Source of the DNA: Litorihabitans aurantiacus
Lineage (GTDB): Bacteria > Actinomycetota > Actinomycetes > Actinomycetales > Beutenbergiaceae
Length of the DNA: 64,000 nucleotides
Assembly: GCF_030161595.1 (NCBI RefSeq)
Contig: NZ_BSUM01000001.1
Location: 2,356,001 to 2,420,000 of the forward strand
Reading direction: 5' to 3'
The notes beneath the pieces were generated by a model. It searched no databases, was not told the DNA's origin, and saw only the letters and a list, made by a program, of their open reading frames with translations. The translations under genes were made by a program, and so were the position numbers. Position 1 is the stretch's first letter, and every line of letters starts with the position of its first letter. Below are positions 1 through 64,000 of the stretch, one piece after another.

Positions 1-687
1 CAGCAGCTCCTGGACGACGTCGGGCACGAGCTGCGCACCCCGCTGACCGTCGTGCGGGGTCACCTCGAGCTGATGGACCCCGCCGACGTCGAGGACGCGG
101 GCGCGACGCGCGACCTCGCGCTGGACGAGCTCGACCGGATGTACCGGCTCGTGGACGACCTCATGACGATCGCCCGGTCCGAGCGCCCGGACTTCGTCGC
201 GCCGCGGCCGTGCGACGTCGCCGGGCTGACCGACGACGTCCTGTCGAAGGCACGCAGCCTCGGGGAGCGGCGGTGGCGGCTCGACGCGCTCGCGGAGGGC
301 GAGGCGTCGATCGACCCGCAGCGCGTCACGCAGGCCCTGCTGCAGCTCGCGTCGAACGCCGTGCGCTACTCGGCGGCCCACACGACCATCGGCATCGGTT
401 CGGCGTGGACCGGCGACGACCTCGAGCTCTGGGTGCGCGACGAGGGGACCGGCATCCCGGACGAGGAGCAGGAGCTCGTCTTCCGGCGGTTCGAGCGCGG
501 CAGCACCGCGACCGCCGACTCCACGGGCCTCGGGCTCTCGATCGTCGCCTCGATCGCCCGCGCGCACGGCGGGGAGGCCCGGATGGCCAGCGCCCCCGGC
601 CGCGGGACGACCGTGACGATCGTGCTCCCCGACGTGCGCGGCGGGACGACCGAGATCCCCGTCGTCGGACGGGAGGGCACCGCATGA
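1..687 (+). CDS. Sensor histidine kinase, C-terminal part (cut by window start)
   Basis: The reading frame is open from the first base, so the N-terminal sensor and membrane part lies outside the window. The visible part starts in the dimerisation/phosphoacceptor helix (H-box GHELRTPLT, the His being the autophosphorylation site). It continues with a HATPase_c domain: N-box LASNAVRYS, G1 box DEGTGIPDEE and G2 box GLGLSIV, all intact. The stop overlaps the start of the response regulator gene by four bases (ATGA), so the two are translationally coupled and the kinase very probably phosphorylates that regulator. The stimulus cannot be told from this fragment. Confidence 0.95.
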   Translation, partial: QQLLDDVGHELRTPLTVVRGHLELMDPADVEDAGATRDLALDELDRMYRLVDDLMTIARSERPDFVAPRPCDVAGLTDDVLSKARSLGERRWRLDALAEGEASIDPQRVTQALLQLASNAVRYSAAHTTIGIGSAWTGDDLELWVRDEGTGIPDEEQELVFRRFERGSTATADSTGLGLSIVASIARAHGGEARMASAPGRGTTVTIVLPDVRGGTTEIPVVGREGTA

Positions 688-1352
688 GCCAGATTCTCGT
701 CGTGGAGGACTCCGAGCGCATCGCGTCGTTCGTCGCCAAGGGCCTGCGGGCCGCGGGGCACACCCCGACCATCGTGGGCACGGCGCGCGCCGCGCTCGAC
801 GCCGCGCTCACCGGTGCCTACGACCTCATGGTGCTCGACCTCGGGCTGCCCGACGGCGACGGCATGGACGTCGCGGCCGCCGTCCGCGCCCAGGGCTCGG
901 GCATGGCGATCATCATCCTGACGGCGCGCGACTCCGTCACCGACACGGTCGCCGGCCTCGAGGGCGGCGCCGACGACTACATGGCGAAACCGTTCCGGTT
1001 CGAGGAGCTGCTGGCGCGCGTGCGCCTGCGGCTGCGCGACGCCGGCGAGGCCGACGACGGCGCCTCCTCCACCGTCCTGCGGCACGGGGACGTCAGCCTC
1101 GACCTGCGCTCCCGACGGGCCCGCGTGCGCGAGGTCGAGGTCGAGCTGTCCGCGCGCGAGTTCGCGCTCGCCGAGACGTTCCTGCGCCACCCGGGGCAGG
1201 TCCTCAGCCGCGAGCAGCTGCTCTCGCGGGTGTGGGGCTACGACTTCGACCCCGGGTCGAACGTGGTCGACGTCTACGTGCGCTACCTGCGGCGCAAGCT
1301 GGGCACCGAGACCGTCACGACCGTGCGCGGCATGGGGTACCGCTTCGGTTGA
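684..1352 (+). CDS. OmpR/PhoB-family response regulator
   Basis: 222 aa, the usual length for the family. The receiver domain (about 1-115) has the acidic pair E8/D9, the phosphoacceptor Asp52 in VLDLGLPDGDG, the conserved Thr in ILTARDS and the Lys in YMAKPF. The C-terminal winged helix (about 130-222) has the recognition region typical of OmpR regulators (SNVVDVYVRYLRRKL, then TVRGMGYRF). It acts as a DNA-binding transcription factor controlled by the kinase encoded immediately upstream, with which it overlaps by 4 bp. The target genes are unknown; the following deaminase gene seems to have its own promoter. Confidence 0.95.
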   Translation: MSQILVVEDSERIASFVAKGLRAAGHTPTIVGTARAALDAALTGAYDLMVLDLGLPDGDGMDVAAAVRAQGSGMAIIILTARDSVTDTVAGLEGGADDYMAKPFRFEELLARVRLRLRDAGEADDGASSTVLRHGDVSLDLRSRRARVREVEVELSAREFALAETFLRHPGQVLSREQLLSRVWGYDFDPGSNVVDVYVRYLRRKLGTETVTTVRGMGYRFG

Positions 1353-1396
1353 GCGGTCCGGGTCGCTCCGGGGCGGGTCGGGTCGGGCGGGCTGCC

Positions 1397-1402
1397 TAGA
1401 CT
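1397..1402 (+). promoter_or_regulatory. -10 element (TAGACT) of the adenosine deaminase gene
   Basis: TAGACT fits the actinobacterial -10 consensus TANNNT and ends 7 bases before the ATG at 1410. Transcription would then begin at or next to the start codon, giving a leaderless mRNA. No convincing -35 hexamer is seen. This is inference from position and consensus only. Confidence 0.4.
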
Positions 1403-1409
1403 CGAGCGG

Positions 1410-2468
1410 ATGCGTGACCTCGCGGCGCTCCCCAAGGCGCACCTGCACCTGCACTTCACGGGCTCGATGCGCCCGGCCACGCTCGCCGAGCTCGCCGAGG
1501 CGCAGGGCGTCCGGGTGCCTGCGGCCCTGCTCGACGGCGTCCCCGACGTCCCGGCGGACGTGCGCGGCTGGTTCCGGTTCCAGCGCCTGTACGAGGCGGC
1601 CCGCGCCGTCGTGCGCACCGAGGGCGCGATGCGGCGGGTGCTGCGCGAGGCGGTCGAGGACGACGCCGCGGAGGGGTCCCGGCGCCTGGAGATCCAGGTC
1701 GACCCGACGTCCTACGCCCCGCACGTGGGCGGGCTCGTCCCGGCGCTGGAGATCGTGCTCGACGAGGCGCGCGCCGCCCAGGATGCGACGGGCGTGTCGG
1801 TGGGCGTCGTCGTCGCCGCCTCGCGCATGCGCCACCCGATGGAGGCCCGCACGCTCGCGCGGCTGGCCGCCCGGTACGCGGGGGACGGACCGGGGCGGGT
1901 GGTCGGCTTCGGGCTGTCCAACGACGAGCGGCGCGGTGACACGGAGCAGTTCGCCCCGGCGTTCGCGATCGCGGCACGTGCCGGGCTGCCCGGCGTCCCG
2001 CACGGCGGTGAGCTCCTCGGGCCCGGACACGTGCGCGACGTCGTGACGCACCTGCACCCGCGCCGCCTCGGTCACGGCGTGCGGGCGAGCGAGGACCCCG
2101 CGCTCCTGGCGGAGCTCGCGGCGGCCGGGGTGGCGTGCGAGGTCTGCCCGGCGTCGAACGTCTCGCTGGGCGTGTACCGCGAGAGCCGCCAGGTCCCGCT
2201 CGCGACGCTGCTGGCGGCCGGGGTGCCGGTGGCGCTCGGGGCGGACGACCCGCTGCTGTTCGGCACGCGGCTCGTGGCCCAGTACGACGCCGCCCGCGCC
2301 GTCCACGGCCTCGACGACACCGCGCTCGCCGGACTCGCGCGCGACTCGGTCTCGGCGAGCCTCGCACCCGAGGCGGACCGCCGCCGCTGGCTCGGGGAGA
2401 TCGACGCGTGGGTGGGCGGCGCTACTGTGCCAGGCGGCGCACCAGCGGCAGCCGCCGCGGCGCGGTGA
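1410..2468 (+). CDS. Adenosine deaminase family protein
   Basis: 352 aa, a normal length for adenosine/adenine deaminases (hydrolytic deamination of adenosine to inosine, purine salvage, cytoplasmic). Metal- and substrate-binding motifs are in order: HLHLHFTGS near residue 12 (zinc His pair), PHGGE near 195 (the Glu is the proton donor), RLGHGVRASEDP near 215, the CPASN motif, and GADDPLLFGT near 275 (zinc and catalytic Asp). The sequence does not settle whether adenosine, adenine or another aminopurine is the substrate. The last 47 bp overlap the 3' end of the convergently transcribed ABC permease gene. Confidence 0.9.
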   Translation: MRDLAALPKAHLHLHFTGSMRPATLAELAEAQGVRVPAALLDGVPDVPADVRGWFRFQRLYEAARAVVRTEGAMRRVLREAVEDDAAEGSRRLEIQVDPTSYAPHVGGLVPALEIVLDEARAAQDATGVSVGVVVAASRMRHPMEARTLARLAARYAGDGPGRVVGFGLSNDERRGDTEQFAPAFAIAARAGLPGVPHGGELLGPGHVRDVVTHLHPRRLGHGVRASEDPALLAELAAAGVACEVCPASNVSLGVYRESRQVPLATLLAAGVPVALGADDPLLFGTRLVAQYDAARAVHGLDDTALAGLARDSVSASLAPEADRRRWLGEIDAWVGGATVPGGAPAAAAAAR

Positions 2469-5196
2469 GCCAGGCGCCGGCCACGGCCAGCAGCGGCAGG
2501 GCGAGGGTGACGAGCGCGAGCCACAGCCACGGCACCTCCACCCCGGGCACCGGGAGGCCGGCCGCGCGGAGCTGCTGCGCCGCCCATCCCTGCTGGAGCA
2601 GCGAGATGCTCAGCACGACTCCGAGGACCAGTCCCAGCACGACGCCGACGCCGACCCCCAGGACGGCGACGACGGCGGCCTGCGCACCGCTCACGGCGCG
2701 CCCGACCCGCCGGGTGGCACCGACCGCGGCCAGCGTGGCGAGATCGGGCCGCGTCTCGGCGGCCGCGAGACCGATGCTGACCCAGGTCGCCCCCAGCGCC
2801 ACGACCGAGGCGATGCCGAGCAGCACGAGCACGACGACGTCGCTGGGCTGCCGGGGCGGCGGCTGGACCGAGACGGACGCCTGCGACGTCTCGCCGCGCA
2901 CCAGGTCGGCCCACGCGGGGTCGTAGTCGGCGTCGACCTGGGCCACGGCCCCCACCGGGACCGAGATCAGGCCGGGGGTCTCCTCGACCAGCGTCGCCGG
3001 CAGGATCGGCGGCGCGCCCGGCTGCCACGTCTGCACGTGGGCGGGCGCCACGAGCACGATCGGCGCCGTGTCGTCGGGCAGGCCGGGTCCGGCCACGCTG
3101 ATCTCGACGTGCGCCGTCCCGTCGTCCCACACGTCGTCCTCGCGGCTCACGACGATCGACCCCTGCGCCAGGGCGGCCGCGGCGGCGGCGCCCTCCTCGC
3201 CGAAGCCGAGCAGCGCCGTCGAGGTCCCGTCGTCGACGACCGAGTCCCCCGCGCCCGGGCGGTACCACGACATGCCGTAGGAGACCCCGGCGCAGCGTGG
3301 GTCGCCGGCGGCGGCCTCGACCAGCTCGGCGAAGTCCGCCTCCGAACCGTCGTAGCCCTCGGTCGGGCAGGCGCGCTCCGGCCGGGCCTGGGACCGCGCG
3401 CCGACCCACCCCTCGGCGGGCAGGTCGGGCACCGTCAGGAGGTGGACCGTGGCGCTGCCCGCGACGTCGAGCACGTCCGCGGTCCGGGCGAGCCCGCTCT
3501 CGACCGCCAGCGCGACGGCGTCGTCGGCCAGCTGCGTCGGCCGGCCGTCGACCCAGACGTCGGGGGCGCGCAGCAGCACCGTCCCGACCCCGACGTCGGA
3601 GGACCACGACGCGGCCTGCACCCTCGCGTCGGAGACGAAGTAGACGGAGGCCGCCGTGGCCGCGGCGACCGCCGCCAGCACCGCGGCGACGGCCGGCACG
3701 GTGCGGCTGCGCTGGCGGACGGCGTCGCGCAGCGCGAACCGTCCCGCCGGGCCGAGCCGCGGCGCGAGGCGGGCCACCAGCGTGAGCAGGCCGCCCGCCG
3801 CGAGGACGACGCCGAGCTCCAGCACCAGCACTCCCCCGGCCAGGGTGACCGCGTGGTCGCGGAGACCACCCACCAGGGCGACGAGCGTGCCGCCCGCCGC
3901 GAGCGCCACCCCGATCCAGGGGGTCCGTCGCCGCGGCGCGGCCTCCGAGCGCCGTCCGGCCAGCGCCGCCGCCACGTCGATGCGCGCCGTCGTGCGCGAG
4001 GGGAACCACGAGGCCAGCGCCGCCAGGACCGTCGCGAGAGCGACGGCGGCCGGCACCACCCACCACGGGACGAGGAACGCCGGCATCGGGTGGCCCGCCA
4101 CCCGCAGGACGAGCCCGACGAGTGCGGCCACCCCGAGTCCCGCCGCTGCCCCCAGGACCCCCGCCGTCGCCCCGATCACGACGCCCGACGCCAGCACGAT
4201 CCGCCGCAGGTCGCGACGGTCACCGCCCGCGGCACCGACGAGCGCGAGCTGGCGGACCTGACGCCGCGCACCGACGGCGAACGCGGGACCGATCAGCAGC
4301 ACCACCTCGACCACGGCGATGGCCGCGACCGCCGCGCCGGCGCCGAGCGTCGTCCGGTCGACGTACCCCGCACCGCCCCCGGGGAACGCGGTGTGGAAGG
4401 GCACCTCCGCGCGGTTCGGCGGGTGCAGCGCCACGGACCGGCTGTCGACCTCGGTGCCGATGGCGTTCAGCGCCACGACGTCCTCCCACCTGACGGGGCG
4501 GTCGCCGAGGACGAACCAGCGCGACGGTCCCCGTCCGCTCGCGGGGTTCGCGGGGCTCGCGGCGCTCGCGGCGTCCGCGGCGGTCGGCACCACGACGGCG
4601 GCGTCCGGCAGGTTGCGGACGTCGAGCAGCCCCACGACGGTGACCTGCGCGCCGTCCAGGTCCACCACGTCCCCGACGTCGACCCGCAGCCGTTGCGCGA
4701 CGTCGGGGGAGAGCGCGGCCTCGCGCGCGGTCGTCGGCAGCCGGCCCTCACGCACCGTGTAGACCTGGGCGACGGCGTCCGCCTCGAGGAACGTGACCGA
4801 CGTCAGGCCGATGTCCCGCTCCCCCGCGCCGACAGCCAGCGACTCGACGCGGACGGGAGCCACGTCCTGCTCCGGGATCCCCAGCGTCTCGGCGACGGCC
4901 CGTGTCGAGGGGTCGCGACCGCCGTCGTCGGCCCCCACCGTCCCTCCCGAGCGCAGGTCGGGCGTCTGGTGGTAGGTGCACCCGCCGCACCCCACGTCCC
5001 GGACCACGGCCTGCGCCGTCGGGCCCGCCTGCGCGACGAAGCGCGTCAGCGGCGTGCCGAGGGTGGAGAGCAGGAACGTCGCGAGGAAGACGCCCGCCAC
5101 GACGGGCAGGGCGACCATCGCCGTCGCGATCCAGGTCCGCCTCCGGTGGCGCCAGGCGTCGCGCCGCGCCATCCGCAGCGCCACGCGCCAGCGCAC
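2422..5196 (-). CDS. FtsX-like ABC transporter permease
   Basis: 924 aa starting at GTG. An N-terminal membrane anchor (about residues 20-45) is followed by a large extracytoplasmic domain, then a group of membrane helices with a basic loop (about 300-500). A second extracytoplasmic segment and C-terminal helices follow. This duplicated FtsX arrangement is that of MacB/LolCE-type or antimicrobial-peptide exporters, which work mechanically from the membrane. The ATPase gene lies 76 bp upstream on the same strand and a PadR regulator precedes that, so all three probably form one transcript. The substrate is unknown. The 3' end overlaps the adenosine deaminase gene in antisense. Confidence 0.9.
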   Translation of the reverse strand: MRWRVALRMARRDAWRHRRRTWIATAMVALPVVAGVFLATFLLSTLGTPLTRFVAQAGPTAQAVVRDVGCGGCTYHQTPDLRSGGTVGADDGGRDPSTRAVAETLGIPEQDVAPVRVESLAVGAGERDIGLTSVTFLEADAVAQVYTVREGRLPTTAREAALSPDVAQRLRVDVGDVVDLDGAQVTVVGLLDVRNLPDAAVVVPTAADAASAASPANPASGRGPSRWFVLGDRPVRWEDVVALNAIGTEVDSRSVALHPPNRAEVPFHTAFPGGGAGYVDRTTLGAGAAVAAIAVVEVVLLIGPAFAVGARRQVRQLALVGAAGGDRRDLRRIVLASGVVIGATAGVLGAAAGLGVAALVGLVLRVAGHPMPAFLVPWWVVPAAVALATVLAALASWFPSRTTARIDVAAALAGRRSEAAPRRRTPWIGVALAAGGTLVALVGGLRDHAVTLAGGVLVLELGVVLAAGGLLTLVARLAPRLGPAGRFALRDAVRQRSRTVPAVAAVLAAVAAATAASVYFVSDARVQAASWSSDVGVGTVLLRAPDVWVDGRPTQLADDAVALAVESGLARTADVLDVAGSATVHLLTVPDLPAEGWVGARSQARPERACPTEGYDGSEADFAELVEAAAGDPRCAGVSYGMSWYRPGAGDSVVDDGTSTALLGFGEEGAAAAAALAQGSIVVSREDDVWDDGTAHVEISVAGPGLPDDTAPIVLVAPAHVQTWQPGAPPILPATLVEETPGLISVPVGAVAQVDADYDPAWADLVRGETSQASVSVQPPPRQPSDVVVLVLLGIASVVALGATWVSIGLAAAETRPDLATLAAVGATRRVGRAVSGAQAAVVAVLGVGVGVVLGLVLGVVLSISLLQQGWAAQQLRAAGLPVPGVEVPWLWLALVTLALPLLAVAGAWLTAPRRLPLVRRLAQ

Positions 5197-5272
5197 GACC
5201 CACGCGGTGAGTCCGCTGCGTCTCCGCCCGCGGTGGGTGTGCGTGACCGTCTCCCCTCACCACCATCTCGGC

Positions 5273-6091
5273 TCAGTCGCCGAGGTCGTCGGTCGAGGAG
5301 CCGGAGCGCCCGGACCGCGCGCCCACGAGGAGGTCGCTCGCGCGGTCGTCGCGGTCCGCGTCGACGACGACACCGTCCCGCAGGTAGACGGTCCGGTCCG
5401 CCCAGGCCGCGAACCGGGGGTCGTGCGTCACGAGGAGACCGGCGGCGCCGGCGTCGACGCGCTGACGCAGCACCCGCATGATCGTCTCGCCGGTGTGGCT
5501 GTCCAGGGCGCCGGTGGGCTCGTCCGCCAGCACCAGGCGGCGCGGACCCACCAGGGCGCGCGCGATCGCCACGCGCTGCTGCTGTCCGCCCGACATCTCC
5601 TCGGGAAAGCGTTCCGCGAGCTCGACGACGCCGACCTCCGCCAGCGCCGATCGCGCCTCGCGCCGCGCCTCCCGCACCGCCACGCCGTCGAGCTCGCGCG
5701 GCAGGGCGACGTTCTCGACGGCCGTCAGTGCCGGGATCAGGTTGAGGTCCTGGAAGACGTAGCCCACGCGGCGGCGGCGGAGCGCGGCGCGGCCGGTCGC
5801 GTCGAGGGCGGACAGGACGTCGCGCCCGAGCCTGACCTCCCCCGACGACGGGGTGTCCAGCCCGCCCGCGAGGTTCAGGAGCGTCGACTTCCCCGACCCC
5901 GAGGGCCCCATGACGGCCACGAGCTCGCCCAGGCGCACCGCCAGGTCGGCCTCGCGCAGCGCGACGACGCGGCGCTCGCCCTCGCCGTGCACCCGCGTGA
6001 CGCCTGTCAGCTCGAGGATGACCGGGGAGGTCTCGTCCGAGCCGTCGGGTTCCGGACCCGAGTGCCGGCCCGCGGCGCGGCGACCGATCAC
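5273..6091 (-). CDS. ABC transporter ATP-binding protein (LolD/MacB type)
   Basis: 272 aa. All ATPase motifs are present: Walker A GPSGSGKST, Q-loop (VFQDLNLIP), signature SGGQQQR, Walker B LVLADEPTGALD and the H-loop LLVTHD. The GTG start at 6091 is chosen because it overlaps the stop of the padR gene (GTGA) and lies about 25 residues ahead of the first conserved strand (VILELTGV). It powers the FtsX-like permease encoded just downstream. The N-terminal extension and C-terminal tail are low-complexity. Confidence 0.92.
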   Translation of the reverse strand: MIGRRAAGRHSGPEPDGSDETSPVILELTGVTRVHGEGERRVVALREADLAVRLGELVAVMGPSGSGKSTLLNLAGGLDTPSSGEVRLGRDVLSALDATGRAALRRRRVGYVFQDLNLIPALTAVENVALPRELDGVAVREARREARSALAEVGVVELAERFPEEMSGGQQQRVAIARALVGPRRLVLADEPTGALDSHTGETIMRVLRQRVDAGAAGLLVTHDPRFAAWADRTVYLRDGVVVDADRDDRASDLLVGARSGRSGSSTDDLGD

Positions 6092-6735
6092 CGCGGGCCC
6101 CCGGTCCGGGTGGCGTCCTCCGCCTCGAGCGCGGACCGGACCGCGGACCCCGGTGCGGCCCCCTGCGCCGCACCGCGCCCCGCGCCAGCCGTCACCGGGA
6201 GCTCGCCGGCCCGCACCACCGTGGTCTCCACGTGGTCGAGCCAGCGCACCTCGGCCTCGGCCGTGAAGATCAGGTGGTCCAGCACGAGGCTCCAGGCCAG
6301 CTCGTCGCGCGTGGCCACGCGCTCGGGCTCCCGCGCCTTGAGGCGGGTGTAGTCGCGCAGCGCGCGCATTGACTCCACGCGCTGGCTCTGGACGACGTCC
6401 GCCACCGCCACGTCCGGAGCAGCGGCGGCGAGCGCCAGCTTGATGACGAGCTCGTCCCGGCCCGGGCTGGAGCGGGCGACCGGCTCGAGCCACCAGGCCT
6501 CCGCCTCGTCGTACCCGGCCTCGGTGAGCCGGTAGGGGTCGACGTCGCGCTCGCCGTATCCCTCCGGCACGTGCTCCACGACGCCGTCGCGCACCAGCCG
6601 CTGCAGCGTCGTGTAGACCTGGCCGATGTTGAGCGGCCACGTGCCGCCCGTGCGCGCGTCGAACTCCTTGCGCAGCTCGTAGACGCCCATCGGCCGCTCG
6701 GCCAGCAGGGCCACCAGTCCGTGTCGCACCGTCAT
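6088..6735 (-). CDS. PadR family transcriptional regulator
   Basis: 215 aa. An N-terminal winged helix-turn-helix of the PadR type (LVALLAERPMGVYELRKEF, then IGQVYTTLQRL and a wing) is followed by a C-terminal helical dimerisation domain (PadR_C / Vir-like), so it belongs to the longer PadR subfamily. It heads the operon with the ABC ATPase and permease, overlapping the ATPase start by 4 bp. By analogy with other padR-ABC operons it probably represses this operon and responds to the exported compound. No clear operator was identified upstream. Confidence 0.9.
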   Translation of the reverse strand: MTVRHGLVALLAERPMGVYELRKEFDARTGGTWPLNIGQVYTTLQRLVRDGVVEHVPEGYGERDVDPYRLTEAGYDEAEAWWLEPVARSSPGRDELVIKLALAAAAPDVAVADVVQSQRVESMRALRDYTRLKAREPERVATRDELAWSLVLDHLIFTAEAEVRWLDHVETTVVRAGELPVTAGAGRGAAQGAAPGSAVRSALEAEDATRTGGPR

Positions 6736-6832
6736 CGCGGGCCTCGTCGCTCCATGCCACGAGGTTACGCGGAAACCACCCCGAGACGATGACGCGAGCT
6801 CGCGGCGCGCCGCGAGCCGGCCGACGCGGGAC

Positions 6833-7962
6833 TCAGAGGGTGAGCCCGAGCAGCACCGGCTCCGGCTCGAGCGTCACGCCGAAGGCGGCCGCGACGCCGT
6901 CGCGCACCTCGCGAGCGAGCGTCACGACGTCGGCCGCGCGCGCACCGCCGCGGTTCGTCAGCGCGAGCGAGTGCTTGGTCGACAGAGCCGCGGGGCCGGG
7001 CAGCCCGTGCCCGCGCTCGAAGCCCGCGTGGGAGATGAGCCAGGCCGCTGAGGTCTTGACCGTCCCGGTGTCCCCCACGGGGAAGCGCGGCGCCTCGGGC
7101 GGGAGCGCGTCCGCCTGCGCGACCGGCAGGAGCGGGTTGGTGAAGAACGAGCCGGCGCTCCAGGTGTCGGGGTCGGCGGCGTCCAGCACCATGCCCTTGC
7201 CGCGCCGCAGACCCAGCACCGCCTCCCGCACCTCGACCGCCGGCACGCGCGCACCGACCTCGACGCCGAGCGTGCGCGCGAGCTCGGCGTAGCGCAGCGG
7301 CGCCGAGAGGGTCGCGTGCGGGAGCTGCAGGCCCACCTCCAGCACCACGTAGCGGGGGTGGGCGACCAGGCCCTGCCGTCCTCGTCCGCGGTGAAGGAGC
7401 GCTTCAGCAGCGACGTGCGGTAGCCCAGACCGAGCTCGGAGCGGGCGAACGTCCGCACGCGGGCGCGCGCCCGGTCCCAGGTCCGCACGAACGCCAGCAC
7501 GTCGCCGACCTCCTGCCCGTACGCACCGACGTTCTGCACGGGTGTCGCGCCCACGCTGCCGGGGATGCCGGACAGCGCCTCGATCCCGGACCACCCCTCC
7601 GCCACCGCGCGGACGACGACGTCGTCCCACACCTCGCCGGCCGGGACCACGACGTCGGCGCCGCCGCACGCCGAGGACTCGCGCACGGTGGTGCCGCGGC
7701 GGGCGTCGCGCACGACCACCCCGTCGAACGGGTCGTCGGACGCCAGCAGGTTGGACCCGCCGCCGAGCACGAGGACGGGGCGCCCTGCCTCGTCGGCCTC
7801 GCGGACGGCGGCGATCACCTCGACGTCGGTCCTCGCCTCCACCAGGTCGGCGAACGGGCCGCCGACCCGCATCGTCGTCAGGTCGGCGAGGCTCGTCGCG
7901 GACGACGGCGGTGCCACGCGGTCCGACGGCGCGGGCAGGGGGAGACTCTCGCACTCGCTCAC
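6833..7962 (-). CDS. murB: UDP-N-acetylmuramate dehydrogenase (frame broken near 7376)
   Basis: Cytoplasmic FAD enzyme reducing UDP-GlcNAc-enolpyruvate to UDP-MurNAc in peptidoglycan precursor synthesis. After repair it is 376 aa. The FAD-binding part shows TTMRVGGP near the N-terminus, VLGGGSNLL, and the [20 protein letters not shown] stretch. The C-terminal half has the proton-donor Ser in GSFFTNP and the [11 protein letters not shown] motif. The frame changes between FTADEDG and [10 protein letters not shown] at about 7371-7382; one extra C in the CC at 7376-7377 restores it. The GTG start at 7962 was taken because conserved sequence begins about 25 residues later. It is divergent from the LacI gene. 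Confidence 0.88.
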
Positions 7963-8121
7963 CCGGACGAGCCTACGACCTGCGCCCGGCCGCACCACGC
8001 GTCGATGGCTACTCCTCGGGCACCACTCCGCGGGCACCACGCGCCCCGCGGCGGCTAGGGTGGCCGGACCGCCGCCGGCCCCGCGGCCGCGGCGTGCCAC
8101 AGTCCCGCCCCAGGAGGTCGC

Positions 8122-9178
8122 GTGAGTCGTCCCCGCCGCGCCACGCTGGCCGACGTCGCACGCCTCGCCGGGGTCTCCGCCTCGACGGCGTCCCTCACGT
8201 TCTCGGGATCGGGTCCCGTCTCCCCCGCCACGCGCGAGCGCGTGCTGGCCGCCGCCCGCGAGCTCGGCTTCTCCGGCCCCGACCCGCTCGCGCGGTCGCT
8301 GCGCCGGGGGCGAGCGGCGTCGTCGGCGTCGTCACCTCCGAGCTCGCCTCGAGCTTCCGCGACCCGGTCAACGTCCGCACGCTCGACGGCCTGGCCGACG
8401 CGCTCGACGCGCACGACCTCGGCATGCTGCTCATCCGGGCCGGTGAGACGGGCGGGAGCGCGGACCTCGTGCGCCGGGGCGCGATGGACGCCGCCGTCGT
8501 CCTGCACCCGGTCGGCCGCGACGGCGGCGCCGGCAGCGTCGTGGACGTCATGAGCGAGCGCGGGATCGGCGTCGTGCTGCTGGAGTCCGTGGCGTCCGGC
8601 GCCGCCTCCGTGCGCATCGCCGACCGCACCGGCATGGCCGAGCTGGCCGGGCGGGTGCGCGACCTCGGGCACGAGCGCGTCGCCGTCGTCTCGCTCCCGT
8701 GGGGCCCGGGCGAGGAGGCCGGGTGGCGCGACGGCGCCGTCCCGGCCGACGCCTACCCCTTCTCCCTGCAGCGCATCAGCGGAATCCAGGACGCCGGGAT
8801 CGACCCGGTCGCGATCTGGGTGACGGCGGGTTCGCTCGTGGAGGAGGGGTTCGCGGCGGCGAAGGCGGTGCTGGCGCGCGAGGACCGGCCGACGGCGATC
8901 ATGGCGTGCTCGGACCTGCTGGCCGCGGGGGTGCTGCTCGCGGCGCGGGAGCTGGGGCTGTCCGTCCCCGGCGACCTGTCCGTCACGGGGTTCGACGGCG
9001 TGGACCTGCCGTGGCTCGCACCCGACGTCGTGGAGTCCGTGGAGCAGCCGGCGCGGCGCAAGGGCCAGCTCGCCGGTGAGGCCGCCGTCGCGCTGCTGGC
9101 GGGGGCGAACCGACGTCGGCCGAGCTCGAGGTCTGGCCGCGGCCCGGCACGACGCTCGGACCGGCTCCGACGAGCTAG
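8122..9178 (+). CDS. LacI family transcriptional regulator (two frame breaks)
   Basis: After repair 352 aa. The N-terminal LacI helix-turn-helix is clear (ATLADVARLAGVSASTAS, residues about 6-24) with the hinge helix region (LARSLRRG). A periplasmic-binding-protein-like effector domain follows, ending with ACSDLLAAGVLLAARELG and VTGFDGVDLPWLAP. The frame breaks at the G5 run 8306-8310 and again at the G5 run 9101-9105; a sixth G at each gives one continuous reading to the TAG at 9176-9178. GTG start. A TANNNT box (TAGGGT, 8056-8061) lies 60 bp upstream in the murB/lacI divergent region. The effector and targets are unknown. Confidence 0.85.
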
Positions 9179-9215
9179 GCGCGCTCGGAGCGGCCGGGTC
9201 CATCCGGTCAGTGGT

Positions 9216-9671
9216 TCAGAGCCGGACGAGCACCTGCGCCTTGGCCAGGACGGTGACGCCGCCGGCCTCGGCCCGCAGGTCGACGCGGACGCACGGGGCG
9301 CCGTCGTCGGCCGTCTGGTCCACCGCGCCCAGCGTGCCGGTGACCGTCAGGGTGACACCCCCGGTCGCCGGTACCGGGATCGGCCGGGAGAAGCGGGTGC
9401 CGTACCGGGCCACGCGACCGGCAGCGGCCGCGCCGTCGTTCTCGGCGAGCCAGTCCGTCAGCGCCGACCCCGCCAGGCCCATGGTGAGCATGCCGTGGGC
9501 GATGACGCCGGGCAGGCCGACCTGCTCCGCGACTGCGTCGTTGTAGTGGATCGGGTTGAAGTCGCGGCTCGCACCGGCGTAGCGCACGAGGCGGTCGCGG
9601 GTCACCTCGACCTCGCGCGTGAACAGCACGTCCCCGACGGCGGCCGCCGTCAGCGCGCCCGGTGCGCTCAC
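9216..9671 (-). CDS. MaoC family dehydratase (HadB-like)
   Basis: 151 aa hot-dog fold protein with the hydratase motif: Asp in SRDFNPIHYND and the nearby His, then GVIAHGMLTMGL. In mycolic-acid bacteria HadB is the catalytic subunit of the beta-hydroxyacyl-ACP dehydratase. In other actinobacteria the same gene order (rpmG-hadA-hadB) is kept although no mycolates are made, so here a general (3R)-hydroxyacyl dehydratase role is the safe reading. The GTG start overlaps the stop of the upstream hadA-like gene (GTGA), consistent with a two-subunit enzyme. It is convergent with the LacI gene. Confidence 0.88.
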   Translation of the reverse strand: MSAPGALTAAAVGDVLFTREVEVTRDRLVRYAGASRDFNPIHYNDAVAEQVGLPGVIAHGMLTMGLAGSALTDWLAENDGAAAAGRVARYGTRFSRPIPVPATGGVTLTVTGTLGAVDQTADDGAPCVRVDLRAEAGGVTVLAKAQVLVRL

Positions 9672-10122
9672 TGCTCGGCCCCCGCACGGCGAGGGTCGAG
9701 ACGACGGTCGCGACGCCGTCGCCCGCCTCCGACATGATCTCGGTGCGGGTGGTCACGAGGGTGAGGCCCCCGCGGGCGGTGATCGCGTCGACGTGGACCG
9801 CGGTGGTCAGCGACTCCCCCGCGACGACCGCGCGGCGGTAGGAGAAGGACTCGTCGGCGTGGACGACGCGCGAGAATTCGACGCCGGAGGCCGGGTCGGC
9901 GACGTACTCGGCCTCGGCCTCCTGCGCTATCACGACCGGGAACGTCACGGGTGCGAGGAGGTCCGGAAAGCCTGCAGCCCGGGCCTCCGCGATGTCGCGG
10001 TGGACCGGGCTGGTGGCGCCGACGGCGTCGGCGAAGGCGATCACGTCTCGACGCGTCACCTCGAAGGCGGGAGTTCCGGTGTACACGCTCCCCACGCGGG
10101 AGAGGTCAACACCTGCCGACAT
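9668..10122 (-). CDS. MaoC-like N-terminal-domain dehydratase (HadA/HadC-like; frame broken near 9680)
   Basis: After repair 151 aa: a single hot-dog domain of the FAS1-like dehydratase type (PAFEVTRRDVIAFADAVGA, APVTFPVVIAQEA, then FSYRRAVVAGESL). It probably pairs with the MaoC protein encoded immediately downstream. The frame breaks just before the C-terminus at the C5 run 9679-9683 (G5 on the coding strand). A sixth base gives the ending TLAVRGAEQ and a stop that overlaps the next gene's GTG, which strongly supports the repair. Without it the frame runs on into the next gene as nonsense. Confidence 0.82.
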
Positions 10123-10125
10123 GCG

Positions 10126-10296
10126 TCAGCGGGTCTCGCGGTGCGAGGTGGAGGAGTTGCAGCGCGAGCAGTACTTCTTCAGCTCGAGACGGTCGGGGGT
10201 GTTCCGACGGTTCTTCTTGGTGATGTAGTTCCGCTCCTTGCACTCCGAGCAGGCGAGAGTGATCTTCGGGCGGATGTCAGAGGTCTTGCTGGCCAC
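10126..10296 (-). CDS. rpmG: Ribosomal protein bL33
   Basis: 56 aa component of the 50S subunit. It carries both CxxC pairs (CSECK and CSRCN), i.e. the zinc-binding C+ form rather than the zinc-free paralogue induced in zinc starvation. GTG start at 10296 with an AAAAGGA Shine-Dalgarno-like sequence upstream. It lies downstream of tRNA-Met and tRNA-Thr and just upstream (4 bp) of the hadA-like gene, a widely conserved actinobacterial arrangement. Confidence 0.97.
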
Positions 10297-10420
10297 GGCC
10301 GTGTCCTTTTCGTCGCTGTGCTGCTGAGCTGCTGCTGGGAACGCACTGCGGGCGCGTCAGTGCAGCTGCTGACGGGCCGATCGCCCATCCTACGTCAGGG
10401 AGCGGCGCGATGAGCTGCGG

Positions 10421-10494
10421 TAGCGGGAGCGGGGATCGAACCCGCGACCTCACGATTATGAGTCGTGCGCTCTAACCGTCTGAGCTATCCCGCC
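10421..10494 (-). tRNA. tRNA-Met (CAT), elongator type
   Basis: 74-nt cloverleaf. The acceptor GGCGGGA pairs with TCCCGCT (G-U at the first pair), discriminator A; D-loop AGCTCAGACGGTTAGAGC; anticodon stem CACGA/TCGTG around loop CTCATAA; T arm GCGGGTTCGATCCCCGC. There is no C1:A72 mismatch and no three-GC anticodon stem, so it is not the initiator. A CAT tRNA modified to read AUA (tRNA-Ile2) cannot be fully excluded by eye. The 3' CCA is not encoded. Confidence 0.95.
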
Positions 10495-10537
10495 GCGACG
10501 CCCGGAGCCCGCGCACGGGGCGCGGGCCGGACATCAG

Positions 10538-10610
10538 AGCCCCGAAAGGGAATCGAACCCTTGACCTTCTCCTTACCATGGAGACGCTCTGCCGACTGAG
10601 CTATCGGGGC
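10538..10610 (-). tRNA. tRNA-Thr (GGT)
   Basis: 73-nt cloverleaf. Acceptor GCCCCGA pairs with TCGGGGC, discriminator T; anticodon stem TCTCC/GGAGA around loop ATGGTAA gives anticodon GGT; the T arm contains GGTTCGATTCC. It is 43 bp upstream of tRNA-Met and presumably co-transcribed with it and rpmG. No encoded CCA. Confidence 0.95.
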
Positions 10611-10737
10611 GGCCGTTGGAGCGTACACGCATCCGGGCCCGGGTGCGAAATCGGCGGACTGGTGCGGCTGAGCGGTCGGGTGCGCGCGGCGGCCGAAAGA
10701 GCGGCCGGCCGTCGCGCGTCGCCGTCGGAGGCGGGCG

Positions 10738-10743
10738 TACGCT
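10738..10743 (+). promoter_or_regulatory. -10 element (TACGCT) of the rarD-like gene
   Basis: TACGCT matches TANNNT and ends 6 bases before the GTG at 10750, predicting a leaderless transcript. It is supported by position and consensus only. Confidence 0.4.
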
Positions 10744-10749
10744 CGGCCC

Positions 10750-11684
10750 GTGCCCGCCCTCGCCCCCTCCCGCCGGGGCACCGCCACCGGCGCGTCCGCC
10801 TACCTGCTGTGGGGGCTGATGCCCCTGTACATCTCCGCACTGGCCCCGGCCGGTGCCGTCGAGGTCGTCGCGCACCGCGTGCTGTGGAGCCTCGCCCTGT
10901 GCCTGGCGATCCTGGCGGCGGTCCGGGGCTTCCCGGCGCTCGGTGCGATCCTGCGCGACCGGCGCACCCTGGGGCTCCTGGCCGCGGCGGCGGCCCTCAT
11001 CGCGGTCAACTGGATCACCTACGTGATCGCCGTCTCGACCGGGCGCACGGCCGACGCCGCGCTGGGTTACTTCATCAACCCGATCGTGACGGCGCTGCTC
11101 GCCGTCGTGGTCCTGCGCGAGCGGCTGCGCCCCTCGCAGGTGGCCGCGCTCGCGCTGACGGGTGCCGCCGTCCTGGTGATCGCCGTCGGCTACGGCGCGG
11201 CGCCCTGGTTGGCGCTCGCGCTCGCGCTGTCCTTCGGCTTCTACGGGTTGATCAAGAACCGCGTCGGCCCGCACGTCGGGGCCCTGCCGGGGCTCACGGT
11301 GGAGACGATGGTGCTCGCACCGCTCGCGCTGGGGTACGTGGTCCTGCTCACCGTCACCGGGGTCGGCGCCTTCGGCGGACCGGGCGAGAGCGCCGGACCC
11401 GTCGGGTTCGGGGTGCTGCTGGCCCTGTCCGGCCCGATCACGGCCGTCCCGCTGCTCCTGTTCGCGACGGCGGCGCGGCAGCTCCCCTGGCGACCATGGC
11501 CTCGCTGCAGTACATCGCGCCGATCATGCAGCTCACGGTCGCGGTCGTCATCATGCGCGAGCCCATGCCCGCGGCGCGGTGGATCGGTTTCGGCCTGGTG
11601 TGGGTCGCGCTCGTGCTCCTGACGCTCGACGGCGTGCGTCGACTGCGCCGCACACCCGCCGTCGTGGGCGCCACCGGGGCGTGA
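10750..11684 (+). CDS. rarD: EamA/RarD family transporter (frame broken near 11485)
   Basis: After repair 311 aa with about ten hydrophobic helices in the two-repeat drug/metabolite transporter arrangement. RarD signatures are clear: LLWGLMPLY near the N-terminus, [29 protein letters not shown] and, after the break, [13 protein letters not shown] and [11 protein letters not shown]. The frame breaks at the C4 run 11484-11487 inside RQLP-LATMAS; a fifth C restores it to the TGA at 11682-11684. The transported compound is unknown; RarD homologues were named from chloramphenicol sensitivity, which is weak evidence of function. Confidence 0.88.
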
Positions 11685-11719
11685 GGTCCTTCGATTTCGC
11701 GGGCGGGGCGGCGGGACGC

Positions 11720-11725
11720 TATGCT
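11720..11725 (+). promoter_or_regulatory. -10 element (TATGCT) of tRNA-Tyr
   Basis: TATGCT fits TANNNT and lies 25 bp before the mature 5' end of the tRNA at 11751, leaving room for a short 5' leader. No clear -35. Confidence 0.45.
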
Positions 11726-11750
11726 CGTCCGGCCCTGCGGGGCACAGCAC

Positions 11751-11832
11751 GGCAGGTTGCCCGAGCGGCCAAAGGGAGCTGACTGTAAATCAGCCGCGTC
11801 ATGCTTCGGGGGTTCGAATCCCTCACCTGCCA
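11751..11832 (+). tRNA. tRNA-Tyr (GTA)
   Basis: 82-nt class II tRNA with a long variable arm. Acceptor GGCAGGT pairs with ACCTGCC, discriminator A. Anticodon stem CTGA/TCAG encloses the loop with anticodon GTA. The variable arm is CCGCGTCATGCTTCGG and the T arm contains GGTTCGAATCC. It stands alone, followed closely by a terminator hairpin. Confidence 0.96.
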
Positions 11833-11840
11833 CGCGATGG

Positions 11841-11875
11841 CGAAGGCCCGGAACCGATGAGGTTCCGGGCCTTCG
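11841..11875 (+). terminator. Intrinsic terminator after tRNA-Tyr
   Basis: Perfect inverted repeat with a 15-bp stem (11841-11855 with 11861-11875) and a 5-nt loop GATGA, starting 8 bp after the tRNA. There is no U-tract, as is usual in high-GC actinobacteria. It may also serve the convergent small gene ending at 11913. Confidence 0.8.
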
Positions 11876-11912
11876 TCGTGCTCGGCCGCTCGTCGGCGGT
11901 CGGGCTGGCGAC

Positions 11913-12137
11913 TCAGCCGGGCAGCTCGCCGCCGAGCTCGGACGCGGGGCCGCCGCTCGTCCCGCGGGGTGGCGGCGCCGGCTCGCCGAGGCCCCAGTCG
12001 ATGCCGCAGATCTGGCAGGTGAGGACGTGGGCCCCGACGTCGTCGACACGGCTGCGGCTGGCCCACGGGTGCGAGCACCACGGTCGTCCCGCTCGTTCCC
12101 AGCGCTGCGCGAAAGCGTTCAGTTCTGCCCCCATCAC
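11913..12137 (-). CDS. Small hypothetical protein with a CxxC pair
   Basis: 74 aa, not recognised. It contains a single CQICG motif plus an upstream Cys-His pair (WCSHPW), which together could bind one zinc ion. An acidic/Gly-rich C-terminus follows. GTG start at 12137 (an ATG is the second codon). The open frame and the lone position between the tRNA terminator and the yajQ promoter region support a real gene, but no ribosome-binding site is clear. Moderate confidence only. Confidence 0.45.
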   Translation of the reverse strand: MMGAELNAFAQRWERAGRPWCSHPWASRSRVDDVGAHVLTCQICGIDWGLGEPAPPPRGTSGGPASELGGELPG

Positions 12138-12276
12138 TTCACGCTAGCGAAGTTCGCCGCCTGCGGGGGCTCGAGCCGGGTCGACCCGCAGCGACCCGGC
12201 CCCTCCTGCCGCGCTACCGTGGGTGGCTGCCGCGCCCGCACCCCGCCGGGCCTGACCCGACCCCCAGGAGGACCCG

Positions 12277-12774
12277 ATGGCCGACTCGTCGTTCGACGTC
12301 GTGAGCAAGGTTGACCGCCAGGAGGTCGACAACGCGCTGAACCAGGCGTCGAAGGAGATCGCGCAGCGCTACGACTTCAAGGGCGTGGGCGCCTCGATCG
12401 AGTGGAGCGGCGAGAGCATCGTCATCGTGGCTAACTCCCCCGAGCGCGTGACCGCGGTGCTCGACGTCTTCGAGACCAAGCTGGTCAAGCGCGGCGTCTC
12501 CCTGAAGTCGATCGACTTCGGGGAGGACAAGGAGGCCAAGCCTTCCGGCAAGGAGTACCGCCTGGCGGGCACGCTGCGCGAGGGCCTGAGCTCGGAGAAC
12601 GCGAAGAAGATCACCAAGCTGATCCGCGACGAGGGCGCAAAGGGCGTCAAGACGCAGATCACGGGCGACGAGGTGCGCGTCTCGAGCAAGAGCCGCGACG
12701 ACCTCCAGGGCGTGCAGCAGCTGCTCAAGGGGGCCGACCTCGACTTCGCGGTGCAGTTCGTCAACTACCGGTAG
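12277..12774 (+). CDS. yajQ: YajQ family cyclic-di-GMP/nucleotide-binding protein (DUF520)
   Basis: 165 aa, standard family length, with two ferredoxin-like halves. Typical features are the start [28 protein letters not shown] and the C-terminal [24 protein letters not shown] region. YajQ proteins bind nucleic acid or nucleotides, and some bind cyclic di-GMP and act as co-regulators. No partner is visible here. A strong ribosome-binding site (GGAGG) lies 6-7 bases before the ATG and a TACCGT -10-like box is at 12215-12220. It ends 13 bp from the convergent gene at 12788. Confidence 0.93.
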
Positions 12775-12787
12775 ACCGCCCGGCCCG

Positions 12788-13630
12788 TCAGGTCCACTGC
12801 CAGGAGTCGAGCATCGCGTCGATGTCGGCGCGCTCCTGGCCGTCGCCGGACGTCATCTCCATCGCGACGTTGTAGACGGAGTCCGCGTGGGAGATGCACC
12901 GCATCTCAACCAGCCCGCCCTCGTCGACGGTCAGGCTCCCGCCGGGAGCGTCGAGGCCACCCACCTGCCGGTCCGGCAGCTCGCCGATCGTGCCCGGTCT
13001 CCAGATGAGGAGCTGGCGCAGCTGCGAGTCGCACGTCGCGGCCGGGTCGTTCGGGACGAACCGGTAGATCGACAGCCGGGCGTCGCCGTTGACCAGCTCG
13101 CCGTCGTTGTTCTCGCCCCAGGCGCTCGGCAGCCACCCGTCGGACACTGCCACGCTGTAGCCGTCCCCGGCGATCCGACCGTCGACGACCGGCGGAGCGG
13201 CCGGATCCGACGTCGGCTCCTCGGGGTCCGACGTCGGGCTCGGTGACGGCGTGGGACTCGGGTTCGCCGACCGTGTCGGGACGGGCACGGTGATACCGGG
13301 CCGAGGGTCGTCCGACGTCGGGCTCGGGCTGGGGCTCGCCACCGGCGGTGGGCCGGACGGGCCGGGGCCACCCGGCTCACGCGCGTCGCCTCCGTTCAGC
13401 AGCGCCGCCGTCACACCGCCGGCGCCGATCGCGACGACGGCCGCGACCACGCCCCCGATCCACCACGCCCGCCGCCCGCCGGGCAGCGGGGCCCGACCGG
13501 GCGGCACGGCCGGCGGGGGCGGGACGCCCGGAACCTGCTGCTGGTGCCCGGCGGGGATGCTGGACATGTCTCCCCCGGGCGCGTCCCGCCACCCGCCGTA
13601 CGGGTCCGACCCGCCGCCGTGTCCCGACAT
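12788..13630 (-). CDS. Membrane-anchored hypothetical protein with Pro-rich regions
   Basis: 280 aa from the ATG at 13630. A Gly/Pro-rich cytoplasmic N-terminus (1-50) leads to one membrane helix (about 58-82, AWWIGGVVAAVVAIGAGGV). A long Pro/Ser/Thr/Asp linker follows (about 85-150, likely spanning cell wall), then a C-terminal extracytoplasmic domain of about 130 aa with two Cys that could form a disulphide (ATCDSQL and MRCISH). This is the plan of many actinobacterial wall-exposed single-pass proteins. The C-terminal domain is not one I recognise. Confidence 0.7.
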   Translation of the reverse strand: MSGHGGGSDPYGGWRDAPGGDMSSIPAGHQQQVPGVPPPPAVPPGRAPLPGGRRAWWIGGVVAAVVAIGAGGVTAALLNGGDAREPGGPGPSGPPPVASPSPSPTSDDPRPGITVPVPTRSANPSPTPSPSPTSDPEEPTSDPAAPPVVDGRIAGDGYSVAVSDGWLPSAWGENNDGELVNGDARLSIYRFVPNDPAATCDSQLRQLLIWRPGTIGELPDRQVGGLDAPGGSLTVDEGGLVEMRCISHADSVYNVAMEMTSGDGQERADIDAMLDSWQWT

Positions 13631-13767
13631 GCCGCCTCCCACGGCTGAGGTCGTGCGCCGCGGCCGAACGGATCGTCGCACAGGGCGCACGACGGCGGTG
13701 GGCCGGGTTCCCGGCACCCGCGGTCCTCCCCACCCATCCGGATCGCGGGCGGCGCCGAACCGTGCTT

Positions 13768-14307
13768 GTGAGCACGATCACGCCGCGGGTCGGCGCCCCG
13801 GCCTCCCTCGTCGGCGTCGCCGCCGACGCCGTCGTACGCCCGAGGCGGGAACCTGCTCCCGCCCTCCTCACACTCACGCTCGCCGTCCTCGCGACCGATC
13901 TCGCCCTCTTCGCCGTGGTCCGCGGGGCGGCCCCGGCGGCCCCTGCGCTCGTCGCCCGCACCCTGGCGCTGGCCGTGGCCCTCGCCCTGTCGGCGACGGT
14001 GCTCACCGCGGTCGTCCGCGCCCGCCGGGCGCGGTCCGGGGGTAAGGGACCGACGAGCGGCCCGGCCGGACCCGCCGACGCGGTCGGTCGCGCCCCGGCG
14101 CTGCTGGCGCTCGCGGGACTGAGCCTCGTGGCGGCGGCCGCCGGACTCCTCCTCCAGGGGCGCGTCCTCGGCATGACCGACCCGGTGACCGAGCTGCTGG
14201 CGACCCACGGTGCGGCGCTCCTGCTGGCCCTCCTGGCACCCCGGCTCGTCGGACACCCGGCCGCTCCGCGGCGGTTCACCAGCGCCGTCGACCTGCCGTT
14301 CCGCTAG
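13768..14307 (+). CDS. Small integral membrane protein, function unknown
   Basis: 179 aa from the GTG at 13768, the first start giving a sensible N-terminus. Five hydrophobic stretches are visible (about 30-55, 62-83, 108-130, 140-160 and nearby), rich in Ala/Leu/Val, separated by short Arg-rich loops and ending in a cytoplasmic-type tail. No family recognised. It is divergent from the Pro-rich protein gene and is followed 62 bp later by the GH8 gene. Confidence 0.55.
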   Translation: MSTITPRVGAPASLVGVAADAVVRPRREPAPALLTLTLAVLATDLALFAVVRGAAPAAPALVARTLALAVALALSATVLTAVVRARRARSGGKGPTSGPAGPADAVGRAPALLALAGLSLVAAAAGLLLQGRVLGMTDPVTELLATHGAALLLALLAPRLVGHPAAPRRFTSAVDLPFR

Positions 14308-14369
14308 CCACGGGGGCGATGCGGCGCGGCCGAGTTGGTGGCACCCGCGAATCGGGGGACACTCCCCTC

Positions 14370-15598
14370 GTGATCGCCCACGCCCGCCGCGCGCTGCTCC
14401 CGGCCGGGGCGCTGCTCCTCCTGCTCGCCACGGCGTGCACCCCACCCGGTCCGAGCGGGTCGCCGACCCCGGATCCCGCCGCCCCGCCGACGAGCACGAG
14501 CGCGCCCACGATGACGACCGACTCCCCCACCGACGACTCCGGCCACTCCGGTCCCTCGACCTCGTCCCCCTCCACGGCGTCGTCTGGCGGTGACGGTGGC
14601 GCCGTCGACGCGGCACAGCGGGCGGGCCGCGCCTTCCTCGCCGACTACGTCGACCCCGACGGCCGCGTCGTGCGGCGCGACCAGGGTGGCGACACGGTCA
14701 GCGAGGGCCAGGCGTACGCCATGCTCGTCGCCGTCGCACTCGAGGACCGGGCGACCTTCGACCTCGTGTGGGGGTGGGCGCGGGCGAACCTGCAGCGGCC
14801 GGACGGACTCCTGTCCTGGCGCTGGGCCGACGGCGCCGTCGCCGATCCGCAACCGGCCTCCGACGCCGACCTCGACGCCGCCCGCGCGCTGGTCCTTGCA
14901 GGAGAGGCGTTCGGCGACCCCACCCTGACCGAGTCGGCGACCGCGCTGGGTCGCGCCGTGCTCGACCGCCAGACCGTGGTCACCGACGCCGGGCGCATCC
15001 TGCTCGCCGGGCCGTGGGCGGCCAGCGCCCCGTACCAGGTGAACCCCAGCTACTCGACGCCGGTCGCGACGCAGCTGCTGGCGGAGCTCGACGGCGACCC
15101 GCGCTGGGCAGAGCTCGACGCCGGGTCGCGCGGGGTGGTCGCCGCGCTCACCGGCGGTGGCGCGCTCCCGCCCAACTGGGCGCTGGTCGACGTCGCCGGC
15201 ACCCCGAGCCCGTCGCCCGGACCCGACGGGAGGCCGATCAGCTTCGGGTACGACGCCGCCCGGACGCTCACGCGCCACGCCGAGTCGTGCGCGGCGAGCG
15301 ATCGCGACGTCGTCGCCCCCGCCCTGATCACGCTCCCGACCGGCACCGTGCTGCACGCCGAGCTCGACCTCGACGGCGACGCCGTCACCACCGACCAGCA
15401 CCCCGTCACCCACGTCTCCCGGGCGGCCGTCCGGGCGCTCGCGGGGACGAGCAGGGCGCGCTCGCCGACCTCCGCAGCGCCGATGCTCTGCTGGCCCGCT
15501 ACCCCACCTACTACGGCTCGGCCTGGGCGGCGCTCGGACGTCTCTCGCTGCAGACGGACCTGCTGGGCGGCTGCCCGCCGCTGGGAAGCAACCGCTAG
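14370..15598 (+). CDS. Glycoside hydrolase family 8 lipoprotein (frame broken near 15445)
   Basis: After repair 409 aa. The signal peptide ends in lipobox LLATAC, followed by a Ser/Thr/Pro linker to about residue 80. The GH8 (alpha/alpha)6 catalytic domain contains the proton-donor Glu112 in DTVSEGQAYAM and the Asp295 in FGYDAART matching GH8 catalytic positions. Family 8 enzymes hydrolyse beta-1,4 glucans, chitosan, xylan or lichenan; BcsZ of cellulose operons belongs here. The break at the G4 run 15443-15446 is repaired by one G, giving ALAGDEQGALADLRSAD and an end at LLGGCPPLGSNR. It is paralogous to the N-terminal half of the protein at 20898. GTG start chosen at the signal peptide. Confidence 0.87.
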
Positions 15599-15673
15599 CC
15601 CCGCATCCCGTCGGCGTGTGGCGCAGGCCACAAGGTGACGCGAGCGCGAAGATGACGCCCTCGTGATCGGAAT

Positions 15674-15689
15674 GTGACCGCAGTGTCAC
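15674..15689. promoter_or_regulatory. Perfect palindrome GTGAC-N6-GTCAC upstream of the glycan genes
   Basis: A 16-bp dyad in the 193-bp gap between the GH8 gene and the GtrA gene. The geometry (5-bp half sites, 6-bp spacer) resembles the CRP/FNR-family operator TGTGA-N6-TCACA, but the half sites are shifted by one base. A hairpin role is unlikely with so short a stem. No regulator in the window is an obvious partner. Confidence 0.35.
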
Positions 15690-15791
15690 GCGCATGCCAG
15701 CAATACTGCGGATCGCTCATGGTTCGGTGAGGTTTGGGTCAGATCGAGAAAATGACCCATCCGGCCCCGCGAGGGCACCCGAACCCCCGTC

Positions 15792-16283
15792 GTGACTACA
15801 CCTGAGCCGCGCCACCCACGCCGCCTCACGCTGCCGCCGCGCCTGCTCGAGATCGTCCGGTTCGCGGGGGTCGGCGGCCTCGCCTTCGTCGTCGACGTCG
15901 GCACGTACAACCTCCTGCGCGTGACGGTGCTCGAGGACAAGCCGATCGGCGCCAAGGTCATCTCGGTCGCCGTCGCCATGGTCGTCGCCTGGCTGGGCAA
16001 CCGCTACTGGACCTTCGCCGGCCGCCGCCGCGCCTCTGCGCCGGGCGAGCTGATCGCGTTCGTCGTCGCCAACCTCCTCGGTCTCCTGATCGCCGCCGCG
16101 TGCCTCGTCGTGTCGCACTACGTCCTCGGCTTCACCTCGCAGCTCGCGGACAACATCGCGGGCAACGGGGTCGGCCTCGTGCTCGGCACGCTCTTCCGCT
16201 ACGTCGTCTACCGGCGGTTCGTGTTCAACTCCGAGCCGCGGGAGGCGGGGCCGGCGCGGCCGCCGCACCCCGGCCGCGGTTGA
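15792..16283 (+). CDS. GtrA family membrane protein
   Basis: 163 aa from a GTG. It has four transmembrane helices and the GtrA/DPMS hallmark regions: EIVRFAGVGGLAFVVDVG at helix 1, KVISVAVAMVVAWLGNRYWTF between helices 2 and 3, and a final FRYVVYRRFVF. GtrA-like proteins are thought to help move polyprenyl-phosphate sugars across the membrane or to partner polyprenol-phosphate glycosyltransferases. It opens the run of glycan genes, 80 bp ahead of the GT2 gene, and its natural partner may be the polyprenol-phosphate sugar synthase at 22682. Confidence 0.88.
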   Translation: MTTPEPRHPRRLTLPPRLLEIVRFAGVGGLAFVVDVGTYNLLRVTVLEDKPIGAKVISVAVAMVVAWLGNRYWTFAGRRRASAPGELIAFVVANLLGLLIAAACLVVSHYVLGFTSQLADNIAGNGVGLVLGTLFRYVVYRRFVFNSEPREAGPARPPHPGRG

Positions 16284-16363
16284 CGCTGTCGACCCGCTGA
16301 TCCTCGCCCTTTCCCTCGACCCACCCCGGCCCCGCCGCCGTCCGCGGCCCGGAAGGAACCCAG

Positions 16364-17913
16364 GTGTTCGCGATCCTCGCCCAGGGCGATGCGCCCGTCC
16401 TCACACCGATCGACCCCGCTCCGATCCCCACGCCCGTCCCCGTCGGCCCCAACCGCGGGCCCGCCGACGTCGGGGTCGCCACCGATCTCGCCGGGTTCTG
16501 GGACCGCACGTCGCCCCTCGCCCTGGTGGGCTACGGAGTCCTGATCCTCGTCGCGCTCGCCCTCACGGCGATCGCCCTCACCACCCTGTGGTGGATGCTG
16601 CACGCCTGGCGCAGCAGCGCGGCTCTCACGGCCACGGGCTTCCGCACCGCCACCGCGCGGCAGCGGACCACGACCCACTCCTTCACGCTGATGGTCCCCG
16701 CCCGGCACGAGGAGGAGGTGCTCGCCCACACGCTCGAACGGCTCGTGGAGCAGAGCCACCCCGACGTCGAGATCATCGCGATCGTCGGTCACGACGACCC
16801 GGGCACGGAGGCCGTGGCCCGCTCGGTCGAGGAGCGCTTCCCCGAGCGCGTGCGCGTCCTCGTGGACGACTCGGTCCCGAAGAACAAGCCGAAGGCCTTG
16901 AACCTGGCGCTGCAGACGGCGCGCGGGGAGATCGTGGGCGTCTTCGACGCCGAGGACGAGGTCCACCCCGACCTCCTGCGCCTCGTGGACGAGCGGTTCG
17001 CCACCACCGGCGCCGACGTCGTCCAGGGCGGCGTGCAGCTGATGAATATCGAGACCTCGTGGTGGTCGCTGCGCAACGTGCTCGAGTACTACTTCTGGTT
17101 CCGGTCGCGGCTGCACTTCCACGCCGAGCAGCGCTTCATCCCGCTCGGCGGCAACACGGTCTTCCTGCGCACGCAGCAGGTGCGCGACGCCGGCGGCTGG
17201 GACGCCGAGTGCCTCGCCGAGGACTGCGAGATCGGGGTGCGCCTGTCCAGCCAGGGGGCCCGCGTCGTCGTCGCCTACGACCCCGACGTCGTCACCCGCG
17301 AGGAGACGCCGGGCACGCTGAAGTCCTCTACAAGCAGCGCACCCGTTGGAGCCAGGGATTCCTCCAGGTGCTGAAGAAGGGCGAGTGGCGCAAGCTGCCC
17401 GGGCGCGGCCAGCGCCTCATGGCCCGTTACATGCTCTCGATGCCGTTCCTCCAGGCCGGCACGGGTCTGCTGATCCCGATCTCGATCGCGCTCATCCTGT
17501 TCGCCAAGGTGCCCACACCCGTCGCGCTCATCTCGTTCCTCCCGATCGTGCCGACCATCGTGATCGTCTGCATCGAGGTGGCCGGACTCGGCGAGTTCGG
17601 GCGCGTGTACGACAAGAAGATCCGCGTGCGCGACTACCTGCGCCTCGTGCTGGGCACCTTCCCGTACCAGGTCTTCCTCGCCATGGCCGCGGTGCGCGCC
17701 GTCGCCCGCGAGGTCCGCGGCGAGCGGGGCTGGGAGAAGACCGAGCACTCGGGCGCCCACATCGACCGCGTCGAGCCCGAGACCACCGTCACGGGCATCG
17801 AGGTCGAGACCTCCCGCCCCGCCCCCGCGCTGTCGCTCGCGGGCGCCGGCGCCACCGCCGGGCCGGGCGAGCCCGCCGACCAGACCACCTCCACCGCTGC
17901 GGACAGGACCTGA
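16364..17913 (+). CDS. Processive-type family 2 glycosyltransferase (frame broken near 17320)
   Basis: After repair 516 aa. One N-terminal membrane helix (about 48-75) precedes a GT-A catalytic domain: MVPARHEEE, NKPKALNLAL, the metal-binding DAEDE (DxD type), the acceptor EDCEIG, and QRTRW (the QxxRW motif of processive beta-glycan synthases). Three or so C-terminal helices follow (about 360-450). It probably extends a beta-linked polysaccharide at the inner membrane face and feeds it outwards. The frame breaks between EETPGTL and VLYKQRTRW at 17318-17322; one added base restores it. GTG start with GGAAGGA upstream. The product could be cellulose-like, but PilZ and BcsB partners are absent. 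Confidence 0.85.
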
Positions 17914-17914
17914 C

Positions 17915-19939
17915 ATGGCCCTCGTGATCGAGCGCGAGCACCCCACCGACGAGCCCACCACCACCGAGCTCGACCTCGGCTCACCCCCGAGGGTGCGCAC
18001 ACCGACGAGACCCCGCGGGGCGGCGGCCGCTGGCGCAGCCGGCTGCTCGACGCCCTCTGGCTCGGCCCGCTGCTCACGGTCGCGGGCCTCGTCAACGGCA
18101 TCGGGCTCTTCCGCGTGCCGCAGTTCATCGACGACGAGGGCACCTACAGCGCCCAGGCCTACGCCGTCGAGCGCCTCGGTGAGCTGACCCACTACACCTA
18201 CTGGTACGACCACCCGCCGCTCGGCTGGCTGCAGATGGCGGGGTGGACGAGCCTGACGAACGCGTTCGACCGCTACCCCTCCGCTGTGATGGCCGGCCGC
18301 GAGACGATGATGGTCGCCCTCGCCGCCTCGACCCTGCTGCTGTGGGTGCTCGTGCGGCGGATCGGCGCCCCCGCGTCGTCGCCGCCGCGGCCGTCCTGCT
18401 GTTCACGGTCAGCCCGCTCGCGGTGCAGTTCCACCGCACGGTCTACCTGGACAACATCGCGGTGCCGTGGATCCTGCTGGCGTTCGTGCTGGCCACGGTG
18501 AAGCACCGCCAGCTCGCCGCCTTCCTGGGAGCCGCGGCGGCCGCCGGCGTCGCGGTGCTGACCAAGGAGACGTTCCTCCTCATGGTGCCGTTCGTCGCCT
18601 GGGTGATGATCCGGGGTGCGGCACCCTCGACCCGCCGGTACACGCTGACCGCCGCGGGCGCCGTCCTCAGCCTCATCGGCATCGGCTACATCCTGTTCGC
18701 CCTGCTCAAGGGTGAACTGACGCCCGGCGCCGACCGCGTGAGCCTCTGGGACGGCATCGCCTTCCAGCTCCTGGACCGCGACGCCAGCGGATCGCTCACC
18801 GACCCCGACAGCCTGGTGCGCGCGACGACCGACGTGTGGGTCGACCTCGACCCGGTGCTGCTGGTCGCCAGCGCCGTCGCGATGCTCGTGGGGCTGTTCC
18901 TGCGCCGCACCCGCCCGTACGCCGCGGCCCTGCTGCTCCTGGTCGTGATGATCGTGCGCCCCGGCGGCTACGTGCCCGTGCCGCACATGATCGGGATGCT
19001 CCCGCTGATGGCGCTGCTCGTGCCGGTCGTGGTGTGGGCGGGCGTGCGCACGGTGCGCCGCTCGCGCAGCGAGGCGGTGCGCCGCGGCGCGATCCTGCTG
19101 CCGACGGCGGCGCTGGCCCTGACCGGTGTCGTCCTGGCGGTCCCGCAGTGGACCAGTCAGCTGCGCGGCCAGCTGATCCCCGACTTCAACGCACCGTTCA
19201 CCCAGGCGCAGGACTGGATCGAGACGAACGTCCCGACCGACTACCGCCTCCTCGTGGACGACGTCATGTGGGTCGACCTCGTCGAGGCGGGGTTCCCGCG
19301 CGAGAACGTCGTCTGGTACTACAAGGCCGATACCGACATGGAGGTCATCGCCCAGTCGCCGAACGGGTGGCTGGACCACGACTACGTCGTCACGACCGAC
19401 TCGATGCGCACGTTCCCCTCGAGCTTCCCGCGGGTGCGGGAGGCGATCGACAACTCGACCGTCGTGGCCACGTTCGGCGAGGGCGACCGCGCCGTCGAGA
19501 TCCGCCGTGTCCGCTCCGGCGGGATCGCGGCGGCCGACGCTTCCGACGGCGCCGCTGCCAGCCAGCGTGCCAACCTCGGCGCGCAGCTCGCCGTCAACCC
19601 GAACGTCACGTTCGACGGCGTGGCACCGACGTCGGCCGACTCGCCCCCGGGGCCGTGACGGCCGTGACCGAGGGTCGGCTGGACGACCGGCTCGCGCTCG
19701 TGCTGGCCCAGCTGGGGTCGACCGCCCCCGTGACCGTGGAGCTGCCCACGATCGACGGCGAGGAGGACCTCGTGCTGCGCTCGGCCCTGGTGACCGAGCG
19801 CGACGGCGAGCCGCTGAGCGAGGCCGACGCCGCGGACGTCGTGACGTTCTTCGAGCAGCAGAACCCCTCGTTCCAGCCGCTGAGCGCGGAGGTCACCCCC
19901 GACGGCGTGCTCGTCACCTACCCGCTGGCCGCGCCGTGA
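17915..19939 (+). CDS. GT-C membrane glycosyltransferase, family 39/ArnT-like (three frame breaks)
   Basis: After repair 675 aa with about ten membrane helices. It uses a polyprenol-phosphate sugar to modify a glycan or protein outside the membrane. The first extracytoplasmic loop carries QFIDDEGTYSAQAY and WYDHPPLGWLQ, the acidic pair typical of PMT/ArnT enzymes. After the last helix there is a soluble domain (DWIETNVPTDYRLLVDD; VTTDSMR), then a C-terminal domain (AVTEGRLDDRLALVLAQL) often seen in such actinobacterial proteins. Breaks are at the C5 runs 17984-17988, 18368-18372 and 19644-19648; a sixth C repairs each. The ATG lies 1 bp after the preceding stop. Confidence 0.83.
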
Positions 19940-20031
19940 CCGGGCGCGTCCGCGACCCTCGACCCCACCACCCGCCCGACCACTCCCCCGACACCACCAG
20001 CCACGTGCCCGAGACGACAGACGGAGCTCCG

Positions 20032-20901
20032 ATGACCACGACCACCACCGCCCGCCGCACCCGCACCCTCGCCGCGACGGCCGCCGCCGCCGGCCTCGTC
20101 ATGATCGGGGCGGCCGTCCCGGCCGCCGCCGCACCGGCCGCGCCGGCACCCTCCGACAGCGACGGCTGGGTCCGCCTCGGGCACTTCTCGCCCGACACCC
20201 CCGCCGTCGACGCCCGCCTCACCTCCGTGGCCGGAACCACCGACCTGACGTTCGAGGACGTCACGTACGGCGAGGTCTCCGGCTACACCCGCCTCGCCGC
20301 GGGCACCTACACGGTCGCGATGATCCCCGCCGGCGCCCCCGAGGGCACCGCCCCGGCGATCACGCAGAGCTTCGACGTCGTGCCCGGCGGCGCGGCCACC
20401 GTCGCGGCCGTCGGCCTGAACGCCGACCTCTCCGGCCGCGTCATCGCCGACGACCTCACCCCGGCCCCGGACGGGCAGGCGCGCGTCCGGCTCATCCAGG
20501 CGTCCGTGTCCTCGCCCGAGGTCGACGTCACCACCGACACGGGTGCGCCGATCGCGCGCGACGCCGCGTTCGGCACCGCCACCGACTACGCGCAGGTCGA
20601 CGCGGGTCGCTGGACCCTGGACGTCGACGGCACCCAGAGCGGCACCGTCCAGGTGGACCTCCCGGGCGGCAGCGTGAACACCCTCGTCGTGCTCGACAAC
20701 GGCGACCAGATCTCGCTCACCGCCCTCCAGGACGCCGCAGGGACGGCCCAGGCGCCCGTCGGTGGTGTCGCGACGGGCGAGGGCGGGCTCGTGCTCGAGG
20801 CGGACCGCCGCACCGGCGTCGTGCTCGCCGTCGTCGCCGGCGCGCTCGGCGCGGCCCTGCTGGGCCGGCTCGCCGTGCGTCGCCGCGCGGAGGCCGCATG
20901 A
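20032..20901 (+). CDS. DUF4397 surface protein
   Basis: 289 aa, frame intact. A Sec signal peptide (1-35, AAAGLVMIGAAVPAAAA) precedes two DUF4397 repeats, the first opening with the typical RLGHFSPDTPAVD. The tail is a Gly-rich motif (VGGVATGEGG), a membrane helix (about 263-281) and a short Arg-rich end. The tail has the shape of a cell-wall sorting signal but has no LPXTG. Its stop overlaps the start of the GH8-sortase gene by 4 bp, so the two are translationally coupled. DUF4397 proteins are extracellular beta-rich modules without a known activity. It may be the substrate of the sortase next door. Confidence 0.85.
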   Translation: MTTTTTARRTRTLAATAAAAGLVMIGAAVPAAAAPAAPAPSDSDGWVRLGHFSPDTPAVDARLTSVAGTTDLTFEDVTYGEVSGYTRLAAGTYTVAMIPAGAPEGTAPAITQSFDVVPGGAATVAAVGLNADLSGRVIADDLTPAPDGQARVRLIQASVSSPEVDVTTDTGAPIARDAAFGTATDYAQVDAGRWTLDVDGTQSGTVQVDLPGGSVNTLVVLDNGDQISLTALQDAAGTAQAPVGGVATGEGGLVLEADRRTGVVLAVVAGALGAALLGRLAVRRRAEAA

Positions 20902-22609
20902 CGGCCCGCTCGGGGCGCGTCCTCGTCGCCGCGGCCGCCACGGCCGGTCTCGTCCTGACGCTCGGGGCGTGCTCCCCGCAGGAGGGCCCGACGCCGTCGC
21001 CCGAGACCGGGACGCAGGACGCCTCTGCGCCCGACACCCAGGCGCGCACGCCCCAGCAGGCCGGCGAGGCCTTCCTGGACGACTACGTCGACCCCGACGG
21101 TCGGGTCGTGCGGCGCGACCAGGGCGATGACACGGTCAGCGAGGCGCAGGCCTACGGGATGCTCGTCGCGGTCGGGGTGGACGACGCCGAGCGCTTCGCC
21201 TCGATCTGGGAGTGGACGCAGGAGAACCTCCAGCGCCCCGACGGCCTGCTGTCGTGGCAGTGGGACGACGGCGAGGTGACCGACGACCAGCCGGCCGCCG
21301 ACGCCGACCTCGACGCGGCCCGCGCCCTCGCCCTGGCGGCCGAGCGGTTCGACGAGCCCGGCTACGCCACCGACGCCCAGGACCTGGGAGCGGCCGTCCT
21401 CGACCTCGAGACCGCGCCGACCGCCCTCGGGCTCGTCCTGCTCGCAGGACCGTGGGCGGATGTGGACCCGTACCAGATCAACCCCAGCTACCCCACCCCG
21501 GTGGCCACGCGCCTGCTCGCCGAGCTGGACGGCGACCCGCGCTGGGCCGAGCTCGACGCCGGCAACCGCGCCGTGACCCGGGCACTCACGGAGGGGGCAC
21601 GCTCCCGCCGAACTGGGCGCAGGTCCACGGGGGCGACGGCCGGGTCGAGCCGATGCCCGGCCCCGACGGGCGCGACGTCGTCTTCGGCTACGACGCCGCC
21701 CGCACCCTGGTGCGCTTCGCGGAGTCGTGCGACGTCGAGGACCGCGACGCCGTCACCCCGACGATCGGCCTGCTCGAGCAGTCCGACACCCTGGCCGCCG
21801 AGCTGGACCTCGGCGGCGCGCCCCGCACGGAGGACTCCCACCCGCTGACCTACGTCTCGCGCGCCGCGGTCCGGGCGCTCGACGGCGACCTGCCGGGCGC
21901 GCGTGCCGACCTGCGGGCGGCCGACGCCGTGCTCGAGGAGAGCCCGACGTACTTCGGCTCGGCGTGGGCGGCCCTGGGCCGGCTGTCGCTCGAGACGGAC
22001 CTGCTGGGTGGCTGCCCGCTGGTCACCGACGACGCGGCCGACGCGGGCGAGGCGGCGTCGACGTCGGCCGACGGCTCCGTGCCCGGCGCGTCGTCCATCC
22101 CCGGCACGCTCACGCTGCAGCCCCGGGTCGACGGCGCGGCCACCGGCCCCCAGCCGATCCCGGCCGCCGAGGTGGTCCCGACCCAGGTGCGCATCCCGGA
22201 GATCGGGGTCACCTCCGGCCTCGAGAACCTGGTGCGCAACTCCGAGCGCGTGCTGCAGGACCCGGCCGTGCCCGAGGTGGCCGGCTGGTACTCCGAGGGG
22301 ACCGTCCCCGGCCAGGTCGGCCCCTCGATCATCGCCGGTCACGTCGACTCGGGCGTGGCCGGCGCGATCTTCCGCGACCTGGACCAGCTGACCCCGGGGT
22401 CGGAGGTGCTCGTGGACCTGTCCGACGGGACCACCGCGACCTTCCGGGTCAGCCACACCCAGGTCGTCCCGCAGGCGCAGTTCCCGACCGACGTCGTCTA
22501 CGGCCCCGTGCCCGACGCGCAGCTGCGCCTCATCACCTGCCACGGCTTCGACCGCGACCAGCGACGCTACGTGGAGAACCTCGTCGTGTTCGCGACGCTC
22601 GTGACCTGA
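20898..22609 (+). CDS. Lipoprotein fusion: GH8 glycoside hydrolase plus class E/F-type sortase (frame broken near 21595)
   Basis: After repair 570 aa. Signal peptide with lipobox LTLGAC. GH8 domain about 45-375 with catalytic Glu82 (DTVSEAQAYGM) and Asp266 (FGYDAART). An Ala/Ser/Pro linker of about 60 residues leads to a sortase domain (about 430-570) with His482 in AGHVDS, catalytic Cys548 in LITCHGFD and Arg557 in RRYVENLV. No membrane helix or start precedes the sortase, so it relies on the GH8 lipid anchor. The break at the G5 run 21593-21597 lies inside the GH8 part, so the fusion itself is in one continuous frame. It overlaps the DUF4397 gene by ATGA. Confidence 0.85.
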
Positions 22610-22681
22610 GACGCTGCTGAGGCGGCCCCCGCACCACCCGACCCGACCACCGACTGCCAGACACCCCCGACGGAGCCCGAG

Positions 22682-23477
22682 ATGCCCACCCCCGATCACC
22701 GATCCAGCGCCCCCTCGTGGTCGTGCCAACCTACGACGAGATCGAGAACCTGCCGGTGATGCTCGAGCGGCTGCACGCCGCGGCGCCGCAGGCCCACGTC
22801 CTCGTGGTCGACGACGGCTCGCCCGACGGCACCGGCACGCTGGCGCAGGAGCGCGCCGACGCCACCGACTGGGTGCACGTGCTGCACCGCACCGAGAAGG
22901 CCGGACTCGGCGCCGCCTACCTCGCCGGGTTCGCGTGGGCGCTCGCGCGCGACTACGACGCCGTCATGGAGATGGACGCCGACCTGTCCCACCACCCCGA
23001 GGACGTGCCGCGGCTCCTCGCGGCGCTCGCGGACGCCGACGTCGTGCTCGGCTCGCGGTGGGTGCCGGGCGGCGGGGTCGAGAACTGGCCGCTGCACCGC
23101 CGGATCCTCTCGCGCGGTGGCTCGTTCGTGGCGCGCCTCGCTCTCGAGATGCCGCTGCGCGACGCGACCGGGGGTTCCGCGCCTACCGCCGCCACGCGAT
23201 GGAGCGCCTCGACCTGCCGACCATCGCGTCGCAGGGGTATGTATTCCAGATCGAGCTCGCCCACCGTGCGCTCGAGGCCGGCCTCGAGGTGGTCGAGGTG
23301 CCGATCACGTTCACCGAGCGTGTCAACGGCGTGAGCAAGATGACCGGAGGCATCGTGCGCGAGTCGCTCGTCCGGCTGACCTGGTGGGGGCTCGAGCGCC
23401 GCCTGTCCCGCCTCGCCCGGATAGCCCGACGGCGTGGCGACGCCGGTCTCGTGCGCAACGGGGACGCCCGGTCCTGA
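22682..23477 (+). CDS. Polyprenol monophosphate sugar synthase, DPM1-like GT2 (two frame breaks)
   Basis: After repair 265 aa. The dolichol-phosphate-mannose-synthase fold is clear: LVVVPTYDEIENL, LVVDDGSPDGTG, the metal-binding MEMDADLSHHPED, LGSRWVPGG and DATGGFRAYRR, ending in TERVNGVSKMTGGIV and WWGLERR. It makes a polyprenyl-phosphate-linked sugar on the cytoplasmic face, the donor for GT-C enzymes such as the one at 17915. Breaks are at the C5 run 22689-22693 (just after the ATG) and the G5 run 23170-23174; a sixth base repairs each. If the first is not an error, translation would start at GTG 22717. Confidence 0.87.
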
Positions 23478-23533
23478 GCCGGGCCCGGGGCGCCCGGGGC
23501 GCCGCTCCCAGGATTCCCGGGCACGATGGTCCG

Positions 23534-24006
23534 ATGCACGTGCGTGCCCGGCTCCTCCCGGCGGCGCCGCGCCCCTCCTGGTGGTCGCGGCGCTGCTCGC
23601 CGTGCTGGGGCTGCTCGGCATGCACGCGGTGGTCGGTGCTCGCGCCGCTGCTGCGGCCGACCACACCGGGCACGGGAGCCTCGCCGTCCAGGCGCACGAC
23701 CACCCCGCGGGCATGGACGGTGCGCACCCCCACCCCGGGAACGGACCGCTCGACGACCTCGCTCCCGGCACGGGACACGGGTCGCACAGCCAGCCCTGCG
23801 CGACGTGCCCGGGCTGCGACCACGACACGGCGGGCACCTGCACCCTCACCCCCGTCAAGGCGGGCGGGGCACCCCCGGTGCTCGCGCCGGACGATCTGAC
23901 ACCCGCACCGCACGAGCTCACGACCTGGACGGTCCTCCTCCCGGCGCCACCGGTCGCGGCCCTGCCACCGCCCTGCCTCAACGCACTCTCGATCAGTCGG
24001 ACCTGA
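23534..24006 (+). CDS. His/Cys-rich exported protein, DUF6153-like (frame broken near 23574)
   Basis: After repair 157 aa. An N-terminal signal or anchor helix (LLVVAALLAVLGLLGMHAVVG) precedes a His-rich stretch (DHTGHGS, HDHPAGMDGAHPHPGN, GHGSHS). A Cys cluster CATCPGCDHDTAGTC is followed by a Pro-rich C-terminus. The layout resembles small actinobacterial DUF6153 proteins that sit next to DUF305 genes, as here. The residues suggest binding of a soft metal such as copper; this is inference. The C4 run at 23572-23575 needs one more C to join the ATG at 23534 to the membrane helix. Confidence 0.7.
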
Positions 24007-24115
24007 GACCCCCGGTCCCGAGCCCGCCGGCCGACGCCGGCGCCGTGCCCGGGGCACGGGCGCCCGCGCGCCCGTCGTTCTCGTCCGACAGCAGTGACAC
24101 GAGAGGCAGCACCCC

Positions 24116-24786
24116 ATGACCAGCACCACCCGCACGACCCGCACCACCCGTAGGATCGCGGCCGCCGCCCTCCTGGGATCCCTCACCCTGACCGCGTGCA
24201 GCGGCGACGGGGACCCCGGTGGGATGGAGGGGATGGACCACGGGGACGACCGGTCCTCCACGGCCACCCCGACCGAGGACCGGGCCGGCGATCACAACGA
24301 TGCCGACGTGATGTTCGCGCAGATGATGATCCCGCACCACGAGCAGGCCGTGGAGATGTCCGACATCGTGCTGGCCGACCCGAGCGTGATGCCCGAGGTC
24401 TCCGACCTCGCGCAGCAGATCAAGGACGCCCAGGCCCCCGAGATCGAGACCATGTCCGCCTGGCTCGCCGACTGGGGGCCGAGCCCGCCGACGGCGGGAT
24501 GGACCACGGCGGCATGGATCACGGCGGGATGGGCGCCGACAGCGGCATGCTGAGCGAGGAGGAGCTGGGCGCGCTGGCGGACGCCACCGGCGCGGACGCC
24601 GACCGGCTCTTCCTCGAGGGGATGATCGCGCACCACGAGGGCGCCGTCGCCATGGCCCAGGACGAGGTCGACGGCGGACGCGACGCCGACGCGATCGCCC
24701 TCGCGCAGGAGATCATCACGGCGCAGGAGGAGGAGATCACGACGATGAACGACCTCCTGGCGACGCTCGACCCCGCCCGCAGCTGA
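24116..24786 (+). CDS. DUF305 lipoprotein, metal-binding (frame broken near 24476)
   Basis: After repair 223 aa. The signal peptide has lipobox LTAC. The first four-helix DUF305 half has FAQMMIPHHEQAVEM and the second FLEGMIAHHEGAVAMAQ, joined by a Met/His repeat (GGMDHGGMDHGGM). The HH pairs and Met-rich segment are the conserved features of this ferritin-like family, which occurs near copper genes and is thought to bind copper outside the membrane. The break at the G5 run 24474-24478 is repaired by a sixth G. It probably forms a transcription unit with the His/Cys-rich protein 110 bp upstream. Confidence 0.87.
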
Positions 24787-24893
24787 TCCACGCGTGCGGG
24801 GTGCGGCCGTCGCCGCACCCCGCACTCCGCACCGCCCGACGGCCCGACCATCCCCGGGCACGGCGGGTCCCGTCCACGGGGGAGGATGACGTT

Positions 24894-25241
24894 ATGACCG
24901 GCACCCGCTCGCGCCGCCGCGTCCTGCGGCTCGCCTCCACCGGCGCGTCGTCGGGATCCACCGACCGCCCGGCCTGGCCCGCCCACGTCGACCTCGTCCA
25001 CGACGCTGCGGGTCGATGGACCGTCGGCCTCGGTGAGGGGGTCGGTCACGGGTCCGCCGGTGGTGAGTTCAGCGTCGACGAGGCGCTCCAGGTCCGCCGG
25101 CTCGCGCACATCTCCCGTGCCGACGGCGCCTGGCTGGTGCCGTTCCTCCGGCGTCTGCAGGCGGGCGGCACCGTGACCGAGAGCGAGCTCGTGACGGCGT
25201 ACCGGGCCAGGCACGGCCGGGACCCGCAGATCCTCGCCTGA
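24894..25241 (+). CDS. Hypothetical cytoplasmic protein
   Basis: 115 aa, no recognised family. The ATG is preceded by a good ribosome-binding site (GGGGAGGA, 9-bp spacing), which supports a real gene. The N-terminus is Arg-rich, with no signal peptide or membrane helix. The C-terminal half is predicted helical (FSVDEALQVRRLAHISRADG; VPFLRRLQAGG). Neighbours give no functional clue. Confidence 0.55.
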   Translation: MTGTRSRRRVLRLASTGASSGSTDRPAWPAHVDLVHDAAGRWTVGLGEGVGHGSAGGEFSVDEALQVRRLAHISRADGAWLVPFLRRLQAGGTVTESELVTAYRARHGRDPQILA

Positions 25242-25308
25242 CGGACGCTCTCCTCCCCAGTCCCGCGCGACGGGATCCCGCCGCCCCGCCCCGACGCACC
25301 CACCTCGC

Positions 25309-25314
25309 TAGGTT
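25309..25314 (+). promoter_or_regulatory. -10 element (TAGGTT) of the gene at 25321
   Basis: TAGGTT matches TANNNT and ends 6 bases before the ATG at 25321, predicting a leaderless transcript. No -35 is evident. Confidence 0.4.
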
Positions 25315-25320
25315 GGAGCG

Positions 25321-25986
25321 ATGTTCTCCGACTGGAAGCGCCGTCGCACGCGGGCCCGGGTGAAGCCCGGGGACGGGCACGCGCTCCAGCGCTACCGCTG
25401 GTGGCAGCCGTTCTCGCGCTCGCTCCTCCACCTCGACCTGCGCGAGGACGACGGGAGCACGCACCGCTGGTCGGTGGACGTGCGGCTGTGGGGCGACAGG
25501 AACGGCGAGATGCGCGCCGACCTCTTCCGCGACGGCCGCCACCACGCGACCTCGAGGACCCCGGCGCGCTTCCCCGTCCCCGGCGGGGACATCGAGGTCG
25601 TGCTGAGCTCGTTCGGCCTGCGCCGCTGCCACTACGTCGACGCGACGACCGGCCTCGCGCGCCAGCTCACGCCGGACGCCGCCTCGGCCGAGGGGCGCCG
25701 GGCGCGGCTGCAGCGGCGCAGCCCGGGGCTGAGCACCGCGATCGGCGCCGGCTCGGTCGTGATCCTGCTGGTCGCGCTCGTGCTGGGCCTGCCCCAGCTC
25801 GCCGAGACGATCACGTCGATCCCGCCGGTCGCCGAGCGCGTCGGCGAGTTCACCTCGCCGATCGACCTCCCGGGGTGGTTCAACACCGGCCTCGTCGTGG
25901 CGGCCGCGCTGGCCAGCACCGAGCGCGCGCTCCGCCTGCGGTACCACTGGCTCCTGGACGGCGGCGGGTTCGACGAGCAGGAGTGA
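25321..25986 (+). CDS. Hypothetical membrane protein
   Basis: 221 aa. Residues 1-125 form a basic, strand-rich soluble region (ALQRYRWWQPFSRSLLHLDL; TSRTPARFPVPGG) presumably on the cytoplasmic side. Two membrane helices follow (about 142-163 and 186-202), with a short acidic tail. The start follows from the -10 box directly upstream. No domain recognised, and there is no operon link: the next gene has its own putative promoter (TAGGGT, 26014-26019). Confidence 0.6.
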   Translation: MFSDWKRRRTRARVKPGDGHALQRYRWWQPFSRSLLHLDLREDDGSTHRWSVDVRLWGDRNGEMRADLFRDGRHHATSRTPARFPVPGGDIEVVLSSFGLRRCHYVDATTGLARQLTPDAASAEGRRARLQRRSPGLSTAIGAGSVVILLVALVLGLPQLAETITSIPPVAERVGEFTSPIDLPGWFNTGLVVAAALASTERALRLRYHWLLDGGGFDEQE

Positions 25987-26013
25987 CGGAGTGGTCGCGC
26001 TCGCGCCCGTCGC

Positions 26014-26019
26014 TAGGGT
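26014..26019 (+). promoter_or_regulatory. -10 element (TAGGGT) of the mscR/MBL operon
   Basis: TANNNT-type box 55 bp before the GTG of mscR. The leader after it contains a purine-rich GAAGGGAT ribosome-binding site. Position and consensus only. Confidence 0.35.
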
Positions 26020-26073
26020 GGAGGGGCCCGAGGGCGCGACGCCGCGTCACCGCCGACCCGAAGGGATCCTCCC

Positions 26074-27174
26074 GTGCCCCGCACCTCCCAGGCCGTCATC
26101 GCCCGCGCGAAGGACGCGCCCGTCGAGCTCGTCACGATCACCGTCCCGGACCCCGGACCGGGTGAGGCAGTCGTCCGGGTCCAGGCCTCCGGCGTCTGCC
26201 ACACCGACCTGCACTACAAGCTCGGCGGCATCGGCGAGGAGTTCCCCTACCTGCTCGGCCACGAGGCCGCCGGCGTCGTGGAGGAGGTCGGCGAGGGCGT
26301 GACCGACGTCGCCCCCGGCGACTACGTGGTCCTCAACTGGCGGGCCGTGTGCGGCGACTGCCGCGCGTGCCGCCGCGGGCGCCCCTGGTACTGCTTCGAC
26401 ACGCACAACGCGACGCAGAAGATGACGATCGCCGACGGCGAGGGCGCGGGCACCGACCTCTCCCCCGCCCTCGGCATCGGGGCGTTCACCGAGTTCACGC
26501 TCGTCGCCGCCGGTCAGTGCACGAAGGTCGACCCGGCAGCGGCCCCCGAGGTGGCCGGGCTGCTGGGCTGCGGGGTGATGGCCGGGATCGGCGCCGCCAT
26601 CAACACCGGCGAGGTCGGCCGCGGCGACTCCGTGGCCGTCATCGGCTGCGGCGGCGTCGGCGCGGCGGCGATCGCCGGGGCACGCCTCGCGGGCGCGGCC
26701 ACGATCATCGCCGTCGACCTCGACGAGCGGAAGCTCGCCACGGCACGCGGGCTCGGCGCCACGCACACGGTGAACGGCGGGGACGGCGACGTCGTCGAGG
26801 CCATCCGCGCCCTCACCGGGGGCGACGGGGCGGACGTGGTGATCGACGCCGTCGGGCGACCCGAGACGTGGAAGCAGGCGTTCTACGCGCGCGACCTCGC
26901 GGGCGTGGTCGTGCTGGTCGGCGTCCCGACGCCGGAGATGACCGTCCCGGAGATCCCGCTCCTGGACGTGTTCGGCCGCGGTGGCGCGCTGAAGTCCTCG
27001 TGGTACGGCGACTGCCTGCCCTCGCGCGACTTCCCGATGCTCATCGACCTGTTCCTCCAGGGCCGGCTGCCGCTGGAGGCGTTCGTCACCGAGAAGATCG
27101 GGATCGGCGACGTCGAGGCGGCGTTCGCGAAGATGCACGACGGCGACGTGCTGCGAAGCGTGGTCGTGCTGTGA
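26074..27174 (+). CDS. mscR: S-(hydroxymethyl)mycothiol dehydrogenase (zinc alcohol dehydrogenase family)
   Basis: 366 aa, full length. It oxidises the adduct of formaldehyde and mycothiol to S-formylmycothiol with NAD+ (and may reduce nitrosomycothiol). Catalytic zinc ligands lie in [10 protein letters not shown] and LLGHEAAG, structural zinc in [15 protein letters not shown], and the NAD-binding Rossmann glycine pattern in [10 protein letters not shown]. The [18 protein letters not shown] region and the overall pattern match the mycothiol-dependent enzymes better than the glutathione class. It overlaps by 4 bp with a metallo-hydrolase gene that commonly accompanies mscR. Confidence 0.88.
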
Positions 27175-27782
27175 CCGCCCGCATCGACCACGGCACCGCC
27201 GCGGGAACGTTCTCGCTCGACGGTCAGACGTTCGACGTCGAGAACAACATCTGGGTGGTCGGGGACGACGCGGAGTGCGTCGTCGTCGACGCCCCGCACT
27301 CGGTCGAGGCGATCCTGCAGGTCGTGGCCGGACGGCGCGTGCGCGCCATCGTCTGCACCCACGCGCACGACGACCACGTCCGCGTGGCCCCGGCGCTCGC
27401 CGAGGCGACCGGCGCCCCGATCCTGCTGCACCCCGCCGACGCCCCCGTCTGGGAGCTCACGCACCCCGACCGGCTGCCCGACGGTGAGCTCGCCGACGGT
27501 CAGGAGCTCACCGTGGGCGGATCGGTCGTGCGGGTCCTGCACACGCCCGGCCACGCACCCGGTGCCGTGTCGCTGCACGTGCCCGACCTCGGCGTCGTCC
27601 TCACGGGTGACACGCTGTTCCGGGGCGGGCCCGGGGCCACGGGCAGGTCCTTCTCCGACGCCGACCTCATCGTCGCCTCCATCCGCCGCGTGCTCTTCGG
27701 GCTGCCGGACGACACGATCGTCCACACGGGCCACGGGGACTCCACCACGATCGGCGCGGAGGCCGACGCGCTCGGTCGCTGA
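27171..27782 (+). CDS. Metallo-beta-lactamase-fold hydrolase, partner of mscR
   Basis: 203 aa from a GTG overlapping the mscR stop. Metal ligands are THAHDDH (HxHxDH), [15 protein letters not shown] and the final HTGHGDST, all in the glyoxalase-II-like order. The coupling to mscR suggests it hydrolyses S-formylmycothiol to formate and mycothiol, completing formaldehyde detoxification. This is inferred from context and fold; no direct sequence feature proves the substrate. Confidence 0.87.
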
Positions 27783-27806
27783 GCAGCGTCCGACGGCGGC
27801 GGCGCG

Positions 27807-27841
27807 GACGACGGGCGGACCGGCCGGGCTCGCCCGTCGTC
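27807..27841. terminator. Bidirectional terminator between the MBL and aldo/keto reductase genes
   Basis: An 11-bp perfect stem (27807-27817 with 27831-27841) around a 13-nt loop in the 61-bp convergent gap, placed to stop transcription from both sides. Confidence 0.6.
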
Positions 27842-27843
27842 GG

Positions 27844-28671
27844 CTACATCTCCTCGTGCGTGTCCGGGTCGCCGTCGAACAGCCGGCCGTCGGGGCGCGA
27901 GAGCGCCGAGATCGCCTCGACCTCCGCCGCCGTCAGCTCGAAGGTGGAGACGTCGAGGTTGCTGAGCTGGCGCTCCGGCGTCGCCGACTTCGGCAGCGGC
28001 ATGCTGCCGACCTGCAGGTGCCAGCGCAGCAGCACCTGGGCCGGGGTCACCTCCAGCCGCTCGGCCGCGGCGCGCACCGCGCTCTCGTCGAAGGGTGCCT
28101 CGCGCTTGCCGAGCGGGCTCCACGCCTGCGTGAGGATGCCGCGCTCGGCGTTCGCCGCACGCATCTCCGCCTGCGCGAACCGCGGGTGCAGCTCGATCTG
28201 GTTCAGCGCCGGGGTCACGCCGGTCTCGTCGATGATGCGGTCCAGGTGGGCGGCGGTGAAGTTGCTGACGCCGATGTGCGTCACCAGCCCCTCGGCCTGC
28301 GCCTGCACCAGCGCGCGCCACGCCTGCACGTACTTCTCGCGGCTCGGGTTGGGCCAGTGGATGAGGCCGACGTCGATCCGCTCCACGCCCAGGCGGGCGG
28401 CGGAGTCGCGCAGGGACTGCAGCGCGAGGCCCTGCTCGTGGAAGCGACCGGGGATCTTGGTCGCGAGGAGCACGTCCTCGCGCGGGAGGCCGGAGCGCTG
28501 CAGCGCCTGCCCGACCTCGGTCTCGTTCTCGTAGTTCACGGCCGTGTCGAGGTAGCGGTAGCCGACCTCGAGGGCGGAGACGACGGCGGCCACGCCGTCC
28601 TCGCCCTTGAGGGGGTAGGTGCCGAACCCGACGTCGGGCAGGACGGTGCCGTCGCTGAGCGTGTGCGTCAT
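27844..28671 (-). CDS. Aldo/keto reductase
   Basis: 275 aa (beta/alpha)8 NADPH-dependent oxidoreductase. The catalytic tetrad is visible: Asp in YLDTAVNYEN with the Tyr, Lys in LLATKIPGR and His in GLIHWPNP. The cofactor site is at LPKSATPERQLSNL near residue 225. The length and the pattern place it with the 2,5-diketo-gluconate reductase-like AKRs; the substrate cannot be predicted. It is a single gene, convergent with the formaldehyde operon. Confidence 0.93.
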   Translation of the reverse strand: MTHTLSDGTVLPDVGFGTYPLKGEDGVAAVVSALEVGYRYLDTAVNYENETEVGQALQRSGLPREDVLLATKIPGRFHEQGLALQSLRDSAARLGVERIDVGLIHWPNPSREKYVQAWRALVQAQAEGLVTHIGVSNFTAAHLDRIIDETGVTPALNQIELHPRFAQAEMRAANAERGILTQAWSPLGKREAPFDESAVRAAAERLEVTPAQVLLRWHLQVGSMPLPKSATPERQLSNLDVSTFELTAAEVEAISALSRPDGRLFDGDPDTHEEM

Positions 28672-28706
28672 GCGTCCAGGCTAGTCACGCCCGGCCCCCG
28701 CGGGCC

Positions 28707-31327
28707 CTATTCGTAGGAGACGGCGTCCAGCACCTTCAGCCTCGCAGCGCGCACGCCCGGCCACAGGGCGGCCAGCACCCCGACCACGACGGCGAGCGCC
28801 AGCATCGCGAGCAGCGAGCCCCAGGGGATAGCGAGCCGCGACAGGCCCTGGTCGGCGAACAGCGTCGGCAGCGTCGAGGCGAGGCCGACGCCCACGGCGA
28901 GACCGATCGCGGTGCCGAAGACCGCCGTCAGGACCGACTCGATCGTCACGGTCGTGGCCAGCTGGAGCCGGCCGAGGCCGACGGCGCGCAGCAGCCCGAT
29001 CTCGCGCGTGCGCTCGATGACGGACAGGGCGAGCGTGTTCACGATCCCCAGCACCGCGATGACGATCGACAGCCCGAGCAGCGCGTAGAGGATGACGAGG
29101 ATCTGGTCGATCTGGTCGGCGAGGTCGGAGACGTACTCCTCGCTCGTCATCACCGACACCACCACGTAGGGCGCGACGGCGGAGGCGACTTCCTCGCGCA
29201 GCGCCGCGACGTCGCCGCCGCTCCCGTCCACGAAGACGGTGTCGATGATCTGCGCCTGGGGCGGCTCGTAGGTGTCGAGCACGTCCGAGTTCACCACCAC
29301 GCTGCCGCCGATCCCCTGCGAGGACACGACGGCGCCGACCTCCAGCTCGTGCGTCCCGGTCGAGGACGTGACCGTCAGGGTGTCCCCGACCTGCCAGTCG
29401 TCGCCGGCGACCGTCTCGTTGACAGCCGCGAGGCCCGCGTCCAGGCGGCCGAGGTCGCCGTCGACCAGCTCGACGTCCATCGTGCGCCCGAAGGTGCCCG
29501 GGGTGGCGCCGACGACGACGGCGGTGGCGCCGGGGCCGCCGTCGCCGGCCGGCCCGGCGACCGGCAGGAGCGCGAACGCGAACGCGTCAGCCGCCGCGAC
29601 GTCCTCCAGCGCCTGGACGTCGGCCACGGCGCCGGCGGGGATGCCGACGGCGGCCGAGCGCAGCACGAGGTCGGCGTCGACCTCCTGCTCCACGACGTCG
29701 GCGACCGAGGCCTGCGTCGTCGCGGCGATGACGGTCGCGGCACCCACGAGCGCCATCCCGATCATCAGCGCGCCCGCGGTGCTGGCGGTGCGGCGCGGGT
29801 TGCGCACGACGTTCCCGCGCGCCAGACGGCCCATCGGCGGCAGCGCGCGCACGAACGGCCACGCGAGCGCGCGCACGACGGCGCTGCCGATCACCGGCGC
29901 CAGCGCGAGCATCGCCAGCACGGCGGCGCCGGCCCCGACGCCGAGCAAGGTCGCCGCGCGGGGCGCGTCCGGGCGCAGGAGGGCGAGCGCGAGCGCCGCC
30001 CCCGCCACGGCCGTCAGCGCCAGGCCGACCACGAGGCGGCGGCGCAGGGACCCTTCCGGGCTCGCGACGTCGTCGCGCATCGCCTCGACGGGCGGCACGA
30101 GCGCGGCCCGCCGGGCGGGGACGGCCGCGGCCACGACGCTCACCAGGGTGCCGACGGCGATCGAGACGCCGACGCTCGCGGCGTCCAGCGGCAGGTCGCC
30201 CGCGAGCTCCATCCCCATTCCTGCGAGCGCGGCCCGCAGCACCTCGACCAGGCCGAGACCGCCGGCGACGCCGAGCGCCGACCCCACGACGCCCACCACC
30301 GCGGCCTGCACGAGGATCGAGGTGAAGACCTGCGCGGGCGAGGCGCCGACGGCGCGCAGCAGCGCGAACTCGCGCATCCGCTGCCGCACCGACATCGCGA
30401 ACGTGTTGGAGATGATGAACGCGCCCACGAACAGCGCGATGGCGGCGAACACGAGCAGGAACGCCGTGATGAAACCGAGCACCGTGCCGATCGCGTCGGT
30501 ATTCTCCTCGATCACCTGCGCGCCGGTGACGACCTCGACGGCGCCGGTCGCCACGTCCGTCCCGCCCGAGGTGAGCGCGGCGTCCACGCTCGCGACCAGC
30601 GCGTCCTGATCCTCGCCGTCGCCGCCGTCGCCGTACACGGCGAGCTGGCTCACGAGCCCGTCGGGCGCGAACGTGGCGAGCGCGACGTCCTGCGGCAGCA
30701 GCACGAGCGTCCCCCGGCGAACGTCGCGTCGTAGCCGACCTCGCCGGTCACCGTCACCTCGCGGATCTCGCCGCCGAGGACCACGGTGGTGCGCTCCCCG
30801 ATCGCGAGCCCCGAGGCGGCCAGCGCCCCGGCCTCCAGCGCGATCTGGTTCTCGCCCACGGGCGCCTCGCCCGCCACGAGCGTGAGGGAGGGGTCGTCGG
30901 GCGAGTAGACGAGCGCGATGCTCGGGGCCTGGCCGGTGGCGACGGCGGTGCCGTCCGCGCCCACGAGGACCACGGACCCCTGGACCTGCGGGATCACGGC
31001 CGTGACGCCGTCGGCGGCGGCGATGGTGTCGGTCAGGGCGACCGGGACGCTCGCGCGCGTGGCGCCGAACGGGCCGCCGGCGCCCGGTGGTGCGGCTGGA
31101 GCGCCGTCGGAGTCGTCGGCGCCGCCTCCGTCGGCGCCGTCGCCCGCGCCGCGGACGTACGCGTCCGCCGGTGTGCTGGCCTCGACGATGCCGTCGAACG
31201 TGCTCGCCATCATCGAGCGCAGCGCGAAGGTCCCCGCCACGAACGCGACGCCGAGGGCGACCGCGAGGAGCGAGAGGACGAAGCGGACGAGGTGGGCGCG
31301 GATGCCGCGCAGCGCCACCCGGAGCAT
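28707..31327 (-). CDS. ABC transporter permease, FtsX/MacB type (frame broken near 30713)
   Basis: After repair 873 aa. The N-terminal helix (VRFVLSLLAVALGVAFVAG) is followed by a large extracytoplasmic domain, then three FtsX helices (about 290-430). A second helix pair, a second extracytoplasmic domain and C-terminal helices follow with the sequence IERTREIGLLRAVGLGR typical of FtsX permeases. The break at the C5 run 30711-30715 falls in GYDATFAGG-TLVLLPQD; one extra base joins the halves. Its start overlaps the ATPase stop. It is part of a two-gene MacB-like exporter, substrate unknown. Confidence 0.87.
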
Positions 31328-32185
31328 CAGGCTCCGCTCTCAGCGGGGTCGTCGGCGGCGGCGGTGGTCGGTCCGGCCGGTGCGGCGTGGCGCGCCCGGC
31401 GCCCCCGGGCCGCAGCGACCCGAGCGTCTCGAGCACGGTCTCGGGGGTGGGGTCGGCGATGTCGGCCACGAGCGCGCCGTCGGCGAGGAAGAGGACGCGG
31501 TGGGCGTAGGAGGCGGCGGTGGCGTCGTGCGTGACCATCACGACCGACTGCCCGAGGTCGTCCACGCTGCGGCGCAGGAAGCCGAGCACCTCCCCCGAGG
31601 AGGTGGAGTCGAGGTTGCCCGTGGGCTCGTCGGCGAACACGACGGCGGGCCGCGAGACGAGCGCGCGGGCGCACGCGACGCGCTGCTGCTGGCCGCCCGA
31701 GAGCTCGCCCGGCTTGTGACCGAGGCGGTCGGACAGGCCGACGGCGTCGACGACCGCCTCCAGGTGCGCGCGGTCGACCGGGGTGCGCGCGATGTCGAGC
31801 GGCAGCGTGATGTTCTCGAGCGCCGTGAGGGTCGGCACGAGGTTGAACGCCTGGAAGATGAAGCCGAGCCGCGTGCGCCGCAGCTTCGTCAGCTGCCGCT
31901 CGTTCATCGCACCGATCTCGAGGCCGTCCACGACGGCGGAGCCCGAGGTCGGGCGGTCCAGTCCTGCCATGCAGTGCATCAGGGTGGACTTGCCGGACCC
32001 CGAGGGCCCCATGATCGCCGTCATGCGCCCGCGCCCGAAGTCGACGTCGACGCCGTCGAGGGCGCGGACCGCGGTGTCACCGCCGCCGTAGACCTTGACC
32101 AGGCCGCGCGCCGAGGCGATGGACGACTCCGCCGCCCGCCCGGATCGGTCGTTCGAGGGGGCCGGGGCGGATCGGTCGCGGTCAC
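31327..32185 (-). CDS. ABC transporter ATP-binding protein, MacB/LolD type (two frame breaks)
   Basis: After repair 286 aa. Walker A GPSGSGKST, Q-loop IFQAFNLVP, signature SGGQQQR, Walker B VVFADEPTGNLD and the H-loop MVTHD are intact. The break at the C5 run 31402-31406 lies after the ATPase core; a sixth base gives an end (TTAAADDPAESGA) whose stop overlaps the permease ATG. The other, at the G5 run 32157-32161, links the core to the GTG at 32185; it is less certain because the first residues are not conserved. The 90-nt repeat element and the LysR gene lie upstream. Confidence 0.85.
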
Positions 32186-32258
32186 GCCGAGAACTCTTCC
32201 ACGCGGAATCGCGTCGCGATATCGGGGACGTCCCGGACGTCCTGCCCGGGTCACGCCC

Positions 32259-32348
32259 GTCGACTGTGACGTCCTGCACGGATACGGACCCGTATCCGTG
32301 CAGGACGTCACAGTCGACGTCGTATCCGTGCAGGACGTCACAGTCGGC
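32259..32348 (-). repeat. 90-nt trimeric intergenic element, copy 1 (direct-direct-inverted 30-nt units)
   Basis: Read on the minus strand it consists of three 30-nt units: two direct copies (32348-32319 and 32318-32289) and one inverted copy (32288-32259), all sharing the core GTCCTGCACGGATACG. The second and third units make a perfect 29-bp inverted repeat (32259-32287 with 32290-32318) with a 2-nt spacer. It starts 6 bp after the LysR stop codon and ends 73 bp before the ATPase start. Two diverged copies with the same length and architecture are at 50618 and 50759. Function unknown; it could act as a terminator or REP-like element. Confidence 0.9.
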
Positions 32349-32353
32349 GTACC

Positions 32354-33280
32354 TCAGCCCCGCCCGGCCTCGCCGCCGCCCTCGCGCAGGTGCCGGCGCA
32401 GCATGTCGACGACGGCGGTCACCGTGCGCGAGCGGGCGGCGATCGAGCGCACGTGCAGCTCGATCGTGCGGAAGGCGTCGTCGTCGTCCAGCGGGACGCT
32501 GACCACCGACGGCGGCAGGTGCGGGCGGCCCATGCGCGGGAGCACCGTCACGGCGAGGCCGAGCTCGACGTAGCGCACCAGCGACTGCAGCTCGACGGCG
32601 CCGAACGCGCGACCCACGGCCTCGAAGAGGTCGGGCGAGTGCGACGCGATCCAGGCGCCGTACGGGTCCTCCCCCGGGGTGAGCGCCAGCCGCTCGCGCG
32701 CCAGCTCCACCAGGTGCACACCGCGACGCGTCGCCAATCGGTGGCCCGCGGGGACGACGACGTCGAGCGGATCGACCCCGAGCCGGATGCGGGTCAGGCC
32801 GTCGGGCGCCGGTGCCGCGACCTGCGTGGTGCCGAGCGCTTTGGCCAGCAGTGCGTCGATCCGGCCGATCCGCAGAAGGTCGAGGGCCGGTTCCGGCTCG
32901 AGCTCGGTCGGCACGACGTCGAGCATCGGGTACTCGCTGCGCGCCTGCGCGATGGCCGGGATGACCATCTGACGCAGCGCCGTCGGGAACGCCGCGATGC
33001 GGAACGTGCCCTGCGGGGCCGACTCCGCCCCCGCTGCCGCGGCCAGCTCGTCCAGGCCGCGGACGATCTCGCGGGCCCGCTCGACCACGCCGAGACCCGC
33101 CGGCGTCATCACGATCCCGCGCCCCGCACGCGCCACCATCGCGGTGCCGAGCGCCTTCTCCAGCTTGCGCAGGTGCTGCGTCACGTTGGGCGCCGAGTAC
33201 GCCAGGAGGCGGGCGGCGCGGGTCACCGAACCGGTGTCGCAGACCGCGATGAGGACGCGGAGGCTGACGGGGTCGATCAT
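32354..33280 (-). CDS. LysR family transcriptional regulator
   Basis: 308 aa, full length. An N-terminal winged helix-turn-helix (RVLIAVCDTGSVTRAARLL, SAPNVTQHLRKLEKALG; residues about 8-60) precedes a periplasmic-binding-protein-like effector domain (about 90-295). It is divergent from a tiny membrane peptide gene at 33405; the 124-bp region between them contains ACTAGT (33316-33321) and AT-richer sequence, the usual place for LysR sites and autoregulation. The downstream ABC operon is in the same direction but separated by the 90-nt repeat, so co-transcription is doubtful. Effector unknown. Confidence 0.92.
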   Translation of the reverse strand: MIDPVSLRVLIAVCDTGSVTRAARLLAYSAPNVTQHLRKLEKALGTAMVARAGRGIVMTPAGLGVVERAREIVRGLDELAAAAGAESAPQGTFRIAAFPTALRQMVIPAIAQARSEYPMLDVVPTELEPEPALDLLRIGRIDALLAKALGTTQVAAPAPDGLTRIRLGVDPLDVVVPAGHRLATRRGVHLVELARERLALTPGEDPYGAWIASHSPDLFEAVGRAFGAVELQSLVRYVELGLAVTVLPRMGRPHLPPSVVSVPLDDDDAFRTIELHVRSIAARSRTVTAVVDMLRRHLREGGGEAGRG

Positions 33281-33404
33281 GAAGCAACACTAAAGCGTCA
33301 GGTGCAGCAACGGTAACTAGTGCTGAGTGGTGATGCGGCTCGATGATGGAGGCACCGCGAGGCGCACCCCGCGCTCGCCACCACCGAGAAGGTCGAGAAC
33401 CACC

Positions 33405-33527
33405 ATGCTGATCGCCACCGCCGCCCTCGTCGTCGCCGTCGTCGCGGGCGTCATCCACGAGGTCCGGCACGACGGTCTGATGCGTCGTCCGTTCGACCCC
33501 ACCTACAACAGCCGCGTCCCCAGCTGA
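33405..33527 (+). CDS. 40-aa single-pass membrane peptide
   Basis: One N-terminal membrane helix (LIATAALVVAVVAGVI) is followed by a polar tail (HEVRHDGLMRRPFDPTYNSR). It begins with ATG preceded by GAGAAGG at a suitable distance and ends 12 bp before a strong terminator hairpin. It is transcribed divergently from the LysR gene. The ribosome-binding site, terminator and helix together support a real small gene. Tiny membrane proteins with a DG-containing basic tail next to LysR genes are something I have seen in actinobacteria, but I cannot name the family. Confidence 0.6.
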   Translation: MLIATAALVVAVVAGVIHEVRHDGLMRRPFDPTYNSRVPS

Positions 33528-33539
33528 GGCGCACCCAGC

Positions 33540-33582
33540 ATGCGCCAGGGGCCCTACCGATCCGGTAGGGCCCCTGGCGCAT
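33540..33582. terminator. Strong bidirectional terminator
   Basis: Perfect 20-bp inverted repeat (33540-33559 with 33563-33582) with a 3-nt loop ATC. It sits between the end of the 40-aa peptide gene (+) and the end of the fprA gene (-), ending 23 bp from the latter. No T-tract is present on either strand. Confidence 0.85.
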
Positions 33583-33605
33583 TCTCGTGGGGAAACGGGT
33601 GCGGC

Positions 33606-34994
33606 TCAGCGCACGAGCGACGGCCGCGAGAGCGCCGTCATCTCCTCGCGCGGCACGACCTTCACGCGCGCCCGGCCCTCGACCTCGCCGAGCGCCCGCT
33701 CGTGGGCCGAGAGCAGCTCCCAGCCCTCCCACGTCGTCACCGGCACGCCGCGCTCCTCGAGCAGGGCGAGCACGTCGACCTGCTCGGCGCCCTCGGCCAC
33801 CCGCGCGCGCAGGCCGATGCCGGCCTCGACGTCGGCCGCGAGGTTGCGGATCGTCTCCTGCGCGTCGGACTTGGTGTGGCCGATGAGCCCGACCGGGCCG
33901 CGCTTGATCCAGCCGGTGGCGTAGAGCCCGGGGACCGGCTCGCCGTCGAGCAGCACCCGTCCCCCGTCGTTGGGGATCACGCCGTGCACGTCGTCGAACG
34001 GCACGCCCGGGATCGGCGAGCCGAAGTAGCCGACGGCGCGGTAGACCGCCTGCACCGGCGTGTCCACGACGGTGCCGGTGCCGCGCGAGGTCCCGTCGCC
34101 GGTCAGCTCCGTGCGCTCGGTGCGCAGCGCGGACACGCGCGCCACGCCGTCGTCACCGGGCTCACCGACGATCTCGACCGGCTGGTGCAGGAAGTGCAGG
34201 TGGATGCGGCGCGACGCCGTCGCCGCCGCGGGGTCGTTCAGGGCCCAGTCCGTCAGCGTCGCCACGACCTGGCGCGTCTGGTTCGAGGCGGCCATCGCGG
34301 CCTCGGACCCGGCGTCGAATGCGAAGTCCTCGGGGTAGACGATCACGTCGACGTCCGGCACGTGGCCGAGCTCGCGCAGCTCGAGCGGCGAGAACTTCGC
34401 CTGCGCCGGGCCGCGGCGCGCGAACACGTGCACGTCGGTCACCGGAGAGGCCGCGAGCCCGTCGGCCACGTTCGCCGGGATCTCCGTGGGCGCCAGGTCC
34501 TTCGGGTGCTTCGCGAGCATGCGCGCGACGTCGAGCGCCACGTTCCCCGCGCCGATCACCGCGATCTCCCTCGCCTCGAGCGGCCAGGTGCGCGGGACGT
34601 CGGGGTGGCCGTCGAACCACGAGACGAAGTCGGCGGCGCCGAACGAGCCGGGCAGGTCGACGCCGGGGACGTCGAGCGCGGCGTCCCGGATCGCCCCGGT
34701 CGCCAGCACGACGGCGTCGTAGTGCTCGCGCAGCTCCTCGACCGCGATGTCCGTGCCGAGCTCGACGTTGCCGATCAGGCGGATGTCCCCGCGGCCGAGG
34801 ATCTTGTCGAGCGCGTTGACGATCGCCTTGATCCGCGGGTGGTCGGGGGCGACGCCGTAGCGCACCAGCCCGTACGGCGCTGGCAGGCGGTCGAACAGGT
34901 CGATCGACGTGCCCGGCAGGGTCCGGGACAGGATGTCGGAGGCGTAGATGCCGGCGGGACCGGCGCCGACGACGGCGACGCGCAACGAGCTCAC
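33606..34994 (-). CDS. fprA: Ferredoxin/adrenodoxin-type NADP+ reductase (FprA-like)
   Basis: 462 aa flavoprotein passing electrons between NADPH and ferredoxin. The FAD-binding VVGAGPAGIYASD is at residues 8-20, followed by PYGLVRYGVAPDHP (adrenodoxin-reductase signature). The NADPH-binding VIGAGNVALDVARML is near 150, and a C-terminal FAD contact is in YATGWIKRGPVGLIGHTKSDA. It matches the mycobacterial FprA / mitochondrial adrenodoxin reductase family, not the plant-type reductases. GTG start. It is a single gene next to the type VII locus with no evident functional link. Confidence 0.93.
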   Translation of the reverse strand: MSSLRVAVVGAGPAGIYASDILSRTLPGTSIDLFDRLPAPYGLVRYGVAPDHPRIKAIVNALDKILGRGDIRLIGNVELGTDIAVEELREHYDAVVLATGAIRDAALDVPGVDLPGSFGAADFVSWFDGHPDVPRTWPLEAREIAVIGAGNVALDVARMLAKHPKDLAPTEIPANVADGLAASPVTDVHVFARRGPAQAKFSPLELRELGHVPDVDVIVYPEDFAFDAGSEAAMAASNQTRQVVATLTDWALNDPAAATASRRIHLHFLHQPVEIVGEPGDDGVARVSALRTERTELTGDGTSRGTGTVVDTPVQAVYRAVGYFGSPIPGVPFDDVHGVIPNDGGRVLLDGEPVPGLYATGWIKRGPVGLIGHTKSDAQETIRNLAADVEAGIGLRARVAEGAEQVDVLALLEERGVPVTTWEGWELLSAHERALGEVEGRARVKVVPREEMTALSRPSLVR

Positions 34995-35090
34995 GAGAAC
35001 CTCATCCGTGGGGGTGTGGCGCCGCGGCCCCGGTCATCGCCGGGCCGCGGGCGCGGGCACCGCCAGTCTACGGCCGTGGTGAGGCTGACC

Positions 35091-36352
35091 TCAGTTGCGT
35101 GTGTCACGCGGCAGCCGCGTCACCACGAGCGCACCGGCCACGACGACGGCGGCCCCGAGCCCCCACCACCCGAGCGTGCCGCGGGCGCGCTCCCACGCGT
35201 CCGGCGTCGGGGTGATCCGCACGGGCTCCGCCTCCGCCGTCGGGCGCTCGAGCGCGGGCACGTCCGCGCTGACCGGACCGCGCGCGCTCCCGTCGTCGAC
35301 GAACGCGATCGCGTCGGCGGCCTGCACGAGGCCCCATCCGACGAGGTCGGAGCGCTGCTCGGGCACGCTGCGCGCCGCCGTCGCCGTGATGCGGTGGCTC
35401 CACTGCTCGGCGCTCTCGCCCGGGTGCGCCTGCGCCACGAGCGCCGCCACCCCGCCGACGTGGGCCGTGGCCCAGCTGGTGGCCGCGTCCGCCTGGCCCA
35501 GCAGGCAGTCGTCGCCCGAGGTGCCCGTCGCCAGGATCCCGACCCCGGGGCCGGCGACGTCGACGTGGTCGCCGCGGTAGGCCGCCGTGACCGGTGTGTA
35601 GTCCTCCGCGTAGGCACCGACGGCGAGCACGCCCGGGTAGGCCGCCGGGTAGCGCGGCCGGGTGGGGTCCACGTCCTCGGACGCGACGTTGCCCATCGAG
35701 GCGATGATCAGCGCGCCACCGGCGTTCGCGTCCGCGACCGCGCCGGCGAGCTCCGGATCGTCCACCGCCGTGCTCATCGCCACCACGATCACCCGGATGC
35801 CGGCGGCCGACGCCTCCCGGATGCCCGCCGCGATGCGCCCCGGCGTCGGGTGCTTGTCCTCGCGCTCGGCCTGGTCGCTGTCGTCCTCGTAGTAGACCCG
35901 GAACGGCACGATCGTCGCGGCGGGTGCGATGCCGGTCAGCGCCGAGCCCTCCACCGGTCGGCCCGCGATGATGGTCGCGATCGCCGAGCCGTGCCCGAAG
36001 ATGTCACGCGTCCCGCTGCCGTCCTCGGGGTCCTTCGCGACCACGTCGCGCCCCGGCTCCACAGCCCCCACCAGGTGGGGAAGCTCGCCTGCACGCCGGA
36101 GTCGACGACGGCGACGCGCACGCCGGCGCCGGTCGCGAGGCGGCCCGCTGCCTCGCGCCCGATCGCGGCGGGGCCCCAGCCGGCGTCGTCGATGCGCGCA
36201 CCGGGTTCGCACTGGCCGGACGTCGCGGCGGCGGCCGTGGCGAGTGGTGTGCCGGTGCCGGAGGGAGCGGGCAGCACCGGCGCGAGCGCCAGCACCGCCG
36301 TCAGGGCCGCCGTCGCGCCCCCGGCGGCCGCACGGGCGGCCGCCCGCCTCAC
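35091..36352 (-). CDS. mycP: Mycosin, subtilisin-like serine protease of the type VII secretion system (frame broken near 36078)
   Basis: After repair 420 aa. Signal peptide, then an S8 protease domain with catalytic Asp84 (VVDSGV), His121 (FGHGSA) and Ser293 (ATSWATAHVGG), and a C-terminal membrane helix (WWGLGAAVVVAGALVV), the mycosin layout. The usual GTSxAxP motif around the Ser is changed (Gly to Ala and Pro to Ala). Mycosins stabilise the secretion complex and cleave some substrates. The break at the G4 run 36077-36080 is repaired by one base (ASFPHLVGAVEPG). Its start overlaps the eccB stop by 4 bp. Confidence 0.87.
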
Positions 36353-37773
36353 GAGCCCTCGCCGGCCGCCGCCTCGGCCGGCGCCGGCACCTCGGTGCGC
36401 GAGCGCTCGGCGGCGTCGATCGACAGCGTGGGTCCGGAGACGAACAGGTCGCCCCAGGCGTAGGGCACGGTCACGGGCGCCGCGGCGGCGTCGCCGGTGG
36501 CCGGGAACAGCCGCGCGACCGCCTCCTCGCGCGTGTTCGCGCCGGCCGACTCGATCGCGTACGCGAACCCGTTCTCGTCCACGAACCGCACCGGGCCCGA
36601 CGTCGTGTCCGCCTCGGCCGCGAACAGCGCGAGCGCGCCGCCGCCCGCGTCGACGTCGACACCCGCGGTCGGGGCGACGTCACCCGCGACGACCTGCGAA
36701 CCGAAGCCCGCGACGTCGAGCTGCGCGCAGGTGGCCTCGTCCGACCCGACCACCGGTGCGATCTGGGTGGGCCAGTCGGCCGGGAACGGGCTCTGGTCCG
36801 CGGGCACCTCCTCGACACCCGCGAGGTCGTTCGCGGAGACGGACACCTCGACGCCGCCGCCCGCACCCGTGCGGTAGATCGCCGCCGTGAAGGGGTCGAG
36901 GCGCGCGAGGCGCCCGTCGGCGAGCGCGACGTACTCCTGGCCCGTGCCCTGACGCTGCACGACCGTGCCGACGGAGACCTCCGGCACCTGGCCGAGGGCT
37001 CCCGCCGGCGTCGTCCCGAGACCCTCGGGGACGAACGGCTGCAGGGCGGTGCCGGGGGTCAGGAGCGCCAGCCACTCCTGCAGCGCGGGGCGCGGCGACT
37101 CGGGGGTGAAGCCCAGCTCGCGCACGATGCCGGCGCTCTGGGGCGACTCCGCGACGAGGTAGGAGCGCATCCCCTGCACCAGGTGCAGCTCGCCACCGAC
37201 GATCACGAGTCCCGCGACGGGCGGCGCGGCGTCCGGTACGGCGGCGTCGGGCGTAGCGGCGGGTGCGCCGTCGGCAGCCACCGGCGCGGCGATGCGCGTG
37301 CGCGTGCCGCCGTCCTGCGCGAGGCACGCGGTCCAGCCGTCCTCGACGAGACGGCCGGGTTCGGGCAGGTTGTCGGGGGCCCCCACGATCCCCGCGGGCG
37401 GCAGCACCTCGACGTCGGCCACGAGGTTCGCGCCGACCGTGTGGATGGGGGCGTCCGCCGGGACCAGCAGGCGCGCGCTGGCCATGTTGATCACGGGGAC
37501 GAGCCGGCCGTCGTCGGTGACGTAGCGCGCCGCGTTGTCGCGCACGACCATGATGCTGCCGTTCTCCCAGCCGTCCGGGAGGCCGCGGCCGAGCAGCCCG
37601 CTGACGAGTCCGCCCACGACCACCAGGACCGCGATCACGACGCCCGCGACCACCCCGCGCACCGGCGAGGTGGGCTCCAGCTCGCGACCGCCCGGGGCAC
37701 CCGAGACGAAGGCGGTCAGCAGGCGTCGGCGGCTGAACGACTGGGCCTCGACGAGCTCCTTCTTCGAGGCCAC
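36349..37773 (-). CDS. eccB: Type VII secretion protein EccB
   Basis: 474 aa. The N-terminal cytoplasmic segment is highly typical of the family (SKKELVEAQSFSRRRLLTAF), followed by one membrane helix (about 40-62) and a large extracytoplasmic domain with the repeated propeller-like segments of EccB. The two Cys (ACLAQ and ATCAQ) lie where EccB has its disulphide. EccB is a core part of the membrane complex with EccC, EccD and the mycosin. The gene lies between eccD and mycP in one operon. Confidence 0.92.
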   Translation of the reverse strand: MASKKELVEAQSFSRRRLLTAFVSGAPGGRELEPTSPVRGVVAGVVIAVLVVVGGLVSGLLGRGLPDGWENGSIMVVRDNAARYVTDDGRLVPVINMASARLLVPADAPIHTVGANLVADVEVLPPAGIVGAPDNLPEPGRLVEDGWTACLAQDGGTRTRIAAPVAADGAPAATPDAAVPDAAPPVAGLVIVGGELHLVQGMRSYLVAESPQSAGIVRELGFTPESPRPALQEWLALLTPGTALQPFVPEGLGTTPAGALGQVPEVSVGTVVQRQGTGQEYVALADGRLARLDPFTAAIYRTGAGGGVEVSVSANDLAGVEEVPADQSPFPADWPTQIAPVVGSDEATCAQLDVAGFGSQVVAGDVAPTAGVDVDAGGGALALFAAEADTTSGPVRFVDENGFAYAIESAGANTREEAVARLFPATGDAAAAPVTVPYAWGDLFVSGPTLSIDAAERSRTEVPAPAEAAAGEGS

Positions 37774-37805
37774 TCAGACCACCGCCGTCACGGCGGCCAC
37801 GGTGG

Positions 37806-39134
37806 TCACGGCACGGCCCCGGCGGCCACCACCGCGAGCGGCGGCAGCGCGATCAGCAGCGCGAGCTGGGCGACGTCGCCCAGCCGCGCCAGGCGCAGCT
37901 GCCGCCCCGTCACGAGCAGGGCGCTGGTCACGACGGCGAAGGCCACCGCCAGCAGCACCACGACGAGCGCGGGGCGCCAGTCGGGCCGCGCGAGCGCCGC
38001 GGTGAGGATGGCCAGCAGCACGCCGGCCGCCCCGGTCGCGGTGACGACGGCGACGTCCCACCGCGCGCGCGACTCGCGCACCGTCAGGAGCAGGGCACCG
38101 AAGGCGACGACGGCGAGCAGCAGCCCGGCGACGCCGGTCGCGGCCACGCCGGGGGTGAGGGCGACGAGCGCGACGCCGGCACCGGCCCGCATCGCGATCT
38201 GGAGCCGCTGCCCGTCGATCGCCTGCTCGCGGACCGCGGCGACGTCGACCGGGGGCACGTCGGCGAGGATCTCGCGGTCGTCGCGCGGGGTGACCACGCG
38301 CAGCGGCGTCGCCGCGAGCGCGAGCCACGGGACCCCGACGAGCACGCACGCGAGCACGGCGAAGGTCACGATGGTCACGACCGGAGCGAGCCCGGCCCCC
38401 TGCCAGGCGGTGACGGCGCCGACCGCGAGTGCGCTCGTCCCCGCGATCCCGGGGGCGACCATCTCGCGCCGCACCCCCGGCGCGAGGGCCGCGAGGAGGC
38501 CGGCGACGACGACCGTGGCGCCGCCGCCGGCGGCGAGCGCGAGCGCTGCACCGCCCGTCGCGAGAGCGGCCGGCCCGTCCAGTCCGAGGAACGCCGCGAG
38601 CGCGGCGAGGATCGAGGCGACGATGCCGATCGTCATGCCCGCGGTGCGCGGGGCCGCGGTGCGGTCGAGCACGACGGCGGTCACGAGCGCCAGCAGCGCA
38701 CCGGCTCCCCCGAGGCTCGCCGCGAGCGCGGGCCCGAGGCCGCTGGTGGCCAGCACGGCGCCGCCGGCCAGCAGGAAGACGGACGCGACGCCGACGGCGG
38801 CGCGTGAGGCGTCCTGCGGGCTCCACGGCTCGCTGCCGGACTCGATCACGTCGGCGACGGCCTCCACGACGTCGTCGTAGCGCGAGGCCCCGGCGCGCGC
38901 CTGCGCGGGCGCCAGGGTGAGCACGGCACCCTCGAGCACACCGGCCCCGGCGAGGGTGGTCTCGCCGCCGAGGCGGCGCCCCTGGGCGGTGACCAGCTCC
39001 AGGCCGGTGTGCGCGGAGGTGACCTCCAGCGCACCCAGGGTGCGGGCGAGCCCGGGCAGCACCTCGACCAGCGCGACCTCGGCCGGGAGCGTCAGGTCGG
39101 TGCGTCGGGGGCCGGCGCAGACGGTCACGCGCAC
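37806..39134 (-). CDS. eccD: Type VII secretion integral membrane protein EccD
   Basis: 442 aa from the GTG at 39134. A ubiquitin-like N-terminal domain (RVTVCAGPRRTDLTLPAEVA, up to about 85) leads to a linker and eleven hydrophobic helices (about 110-440). EccD forms the vestibule of the ESX membrane complex. The start may lie further upstream at the ATG at 39247: a frame break around the C4/G5 runs at 39187-39195, if repaired by one base, would add 38 residues and give a 480-aa protein. It heads the operon eccD-eccB-mycP with a 32-bp gap to eccB. Confidence 0.88.
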   Translation of the reverse strand: MRVTVCAGPRRTDLTLPAEVALVEVLPGLARTLGALEVTSAHTGLELVTAQGRRLGGETTLAGAGVLEGAVLTLAPAQARAGASRYDDVVEAVADVIESGSEPWSPQDASRAAVGVASVFLLAGGAVLATSGLGPALAASLGGAGALLALVTAVVLDRTAAPRTAGMTIGIVASILAALAAFLGLDGPAALATGGAALALAAGGGATVVVAGLLAALAPGVRREMVAPGIAGTSALAVGAVTAWQGAGLAPVVTIVTFAVLACVLVGVPWLALAATPLRVVTPRDDREILADVPPVDVAAVREQAIDGQRLQIAMRAGAGVALVALTPGVAATGVAGLLLAVVAFGALLLTVRESRARWDVAVVTATGAAGVLLAILTAALARPDWRPALVVVLLAVAFAVVTSALLVTGRQLRLARLGDVAQLALLIALPPLAVVAAGAVP

Positions 39135-39392
39135 GAGGCCGCCGGCCCCGACGGTCGCTCCGTCGGCGGCGTCGGTGCCGCGACCTCCCCGGGGGCGGGG
39201 GCGACCGCCGCGTCGGAGGGTCGCGACGCGGGTGCGGGGAGCGTCATGGGGCGGCGTGCTCCTTCTGGTGCACCGGGTTCTGCTGGGGCGGGGTCAGGCT
39301 TCGCCCAGCATAGGTGCCCCGGACGCCGTCGGACGCGGCTGTTCCGTCCGACGCGGGGCCGTGGCGCGGGAGCCGCGCCACGGCCGTCGCGC

Positions 39393-39842
39393 TCAGGAGA
39401 CCGAGACGCTCCAGGTGACGCCGAAGCGGTCGGTGAGCATCCCGAAGCCGGCGCTCCAGCTGGACGCGGCGAGCGGTTCGACGACGTTCGCGTCCACGGC
39501 GAGCCCGTCCCAGTACCCCTGCAGCTCCTCCAGGCTGTCCGACCCGATCGAGACGAACAGCGCCTGCTCCGTGACCGTGGTGTGGTTCTCGCGGCGCGTG
39601 GCGCCTCCCCCGACGAGACCCCCGTCGGTGGCCCCGGGGACGTCGTAACCCATCACGCGGAACCCGTCGGCGCCCGCCACGAGACCGAACACGATCTTGT
39701 CCGAGCCCGGGACCTCGGCGGGCATGCCGACCTCCGCGTAGGTGGTGAGCACGAGGTGGCCGCCGAAGACCGAGTGGTAGAACTCGAGCGCCTCCCGAGC
39801 GTCGCCGCGGAAGTTCAGGTGGGTGGTCGTCTGGATGGTCAT
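39393..39842 (-). CDS. VOC family (PhnB-like glyoxalase) protein
   Basis: 149 aa with two beta-alpha-beta-beta-beta modules. It has the PhnB-type features LNFRGDAREALEFYHSVFGG, VMGYDVPGA, and the C-terminal GMLTDRFGVTWSV. Such proteins (also called 3-demethylubiquinone-like) have no firm activity; several are resistance or stress proteins. It is divergent from a WYL regulator gene 102 bp away, which is the likely regulator. The pair interrupts the type VII secretion genes. Confidence 0.9.
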   Translation of the reverse strand: MTIQTTTHLNFRGDAREALEFYHSVFGGHLVLTTYAEVGMPAEVPGSDKIVFGLVAGADGFRVMGYDVPGATDGGLVGGGATRRENHTTVTEQALFVSIGSDSLEELQGYWDGLAVDANVVEPLAASSWSAGFGMLTDRFGVTWSVSVS

Positions 39843-39918
39843 CGCTGCTCCTGTAGGTGAGTGGTGGGCCCCTCGGCCCGTGACGCCAACGATCCACCTC
39901 GAATAGGTCTGTTTCTGT

Positions 39919-39937
39919 CCTAGATCCCGACTAGGTT
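39919..39937 (+). promoter_or_regulatory. Operator palindrome CCTAG-N7-CTAGG overlapping a -10 box
   Basis: A perfect dyad (39919-39935) in the VOC/WYL divergent region. It overlaps TAGGTT (39932-39937), a TANNNT -10 box that ends 7 bases before the GTG of the WYL gene and so predicts a leaderless mRNA. A site in this position would let the WYL protein control its own gene and the VOC gene. Consensus and position only. Confidence 0.5.
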
Positions 39938-39944
39938 CGACGAC

Positions 39945-40966
39945 GTGACGACGACGGCCCGCCTCCTCAACCTGCTGTCACTGCTGCAGACCCGTCGCGA
40001 CTGGCCGGGGTCGCTCCTGGCCGCGCGGCTGGAGGTCACCGACCGCACGGTCCGCCGGGACGTCGAGCGCCTGCGCGAGATGGGCTACCGCATCGACGCG
40101 ACCCTGGGTCCCGACGGCGGGTACCGGCTCGCGTCGGGCACCGAGCTGCCCCCGCTCCTCCTCGACGACGCCCAGGTCGTCGCCGTCGCCATCGCCCTGC
40201 GGACCGCGACCGTCGTCGGGGCCGACCTCGACGAACCGGCCGCCCGGGCGCTGGCCACCATCCGGCAGGTGATGCCGTCGCGGCTGCGCCACCGGCTCGA
40301 CGCGCTCGAGATCGTCGCCGTCGCCAGGCGGCCGGGTGGTGCCGCGCCGACGACGGTGCCGGTCGAGCTGCTGGTCGAGCTCGCGGGGGCGATCCGCGAC
40401 CGCGCGGTGCTGCGGTTCGACTACGCGCCCCGTCGGCCGGTGCCCGACGACGACCCCCCGCCGCCTCGCCGGGTCGAGCCCCACCACCTCGCCAACGCCC
40501 AGGGACGCTGGTACCTCGTGGCCTGGGACCTCGAGCGTGCGGACTGGCGGCTCTTCAGCGTCGAGCGGATCACGCCGCGCACCCCCACGGGTCCGCGGTT
40601 CGCCCCGCGCGAGGTGCCCGGCGGCGACGTCGAGGAGTTCGTCGAGGCACGGTTCAAGGGCTCCGACGTGAACGCGTGGGCCTGCCGGGGTTCAGTGATC
40701 CTCGACCTGCCGATCGACGCGGTCCTGCCCTTCGTCGGCGACGGGACCGCGCGCGAGGCCGGACCGGATCGGACGATCCTCGAGTCCGGGTCGTGGTCGT
40801 GGGTATCGCTCGCCGCCGCGATCGGCCGTTTCGAGGTGGCTACGGAGGTCATCGGCCCGCCCGAGCTGCGCGAGGCCTTCGCGACGCTCGCCGGACGCTT
40901 CGCGGCGACCGCCGGGGGAAGCATGGGGACAACTCCCCATCGCCATTCCGACCCGGGCCGCCGTAG
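39945..40966 (+). CDS. HTH/WYL-domain transcriptional regulator (frame broken near 40916)
   Basis: After repair 340 aa. The N-terminal winged HTH (LLNLLSLLQTRRDWPGSLLA, VTDRTVRRDVERLREMG) is followed by a WYL domain (HLANAQGRWYLVAWDLERAD, LFSVERI) and the C-terminal WCX region. The break is at the G5 run 40914-40918: with a sixth G the protein ends at GDNSPSPFRPGPP (stop 40964-40966). Without it the frame runs on, apparently fused to the WXG100 gene, which has its own start and ribosome-binding site. Target: probably itself and the divergent VOC gene. Confidence 0.85.
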
Positions 40967-41045
40967 TGTCCTGGACATGCCACCGATCGGTGGCGCCCCC
41001 TGCACCGCCGGGCCCCCGAGCCCCCGAGAGAAGGAGTGTGACGCG

Positions 41046-41360
41046 ATGCCCAACGACGGCTTTTCCGCAGAAGAAGGTGCGCTGCTCGCCGGAGCCGGTC
41101 ACGTCGACACCGCCCGCGAGACCCTGACCACCGAGATCGGCCAGCTGCGCAGCCGCCTGACGCAGCTCGAGGGCGCCTGGGTCGGTGAGGGTGCCGGAGC
41201 GTTCCGCACCCTCATCGACTCGTGGGAGCAGAAGGCGACCCGCCTCACCAACGTGCTCGACGTCTTCAAGTCGAACCTCACCGGGACCGACGCCGCCTAC
41301 GGCCAGAGCGACACCGACGCCGGTGCCGCGCTGAACCAGTACACCCAGAGCCTCGGCTGA
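41046..41360 (+). CDS. WXG100 family type VII secretion substrate (EsxA/B-like), first of pair
   Basis: 104 aa helix-turn-helix hairpin. The WxG turn is W-V-G in LEGAWVGEGAGAF near residue 42, and a YxxxD secretion motif (YGQSD) is near the C-terminus. The ATG is preceded by AGAAGGAG with good spacing. It is paired with the next WXG100 gene 14 bp downstream; the two proteins probably form the heterodimer that is the main substrate of this system. Confidence 0.93.
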   Translation: MPNDGFSAEEGALLAGAGHVDTARETLTTEIGQLRSRLTQLEGAWVGEGAGAFRTLIDSWEQKATRLTNVLDVFKSNLTGTDAAYGQSDTDAGAALNQYTQSLG

Positions 41361-41374
41361 GGAAGGACGCCACC

Positions 41375-41665
41375 ATGACCGGACGCATCAAGATCTCGCT
41401 CGCCGCCCTCGACAACGCCTCGACGGACCTCCGCACGGGCGCCACCAACATCAGCACGGCGCTGTCGGACCTGGACACCCAGCTGCAGATCCTCCAGTCC
41501 GACTGGGACGGCGACGCGCAGCTCGCCTACGCCGAGGCGAAGGCCGGCTGGTCGAAGGCCTACGACGAGATGAAGACGCTGCTCGACCAGGTCGGCCTCA
41601 CGGTCGCCGCGAGCCGCGACAGCTACGACGACACCAACCAGTCCGCACGGCGCGCCTGGCAGTGA
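41375..41665 (+). CDS. WXG100 family type VII secretion substrate, second of pair
   Basis: 96 aa, the classic ESAT-6 length. WxG turn is W-D-G in LQSDWDGDAQLAY near residue 41. Both flanking helices are amphipathic. A GAGGAAGGA ribosome-binding site overlaps the end of the preceding gene. A clean YxxxD/E motif at the C-terminus is not visible (SYDDTNQSA is the nearest), which fits a pair where one partner carries the signal. A strong hairpin follows the gene. Confidence 0.93.
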   Translation: MTGRIKISLAALDNASTDLRTGATNISTALSDLDTQLQILQSDWDGDAQLAYAEAKAGWSKAYDEMKTLLDQVGLTVAASRDSYDDTNQSARRAWQ

Positions 41666-41683
41666 CGCTCCTCGCGGGGCGGT

Positions 41684-41719
41684 CGCGCCGGACCACGGCT
41701 CCCACCGTGGTCCGGCGCG
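41684..41719 (+). terminator. Hairpin after the WXG100 pair
   Basis: A 15-bp perfect stem (41684-41698 with 41705-41719) with a 6-nt loop CTCCCA, 18 bp after the second WXG100 stop. As all genes on both sides are in the same direction, it may end most transcripts, so the two WXG100 genes would be made in excess over the downstream genes. Confidence 0.75.
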
Positions 41720-41786
41720 TGCCGCCTCGTCCGGACCGTCCGGGACCACCGGCGCCGCGACCCCCCACCGCAGAGACGAGACAGGC

Positions 41787-42298
41787 ATGAGCGACCTCAC
41801 CGTCGACGACGCGATCGTCGACAACCACGTGACCGTCATGGAGAGCTGCTCCGACGAGCTGCGACGCGACGAGCAGAGCCTCGGCCTCGCGGCGGACCTG
41901 AACGAGCGCGAGCCGTACTCCACCACCGACCCCGGCGTGGGGCTCGAGACGGCGTTCAGCGACGCCCTCGAGAGCTACGAGGGCTCCCTCGCCGTCCTCG
42001 GCGACGAGCTGCTCGTCCTGGCGCGCATGCTGACGCAGCACGCGGGGCAGGCGAGCGAGATCGACACCGAGATCGCCGACCGGATGCGCGCCATCGCCGA
42101 GGGCGTCAGCCCCGGTGGCGGCGAGCCCGACCCCGCCACGCTGCCGCCGGCCCCCCGCTCCCCCGGCCCCTGCCGCCGGGCGGCGAGCTCCCGATCCGGC
42201 CCGGGCACCCGATCCGCACCCTTCCGGCGCCCGTCGAGCCGCTGCCCGTGGTCGACCGCCCCACCCCGATCGCACCTCAGCAGGAGCAGCGCGCATGA
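41787..42298 (+). CDS. Type VII locus protein, helical N-terminus and Pro-rich tail (frame broken near 42155)
   Basis: After repair 170 aa, not recognised. Residues 1-105 are helical and acidic (LTVDDAIVDNHVTVMESCSD; ALESYEGSLAVLGDELLVLA), reminiscent of EspC/WXG100-like helical hairpins but without a WxG. The tail is Pro-rich (GELPIRPGHPIRTLPAPVEP). The break lies in the C-rich stretch 42151-42170; one added base leads to QQEQRA and a stop overlapping the next ATG. Its position between WXG100 genes and the 441-aa unknown suggests a substrate or chaperone of the system. Confidence 0.65.
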
Positions 42299-43620
42299 GC
42301 ACGTCGGACCGCATCGGCGAGATCAGTGCCATGCCCGCCCGGTTCCGCGTGGGTGAGGTGACCGGCGCCCGCGCCGGCATCGACCGCGCCGCCGACCGTG
42401 GTGCGACCCGCGACGTGATCGAGCCACGCACCGACGAGGACTCCCGCCCCCGGCGCGCATTCGTCGTCGGCGCTGTCCGCGACCGCCTCGGCGAGGTCCA
42501 CGAGCTGCGCGGCCGCAAGCGGCCCCGCCGTCGGGTCCGCCGCGCCCCGCGCGGACTGATGGACCTCGAGCTCGTCGCGAACGCCTACGTCGACCGTGCC
42601 GAGGTGCGCGCGGAGCAGCGCCAGTCGCTGCAGCGCAGCGCCGACGCGGTCCACGAGGTCGCGCAGCGCCTGCGCCGGCAGTCGGAGGAGCCGATGCTCG
42701 AGGGCATCCAGGGCGACCCGGCACGGATCGCCTACCTGACCCTCGCGCTCCACCTGCGCGACACGTCGGAGGCGATCAGCAGCTCCCTGGAGGGGCTCGA
42801 GGTCGCCGAGCAGGCGATGCAGGAGGCCTCCGAGGAGTTCCGCCGCATCGACGGCATCGAGCTGGCCCCGGGGCACCGCTCGCTCCTCGCGCTGGGCGAC
42901 CCGATCGCGATCCCCGGCGTCGGCACCCTCGCGCCCGCCGCGGCCGAGAAGCACTGGCTCGGGGAGATCGGGGACCGCCAGCAGTCCTCCGCGCAGGCGG
43001 CCATGCGACGGTTCTCCTCCGAGATGGCCCGCGCGGCCGCGCTCATGCGCCCCGTCGACATCCCCGAGATCCGCTCGGGTCCCGAGACACCTGCGCCGAC
43101 GCCGTCGACCGAGCCCGTCCCGGACGTCGCACCCGCCCAGGAGGCACCCGTCCCCGCGTCCCCGGCCACGGGTGGAGCCGCCGCCGGCGGCGCCGCGCTG
43201 GCCGGTGGTGCCGGGGCCGCCCGCGCCGCCGTCGCCCGTCGGTTCAGCGGCGGCGGAGCCGCCCGCACGGCAGCCGCGCGCGGACCCGCGACGCCGCAGG
43301 AGCGCTGGGTCTCGACGCGGCACGAGCACGACACCGGACCCGACGGGACCATGGCCCCGGCCGCGACCGGTTCGAGCGGCACAGCCGCGGCTCCCGCGGC
43401 TGCGGCCGGTTCCACAGGTGCAGCGGCCGCAGGGGCGGCTGCGGCGCCGATGACACCCGCCACGGGCTCGGGCGGTCAGGAGGAGGAGTCCGGGACGGCG
43501 ATCGTCCGCACCTCCCAGCAGGACGACGAGGCCGCGGCCGCCGTCGTCGCCTCCTCGACCGCCACGACCGGCGGGCGCGGGCGCATCGAGGCGGCGCCCG
43601 CGGAGTCCGAGGACTGGTGA
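42295..43620 (+). CDS. Type VII locus protein of unknown function, 441 aa
   Basis: Not recognised. Residues 1-85 are basic (RGRKRPRRRVRRAPRG), and about 86-270 are strongly helical and charged with coiled-coil character (VDRAEVRAEQRQSLQRSADA; TSEAISSSLEGLEVAEQAMQ). The C-terminal 170 residues are Ala/Gly/Pro/Thr-rich low complexity with no membrane helix or signal peptide. The start overlaps the preceding gene (ATGA), so the two are coupled. The helical centre recalls LXG/PPE-like long helical substrates. It could be a secreted substrate or a cytoplasmic adaptor. Confidence 0.7.
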   Translation: MSTSDRIGEISAMPARFRVGEVTGARAGIDRAADRGATRDVIEPRTDEDSRPRRAFVVGAVRDRLGEVHELRGRKRPRRRVRRAPRGLMDLELVANAYVDRAEVRAEQRQSLQRSADAVHEVAQRLRRQSEEPMLEGIQGDPARIAYLTLALHLRDTSEAISSSLEGLEVAEQAMQEASEEFRRIDGIELAPGHRSLLALGDPIAIPGVGTLAPAAAEKHWLGEIGDRQQSSAQAAMRRFSSEMARAAALMRPVDIPEIRSGPETPAPTPSTEPVPDVAPAQEAPVPASPATGGAAAGGAALAGGAGAARAAVARRFSGGGAARTAAARGPATPQERWVSTRHEHDTGPDGTMAPAATGSSGTAAAPAAAAGSTGAAAAGAAAAPMTPATGSGGQEEESGTAIVRTSQQDDEAAAAVVASSTATTGGRGRIEAAPAESEDW

Positions 43621-43654
43621 ACCCGCGCGGCGGCAGCCGTGCGCCGCTCGTCGT

Positions 43655-44986
43655 TCAGGACAGCGAGACCCTGAGCCGGACCTGACCCAGCTCCAGCACC
43701 GCGCCGTCGACGAGCCGCACCGGGGCGCCCTGGCCCAGCGGGGTCACCGCGCCGGTCGGGGCGACCAGACGCGTGCCGTTCGCCGACCCGGCGTCCTCGA
43801 CCCAGGCGGCGCCGTCGGCCACGCGCACGCGGACGTGCGTGCGCGAGAGCGAGCGCGCGACGTCGGCGATCTCGACGATCTGGACAGCCGGGTCCTCCGA
43901 CCGCGGGCGTCGGCCGACGACGGCGGAGCCCGCCACCGTGTGCCGCACGCCGTCGGCGGTGGTCAGGACCACGCGCGAGACGGGTGCCGCCGCCCCCGGC
44001 ACACGGGAGATGGGCGCCGAGGCGCTCGACGACGGGGCGGCCGACGACGGGGCGCTCGGCTTCGGGGCGCTCGGCGTCGACGCACCGGTCGACGCGGTCG
44101 GCCGAGCCGGCACCACGGGCGCCGTCGTGCGCGGTGTCGCCGCGGGGGCCGTCGGAGGCGGTGTCGCCGCGGGAGCCGTGGGCCTCGGTGCCGGTGCGGC
44201 GGGCGCCGGCGCCTGAGCGGTCGACGCCGGCTGCGGCGCCGCGTCGGGGCGCGGCGGCACCGCGGGACGCGGGCGCCCGGCGGCGGCGTCGCGCATCGCC
44301 CGGAACTCCCGCATCGAGATCGAGTCGGACCCGACGGCGACGTCGAGCAGCTCCGGCGGGCGCCACGGGGCGCGCGCCGCCGGTGCGGCCGAGGGCCAGG
44401 CGGGGGCCGCCGCCGCGACGGGCTGAGCCGGCACCGGCGGGACCGCCGGCACGGCGGGCGACGTCGCGGGCGCCGACGACACGCCCCGACCGGACCGCGA
44501 CGACGCGGGGCGGAGCGTGACGACGTCGGTCCCCGCGACGCGGTCGTGCCACGCGCGGGTGCGACCCGAGGCCGCCAGCAGCGCGATCTGACCGAGGCCG
44601 GCGCCCAGGTGGGCGAGGCCGAACAGGGACGCACGCACGGCCTCGCGGCGCAGACCGGGGGCGTGGTCGTCGCCGGCGGTGGTGGCGCGCGTCGCCGTCG
44701 CCGCCTTGCCCGGGGTGAGGCCGGTGCGGGCCTCGACCACGGCGATCACCAGGGCGGCCTCGAGCGCCAGGACGACGCCGAGGACGACGCCGTGCAGGAG
44801 CCAGCCGGCCACGCCCAGCACGGCGACGACCGCGAGGTCGATGCCGTAGGCGGCCAGCCGTGGGCCGACGCCGGCGCGGCTGAGCGCCGGTGCAGAGAGC
44901 GTCGTCACGGGCCCGGCGGTGAGCGCCCCCGGTCCCACGGGGCGCGCGGGGCTCACGGTGGTGCCGGGGCGGGGCGGGACGGCCAT
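43655..44986 (-). CDS. RDD-FHA membrane protein of the type VII locus
   Basis: 443 aa. The N-terminal RDD domain with membrane helices (about 30-165, starting RLAAYGIDLAVVAVLG and with TGLTPGKAATATR) is followed by an Ala/Pro/Ser-rich linker of about 170 residues. A C-terminal FHA domain (about 350-443) carries the phosphothreonine-binding residues GRRPRS, SRTHV and DAGSANGT. FHA proteins occur in many ESX loci and link the machinery to Ser/Thr kinase signalling. It overlaps the upstream EccD-like gene by one base (TGATG). Confidence 0.9.
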   Translation of the reverse strand: MAVPPRPGTTVSPARPVGPGALTAGPVTTLSAPALSRAGVGPRLAAYGIDLAVVAVLGVAGWLLHGVVLGVVLALEAALVIAVVEARTGLTPGKAATATRATTAGDDHAPGLRREAVRASLFGLAHLGAGLGQIALLAASGRTRAWHDRVAGTDVVTLRPASSRSGRGVSSAPATSPAVPAVPPVPAQPVAAAAPAWPSAAPAARAPWRPPELLDVAVGSDSISMREFRAMRDAAAGRPRPAVPPRPDAAPQPASTAQAPAPAAPAPRPTAPAATPPPTAPAATPRTTAPVVPARPTASTGASTPSAPKPSAPSSAAPSSSASAPISRVPGAAAPVSRVVLTTADGVRHTVAGSAVVGRRPRSEDPAVQIVEIADVARSLSRTHVRVRVADGAAWVEDAGSANGTRLVAPTGAVTPLGQGAPVRLVDGAVLELGQVRLRVSLS

Positions 44987-46470
44987 CACCCGGACGCTAA
45001 CAGACGCAGCCAGGCCAGCACCCCGGCGGCCAGCAGCCCGAGCGACGGTGCGAACGCCACGGCCAGCGACTCGAGGGCGTCCGTGACGCGCGAGGCACGG
45101 ACGGACCGCCAGCCCCGCCCGAGGGCGAACGCTGTCGCCACGGTCAGCGCCGCCGCGACCAGGACGAGGGCCGCGGGGAGCGCCCCGGCGTCGAGCACGC
45201 GCGCGAACCAGGCCACCGTGAGGACCGCCGTCACACCGGCGGCGAGCCGCGGCCCGAGCCGGGCTGCCGCGAGCCGCTCGCCGCGGGGGATGGCGACGAG
45301 GGCACCCGCGACGGCCACACCGAGCGCGCCGGTGGCCCACAGCTGCACCGCGGCCGGCCAGCCCTCCCCCGTCGGGAGCGGCGCGAGCAGCACCACGGGG
45401 GCCAGCAGCGTCACGACCACCCCGAGCAGCACGGCGGCGGCGCCCCGGCGCGCCTGCGCCGTCGCGACCGACCGCTCGACGGTCCGGCCGCGCACGAACG
45501 GTGGGGAGACGACGGCGCGCTCGCGCACCGACGTCGCCGTCCGCTGGGCGGGGGCCAGGTCGAGCACGACGTGGTCGGGCACGTCGAGGCTGCGCGCGGG
45601 CAGGGCCCGCGCGACGATCGGCGCGAGCCCGAGCAGCACCGCGCACGCCGCCACGAGGCCGCTCTCGGTCACGACGGCGACGGCGCCGCTCACCGCGAGC
45701 GCGGTCGTGAAGGCGAGCAGCACGCCGGCGACGACGGCGGCGCGGCCGCCCCGCAGCCTCGCGTAGCGCACCGCGGTGGCCGCCGCGGCCGCGAGGAGAG
45801 CCACCACGAGCGGGACCAGCAGAGGAGAGACCGCGGGGTCACCCACGAGGTCGGCGGGGACGGCGATCAGGCCCGCCGCCGCCCCGCAGGCCCACGCGGC
45901 CGTCGTCGTCGCCGTCGCCGACCGCCCTCGGGTCGGGCCGGCCAGCGCGAGCACGAGCGCCAGCGCCCCGGCGAGGAGCGCGCAGACCAGGGTCAGGGTC
46001 GAGGGCGAGGCGACGTCCGCTCGCGAGCTCCCGGGCCCGACCAGGTCGGCCGCGCGGACGAGCGCGAGCCCGGCGGCCGCGCCGGCCACGGTCCACAGCG
46101 CCGCCGCGCGCCCGGGGGCGTCACCGCCGCGGCCGCCCGCCTGCGCGCGGTCGCGCTCGTCGTCGTCGCGATCGGGGTCGTCACGGTCCTCGCGGCGCTC
46201 GCGTCCCGGCCGGTCCGAGCGCCCGCCCGCCGGGCTCGTCCCGACGACGAGGACCTCGCCGCCCGCGAGGCGCTCCAGGTCGTCGTCGGCGTGCAGCACG
46301 AGACCGCCGGAGGTCAGCAGGGCGGCCCCCGGAGGGAGGTCGACGGCGCGCAGGAGATCGGCCACCGTGACGGCGCCCGCGAGCACCACGTCGCGCCGAC
46401 CCGTGGGCGTGAGCACGGAGTAGGTGGTGACGGCGTCGGCGGGGGACGGGCTCGTGGACGTGGTCGCCAT
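44986..46470 (-). CDS. EccD-like membrane protein with ubiquitin-like N-terminus
   Basis: 494 aa from the ATG at 46470, preceded by a strong GGAGGTGAGG ribosome-binding site (an upstream GTG at 46512 is less likely). The YukD/ubiquitin-like domain (VLTPTGRRDVVLAGAVTVAD, about 15-80) is followed by a highly charged Asp/Arg linker (about 85-125), then ten or eleven membrane helices. This is the architecture of EccD, but it is clearly different from the EccD at 37806. The operon with the RDD-FHA gene and the divergent eccC place it in the secretion machine. Confidence 0.8.
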   Translation of the reverse strand: MATTSTSPSPADAVTTYSVLTPTGRRDVVLAGAVTVADLLRAVDLPPGAALLTSGGLVLHADDDLERLAGGEVLVVGTSPAGGRSDRPGRERREDRDDPDRDDDERDRAQAGGRGGDAPGRAAALWTVAGAAAGLALVRAADLVGPGSSRADVASPSTLTLVCALLAGALALVLALAGPTRGRSATATTTAAWACGAAAGLIAVPADLVGDPAVSPLLVPLVVALLAAAAATAVRYARLRGGRAAVVAGVLLAFTTALAVSGAVAVVTESGLVAACAVLLGLAPIVARALPARSLDVPDHVVLDLAPAQRTATSVRERAVVSPPFVRGRTVERSVATAQARRGAAAVLLGVVVTLLAPVVLLAPLPTGEGWPAAVQLWATGALGVAVAGALVAIPRGERLAAARLGPRLAAGVTAVLTVAWFARVLDAGALPAALVLVAAALTVATAFALGRGWRSVRASRVTDALESLAVAFAPSLGLLAAGVLAWLRLLASG

Positions 46471-46533
46471 GCCCTCACCTCCGCCGGACGTCGCCCGCAC
46501 GGGCAGGATCACGGTGAAGTCTAGGTCGGCAAC

Positions 46534-46539
46534 TACGCT
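46534..46539 (+). promoter_or_regulatory. -10 element (TACGCT) upstream of eccC
   Basis: TANNNT-type box 35 bp before the eccC ATG in the 104-bp divergent region; a second candidate TAGGTC is at 46522-46527. Position and consensus only. Confidence 0.35.
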
Positions 46540-46574
46540 GGGGAGGCCATCGAACCGGCGCCGGGAGGACCAGG

Positions 46575-49500
46575 ATGAGCGTGGAGACGGGCCGGGTCGA
46601 GGCCCCGCCGGTGCCGACCGGGACGATCGAGGTCCAGGCGCCGCCGGACCTGGTCAAGCCGGAGGGCGGCAACAACGCCGCGATGACGATCATGCCCGTG
46701 ATGGGCAGCGTCGGTTCCATCGCGGTGATCACGCTCGGCGCGACCGGTGGCGGGGGTGTCTCCACCACGCGCATCATGATGGGCGCCGCCATCCTCGTGG
46801 CCTCGATCGGCTTCGTCGTGGTCAACCTGATCCGTCAGCGCTCGATGCACAAGGCGGCCGTGACGGGGGCGCGCCGGGAGTACCTGTCCTACCTCGCCGG
46901 GCTGCGGGAGGACGTCCGGGCGGCCGCCGGGCGGCAGCGCGTGGGCTCCGAGTGGCACATGCCGCGGCCGGAGGCGCTGGCGCTGCTGGCCGAAGAGGGC
47001 ACCCGGGTGTGGGAGCGGCGGGCGGGCGATCCCGATCTGCTGCACGTGCGGGTCGGCACCGCCCAGGCCCCGCTGTCGGTGAGCATCGAGGAGGCCGAAC
47101 CGGAGCCGAACGCCCAGCCCGACCCCGTCGCCGCGAGCGCCGCCCACCGCTTCGTCACCACCCACTCGGTGCAGACCGACCTGCCCTCGCGCATCGACCT
47201 CACCTCCACCTCGCGCGTCGAGGTCGCGGGTGAGGACGAGGCGGCCCGCGCGCTCGCCCGCGCGATGCTGTGCCACCTCGCGACGTTCGCCTCCCCCGCG
47301 GAGCTGCGGATCGCCGTCGTGGCCTCGCCCGAGAACCTGGTGCACTGGGAGTGGGCGAAGTGGCTGCCGCACGCGTGGTCGCCGAGCCGGACCGACGGCG
47401 CCGGGCACGTGCGCGTGATCGGGAGCGACGCCGAGGAGCTGCTCCGCATGCTGCCGCTGGGCGAGCGCGGCCCGTTCTCCATCGCGGCGGAGCAGGCGCT
47501 GCCGCACGTGATCGTCGTGACCGACGGCGCGCGCCTGCCGCGCACGCACGCCCTCGCCCGCGAGGACGGGCTGCAGGGCGTCACGGTGGTCGACCTGCCG
47601 CAGGAGTGGGGCGACATCGCCGACGTCCACCACACCCGGCTGCTGCTGCGCCCGAGGTCCGGTCGCGAGCAGGACGCCGCGCAGCACCTGAGCGTGGTGC
47701 GCTACGGCGTCGAGGCGCGCGAGGGCGAGGCCGACGCGCTCTCGCTCGTGGGCGCCGAGGCCGTCGCGCGGCGTCTCATCCGCGGCGGGCTGCCGACCGA
47801 GGACGACGGCGGGGCGCGCACCGTGACGTCGGCGGAGCTCGTGGACCTGCTCGGGCTGGGCGACGTGCGCGACTTCACGCCTCGCGAGGGGTGGCGGCCG
47901 CGCTCGCGGCGCGACCGGCTGCGCGTGCCGATCGGGATGACGAGCCACGGCGCCCCGCTGCACCTGGACATCAAGGAGTCGGCCGAGGAGGGCATGGGTC
48001 CGCACGGCCTGATCATCGGCGCCACCGGGTCGGGCAAGTCGGAGGTGCTGCGCACGCTGGTGCTGGCGCTCGCGATGACGCACTCCTCGGAGGACCTGAA
48101 CTTCGTGCTCGTCGACTTCAAGGGTGGCGCGACGTTCGCGGGGATGGCGGACATGCCGCACGTCTCGGCGATCATCACGAACCTCGGCGAGGAGCTCTCG
48201 CTGGTCGACCGCATGCAGGACGCGCTGCAGGGCGAGATGACGCGGCGGCAGGAGCTGCTGCGCTCGGCGGGGAACTTCACGAACGTCGGCGAGTACACCA
48301 AGGCCCGCCTCGGCGGTCGCACGGACCTGCCGCCGCTGCCGGCGCTGCTGATCGTGTGCGACGAGTTCTCCGAGCTCCTCTCCGCCAAGCCCGAGTTCAC
48401 GGACCTGTTCGTGGCGATCGGGCGCCTCGGGCGCTCGCTCCAGATGCACCTCCTGCTCTCCAGCCAGCGACTGGAGGAGGGCCGGCTGCGCGGGCTCGAG
48501 TCGCACCTGTCCTACCGGATCGGTCTGCGCACGTTCTCCTCGGCCGAGTCGCGCACCGTGCTGGGTGTGCCGGACGCGTACACGCTGCCGTCGATCCCCG
48601 GCGTCGGCTACCTCAAGCCCGACACCACCTCGCTCATCCAGTTCCGGGCGGCCTACGTCTCGGGTCCGCCGCCGCGCCGCCGGCGCCGCCGCCGACGCTC
48701 CTCCGGCGACGTGCGGCTGACGCCGTTCACGGCCGCCCCGGTGCAGGCGCCCGCGCAGGTCGTCGAGGCCGAACCGGAGCCGCAGGGCGATCCCGACGAC
48801 GGCCGCGCGACGTTCGACATCGCGGTGCGGCGGATGAAGGACGGCGGTCCGCCGGCCCACCAGGTCTGGCTGCCCCCGCTCGAGGTGCCGCTGACGTTCG
48901 ACGAGCTGGCGCCCGACCTCGTGGTGGAGCCCGGCCGCGGCCTGCACTCCCCGGGTGGCGCGCGGCGGGCGACATGGTGGTGCCGCTCGGTCTCGTGGAC
49001 CGTCCGCTCGAGCAGCGTCGCGAGACGCTGACGATCACGCTCGGCGGTGCCGCCGGCCACGTCGGCGTCATCGGCGCCCCGCGCACGGGCAAGAGCACGA
49101 TGCTGCGCTCGATCGTCACCGGCATCGCGCTGACGCACACCCCGCTCGAGGCGCACTTCTACGTGCTCGACTTCGGCGGCGGGACGTTCACCCCGTTCCG
49201 CGACCTGCCGCACGTGGCGAGCGTGACGGGCCGCAGCGAGCCCGACGTCGTGCGGCGCACGGTGGCCGAGGTGACGGCCCTGGTCAACGCGCGGGAGCAG
49301 TACTTCCGCGACAAGGGGATCGACACGGTCGAGACGTACCGCGCGCGGCGCAAGCCGGGCGACCCCTCCGGCGTCGACGACGGCTACGGCGACATCTTCC
49401 TCGTGGTGGACGGCTGGACGACGCTGCGCAACGAGTTCGACGACGTCGAGCCGCAGATCCAGGCGCTCGCCGGGCGCGGGCTGACCTTCGGTCTGCACGT

Positions 49501-50551
49501 GATGCTCGCGACGGGCCGCTGGATGGACGTGCGCTCGCAGATGAAGGACGCGATCGGCACGCGGCTCGAGCTGCGGCTGGGCGACGCGCTGGACTCCGAG
49601 GTGGACCGCAAGGTCGCGCAGCAGGTGCCGACCGACCGGCCGGGCCGCGGCCTGACCCCCGGCAAGCACCACTTCCTGTCGGCCCTCCCCCGCGTCGACG
49701 GCGACGCGAGCCCCCGCACGCTGGGCGACGGCGTGAGCGACCTGGTGCAGACGGTCGCCTCCGCGTGGGACGGCCCGCCCGGACCGAAGCTGCGCCTGCT
49801 GCCCGAGCTGGTCACGCTGGACGAGGTCCGCGCGCAGGCCGGGCCGGAGGAGACGCGGGTGCTGCTCGGCGTCGACGAGGCGGCGCTGGCCCCGCTGGCG
49901 CTCGACGTCGACGCGAACCCGCACGTCGTGCTGCTCGGTGACAGCGGGTCGGGGAAGTCCTCCTTCCTGCGCGGCGTCGTGTCCGAGGTGATGCGCACCC
50001 GCACACCGAAGCAGGCGCAGTTCGTGGCGCTCGACTACCGCCGCGCGCTCCTGGGCGAGATCCCGCAGGAGTACCTCAACACCTACGTGACGTCGCACGA
50101 CGACGCGGTGGCGCAGCTCAAGGGGCTCGCCGAGTACCTGCGCACCCGGATGCCCGGTCCGGACGTCACGCCGGCCGAGCTGCGGGCGCGCTCGTGGTGG
50201 ACCGGGGCCGAGGTGTTCGTGCTGGTGGACGACTACGACCTGGTGGCGACGTCGGCCGGCAACCCCCTGCAGGCGCTCGCACCGCTGTTCGCGCAGGCGT
50301 CCGACGTCGGGCTGCACGTGATCGTCACGCGGCGCGTGGGTGGCGCGAGCCGGGCGCTGTACGACCCGGTGCTGCAGCCGATGCGCGACCTCGCGGCGCC
50401 GGTGGTGCTGCTCTCGGGCAGCCCGGACGAGGGTGCGCTGATCGGTCGTCTCAAGGCGCGGGTCACGGTCCCGGGCCGCGCGACGATCGTGACGCGGGAG
50501 GCCGGGGCGCAGGTGGCCCAGCTCGCGTGGGTGCCGCCGCAGCACCCCTGA
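46575..50551 (+). CDS. eccC: Type VII secretion ATPase EccC, three FtsK/SpoIIIE domains (frame broken near 48969)
   Basis: After repair 1325 aa, the single-chain EccC (EccCa+EccCb) form. Two N-terminal membrane helices (about 36-75) are followed by a DUF domain and three ATPase domains with Walker A lysines K488 (GATGSGKSE), K840 (GAPRTGKST) and K1128 (GDSGSGKSS). The first domain has a full Walker B with catalytic Glu (LIVCDEFSE); domains 2 and 3 have DGW and DDY instead, as usual. An eight-Arg tract lies near residue 700 between domains 1 and 2. The break at about 48965-48972 needs one added base. It is the motor and substrate receptor of the system. Confidence 0.9.
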
Positions 50552-50617
50552 TCGCCCCCGACGACGCGGAAGCCCCTGCTGCCCCTCCGCCCCCTCCCCC
50601 GCTGACCGACCACCCGG

Positions 50618-50707
50618 ATCGACTGTTGCGCTGAGCACGGATTCCCCGTCGACCGTGACGCCGGGCACGGATAGGCCCGCCTATCCGTGCCCGCCGCAAC
50701 ACTCGAT
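50618..50707 (+). repeat. 90-nt trimeric intergenic element, copy 2
   Basis: Three 30-nt units: direct 50618-50647 (ATCGACTGTTGCG...), direct 50648-50677 (GTCGACCGTGACG...), inverted 50678-50707. The inner hairpin CGGGCACGGATAGG / CCTATCCGTGCCCG (50662-50675 with 50680-50693) is a perfect 14-bp stem with a 4-nt loop. The distal half of the inverted unit matches the first unit better than the second. It lies 66 bp after the eccC stop. Confidence 0.85.
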
Positions 50708-50758
50708 CCGGCCGCCGCCCGGAGCGGCGACTCCGGGGGCGTCCACGCCTGCGCTGTC

Positions 50759-50848
50759 GTCGACTGCTGCGTTCGACGCGGACAGCGCATCGACCGCTGC
50801 GCCGGACGCGGATAGCCGCGCCTATCCGCGTCCTGTGCAGCAGTCGGT
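50759..50848 (+). repeat. 90-nt trimeric intergenic element, copy 3
   Basis: Same architecture as the other copies: direct 50759-50788, direct 50789-50818, inverted 50819-50848. The core here reads GACGCGGATAG / CTATCCGCGTC. It is 51 bp after copy 2 and 8 bp before the stop codon of the convergent lipoprotein gene. Apart from copies 2 and 3, the 305-bp gap between eccC and that gene holds nothing I can identify. Confidence 0.85.
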
Positions 50849-50856
50849 GCGGCCCC

Positions 50857-51286
50857 TCACAGCGTGACCTCGACGTCGGCGTGGTGCGGTCCGCCGCACT
50901 CCTCGCTCCCACCGATGCGCTTCCACCGCGGTTCCACCGCCGCCTCGGCGATCACGGTCCCGGCGACGTCGTAGGCCCGCACGGTCAGGTCCGCCGGGCG
51001 GTCGAACATCGCGAAGATCCACGCGTCGTCATCGTCGGTGCGCGGCGAGAGCTGTGTGGCGGCGAACCCGACGGCGTCAGGATCGTCGCCGTCGGGATAG
51101 CAGTCCTCCCCCGGCACAGCTTCACGTCGTCGACGGCGTCGTCGGCGCCGTCGAACCGGACGCTGAGGGAGTCCGACCACCCGACGGCCGTACACGTGAC
51201 CTCCCCGCTCGACGGCGAGCAGGCGGTGAGCGCGAGCCCCCGAGCACCAGCACCACGATCGAGGCCCGCCGCCGGCTCCGCGTCAT
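50857..51286 (-). CDS. Small secreted lipoprotein, function unknown (two frame breaks)
   Basis: After repair 143 aa. The signal peptide (MTRSRRRASIVVLVLGGLAL) has lipobox LTAC, and the remainder is an extracytoplasmic beta-type domain with four more Cys (VTCTAV, KLCRGEDCYPD, EECGGPHH) likely forming disulphides. The breaks are at the C5 runs 51237-51241 and 51108-51112; one extra base in each gives a single frame to the stop at 50857-50859. No family recognised. It is flanked by the repeat elements and a polyprenyl synthase gene. Confidence 0.65.
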
Positions 51287-51351
51287 CACGACACGAGCGT
51301 CGCGGGCGAGAATCGCCCCCGCCACCCGAACCGGTGCAGAGGCTCAACCCC

Positions 51352-52368
51352 TCAGGCGAGGCGCTCCACCGCGAGGTCGGCGAACTCGCTCAGCGCGTCC
51401 TTCGCGGGCGAGGCGGGCAGCACGTCCAGGGCGGCGACGGCGTCGCGCGCGTAGCCCCGCGCCATCTCGCGCGCCTGCTCCATCACGGGGTGCGAGGCCA
51501 GGGCCTGCACGACGGCGCCCAGCGCCTCGTCCGAGGAGAGGTCGCCCTCGAGGGCGTCGAGCACGCGGCGCCCCTCGGCGTCGACCGACCCGGCCGCCGC
51601 CGCGCGGCGCAGGAGCAGCACCGGCATCGTCGGCACGCCCTCGCGCAGGTCGGTCCCGGGTGTCTTGCCCAGCACCTCGGCCGAGGAGGTCAGGTCCAGC
51701 ACGTCGTCGGCGAGCTGGAACGCCACGCCCACGCGCTCGCCGTAGGTCACCACGGACTCGAGCGCCGCACCCTCCAGCCCGGCGAAGAGGCCGCCGAAGT
51801 GCGCCGCGGCGGCGATGAGCGATCCCGTCTTGCCCGCCAGGACCTCGAGGTGGTGCTCGACCGGGTCCTCGCCGTCGGGCGGCCCGATGGTCTCGTGGAG
51901 CTGGCCGACGCACAGCCGCTCGAACGTCTCGGCCTGGATCTTGACCGCCTCGGCCCCGAGGCCGGCGACCGTCTGCGACGCGCGCGCGAACAGCAGGTCG
52001 CCCGCGAGGATCGCGACCGAGTTGCCCCACACCTGGTGGGCGCTCGGGGCACCGCGCCGCGTGGTCGCGGAGTCCATCACGTCGTCGTGGTACAGCGAGG
52101 CGAGGTGCGTGAGCTCGACGCCGACCGCCGCCTCGAGCACCTCCTCGGACGTCCCCGTGCCCAGCTGCGCCGTCAGGAGCGCGAGCGCGGGCCGCATCCG
52201 CTTGCCGCCGGCCTCCAGGAGATGGCGCGAGGGGGCGTCGGCGAGCACGCTCGTGCGCGAGACCGCGACCTCGAGCCGGCGCTCCACCTCGGCGAGCCCG
52301 TCGACCAGGGCGGACTCCAGGCCGACGTCGCTCAGCGGGAGGGGTCCTTGATTCACACGCGGGCTCAC
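51352..52368 (-). CDS. Trans-polyprenyl diphosphate synthase (menaquinone side chain type)
   Basis: 338 aa all-alpha isoprenyl synthase. It has the first Asp-rich motif in ASLYHDDVMD, KRMRPAL near the N-terminus, GDLLFARA, and the second Asp-rich motif in QLADDVLDL. It condenses isopentenyl diphosphate with allylic diphosphates. Lying directly after nuoN with a GTGA overlap, as in other actinobacteria, it most probably makes the long menaquinone side chain, i.e. the quinone used by the complex I it is co-transcribed with. Product length cannot be read with confidence. Confidence 0.9.
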   Translation of the reverse strand: MSPRVNQGPLPLSDVGLESALVDGLAEVERRLEVAVSRTSVLADAPSRHLLEAGGKRMRPALALLTAQLGTGTSEEVLEAAVGVELTHLASLYHDDVMDSATTRRGAPSAHQVWGNSVAILAGDLLFARASQTVAGLGAEAVKIQAETFERLCVGQLHETIGPPDGEDPVEHHLEVLAGKTGSLIAAAAHFGGLFAGLEGAALESVVTYGERVGVAFQLADDVLDLTSSAEVLGKTPGTDLREGVPTMPVLLLRRAAAAGSVDAEGRRVLDALEGDLSSDEALGAVVQALASHPVMEQAREMARGYARDAVAALDVLPASPAKDALSEFADLAVERLA

Positions 52369-53958
52369 ACCACGAATCTAGCCGCCTGCGCGAGCAGGTC
52401 GAGAACCGGCGTCGGCCAGACGCCGAGGCCCACGGTGCCGACGGCGCACACGACGAGCGCCCCGAGGGTCAGCGCGCCCGGTCGCTCGGCCCGCGCCGGG
52501 GCCGTGCCGCCGCCGCGCGTCTCCTCGACGGCGTCGCCCGGACGTGTGAAGAACATCAGCACGATCAGCCGCACGTAGAAGAACGCGGCCGCCGCCGAGG
52601 CCACCACGGCCACGACGACCAGGGGCCACGCCCCGCCGTCGGCCGCCGCGACGAACGCCGTGAACTTGCCGATGAACCCGCCCGTGAGCGGGATGCCGGC
52701 GAACGAGAGCAGGAACAGCGCCATCGCGCCCGCGAGCACGGGGTGGCGACGCCCCAGCCCCGCCCACTGCGCCAGCTGCGTGGCCTCGCCGCGCACCGAG
52801 CCGTCGGCGTCGTAGGTCCGCACGAGGCCCACGACGGCGAACGCCCCCACCGTCGCGAAGGCGTAGGCGAGCAGGTACAGCAGCAGGGCGGAGGGGCCGC
52901 CCTCGCCCAGCGCCACGACCGCGACGAGCGCGAACCCGCGTGCGCGACCGAGGAGTAGGCGAGCGTCCGCTTGACGTCGGTCTGCACGATCGCGAGCACG
53001 GTGCCCACGAGCATCGACGCGATCGCGACGGCCCACAGCACCGGCTGCAGGTCCCACGAGAACCCGGGGTGGCCACGTACAGCAGGCGGGCCAGCGCTGC
53101 GAAGGCCGCGGTCTTGGTCGCGGCGGCCATGAATCCGGTCACGGGCGTCGGCGCGCCCTGGTAGACGTCGGGCACCCAGGTGTGGAACGGGACGGCACCG
53201 ACCTTGAACAGCAGGCCCGTCAGCACCAGGGCGAAGCCGACGACGGCCATCCCCTCCATGCCCACGCTCGCGGCCGCGGCCGTGCCGATCTCGGCGTAGG
53301 AGATCGAGGCGGAGAACCCGAACAGCAGCGCCACGCCGAACAGGAACAGCGCCGAGGAGAAGGCCCCGAGCAGGAAGTACTTGAGCGCGGCCTCCTGCGA
53401 CAGCACGCGACGGCGGCGGGCGAGCGCCGTGAGCACGTACAGCGGGAGCGAGAGCACCTCGAGCGCCACGAAGAGCACCAGCAGGTCGTTCGCGACCGTG
53501 AAGACCAGCATCCCGGCGAGGCTGAACAGCGCGAGCGGGTAGACCTCGGTCTGCTCGAGACCGGCCTTGCGCGCCGCCTCCTCGTACGGCGATCCGGGAG
53601 CGGCGGCGCCCTGCGGGGCGAACGCGTCCTCCCCGCTGGGCAGACGCGACGCGAGCACGGCGAAGCCCACCAGCGCGATGACCAGCAGGATCATCTGCGC
53701 CGCGAGGCCGAACCCGTCCTCGGCGAGCTGACCGGCCACGCGCGTGGACTCGCCCCCGCCGACCACCTCGCCCCAGCGCCAGGCGACCGCGCCGAGCGCG
53801 GCCAGGGGCGCGAGCAGGGCGATGACGACCTGGATGCGGCGGCGCGAGGGGGCGGGTGCGAACGCGGCGACGAAGACGCCGACGACGCCGGCGGCGACCA
53901 CGACGAGGACGGGCGCGAGCGCGCCCCAGTCGATGACGGGCGGGACGAACGTGGTCAC
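52365..53958 (-). CDS. nuoN: NADH-quinone oxidoreductase subunit N (two frame breaks)
   Basis: After repair 531 aa with 14 or so membrane helices, one of the three antiporter-like proton-pumping subunits. Conserved parts include LLVLFVALEVLSLPLYVLTA with the key Glu, KYFLLGAFSSALFLFG, LLFKVGAVPFHTWVPDVYQGAPTP (cut here into shorter motifs: FKVGAVPFH, WVPDVYQG) and VKRTLAYSSVAHAG. The breaks are at the G4 run 53066-53069 and near the C3 at 52935-52937; one added base in each gives a continuous frame to ARFVV. GTG start overlapping the nuoM stop. Confidence 0.9.
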
Positions 53959-55513
53959 TGGGCTCCTCCCAGGGCGAGCACCTGCGCGAGGGGGTCAGCA
54001 GGTCGATGACCGGTCCGGGCAGCACGCCCAGCACGACCATCGCCACCGCGACGGGGGCGATGCTCCAGCGCTCGCGGGCGTCGAGGTCGCGCAGCGACCC
54101 GTCGGCCGGGGACGCCGCCACACCCTCGGACGGCGCACCCGTGAACACGCGCTGGTAGACGAGCAGGAAGTACAGGGCCGCGAGCACGACGCCGAGGGTG
54201 GCAACCGCGGCGGCCGGGATCGAGGACGCGAAGCTCCCGACGATCACGAGGTACTCACCGACGAACCCGGACAGGCCCGGCAGCGCGACCGAGGCCATCC
54301 CCGAGAGCAGGAACAGGCCGGCGAGCACGGGCGTCACGCGCTGCCAGCCGCCGTAGGCGTCCAGCCGCTGCGACCCGCCGCGCCGCGCCAGGTAGCCGGC
54401 GAGCAGGAACAGCCCAGCGATCGAGAGGCCGTGCGCGAGCATGTAGAACATCGCGCCGGTCATCGCCACCTCGGAGCCGACGAAGATCCCCAGCACGATG
54501 AAGCCGAAGTGCGAGATCGACGTGAAGGCGATGAAGCGCATGACGTCCTGCTGGCCGAGCGCGACGAGCGCGCCGTACAGGAGCGAGACGAGCGCGAGCA
54601 CCACGATCACGGGGGCGGCCCAGCGGGACGCCTCCGGGAACAGCGGGAGGCAGAGCGCGATCATCCCGAACGTGCCGACCTTGTCGAGCACCCCGACGAG
54701 CAGCGTCGAGGTCCCGGGGGTGGCCTGCGCCGTCGCGTCCGGCAGCCAGGTGTGCACCGGCCACATGGGCGCCTTCACCGCGAACGCGAAGAAGAACGCC
54801 ACGAAGAGCCAGCGCTGGGTCGCGGTGTCGTCCACCGCGCCCGCGAGGGTGTCGATCAGGAAGCCCTGCTCCCCGCCGGGACCCTGGAGGTAGAGCACGA
54901 CGACGCCGACCAGCATCACCAGTCCGCCGGCGAGCGAGTAGACGAGGAACTTGACCGCGGCCGAGCGTCGCTGCGCTCCCCCGAACATCCCGATGAGGAA
55001 GTAGACGGGGATGAGCATGACCTCGAAGGCCACGTAGAACAGGAACACGTCGCGCGCGGCGAACACCGCCACCATGAGCGAGGCGAGCACGAGAACGAGG
55101 GCGACGAAGGTGGCCCGACGGCGGTCGGCGGCTCCCGCGGCGGCGTCGTCGTCGGGCGCGTCGGCAGTGTCGGGCGCGTCGTCGGGCACCGCGTGCCAGT
55201 CGGCCGCGAGCACCACGGGCACGAGCGCCAGCGCGAGCAGCACCATCACCAGGCCGAGGCCGTTCAGGCCGACGGCCCAGCTCACGCCGATCTGCGGGAT
55301 CCAGGGCGTCACCTGGGTCATCTGCTGCTCGGCGGCGCGCGAGACGTCGAACCCGAGCGCCATGACGACGGCGCCGGCGAGCGTCACGAGCGAGACGCTC
55401 AACCCGATCGGGCGCGCGCGGCGGTGCAGGCCGGGCACGAGCAGGAGGACGACGGCGGCCACGAGCGGCACGCCGATGAGGATGCTGATCCAGGGCACGT
55501 CGGAGGTCTGCAA
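53955..55513 (-). CDS. nuoM: NADH-quinone oxidoreductase subunit M (frame broken near 53992)
   Basis: After repair 519 aa, an antiporter-like proton-pumping subunit. Conserved features are FYVAFEVMLIPVYFLIG with its Glu, KFLVYSLAGG, AVKAPMWPVHTWLPDA and ISHFGFIVLG. Start is TTG at 55513 with GGAGAGA upstream. The break at the G5 run 53990-53994 lies nine residues before the true end (PLAQVLALGGAQ); adding one base gives a stop overlapping the nuoN GTG. An Asp/Ala-rich insertion near residues 112-130 is a local peculiarity. Confidence 0.92.
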
Positions 55514-55524
55514 CGGTCTCTCCT

Positions 55525-57441
55525 CTACAGGCGCACGAGGTGCAGGACGGCGCCGGCGACGACCACGCCGGCGAGGATCGTGGCCGCGTAGCTGCGGACG
55601 TAGCCGTTCTGCAGCCGTCGCAGCACCCGGCCCGAGGCCACGGTGCCGGCCGCGGCGCCCGTGACCGCGCCGTCCACCACCGCGGTGTCCGCGTAGGTCA
55701 GCGTGCGCGTCAGGTGCTGGCCGGGGCGCATCACGAGCGCCTCGTTGACGTCGTCGGCGAACAGGTCACGGCGCGCGGCGCGCGTCAGGACGCTGCCGGC
55801 GGGGGCGGTGGTCGGGACGGCGTTCATCCCGTACTGGCGCCACGCGAGGGCGACGCCGACCGCGACGAGCACGAGCGTCGTCGCGATGATCACGGGAATC
55901 GGGAGCACGGGCTCCGGATGGTCGACGTGACCGGTGACCGGCTCCAGCCACCCCGTGATCCCGTCACCGAGGCTGAGGAGGAACCCGAGCGCCACGGCCC
56001 CGAGCGCGAGCACGACCACCGGAAGCGTCATCACCAGGGGCGACTCGTGCGGGTGGCGGTGCGGGCGCGGGTCGTCCGCACCGAGGCTCGCGGCGTCGTC
56101 GACCCAGCGGGCCTTCCCGTGGAACGTCATGAAGAACATGCGGGACATGTAGAACGCCGTCACCGCGGCCCCGACGAGGGCGGCGCCGCCGAAGACCCAC
56201 GGCTGCCAGCCCTCCCCCACGAACGCGGTCTCGATGATCTTGTCCTTGCTGTAGAAGCCGGCGAACGGGGGCACGCCGATGATCGCGAGCCAGCACGCGG
56301 CGAACGTCACCCAAGTCACGACCATGACCTTGCGCAGGCCGCCGTAGGTACGCATGTCGGTGGCGTCACCGTTGGCGTGCATGACGGAGCCGGCGCCGAG
56401 GAACAGGCCGGCCTTGAAGAAGCCGTGCGTCACGAGGTGGAAGATCGCGTAGGCGTAGCCGATCGGACCGAGCCCGGCGGCCAGCACCATGTACCCGATC
56501 TGCGACATCGTCGAACCCGCGAGGGACTTCTTGATGTCGTCCTTCGCGCACGCGATCGCCGCACCCAGGAGGAGCGTGAAGGCGCCGATGCAGGCGGCGA
56601 CGAGCTGCGCCGTCGGGGCGGCCGAGAAGACCGCGTCGGCGCGGACGATGAGGTAGACGCCCGCCGTGACCATGGTGGCGGCGTGGATGAGGGCCGAGAC
56701 CGGCGTCGGACCGGCCATCGCGTCGCCCAGCCACGCCTGCAGCGGGAACTGCGCGGACTTGCCGCACGCCCCGAGGAGGAGGGCGAGACCGATCGCCGTC
56801 GCCATCGGGGTCGACAGGCTCCCGGCCGCGGCGTCCACGCCGGAGAAGGAGACCGTGCCGAGGTTCGCGAACAGCAGACCCATCGCCACGAGGAGACCCA
56901 TGTCCCCGACGCGGTTCATCACGAACGCCTTCTTGGCCGCCACGGCGTACTCGGTCCGCTGGTTCCAGAACCCGATCAGGAGGTAGGACGCGAGGCCCAC
57001 CCCCTCCCAGCCGACGAACAGCAGCGCGTAGGAGTCCGCGAGCACGAGCACGAGCATCGCGGCCACGAACAGGTTGAGGTAGGCGAAGAACCGCCGGCGC
57101 GCGACGTCGTGGCTCATGTACCCGATGGAGTACACGTGGATCAGCGTGCCCACGAACGTGATGAGCATGACGAACGTCAGCGACAGCGGGTCGACCCGCA
57201 GCCCGGCGTCGATGCTGAGCTCGCCCGCGGGGATCCAGGAGAACAGGTGCACGTCGTTGACGCGCGCCTCCGGACTCTGCCCGACCACCTCGAGCACCAC
57301 GAGGAGCCCGACGACGAAGGCCGCCGCCGAGGCGAGCGTCGCCAGCAGGTGGCCCCACGCGTCGCTGCGGCGCCCGAGCATGAGCAGGAGGGTCGAGGAG
57401 GCCAGGGGGATGGCGACGACGAGCCATGCGAGATCGATCAA
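55525..57441 (-). CDS. nuoL: NADH-quinone oxidoreductase subunit L
   Basis: 638 aa, intact frame, full family length. It has 16 or so helices including the long C-terminal lateral helix region. Conserved motifs are LFVGWEGVGLASYLLIGFW, KSAQFPLQAWLGDAM, SALIHAATMVTAGVYL and TMSQIGYMVLA. It is the distal proton pump of the membrane arm. The start appears to be TTG at 57441, directly after the nuoK stop (3-bp gap); no ATG or GTG fits better. Confidence 0.95.
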   Translation of the reverse strand: MIDLAWLVVAIPLASSTLLLMLGRRSDAWGHLLATLASAAAFVVGLLVVLEVVGQSPEARVNDVHLFSWIPAGELSIDAGLRVDPLSLTFVMLITFVGTLIHVYSIGYMSHDVARRRFFAYLNLFVAAMLVLVLADSYALLFVGWEGVGLASYLLIGFWNQRTEYAVAAKKAFVMNRVGDMGLLVAMGLLFANLGTVSFSGVDAAAGSLSTPMATAIGLALLLGACGKSAQFPLQAWLGDAMAGPTPVSALIHAATMVTAGVYLIVRADAVFSAAPTAQLVAACIGAFTLLLGAAIACAKDDIKKSLAGSTMSQIGYMVLAAGLGPIGYAYAIFHLVTHGFFKAGLFLGAGSVMHANGDATDMRTYGGLRKVMVVTWVTFAACWLAIIGVPPFAGFYSKDKIIETAFVGEGWQPWVFGGAALVGAAVTAFYMSRMFFMTFHGKARWVDDAASLGADDPRPHRHPHESPLVMTLPVVVLALGAVALGFLLSLGDGITGWLEPVTGHVDHPEPVLPIPVIIATTLVLVAVGVALAWRQYGMNAVPTTAPAGSVLTRAARRDLFADDVNEALVMRPGQHLTRTLTYADTAVVDGAVTGAAAGTVASGRVLRRLQNGYVRSYAATILAGVVVAGAVLHLVRL

Positions 57442-57444
57442 CGC

Positions 57445-57744
57445 TCAGCCCTTCAGCAGGCTCGGCTCGTCGACGGAGACCGTCCGACGCGCGCGGTAGA
57501 TGGACACGATGATCGCGAGCCCCACGACGACCTCGGCGGCCGCGACGACCATCACGTAGAAGGCCATCACCTGCCCCGTGAGCGTGCCGTGGATCCTGCT
57601 GAAGGCGACCAGGGCGAGGTTGCAGGAGTTGAGCATGAGCTCGACGCCCATGAAGGCGAGGATCGCGTTGCGGCGCACCAGGACGGTGATCGCACCGATC
57701 GAGAACAGGACCCCCGACAGCACGAGGTAGTGCACGAGGCTCAT
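57445..57744 (-). CDS. nuoK: NADH-quinone oxidoreductase subunit K
   Basis: 99 aa with three membrane helices and the two conserved Glu in helix 2 and 3 ([34 protein letters not shown]). The ATG overlaps the nuoJ stop by 4 bp. It is a small membrane-arm subunit carrying part of the proton channel. Confidence 0.97.
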
Positions 57745-58634
57745 CGCTGCTCCTCGTCACCGTGCGGCTGGTCCGGCCCGTCGGGCGCGTCGGGCGCGTC
57801 GGGCCGCACGAACGACCCGGAGGCGATCTGCGCGACGTGGCCCTCCACCGTGCCCGGATCGCGCTCCTGCCCGCGGATGCGCAGCACGCGGGGCACCGAG
57901 ACGTCGATCGGGCGGCCCTGCGGGTCCAGCGCGGGCAGGTCGGCGGCGTTGGAGAGCGCGTAGACGCCGGGGGCCGGGGCGGGCGTGAGCACCTGCGACC
58001 CCTCGCCGCGGGCGTAGGCGCGCTGGCGCAGCCTGACCGTGGCCTTCTGGTCGCGCACCGCGGCCAGCCGCTCCTTGTGCGTCAGCGTGATCGCGCCCAG
58101 CGCCGCGGTGATGAGCAGCACGCCCACCAGCTCGAGCGTGAAGACCGTGCGCCCGAAGATCTCGTAGGCCACCCCGACCGGGTTGGTCCGCTCGTTCGCG
58201 GCCTCGAGCCCGACGGCGTCGGGCAGCGTCGCCGTGATCACCACCCCCGCGAGCACCGCGGCGAGGCCGAGGCCGAGCAGGACGGCGATCCAGCGCTGAC
58301 CGGAGATGGTCTCCGCGACCGAGTCCGCGGCGTCGACCCCCACGAGCATGAGGACGAAGACGAACAGGATCATGATGGCGCCGGTGTAGACCACCACCTG
58401 GGCGACGCCGAGGAACGGCGCCTCCAGCGCGGTGTACAGGACGGCCATGCCGATCATGACGAAGATGAGCCCGACGGCGGCGTGCACCGGCTTGCGCGCG
58501 AACAGCAGCGCCAGCGCGGCCACGACCATGAGCGGACCGACGGTCCAGAACAGGACGAGCTCGGCCCCTGACCCGACGGTGCCGACGGCGTCGGCGGTCG
58601 CGGCGGCGGTGGTGCCGGGAGCGGCGGCGATCAC
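57741..58634 (-). CDS. nuoJ: NADH-quinone oxidoreductase subunit J
   Basis: 297 aa from a GTG overlapping the nuoI stop. Five helices in the first 190 residues include the conserved [20 protein letters not shown], the pi-bulge helix of complex I. A long hydrophilic C-terminal tail (about residues 195-297, rich in Pro/Asp at the end) makes it longer than the proteobacterial protein, as is common in actinobacteria. Confidence 0.95.
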
Positions 58635-59266
58635 CGTGCCGCCTCGCGCGCAGCCTCGAGCGTGGGGTCCTGCGGGCGCTCGCGCTCGACCCAGGCGACC
58701 TGCTCCGCGCTCGGCCCCTCGACGTCGCCGCGGTAGTAGTCGTCGTCGACCGTGCCCTCGACCATGGGGTGCGGGGCCGCGAGCATGCCCTCCTTGAGCG
58801 GCGCGAGCAGATCCTCCTTGGTGAAGATCAGGCCCTCGCGCGTCGGACCCGCGAGCTCGAAGTCGTTGCTCATCGTCAGCGCCCGCGTGGGGCACGCCTC
58901 GATGCAGAGCCCGCAGAAGATGCAGCGCAGGTAGTTGATCTGGTAGACGCGGCCGTAGCGCTCGCCCGGGGAGTACTGGCCGTCCGGCGTGTTGTCGCCG
59001 CCCTCGACGAAGATCGCGTCGGCCGGGCAGGCCCACGCGCACAGCTCGCACCCGATGCACTTCTCGAGCCCGTCGGGGTAGCGGTTGAGCTGGTGGCGGC
59101 CGTGGTAGCGCGGCGCCGTCGGTGTCTTCACGAACGGGTACTGCTCGGTCACGGCCGGGCGGAACATGTTCGAGAAGGTCACGCCGAAGCCGGCGACGGG
59201 GGCGAGCAGCTCGCTGATCGCCCTCCCGAGCGAACCCTTCCGCTCCTCGGACTTGTCCTCAGGCAT
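58631..59266 (-). CDS. nuoI: NADH-quinone oxidoreductase subunit I
   Basis: 211 aa. Two 4Fe-4S ferredoxin motifs, [12 protein letters not shown] and [12 protein letters not shown], ligate clusters N6a and N6b that pass electrons towards NuoB. Upstream [18 protein letters not shown] is typical. An actinobacterial C-terminal tail of about 60 residues follows. Its start overlaps the end of nuoH by 8 bp. Confidence 0.96.
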
Positions 59267-60626
59267 CGCCGGTCTCCTTCGCGGTCACATCATCAGTCAC
59301 TGCATCGGTCCGTCCCGCCACGACGGGGACGCTGACGCTCGCGCGCCGCGGCGACGGCGGGAGCACCTGGCCGGGCAGCGGCGGGACGGGGAAGCCGTCG
59401 GCCATGGCGTCGATCACCTCGGGCTCGCGGTCCCCACCTGCACGGCCGCCCTCACCCTCGCGTTCGGGTGGCGCCTTCTTCTCCGGCCACAGCAGGAGCA
59501 CCGCCAGGACCACGACCAGCGGGATCCCGATCCACATCAGCATGGTGCGCAGGTCGATCTCGGCGAACTGGCGCACGGCCTGAACGCCGGCCACCGCGAC
59601 GAGCCACACGAGCGCGACCGGAATGAGGATCTTCCAGCCGATGTTCATGAACTGGTCGTAGCGGAAGCGCAGCAGCGTGCCGCGCAGCCAGAAGAACAGG
59701 AACATCACGAGCCAGACCTTGGCCACGAACCACAGCACGGGCCACCAGCCGGTGTTGAGGATCTCGACCCCGGCCTCGTCCTGGATCAGGGTGAGCGGCC
59801 AGGGCGCGCGCCAGCCGCCGAGGAAGAGCGTGGTCGCGACGGCCGCGACGTTGAACATGTTGATGTACTCCGCCAGGAAGAACCAGGCGAACTTCATCGA
59901 GGAATACTCGGTCATGTGACCGGCGACGAGCTCGCCCTCGGCCTCGGGCAGGTCGAACGGCAGGCGGTTGGTCTCCCCCACCATCGAGACGAGGTAGACG
60001 AGGAACGCGGGCAGCAGCGCGATCGCCCACCAGAAGCCGCGCTGGCTCTCCACGATCGCGGAGGTCGACATCGAGCCGGCGACGATGAACACGCTGACGA
60101 GCGACAGCCCCATCGCGAGCTCGTAGGAGATCACCTGGGCGGTGCCGCGGACGGAGCCCAGCAGCGGGTAGGTGGAGCCCGAGGCCCAGCCGCCGAGCAT
60201 GATCCCGTACACGCCGAACGAGGTGACCGCGAGGATGTAGAGCACCGAGACCGGGAGATCGGTGAGCTGCAGCGGCGTCACGACGCCGAACATGCTCACC
60301 TCGGGCCCGAAGGGGATGACGGCGAACACCAGCAGCGACGCGAACACCGTGATCAGCGGCGCCAGCAGGTAGACGAACTTGTCGGCCGCCTTGACCGTCA
60401 GGTCCTCCTTGAGCAGGAGCTTCATCGCGTCCGCGAGCGACTGCAGCAGCCCGAGCGGTCCGTGCACGTTCGGGCCGGGACGGATCTGCATGCGCGCGAG
60501 CACGCGGCGCTCGGCCCAGATCGCGATCAGCACGCTGGTCAGCAGGAAGACCAGGATGGCGACGGCCTTGATCACCCAGATCCACCAGGTGTCCTGGCTG
60601 AAGTCGGCGACGACCCCGTGGTTCAT
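59259..60626 (-). CDS. nuoH: NADH-quinone oxidoreductase subunit H
   Basis: 455 aa with eight membrane helices forming part of the quinone chamber. Conserved segments are [75 protein letters not shown] and ALWF-like loops near the end. The ATG at 60626 overlaps the nuoG stop (ATGA). A hydrophilic C-terminal extension of about 70 residues is typical of actinobacterial NuoH. Confidence 0.95.
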
Positions 60627-63175
60627 GCGCGGACCTCCACCGTCTCGCCGCTGCGGGCTCCGAGGACGGCCGTCAGCGACGCCGCACCCGTGCCCTCTCC
60701 GGTCCGGGGCGAGCTCGGCAGCCACACGACGCCGTCGACCATCGCGGTGACCGCGAGCGGGTGGGTTACCTCACCGTGCGGGCCCACCACCGTGACGGTG
60801 TCGGCGCCGGCGAGGCCGAGCTCCGCCGCCGTCGTCGGCGAGAGGTGGGCGACGGCGCGGCGGGCCGTGCCCGCCAGGTGCGGTTCGGCGTCCTGGCCGC
60901 GCCCGCCGTCGAGCAGGAGCTTCCAGGTGGCGAGCACGGCGCGGCCGGGGCGACCTGCACCCAGAACCGGTGGGTGGACACCGGTGACCGGCTCCGCCGT
61001 CGGGAGGCGATCGCCCCGCCACGCGGGCAGGGCGCCCGCGCCGAGGTCCGCCGTCGGGCGGTGCTCTACGGCGCCACCGACTCCCGTCCCGGAGTGCAGC
61101 CCGACCTCGGCGGCCAGGAGCGACAGCACCGCGGCGTCGGACATCGCCGAGGTGGTGAACACCTCCGCGAACGGCCGGGGACGCCCCTCCCAGGTCAGGT
61201 AGGTGCCGGACTTCTCGCTCGGCGGCGCGACCGGGAGCACGACGTCGGCGAACGGCGTGACCGACGAGCGGCGCACCTCGAGGGAGACGACGACGCCGCC
61301 GGCAGCGCGCACCGCGGCCAGCGCGGCGCGGGCCGCGGCGGGGTCCGGCAGGTCGTCGAGGTCGACGCCGCCGATCACCACTCCGGCCAGCTCGCCCGAG
61401 GCGAGGGCCGCGAGCACGCCGGGCAGGTCGCGGCCGGGGGCCTGCGGGAGGTCGCCGGCGCCCCACGCGGCGGCGACCTCGGCACGCGCTGCGGGGTCGG
61501 CGACCGGTCGGCCGCCGGGCAGGAGGTGCGGCAGGAGACCCGCCTCCAGCGCGGCGCGGTCGCCCGCCCGGCGCGGGACCCACGCGAGGGCGGCCCCGGT
61601 GCGCCCGGCGAGCGCGACGGCGGCGGCGAGCGCGCCGGGCGCGGCGGCGAGCCGCTCGCCCACCAGCACGACGCCGGGCCGGTCCTCGCCCCCGAGCTCG
61701 GTGATCGTGTCCAGGACCTCGGCCTCGGTGCCGGGCGCCGCCGGGAGCAGCTCGGCGCGCAGCTTGCTCGCGCCGCCGGAGCGCAGCGGTGCGACCGTCC
61801 GGACGCGTGCGGTGCCGGCGAGCACGCCCTTGCGCAGCCGCAGGAAGATCGTCGCGGCCTCCTCCTCGGGCTCGAGGCCCGCGAGCAGGACGTCGGCGTG
61901 CTCGAGGTCCGCGTAGGTCACCCCGATCCCGGTGCCGGCGACGTGCGCGCCGAGGACGGCCTCCTCGGCCGCGTCGCCGTAGGCGCGGGCGCGGAAGTCG
62001 ACGTCGTTGGTCCCGAGCACGGTGCGGGTGAACGCGCTCCACGCGAGCGCGTCCTCGTGCGTGCCGCGCCCGCCCGGGAGCGCGGCGAGCGCGCCCCGCC
62101 GTGCGGCGAGGAGCCCGGCCGCGACGTCGAGCGCATCGGCCCAGGACGTCTCGACCATCGTGTCGTCGCCGCTCTCGCCCGGCTCCCGCACCAGGGGTGC
62201 CACGAGCCGGTCGGGCGCGGACTGCCAGTGGAACGCGAAGCGGTCCTTGTCGCTGATCCACTCCTCGTTGACCGCCGGGTCGTCCCCGGCGAGGCGGCGC
62301 AGCACGACGCCGCGGCGGTGGTCGACGCGGATGTCGGCGCCGCACGCGTCGTGCTCCGCGACCGCGGGGGCCGAGACGAGGTCGAACGGTCGGGCCCGGA
62401 ACCGGTAGGCCGCCGAGGTCAACGCACCGACCGGGCAGATCTGGATCGTGTTGCCGGAGAAGTAGGAGGCGAACGGGCGGCCGGACACGTCGGTCTCGGC
62501 GGCGCCGACCGGGGCCTGGCCGTCGAACCCGAGGACCTGCTCGTCGAACGCGCCGATCTGCTGGCGCGCGCCGCGCATCTGCAGGTCGATGAACGGGTCG
62601 CCGGCGATCTCGTCGGAGAACCGGGTGCAGCGCTGGCACAGGATGCAGCGCTCGCGGTCGAGCAGCACCTGGGTGGAGACGCTCAGGGGCTTGGGGTAGG
62701 TGCGCTTGACGTCGACGAACCGCGAGCTCGCGCGGCCGTGGCTCATCGCCTGGTTCTGCAGGGGGCACTCGCCACCCTTGTCGCAGATGGGGCAGTCGAG
62801 CGGGTGGTTGATGAGGAGGAACTCCATCACGCCGCGCTGCGCGGCGTCCGCGGTCTCGCTCGTCAGCTGCGTGTTGACGACCATGCCGGGCACGACCTCG
62901 AGCGTGCACGAGGCCTGCGGCTTGGGCATGGGGCGCACGTTGCCCTCGCGATCGGGCATCGCGACGTCGACGAGGCACTGCCGGCACGCGCCGGCGGGCT
63001 TGAGCAGCGGATGGTCGCAGAACCGCGGGATCGCGATGCCGACGTCCTCGGCCGCGCGGATGACCAGGGTTCCCTTCGGGACCTCGGTGACGACGCCGTC
63101 GATCGTCACCTCGACCAGCGGGACGGGCGGCTTCGCGCTCGACGACTGCTGCGTGCCTGGTTGCGTGACCGTCAT
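60623..63175 (-). CDS. nuoG: NADH-quinone oxidoreductase subunit G, lacking N7 cluster ligands
   Basis: 850 aa. The N-terminal 2Fe-2S (N1b) Cys are in RFCDHPLLKPAGACRQC, the His/Cys ligands of N5 in DCPICDKGGECPLQ, and the N4 Cys in CILCQRCTRF and ICPVGAL. The molybdopterin-like domain follows. Where most bacterial NuoG have the N7 ligands (CxxCxxxC and a later C), this protein reads AEHDACGADIRV and WISDKDRF, so the N7 cluster is probably absent. The ATG overlaps the nuoF stop. A C-terminal domain ends with the typical VRA. Confidence 0.94.
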   Translation of the reverse strand: MTVTQPGTQQSSSAKPPVPLVEVTIDGVVTEVPKGTLVIRAAEDVGIAIPRFCDHPLLKPAGACRQCLVDVAMPDREGNVRPMPKPQASCTLEVVPGMVVNTQLTSETADAAQRGVMEFLLINHPLDCPICDKGGECPLQNQAMSHGRASSRFVDVKRTYPKPLSVSTQVLLDRERCILCQRCTRFSDEIAGDPFIDLQMRGARQQIGAFDEQVLGFDGQAPVGAAETDVSGRPFASYFSGNTIQICPVGALTSAAYRFRARPFDLVSAPAVAEHDACGADIRVDHRRGVVLRRLAGDDPAVNEEWISDKDRFAFHWQSAPDRLVAPLVREPGESGDDTMVETSWADALDVAAGLLAARRGALAALPGGRGTHEDALAWSAFTRTVLGTNDVDFRARAYGDAAEEAVLGAHVAGTGIGVTYADLEHADVLLAGLEPEEEAATIFLRLRKGVLAGTARVRTVAPLRSGGASKLRAELLPAAPGTEAEVLDTITELGGEDRPGVVLVGERLAAAPGALAAAVALAGRTGAALAWVPRRAGDRAALEAGLLPHLLPGGRPVADPAARAEVAAAWGAGDLPQAPGRDLPGVLAALASGELAGVVIGGVDLDDLPDPAAARAALAAVRAAGGVVVSLEVRRSSVTPFADVVLPVAPPSEKSGTYLTWEGRPRPFAEVFTTSAMSDAAVLSLLAAEVGLHSGTGVGGAVEHRPTADLGAGALPAWRGDRLPTAEPVTGVHPPVLGAGRPGRAVLATWKLLLDGGRGQDAEPHLAGTARRAVAHLSPTTAAELGLAGADTVTVVGPHGEVTHPLAVTAMVDGVVWLPSSPRTGEGTGAASLTAVLGARSGETVEVRA

Positions 63176-64000
63176 ACCGGGACCTCCTCGTGGGCAGGTG
63201 CGTGCAGCGCGGAGCGGCCGTAGGGGAACAGCTCGCGCGCGGGCGTGTGGCAGCCCGCCTCGAACTCGTCGCGGAAGTACTTCAGTCCGCTCTGGATCGG
63301 AGTGGCGGCGGCGTCGCCCAGCGCGCAGAAGCTGCGGCCGAGGATGTTGCCCGCGATGTCGGACAGCGACTGCAGGTCCTCGGGCGTCCCGCGGCCCGCC
63401 TCCAGGCGGTGCATGATCTGCTGCAGCCAGAACGTGCCCTCACGACAGGGCGTGCACTTGCCGCAGGACTCGTGCTTGTAGAAGTCGATCCAGCGCGTGA
63501 TCGCGCGGACGACCGAGACCGTCTCGTCGAAGATCTGCAGCGCGCGCGTGCCCAGCATCGAGCCGGCACCCGCGACGCCCTCGTAGTCCAGCGGGACGTC
63601 GAGGTGCTCGTCGGTGAGCAGCGGCGTCGAGGACCCGCCCGGCGTCCAGAACTTGAGGCGGTGACCGGCGCGCACGCCGCCGGCGAGCTCGAGGAGCTCC
63701 CGCAGCGTGATCCCGAGCGGCGCCTCGTACTGACCGGGCCGCGTGACGTGGCCCGACAGCGAGAAGATGCCGTGGCCCGCGCTCTTGGGGGTGCCGAGAC
63801 CGGCGAACCACTCCGCCCCGCCGAGCACGATGCCCGGGACGGAGGCGACGGACTCGACGTTGTTCACGACCGTGGGGCGGGCGTACAGGCCCGCGACGGC
63901 GGGGAACGGCGGCTTGAGCCGCGGCTGGCCCCGGCGGCCCTCGAGCGAGTCGAGCAGCGCCGTCTCCTCGCCGCAGATGTAGGCACCGGCCCCGGCGTGC
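63172..64000 (-). CDS. nuoF: NADH-quinone oxidoreductase subunit F, C-terminal part (cut by window end)
   Basis: The frame is open to the last base, so the N-terminal part with the NADH/FMN site lies beyond the window. Visible parts are the FMN-region GAGAYICGEETALLDSLEG with GQPRLKPPFPA, TVVNNVESVA, and the N3 cluster ligands in ESCGKCTPCREG plus the later Cys in RSFCALGD. It oxidises NADH and passes electrons to NuoG. It overlaps nuoG by 4 bp; nuoE and nuoA-D presumably precede it. Confidence 0.96.
   Translation of the reverse strand, partial: HAGAGAYICGEETALLDSLEGRRGQPRLKPPFPAVAGLYARPTVVNNVESVASVPGIVLGGAEWFAGLGTPKSAGHGIFSLSGHVTRPGQYEAPLGITLRELLELAGGVRAGHRLKFWTPGGSSTPLLTDEHLDVPLDYEGVAGAGSMLGTRALQIFDETVSVVRAITRWIDFYKHESCGKCTPCREGTFWLQQIMHRLEAGRGTPEDLQSLSDIAGNILGRSFCALGDAAATPIQSGLKYFRDEFEAGCHTPARELFPYGRSALHAPAHEEVPV

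Follow-up and report, generated by a model that had tools for sequence, protein, structure and literature searches.

A gene in the window (the whole stretch of 64,000 nucleotides analyzed here; the genes and domains of the cluster described below lie on its + strand) joins a glycoside hydrolase of family 8 (GH8) to a sortase within one polypeptide chain. The fusion of the two genes is real. It combines known families in a domain architecture that is new, within an operon that is conserved; a description of it was not found in the literature. The GH8-sortase fusion gene (20898..22609) begins with a lipoprotein signal peptide, whose lipobox LTLGAC (20955..20972) was read from the sequence. The GH8 domain follows (21051..22015, from PF01270 and alignment to GH8 structures), then a weakly constrained linker (22016..22186), the last part of which reads GPQPIP, and finally a class F-like sortase domain (22187..22606, from PF04203, NF033748 and conservation). 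The gene has one frame break, near 21589. From 21596 to 22609, a stop-free frame covers what remains of GH8 and then the linker and sortase. The genome holding the window (G000) measures 3.85 Mb.

An open frame in a GC-rich genome is weak evidence by itself. The evidence for the fusion is conservation and selection, not the open frame alone. The arrangement recurs in a second species of the genus (G001), where GH8 through the whole sortase is 75% identical and free of stop codons, and the single-frame translation of the G001 gene, 546 residues long, carries both GH8 and sortase above the Pfam cut-offs. The GH8 model PF01270 (cut-off 24) scored 89.5 bits against ORF P0001 of the window (20898-21596, E 2.7e-25) and 113.9 bits against the G001 fusion. 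For the sortase model PF04203 (cut-off 26.6) the values were 79.9 bits against ORF P0002 (21596-22606, E 1.8e-22) and 82.4 bits against the G001 fusion. In the comparison of the window with G001, dN/dS was 0.30 and 0.19 in the two pieces of GH8 and 0.19 in the sortase; purifying selection acts on both domains. The linker, with a dN/dS of 0.84, is not under such selection. The initial annotation, which had proposed a GH8-sortase fusion, is thus supported by domain scores over the cut-offs, by a frame that stays open across the junction and by the same pair of domains in G001.

Five genes of the cluster are broken in the window, at about 15443, 17326, 18369, 21589 and 23172. The break in the fusion gene is a one-base gap relative to G001 at about 21589; it lies inside GH8 and hence upstream of the junction, as had been stated earlier. 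One-base gaps relative to G001 were likewise found at 17326 (GT2), 18369 (GT39) and 23172 (DPM-type GT2), and these three genes are single open frames in G001. With five genes of one cluster broken, three of which have unbroken counterparts in G001, the break near 21589 is probably a sequencing error. The G001 gene is itself broken at the signal peptide, at about L039:9877, in both G001 contigs; the main caveat is therefore that neither of the two assemblies carries the gene in a single unbroken frame. Across the junction itself, both the window and G001 are intact. One of these contigs (L042, G001:C1) is 10 kb long and carries a 98% identical copy of the operon region with many gaps. It is probably a duplicate contig of the G001 assembly.

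It could be argued that the two genes are separate and that an error of sequencing makes them look joined at the junction, as the window assembly contains errors of the indel type and the genes are separate in other genomes. However, the same junction is open in G001, which is 75% identical overall and whose linker aligns with that of the window at 57%. A signal peptide, a lipobox and a helix were sought in all frames of the linker, and none was found. Moreover, the window and G001 have no in-frame linker start in common: a GTG in the window linker is absent from the G001 linker, and the GTG common to both species is the first residue of the sortase domain, which would yield a sortase without signal or anchor. 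We consider such a joining error highly improbable; a junction artefact was rejected on the basis of the open G001 junction, the linker frames, the dN/dS values and the two-domain reading of G001. Decay of the gene, with the breaks in both species being real mutations, deserves slightly more weight and is still unlikely. Each species does have its own break, at about 21589 in the window and, in both contigs of G001, at the signal peptide. Against decay, five cluster genes are broken in the window, and the GT2, GT39 and DPM genes among them are unbroken in G001; the duplicate contig of G001, 98% identical, has 174 gaps over 8.9 kb, as is typical of an erroneous assembly; and dN/dS is low in both domains. 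For a run of breaks within one operon, assembly error fits better than decay.

In the GH8 half, Glu82 is part of SEAQAYGM (21138-21161) and Asp266 of GYDAAR (21686-21703). By alignment to solved GH8 enzymes, these motifs correspond to SEGQGYGM and SYDAIR of solved GH8 endoglucanases; for the Asp motif, the correspondence was read on the orthologue of a third species of the genus (G002). The family assignment by sequence, the catalytic Glu and Asp and the position beside a processive-type GT2 gene are shared with the BcsZ/GH8 endoglucanases (PF01270). Unlike BcsZ, the fusion is a lipoprotein with a C-terminal sortase. The GH8 scored 105 to 123 bits with the BcsZ model NF008305, under its cut-off of 299, and the operon GT2 is not BcsA by model, with 33.6 bits against the cut-off of 699 for the cellulose synthase model TIGR03030. 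Since both GT2 and GH8 fall below the Bcs models, cellulose should not be assumed as the product. A stand-alone GH8 lipoprotein paralogue (14319..15638, frame break near 15443) lies 5 kb upstream and is 75% identical to the fused gene in DNA over the GH8 part. This stand-alone copy is absent from G001, where no GH8 other than the fused one was found, the duplicate-contig copy of the locus aside. The fused GH8 would therefore be the only one there.

Among the NCBIfam sortase classes, class F (NF033748) scored best by far, with 151.8 bits in the window, 148 bits in G001 and 140 bits in a stand-alone sortase of another genome (G086), all three under the cut-off of 166. His482, in GHVDS (22337-22351), and Cys548, in LRLITC (22523-22540), were assigned by conservation and are invariant in an alignment of 49 related sortases. 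These two residues, like the Glu and Asp of GH8, were found where the initial annotation had placed them. Its third proposed sortase residue, Arg557, is not conserved among the 49 sortases, and its role as a conserved catalytic residue is not supported. Conserved instead are R544, four residues before the Cys (47 of 49), and Asn561 (48 of 49), which occupies the place assigned here to the canonical sortase Arg. In the class F-like group, the Arg after the Cys thus seems to be swapped for Asn, with a conserved Arg preceding the Cys (window 22523-22588). A PDB profile search with 32 sortases gave only a weak class D-like match, and P0002 modeled from its sequence alone reached a mean pLDDT of only 41.

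An N-terminal anchor of their own is a feature of class F sortases; neither helix nor lipobox lies between GH8 and sortase here. Hence the suggestion that this sortase lacks both an anchor and a conserved start of its own agrees with the linker frames and with the comparison of window and G001. The membrane anchor available to the fused sortase is the GH8 lipobox. LTLGAC at 20955-20972 bears out the lipoprotein anchor previously placed at the GH8 end, and the fusion protein, which carries a signal peptide of the lipoprotein type, is predicted to be lipidated. It had further been held that such sortases normally stand alone with an N-terminal helix. Separate sortases do exist, but several of them have a lipobox of their own instead of the helix.

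The fusion gene is preceded by a gene encoding a DUF4397 protein, a putative sortase substrate (20032..20901), whose stop codon overlaps the start of the fusion (ATGA). In the C-terminal tail of this protein we found a putative sorting motif, PVGGVATGEGG (20755..20787), with a membrane helix and RRR after it (20812-20898). LPXTG was sought in this DUF4397 neighbor only and is absent, with PVGGVATGEGG in its place. In a strict form (P.GG[VAM].TG), the motif occurs in 31 of 39 distinct DUF4397 tails as compared to 13 of 4976 control tails from other open frames; the DUF4397 set was mostly gathered via sortase or DUF4397 relatives, its members are related, and the 31 of 39 are therefore not independent events. 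Nearly all DUF4397 proteins with the strict motif lie beside a class F-like sortase. A C-terminal PxGG[VA]xTGxGG is common to the DUF4397 proteins that adjoin class F-like sortases in the window, L040, L047-L055, L067-L068, L076-L091 and others, and may be regarded as a candidate non-LPXTG sorting motif. The motif is kept and the helix after it is missing in G114, G264, G665 and the f19 pairs without GH8 (G179, G273). At L054, L055, L068, L076 and L077, the DUF4397 tail has the motif and neither membrane helix nor basic tail.

Around the fusion, the window encodes a GtrA-like membrane protein (15792..16283), a processive-type GT2 synthase (16364..17913, frame break near 17326), a GT39/PMT_2-like glycosyltransferase (18115..19940, frame break near 18369) and a DPM-type GT2 (22717..23477, frame break near 23172). 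In six other genomes from four families and two orders, GH8 and sortase are encoded side by side by two separate genes of one operon. Four of these genomes belong to the order of the window (G293, G309, G114, G264) and two to another order of the class (G470, G665). The gene order in the six is GT2 synthase, GT39, DUF4397, GH8 and sortase, mostly flanked by GtrA and DPM-type GT2 genes, and the sortase has its own lipobox in five of the six operons. As GH8 and sortase are operon neighbors elsewhere, the fusion joins neighboring genes. The pair is thus not absent from relatives, being fused in G001 and adjacent in the six others, and the link to DUF4397 that had been suggested is supported by operons in which DUF4397, GH8 and sortase are adjacent. 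DUF4397-sortase pairs without GH8 were found in G086, f38, f47 and others, and GT2-GT39-GH8 sets without sortase in G498 and G608.

In the sortase tree, the two fused sortases group with the stand-alone sortase of G086 (100/99), the gene of which also follows a DUF4397 gene, and the DUF4397 tree gives the same grouping (94/88). In the GH8 tree, the stand-alone copy of the window falls with the stand-alone GH8 of G002 (98/96), apart from the fused copies. At this place, G002 is without the fused gene and without the GT2, GT39 and DUF4397 genes. Trees and gene content would be explained by a duplication of GH8 in the genus, with one copy joined to the sortase. GPQPIP at the end of the linker is common to the fusion and the stand-alone G086 sortase; we infer that the two genes were joined within the variable part that precedes it.

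To estimate how common the fusion is, GH8-bearing genomes were pooled over samples of the family, order, class and phylum, giving 54 different genomes. In the family, 3 of 24 genomes have GH8, and all three belong to the genus of the window; the order, class and phylum samples gave 27 of 396, 25 of 395 and 7 of 396 genomes, respectively. GH8 and sortase shared one frame in 2 of the 54 sampled actinobacterial genomes, only G000 and G001, both of the same small genus. One GH8 (G161) lies at a contig end, and the six phylum loci span 1.5 kb on either side. Among plasmid records, only stand-alone sortases were found, and no record covers 80% of the query. A literature search for GH8 or another hydrolase fused to a sortase did not find a natural protein of this kind. 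If active, the fusion would be, as far as our searches went, the first enzyme with glycoside hydrolase and sortase in one chain.

The fused sortase resembles the class F sortases of actinobacteria (NF033748; SrtF of Propionibacterium acnes, SrtF1-4 of Actinoplanes missouriensis), its best-scoring class, with which it shares the invariant His and Cys. SrtF1 and SrtF4 are likewise reported to adjoin a signal-peptide protein with membrane helix and basic tail (PMC13251363). In contrast to class F, the domain described here is fused to GH8, has no anchor of its own, scores 151.8 where the cut-off is 166, and has a neighbor with PVGGVATG rather than LPXTG. In that report, the role of class F sortases is given as unknown, and the neighbors of two of them, which look like substrates, were set aside because they lacked a pentapeptide sorting motif (PMC13251363). 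It also describes SrtE of A. missouriensis (792 aa, sortase at 575-775), in which a sortase domain similarly ends a long protein; SrtE differs in being class E, and a glycoside hydrolase domain is not mentioned in the passages on it (PMC13251363). Another parallel is the CslA-GlxA-CslZ system of Streptomyces, where the gene of a lipoprotein glycan hydrolase, CslZ, lies next to that of the GT2 glycan synthase CslA, and glycan deposition needs CslZ (PMC9040799). Unlike the fused GH8, CslZ is a GH6 and has no sortase domain. The fusion points to a likely target of class F sortases: together with the conserved operon and the DUF4397 tail motif, it provides candidates for the substrate, the motif and the pathway, the last being surface glycan synthesis.

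Fusion of operon neighbors points to a shared job of GH8 and sortase. With moderate confidence, and arguing from sequence and gene context, we favor a lipid-anchored two-domain enzyme in which GH8 would trim the glycan of the operon and the sortase would process the DUF4397 protein at PxGG[VA]xTG. Held by its lipid anchor, the fusion protein would face outward from the membrane. By analogy with CslZ beside CslA in Streptomyces, the GH8 half may cut or trim the polymer of the GT2 synthase, and the sortase half may cleave the DUF4397 protein at PVGGVATG and join it to an acceptor in the envelope. In favor of this reading, DUF4397 adjoins the sortase also where GH8 is absent. Counting against it are the DUF4397 tails that keep the motif but lose the helix, the GT2 and GH8 scores under the Bcs cut-offs, the sortase Arg that is missing from its expected place, and the frame break in each assembly. 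Fusion would keep both enzymes co-located and in equal amounts, with a sortase that needs no anchor of its own.

A less probable, still conceivable reading accepts the fusion as real and holds that only the sortase half matters, GH8 serving as anchor or spacer while the paralogue (14319-15638) does the cutting. A second GH8 lipoprotein is indeed present 5 kb upstream in the window, and the fusion provides the anchor that sortases of this group require when they stand alone. Nevertheless, the fused GH8 retains its catalytic residues, is under purifying selection and would be the sole GH8 in G001. The acceptors of known sortases are amines of lipid II or of pilins. This bears on the coupled action that the initial annotation had proposed, in which GH8 would free a glycan end and the sortase would join the DUF4397 protein to the same glycan. 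Both genes are adjacent in one operon in other lineages and form one chain here. However, sortase acceptors are amines, nothing here shows an amine-bearing glycan acceptor, and DUF4397-sortase pairs exist without GH8, and we find coupled action very unlikely. The related idea of a protein-glycan ligation machine, where GH8 would open a surface glycan and the same complex would join a glycosylated DUF4397 protein to it via a non-LPXTG motif, is equally unlikely.

Two further observations were made. A small, putatively DUF305-like lipoprotein gene (24116-24786) also seems to switch frame near 24500. In one genus of family f8 (L047-L051), a different cluster combines DUF4397 and sortase genes with a GT2 and a more distant GH8 that are a few kb away, and it may represent a second link between the two functions.
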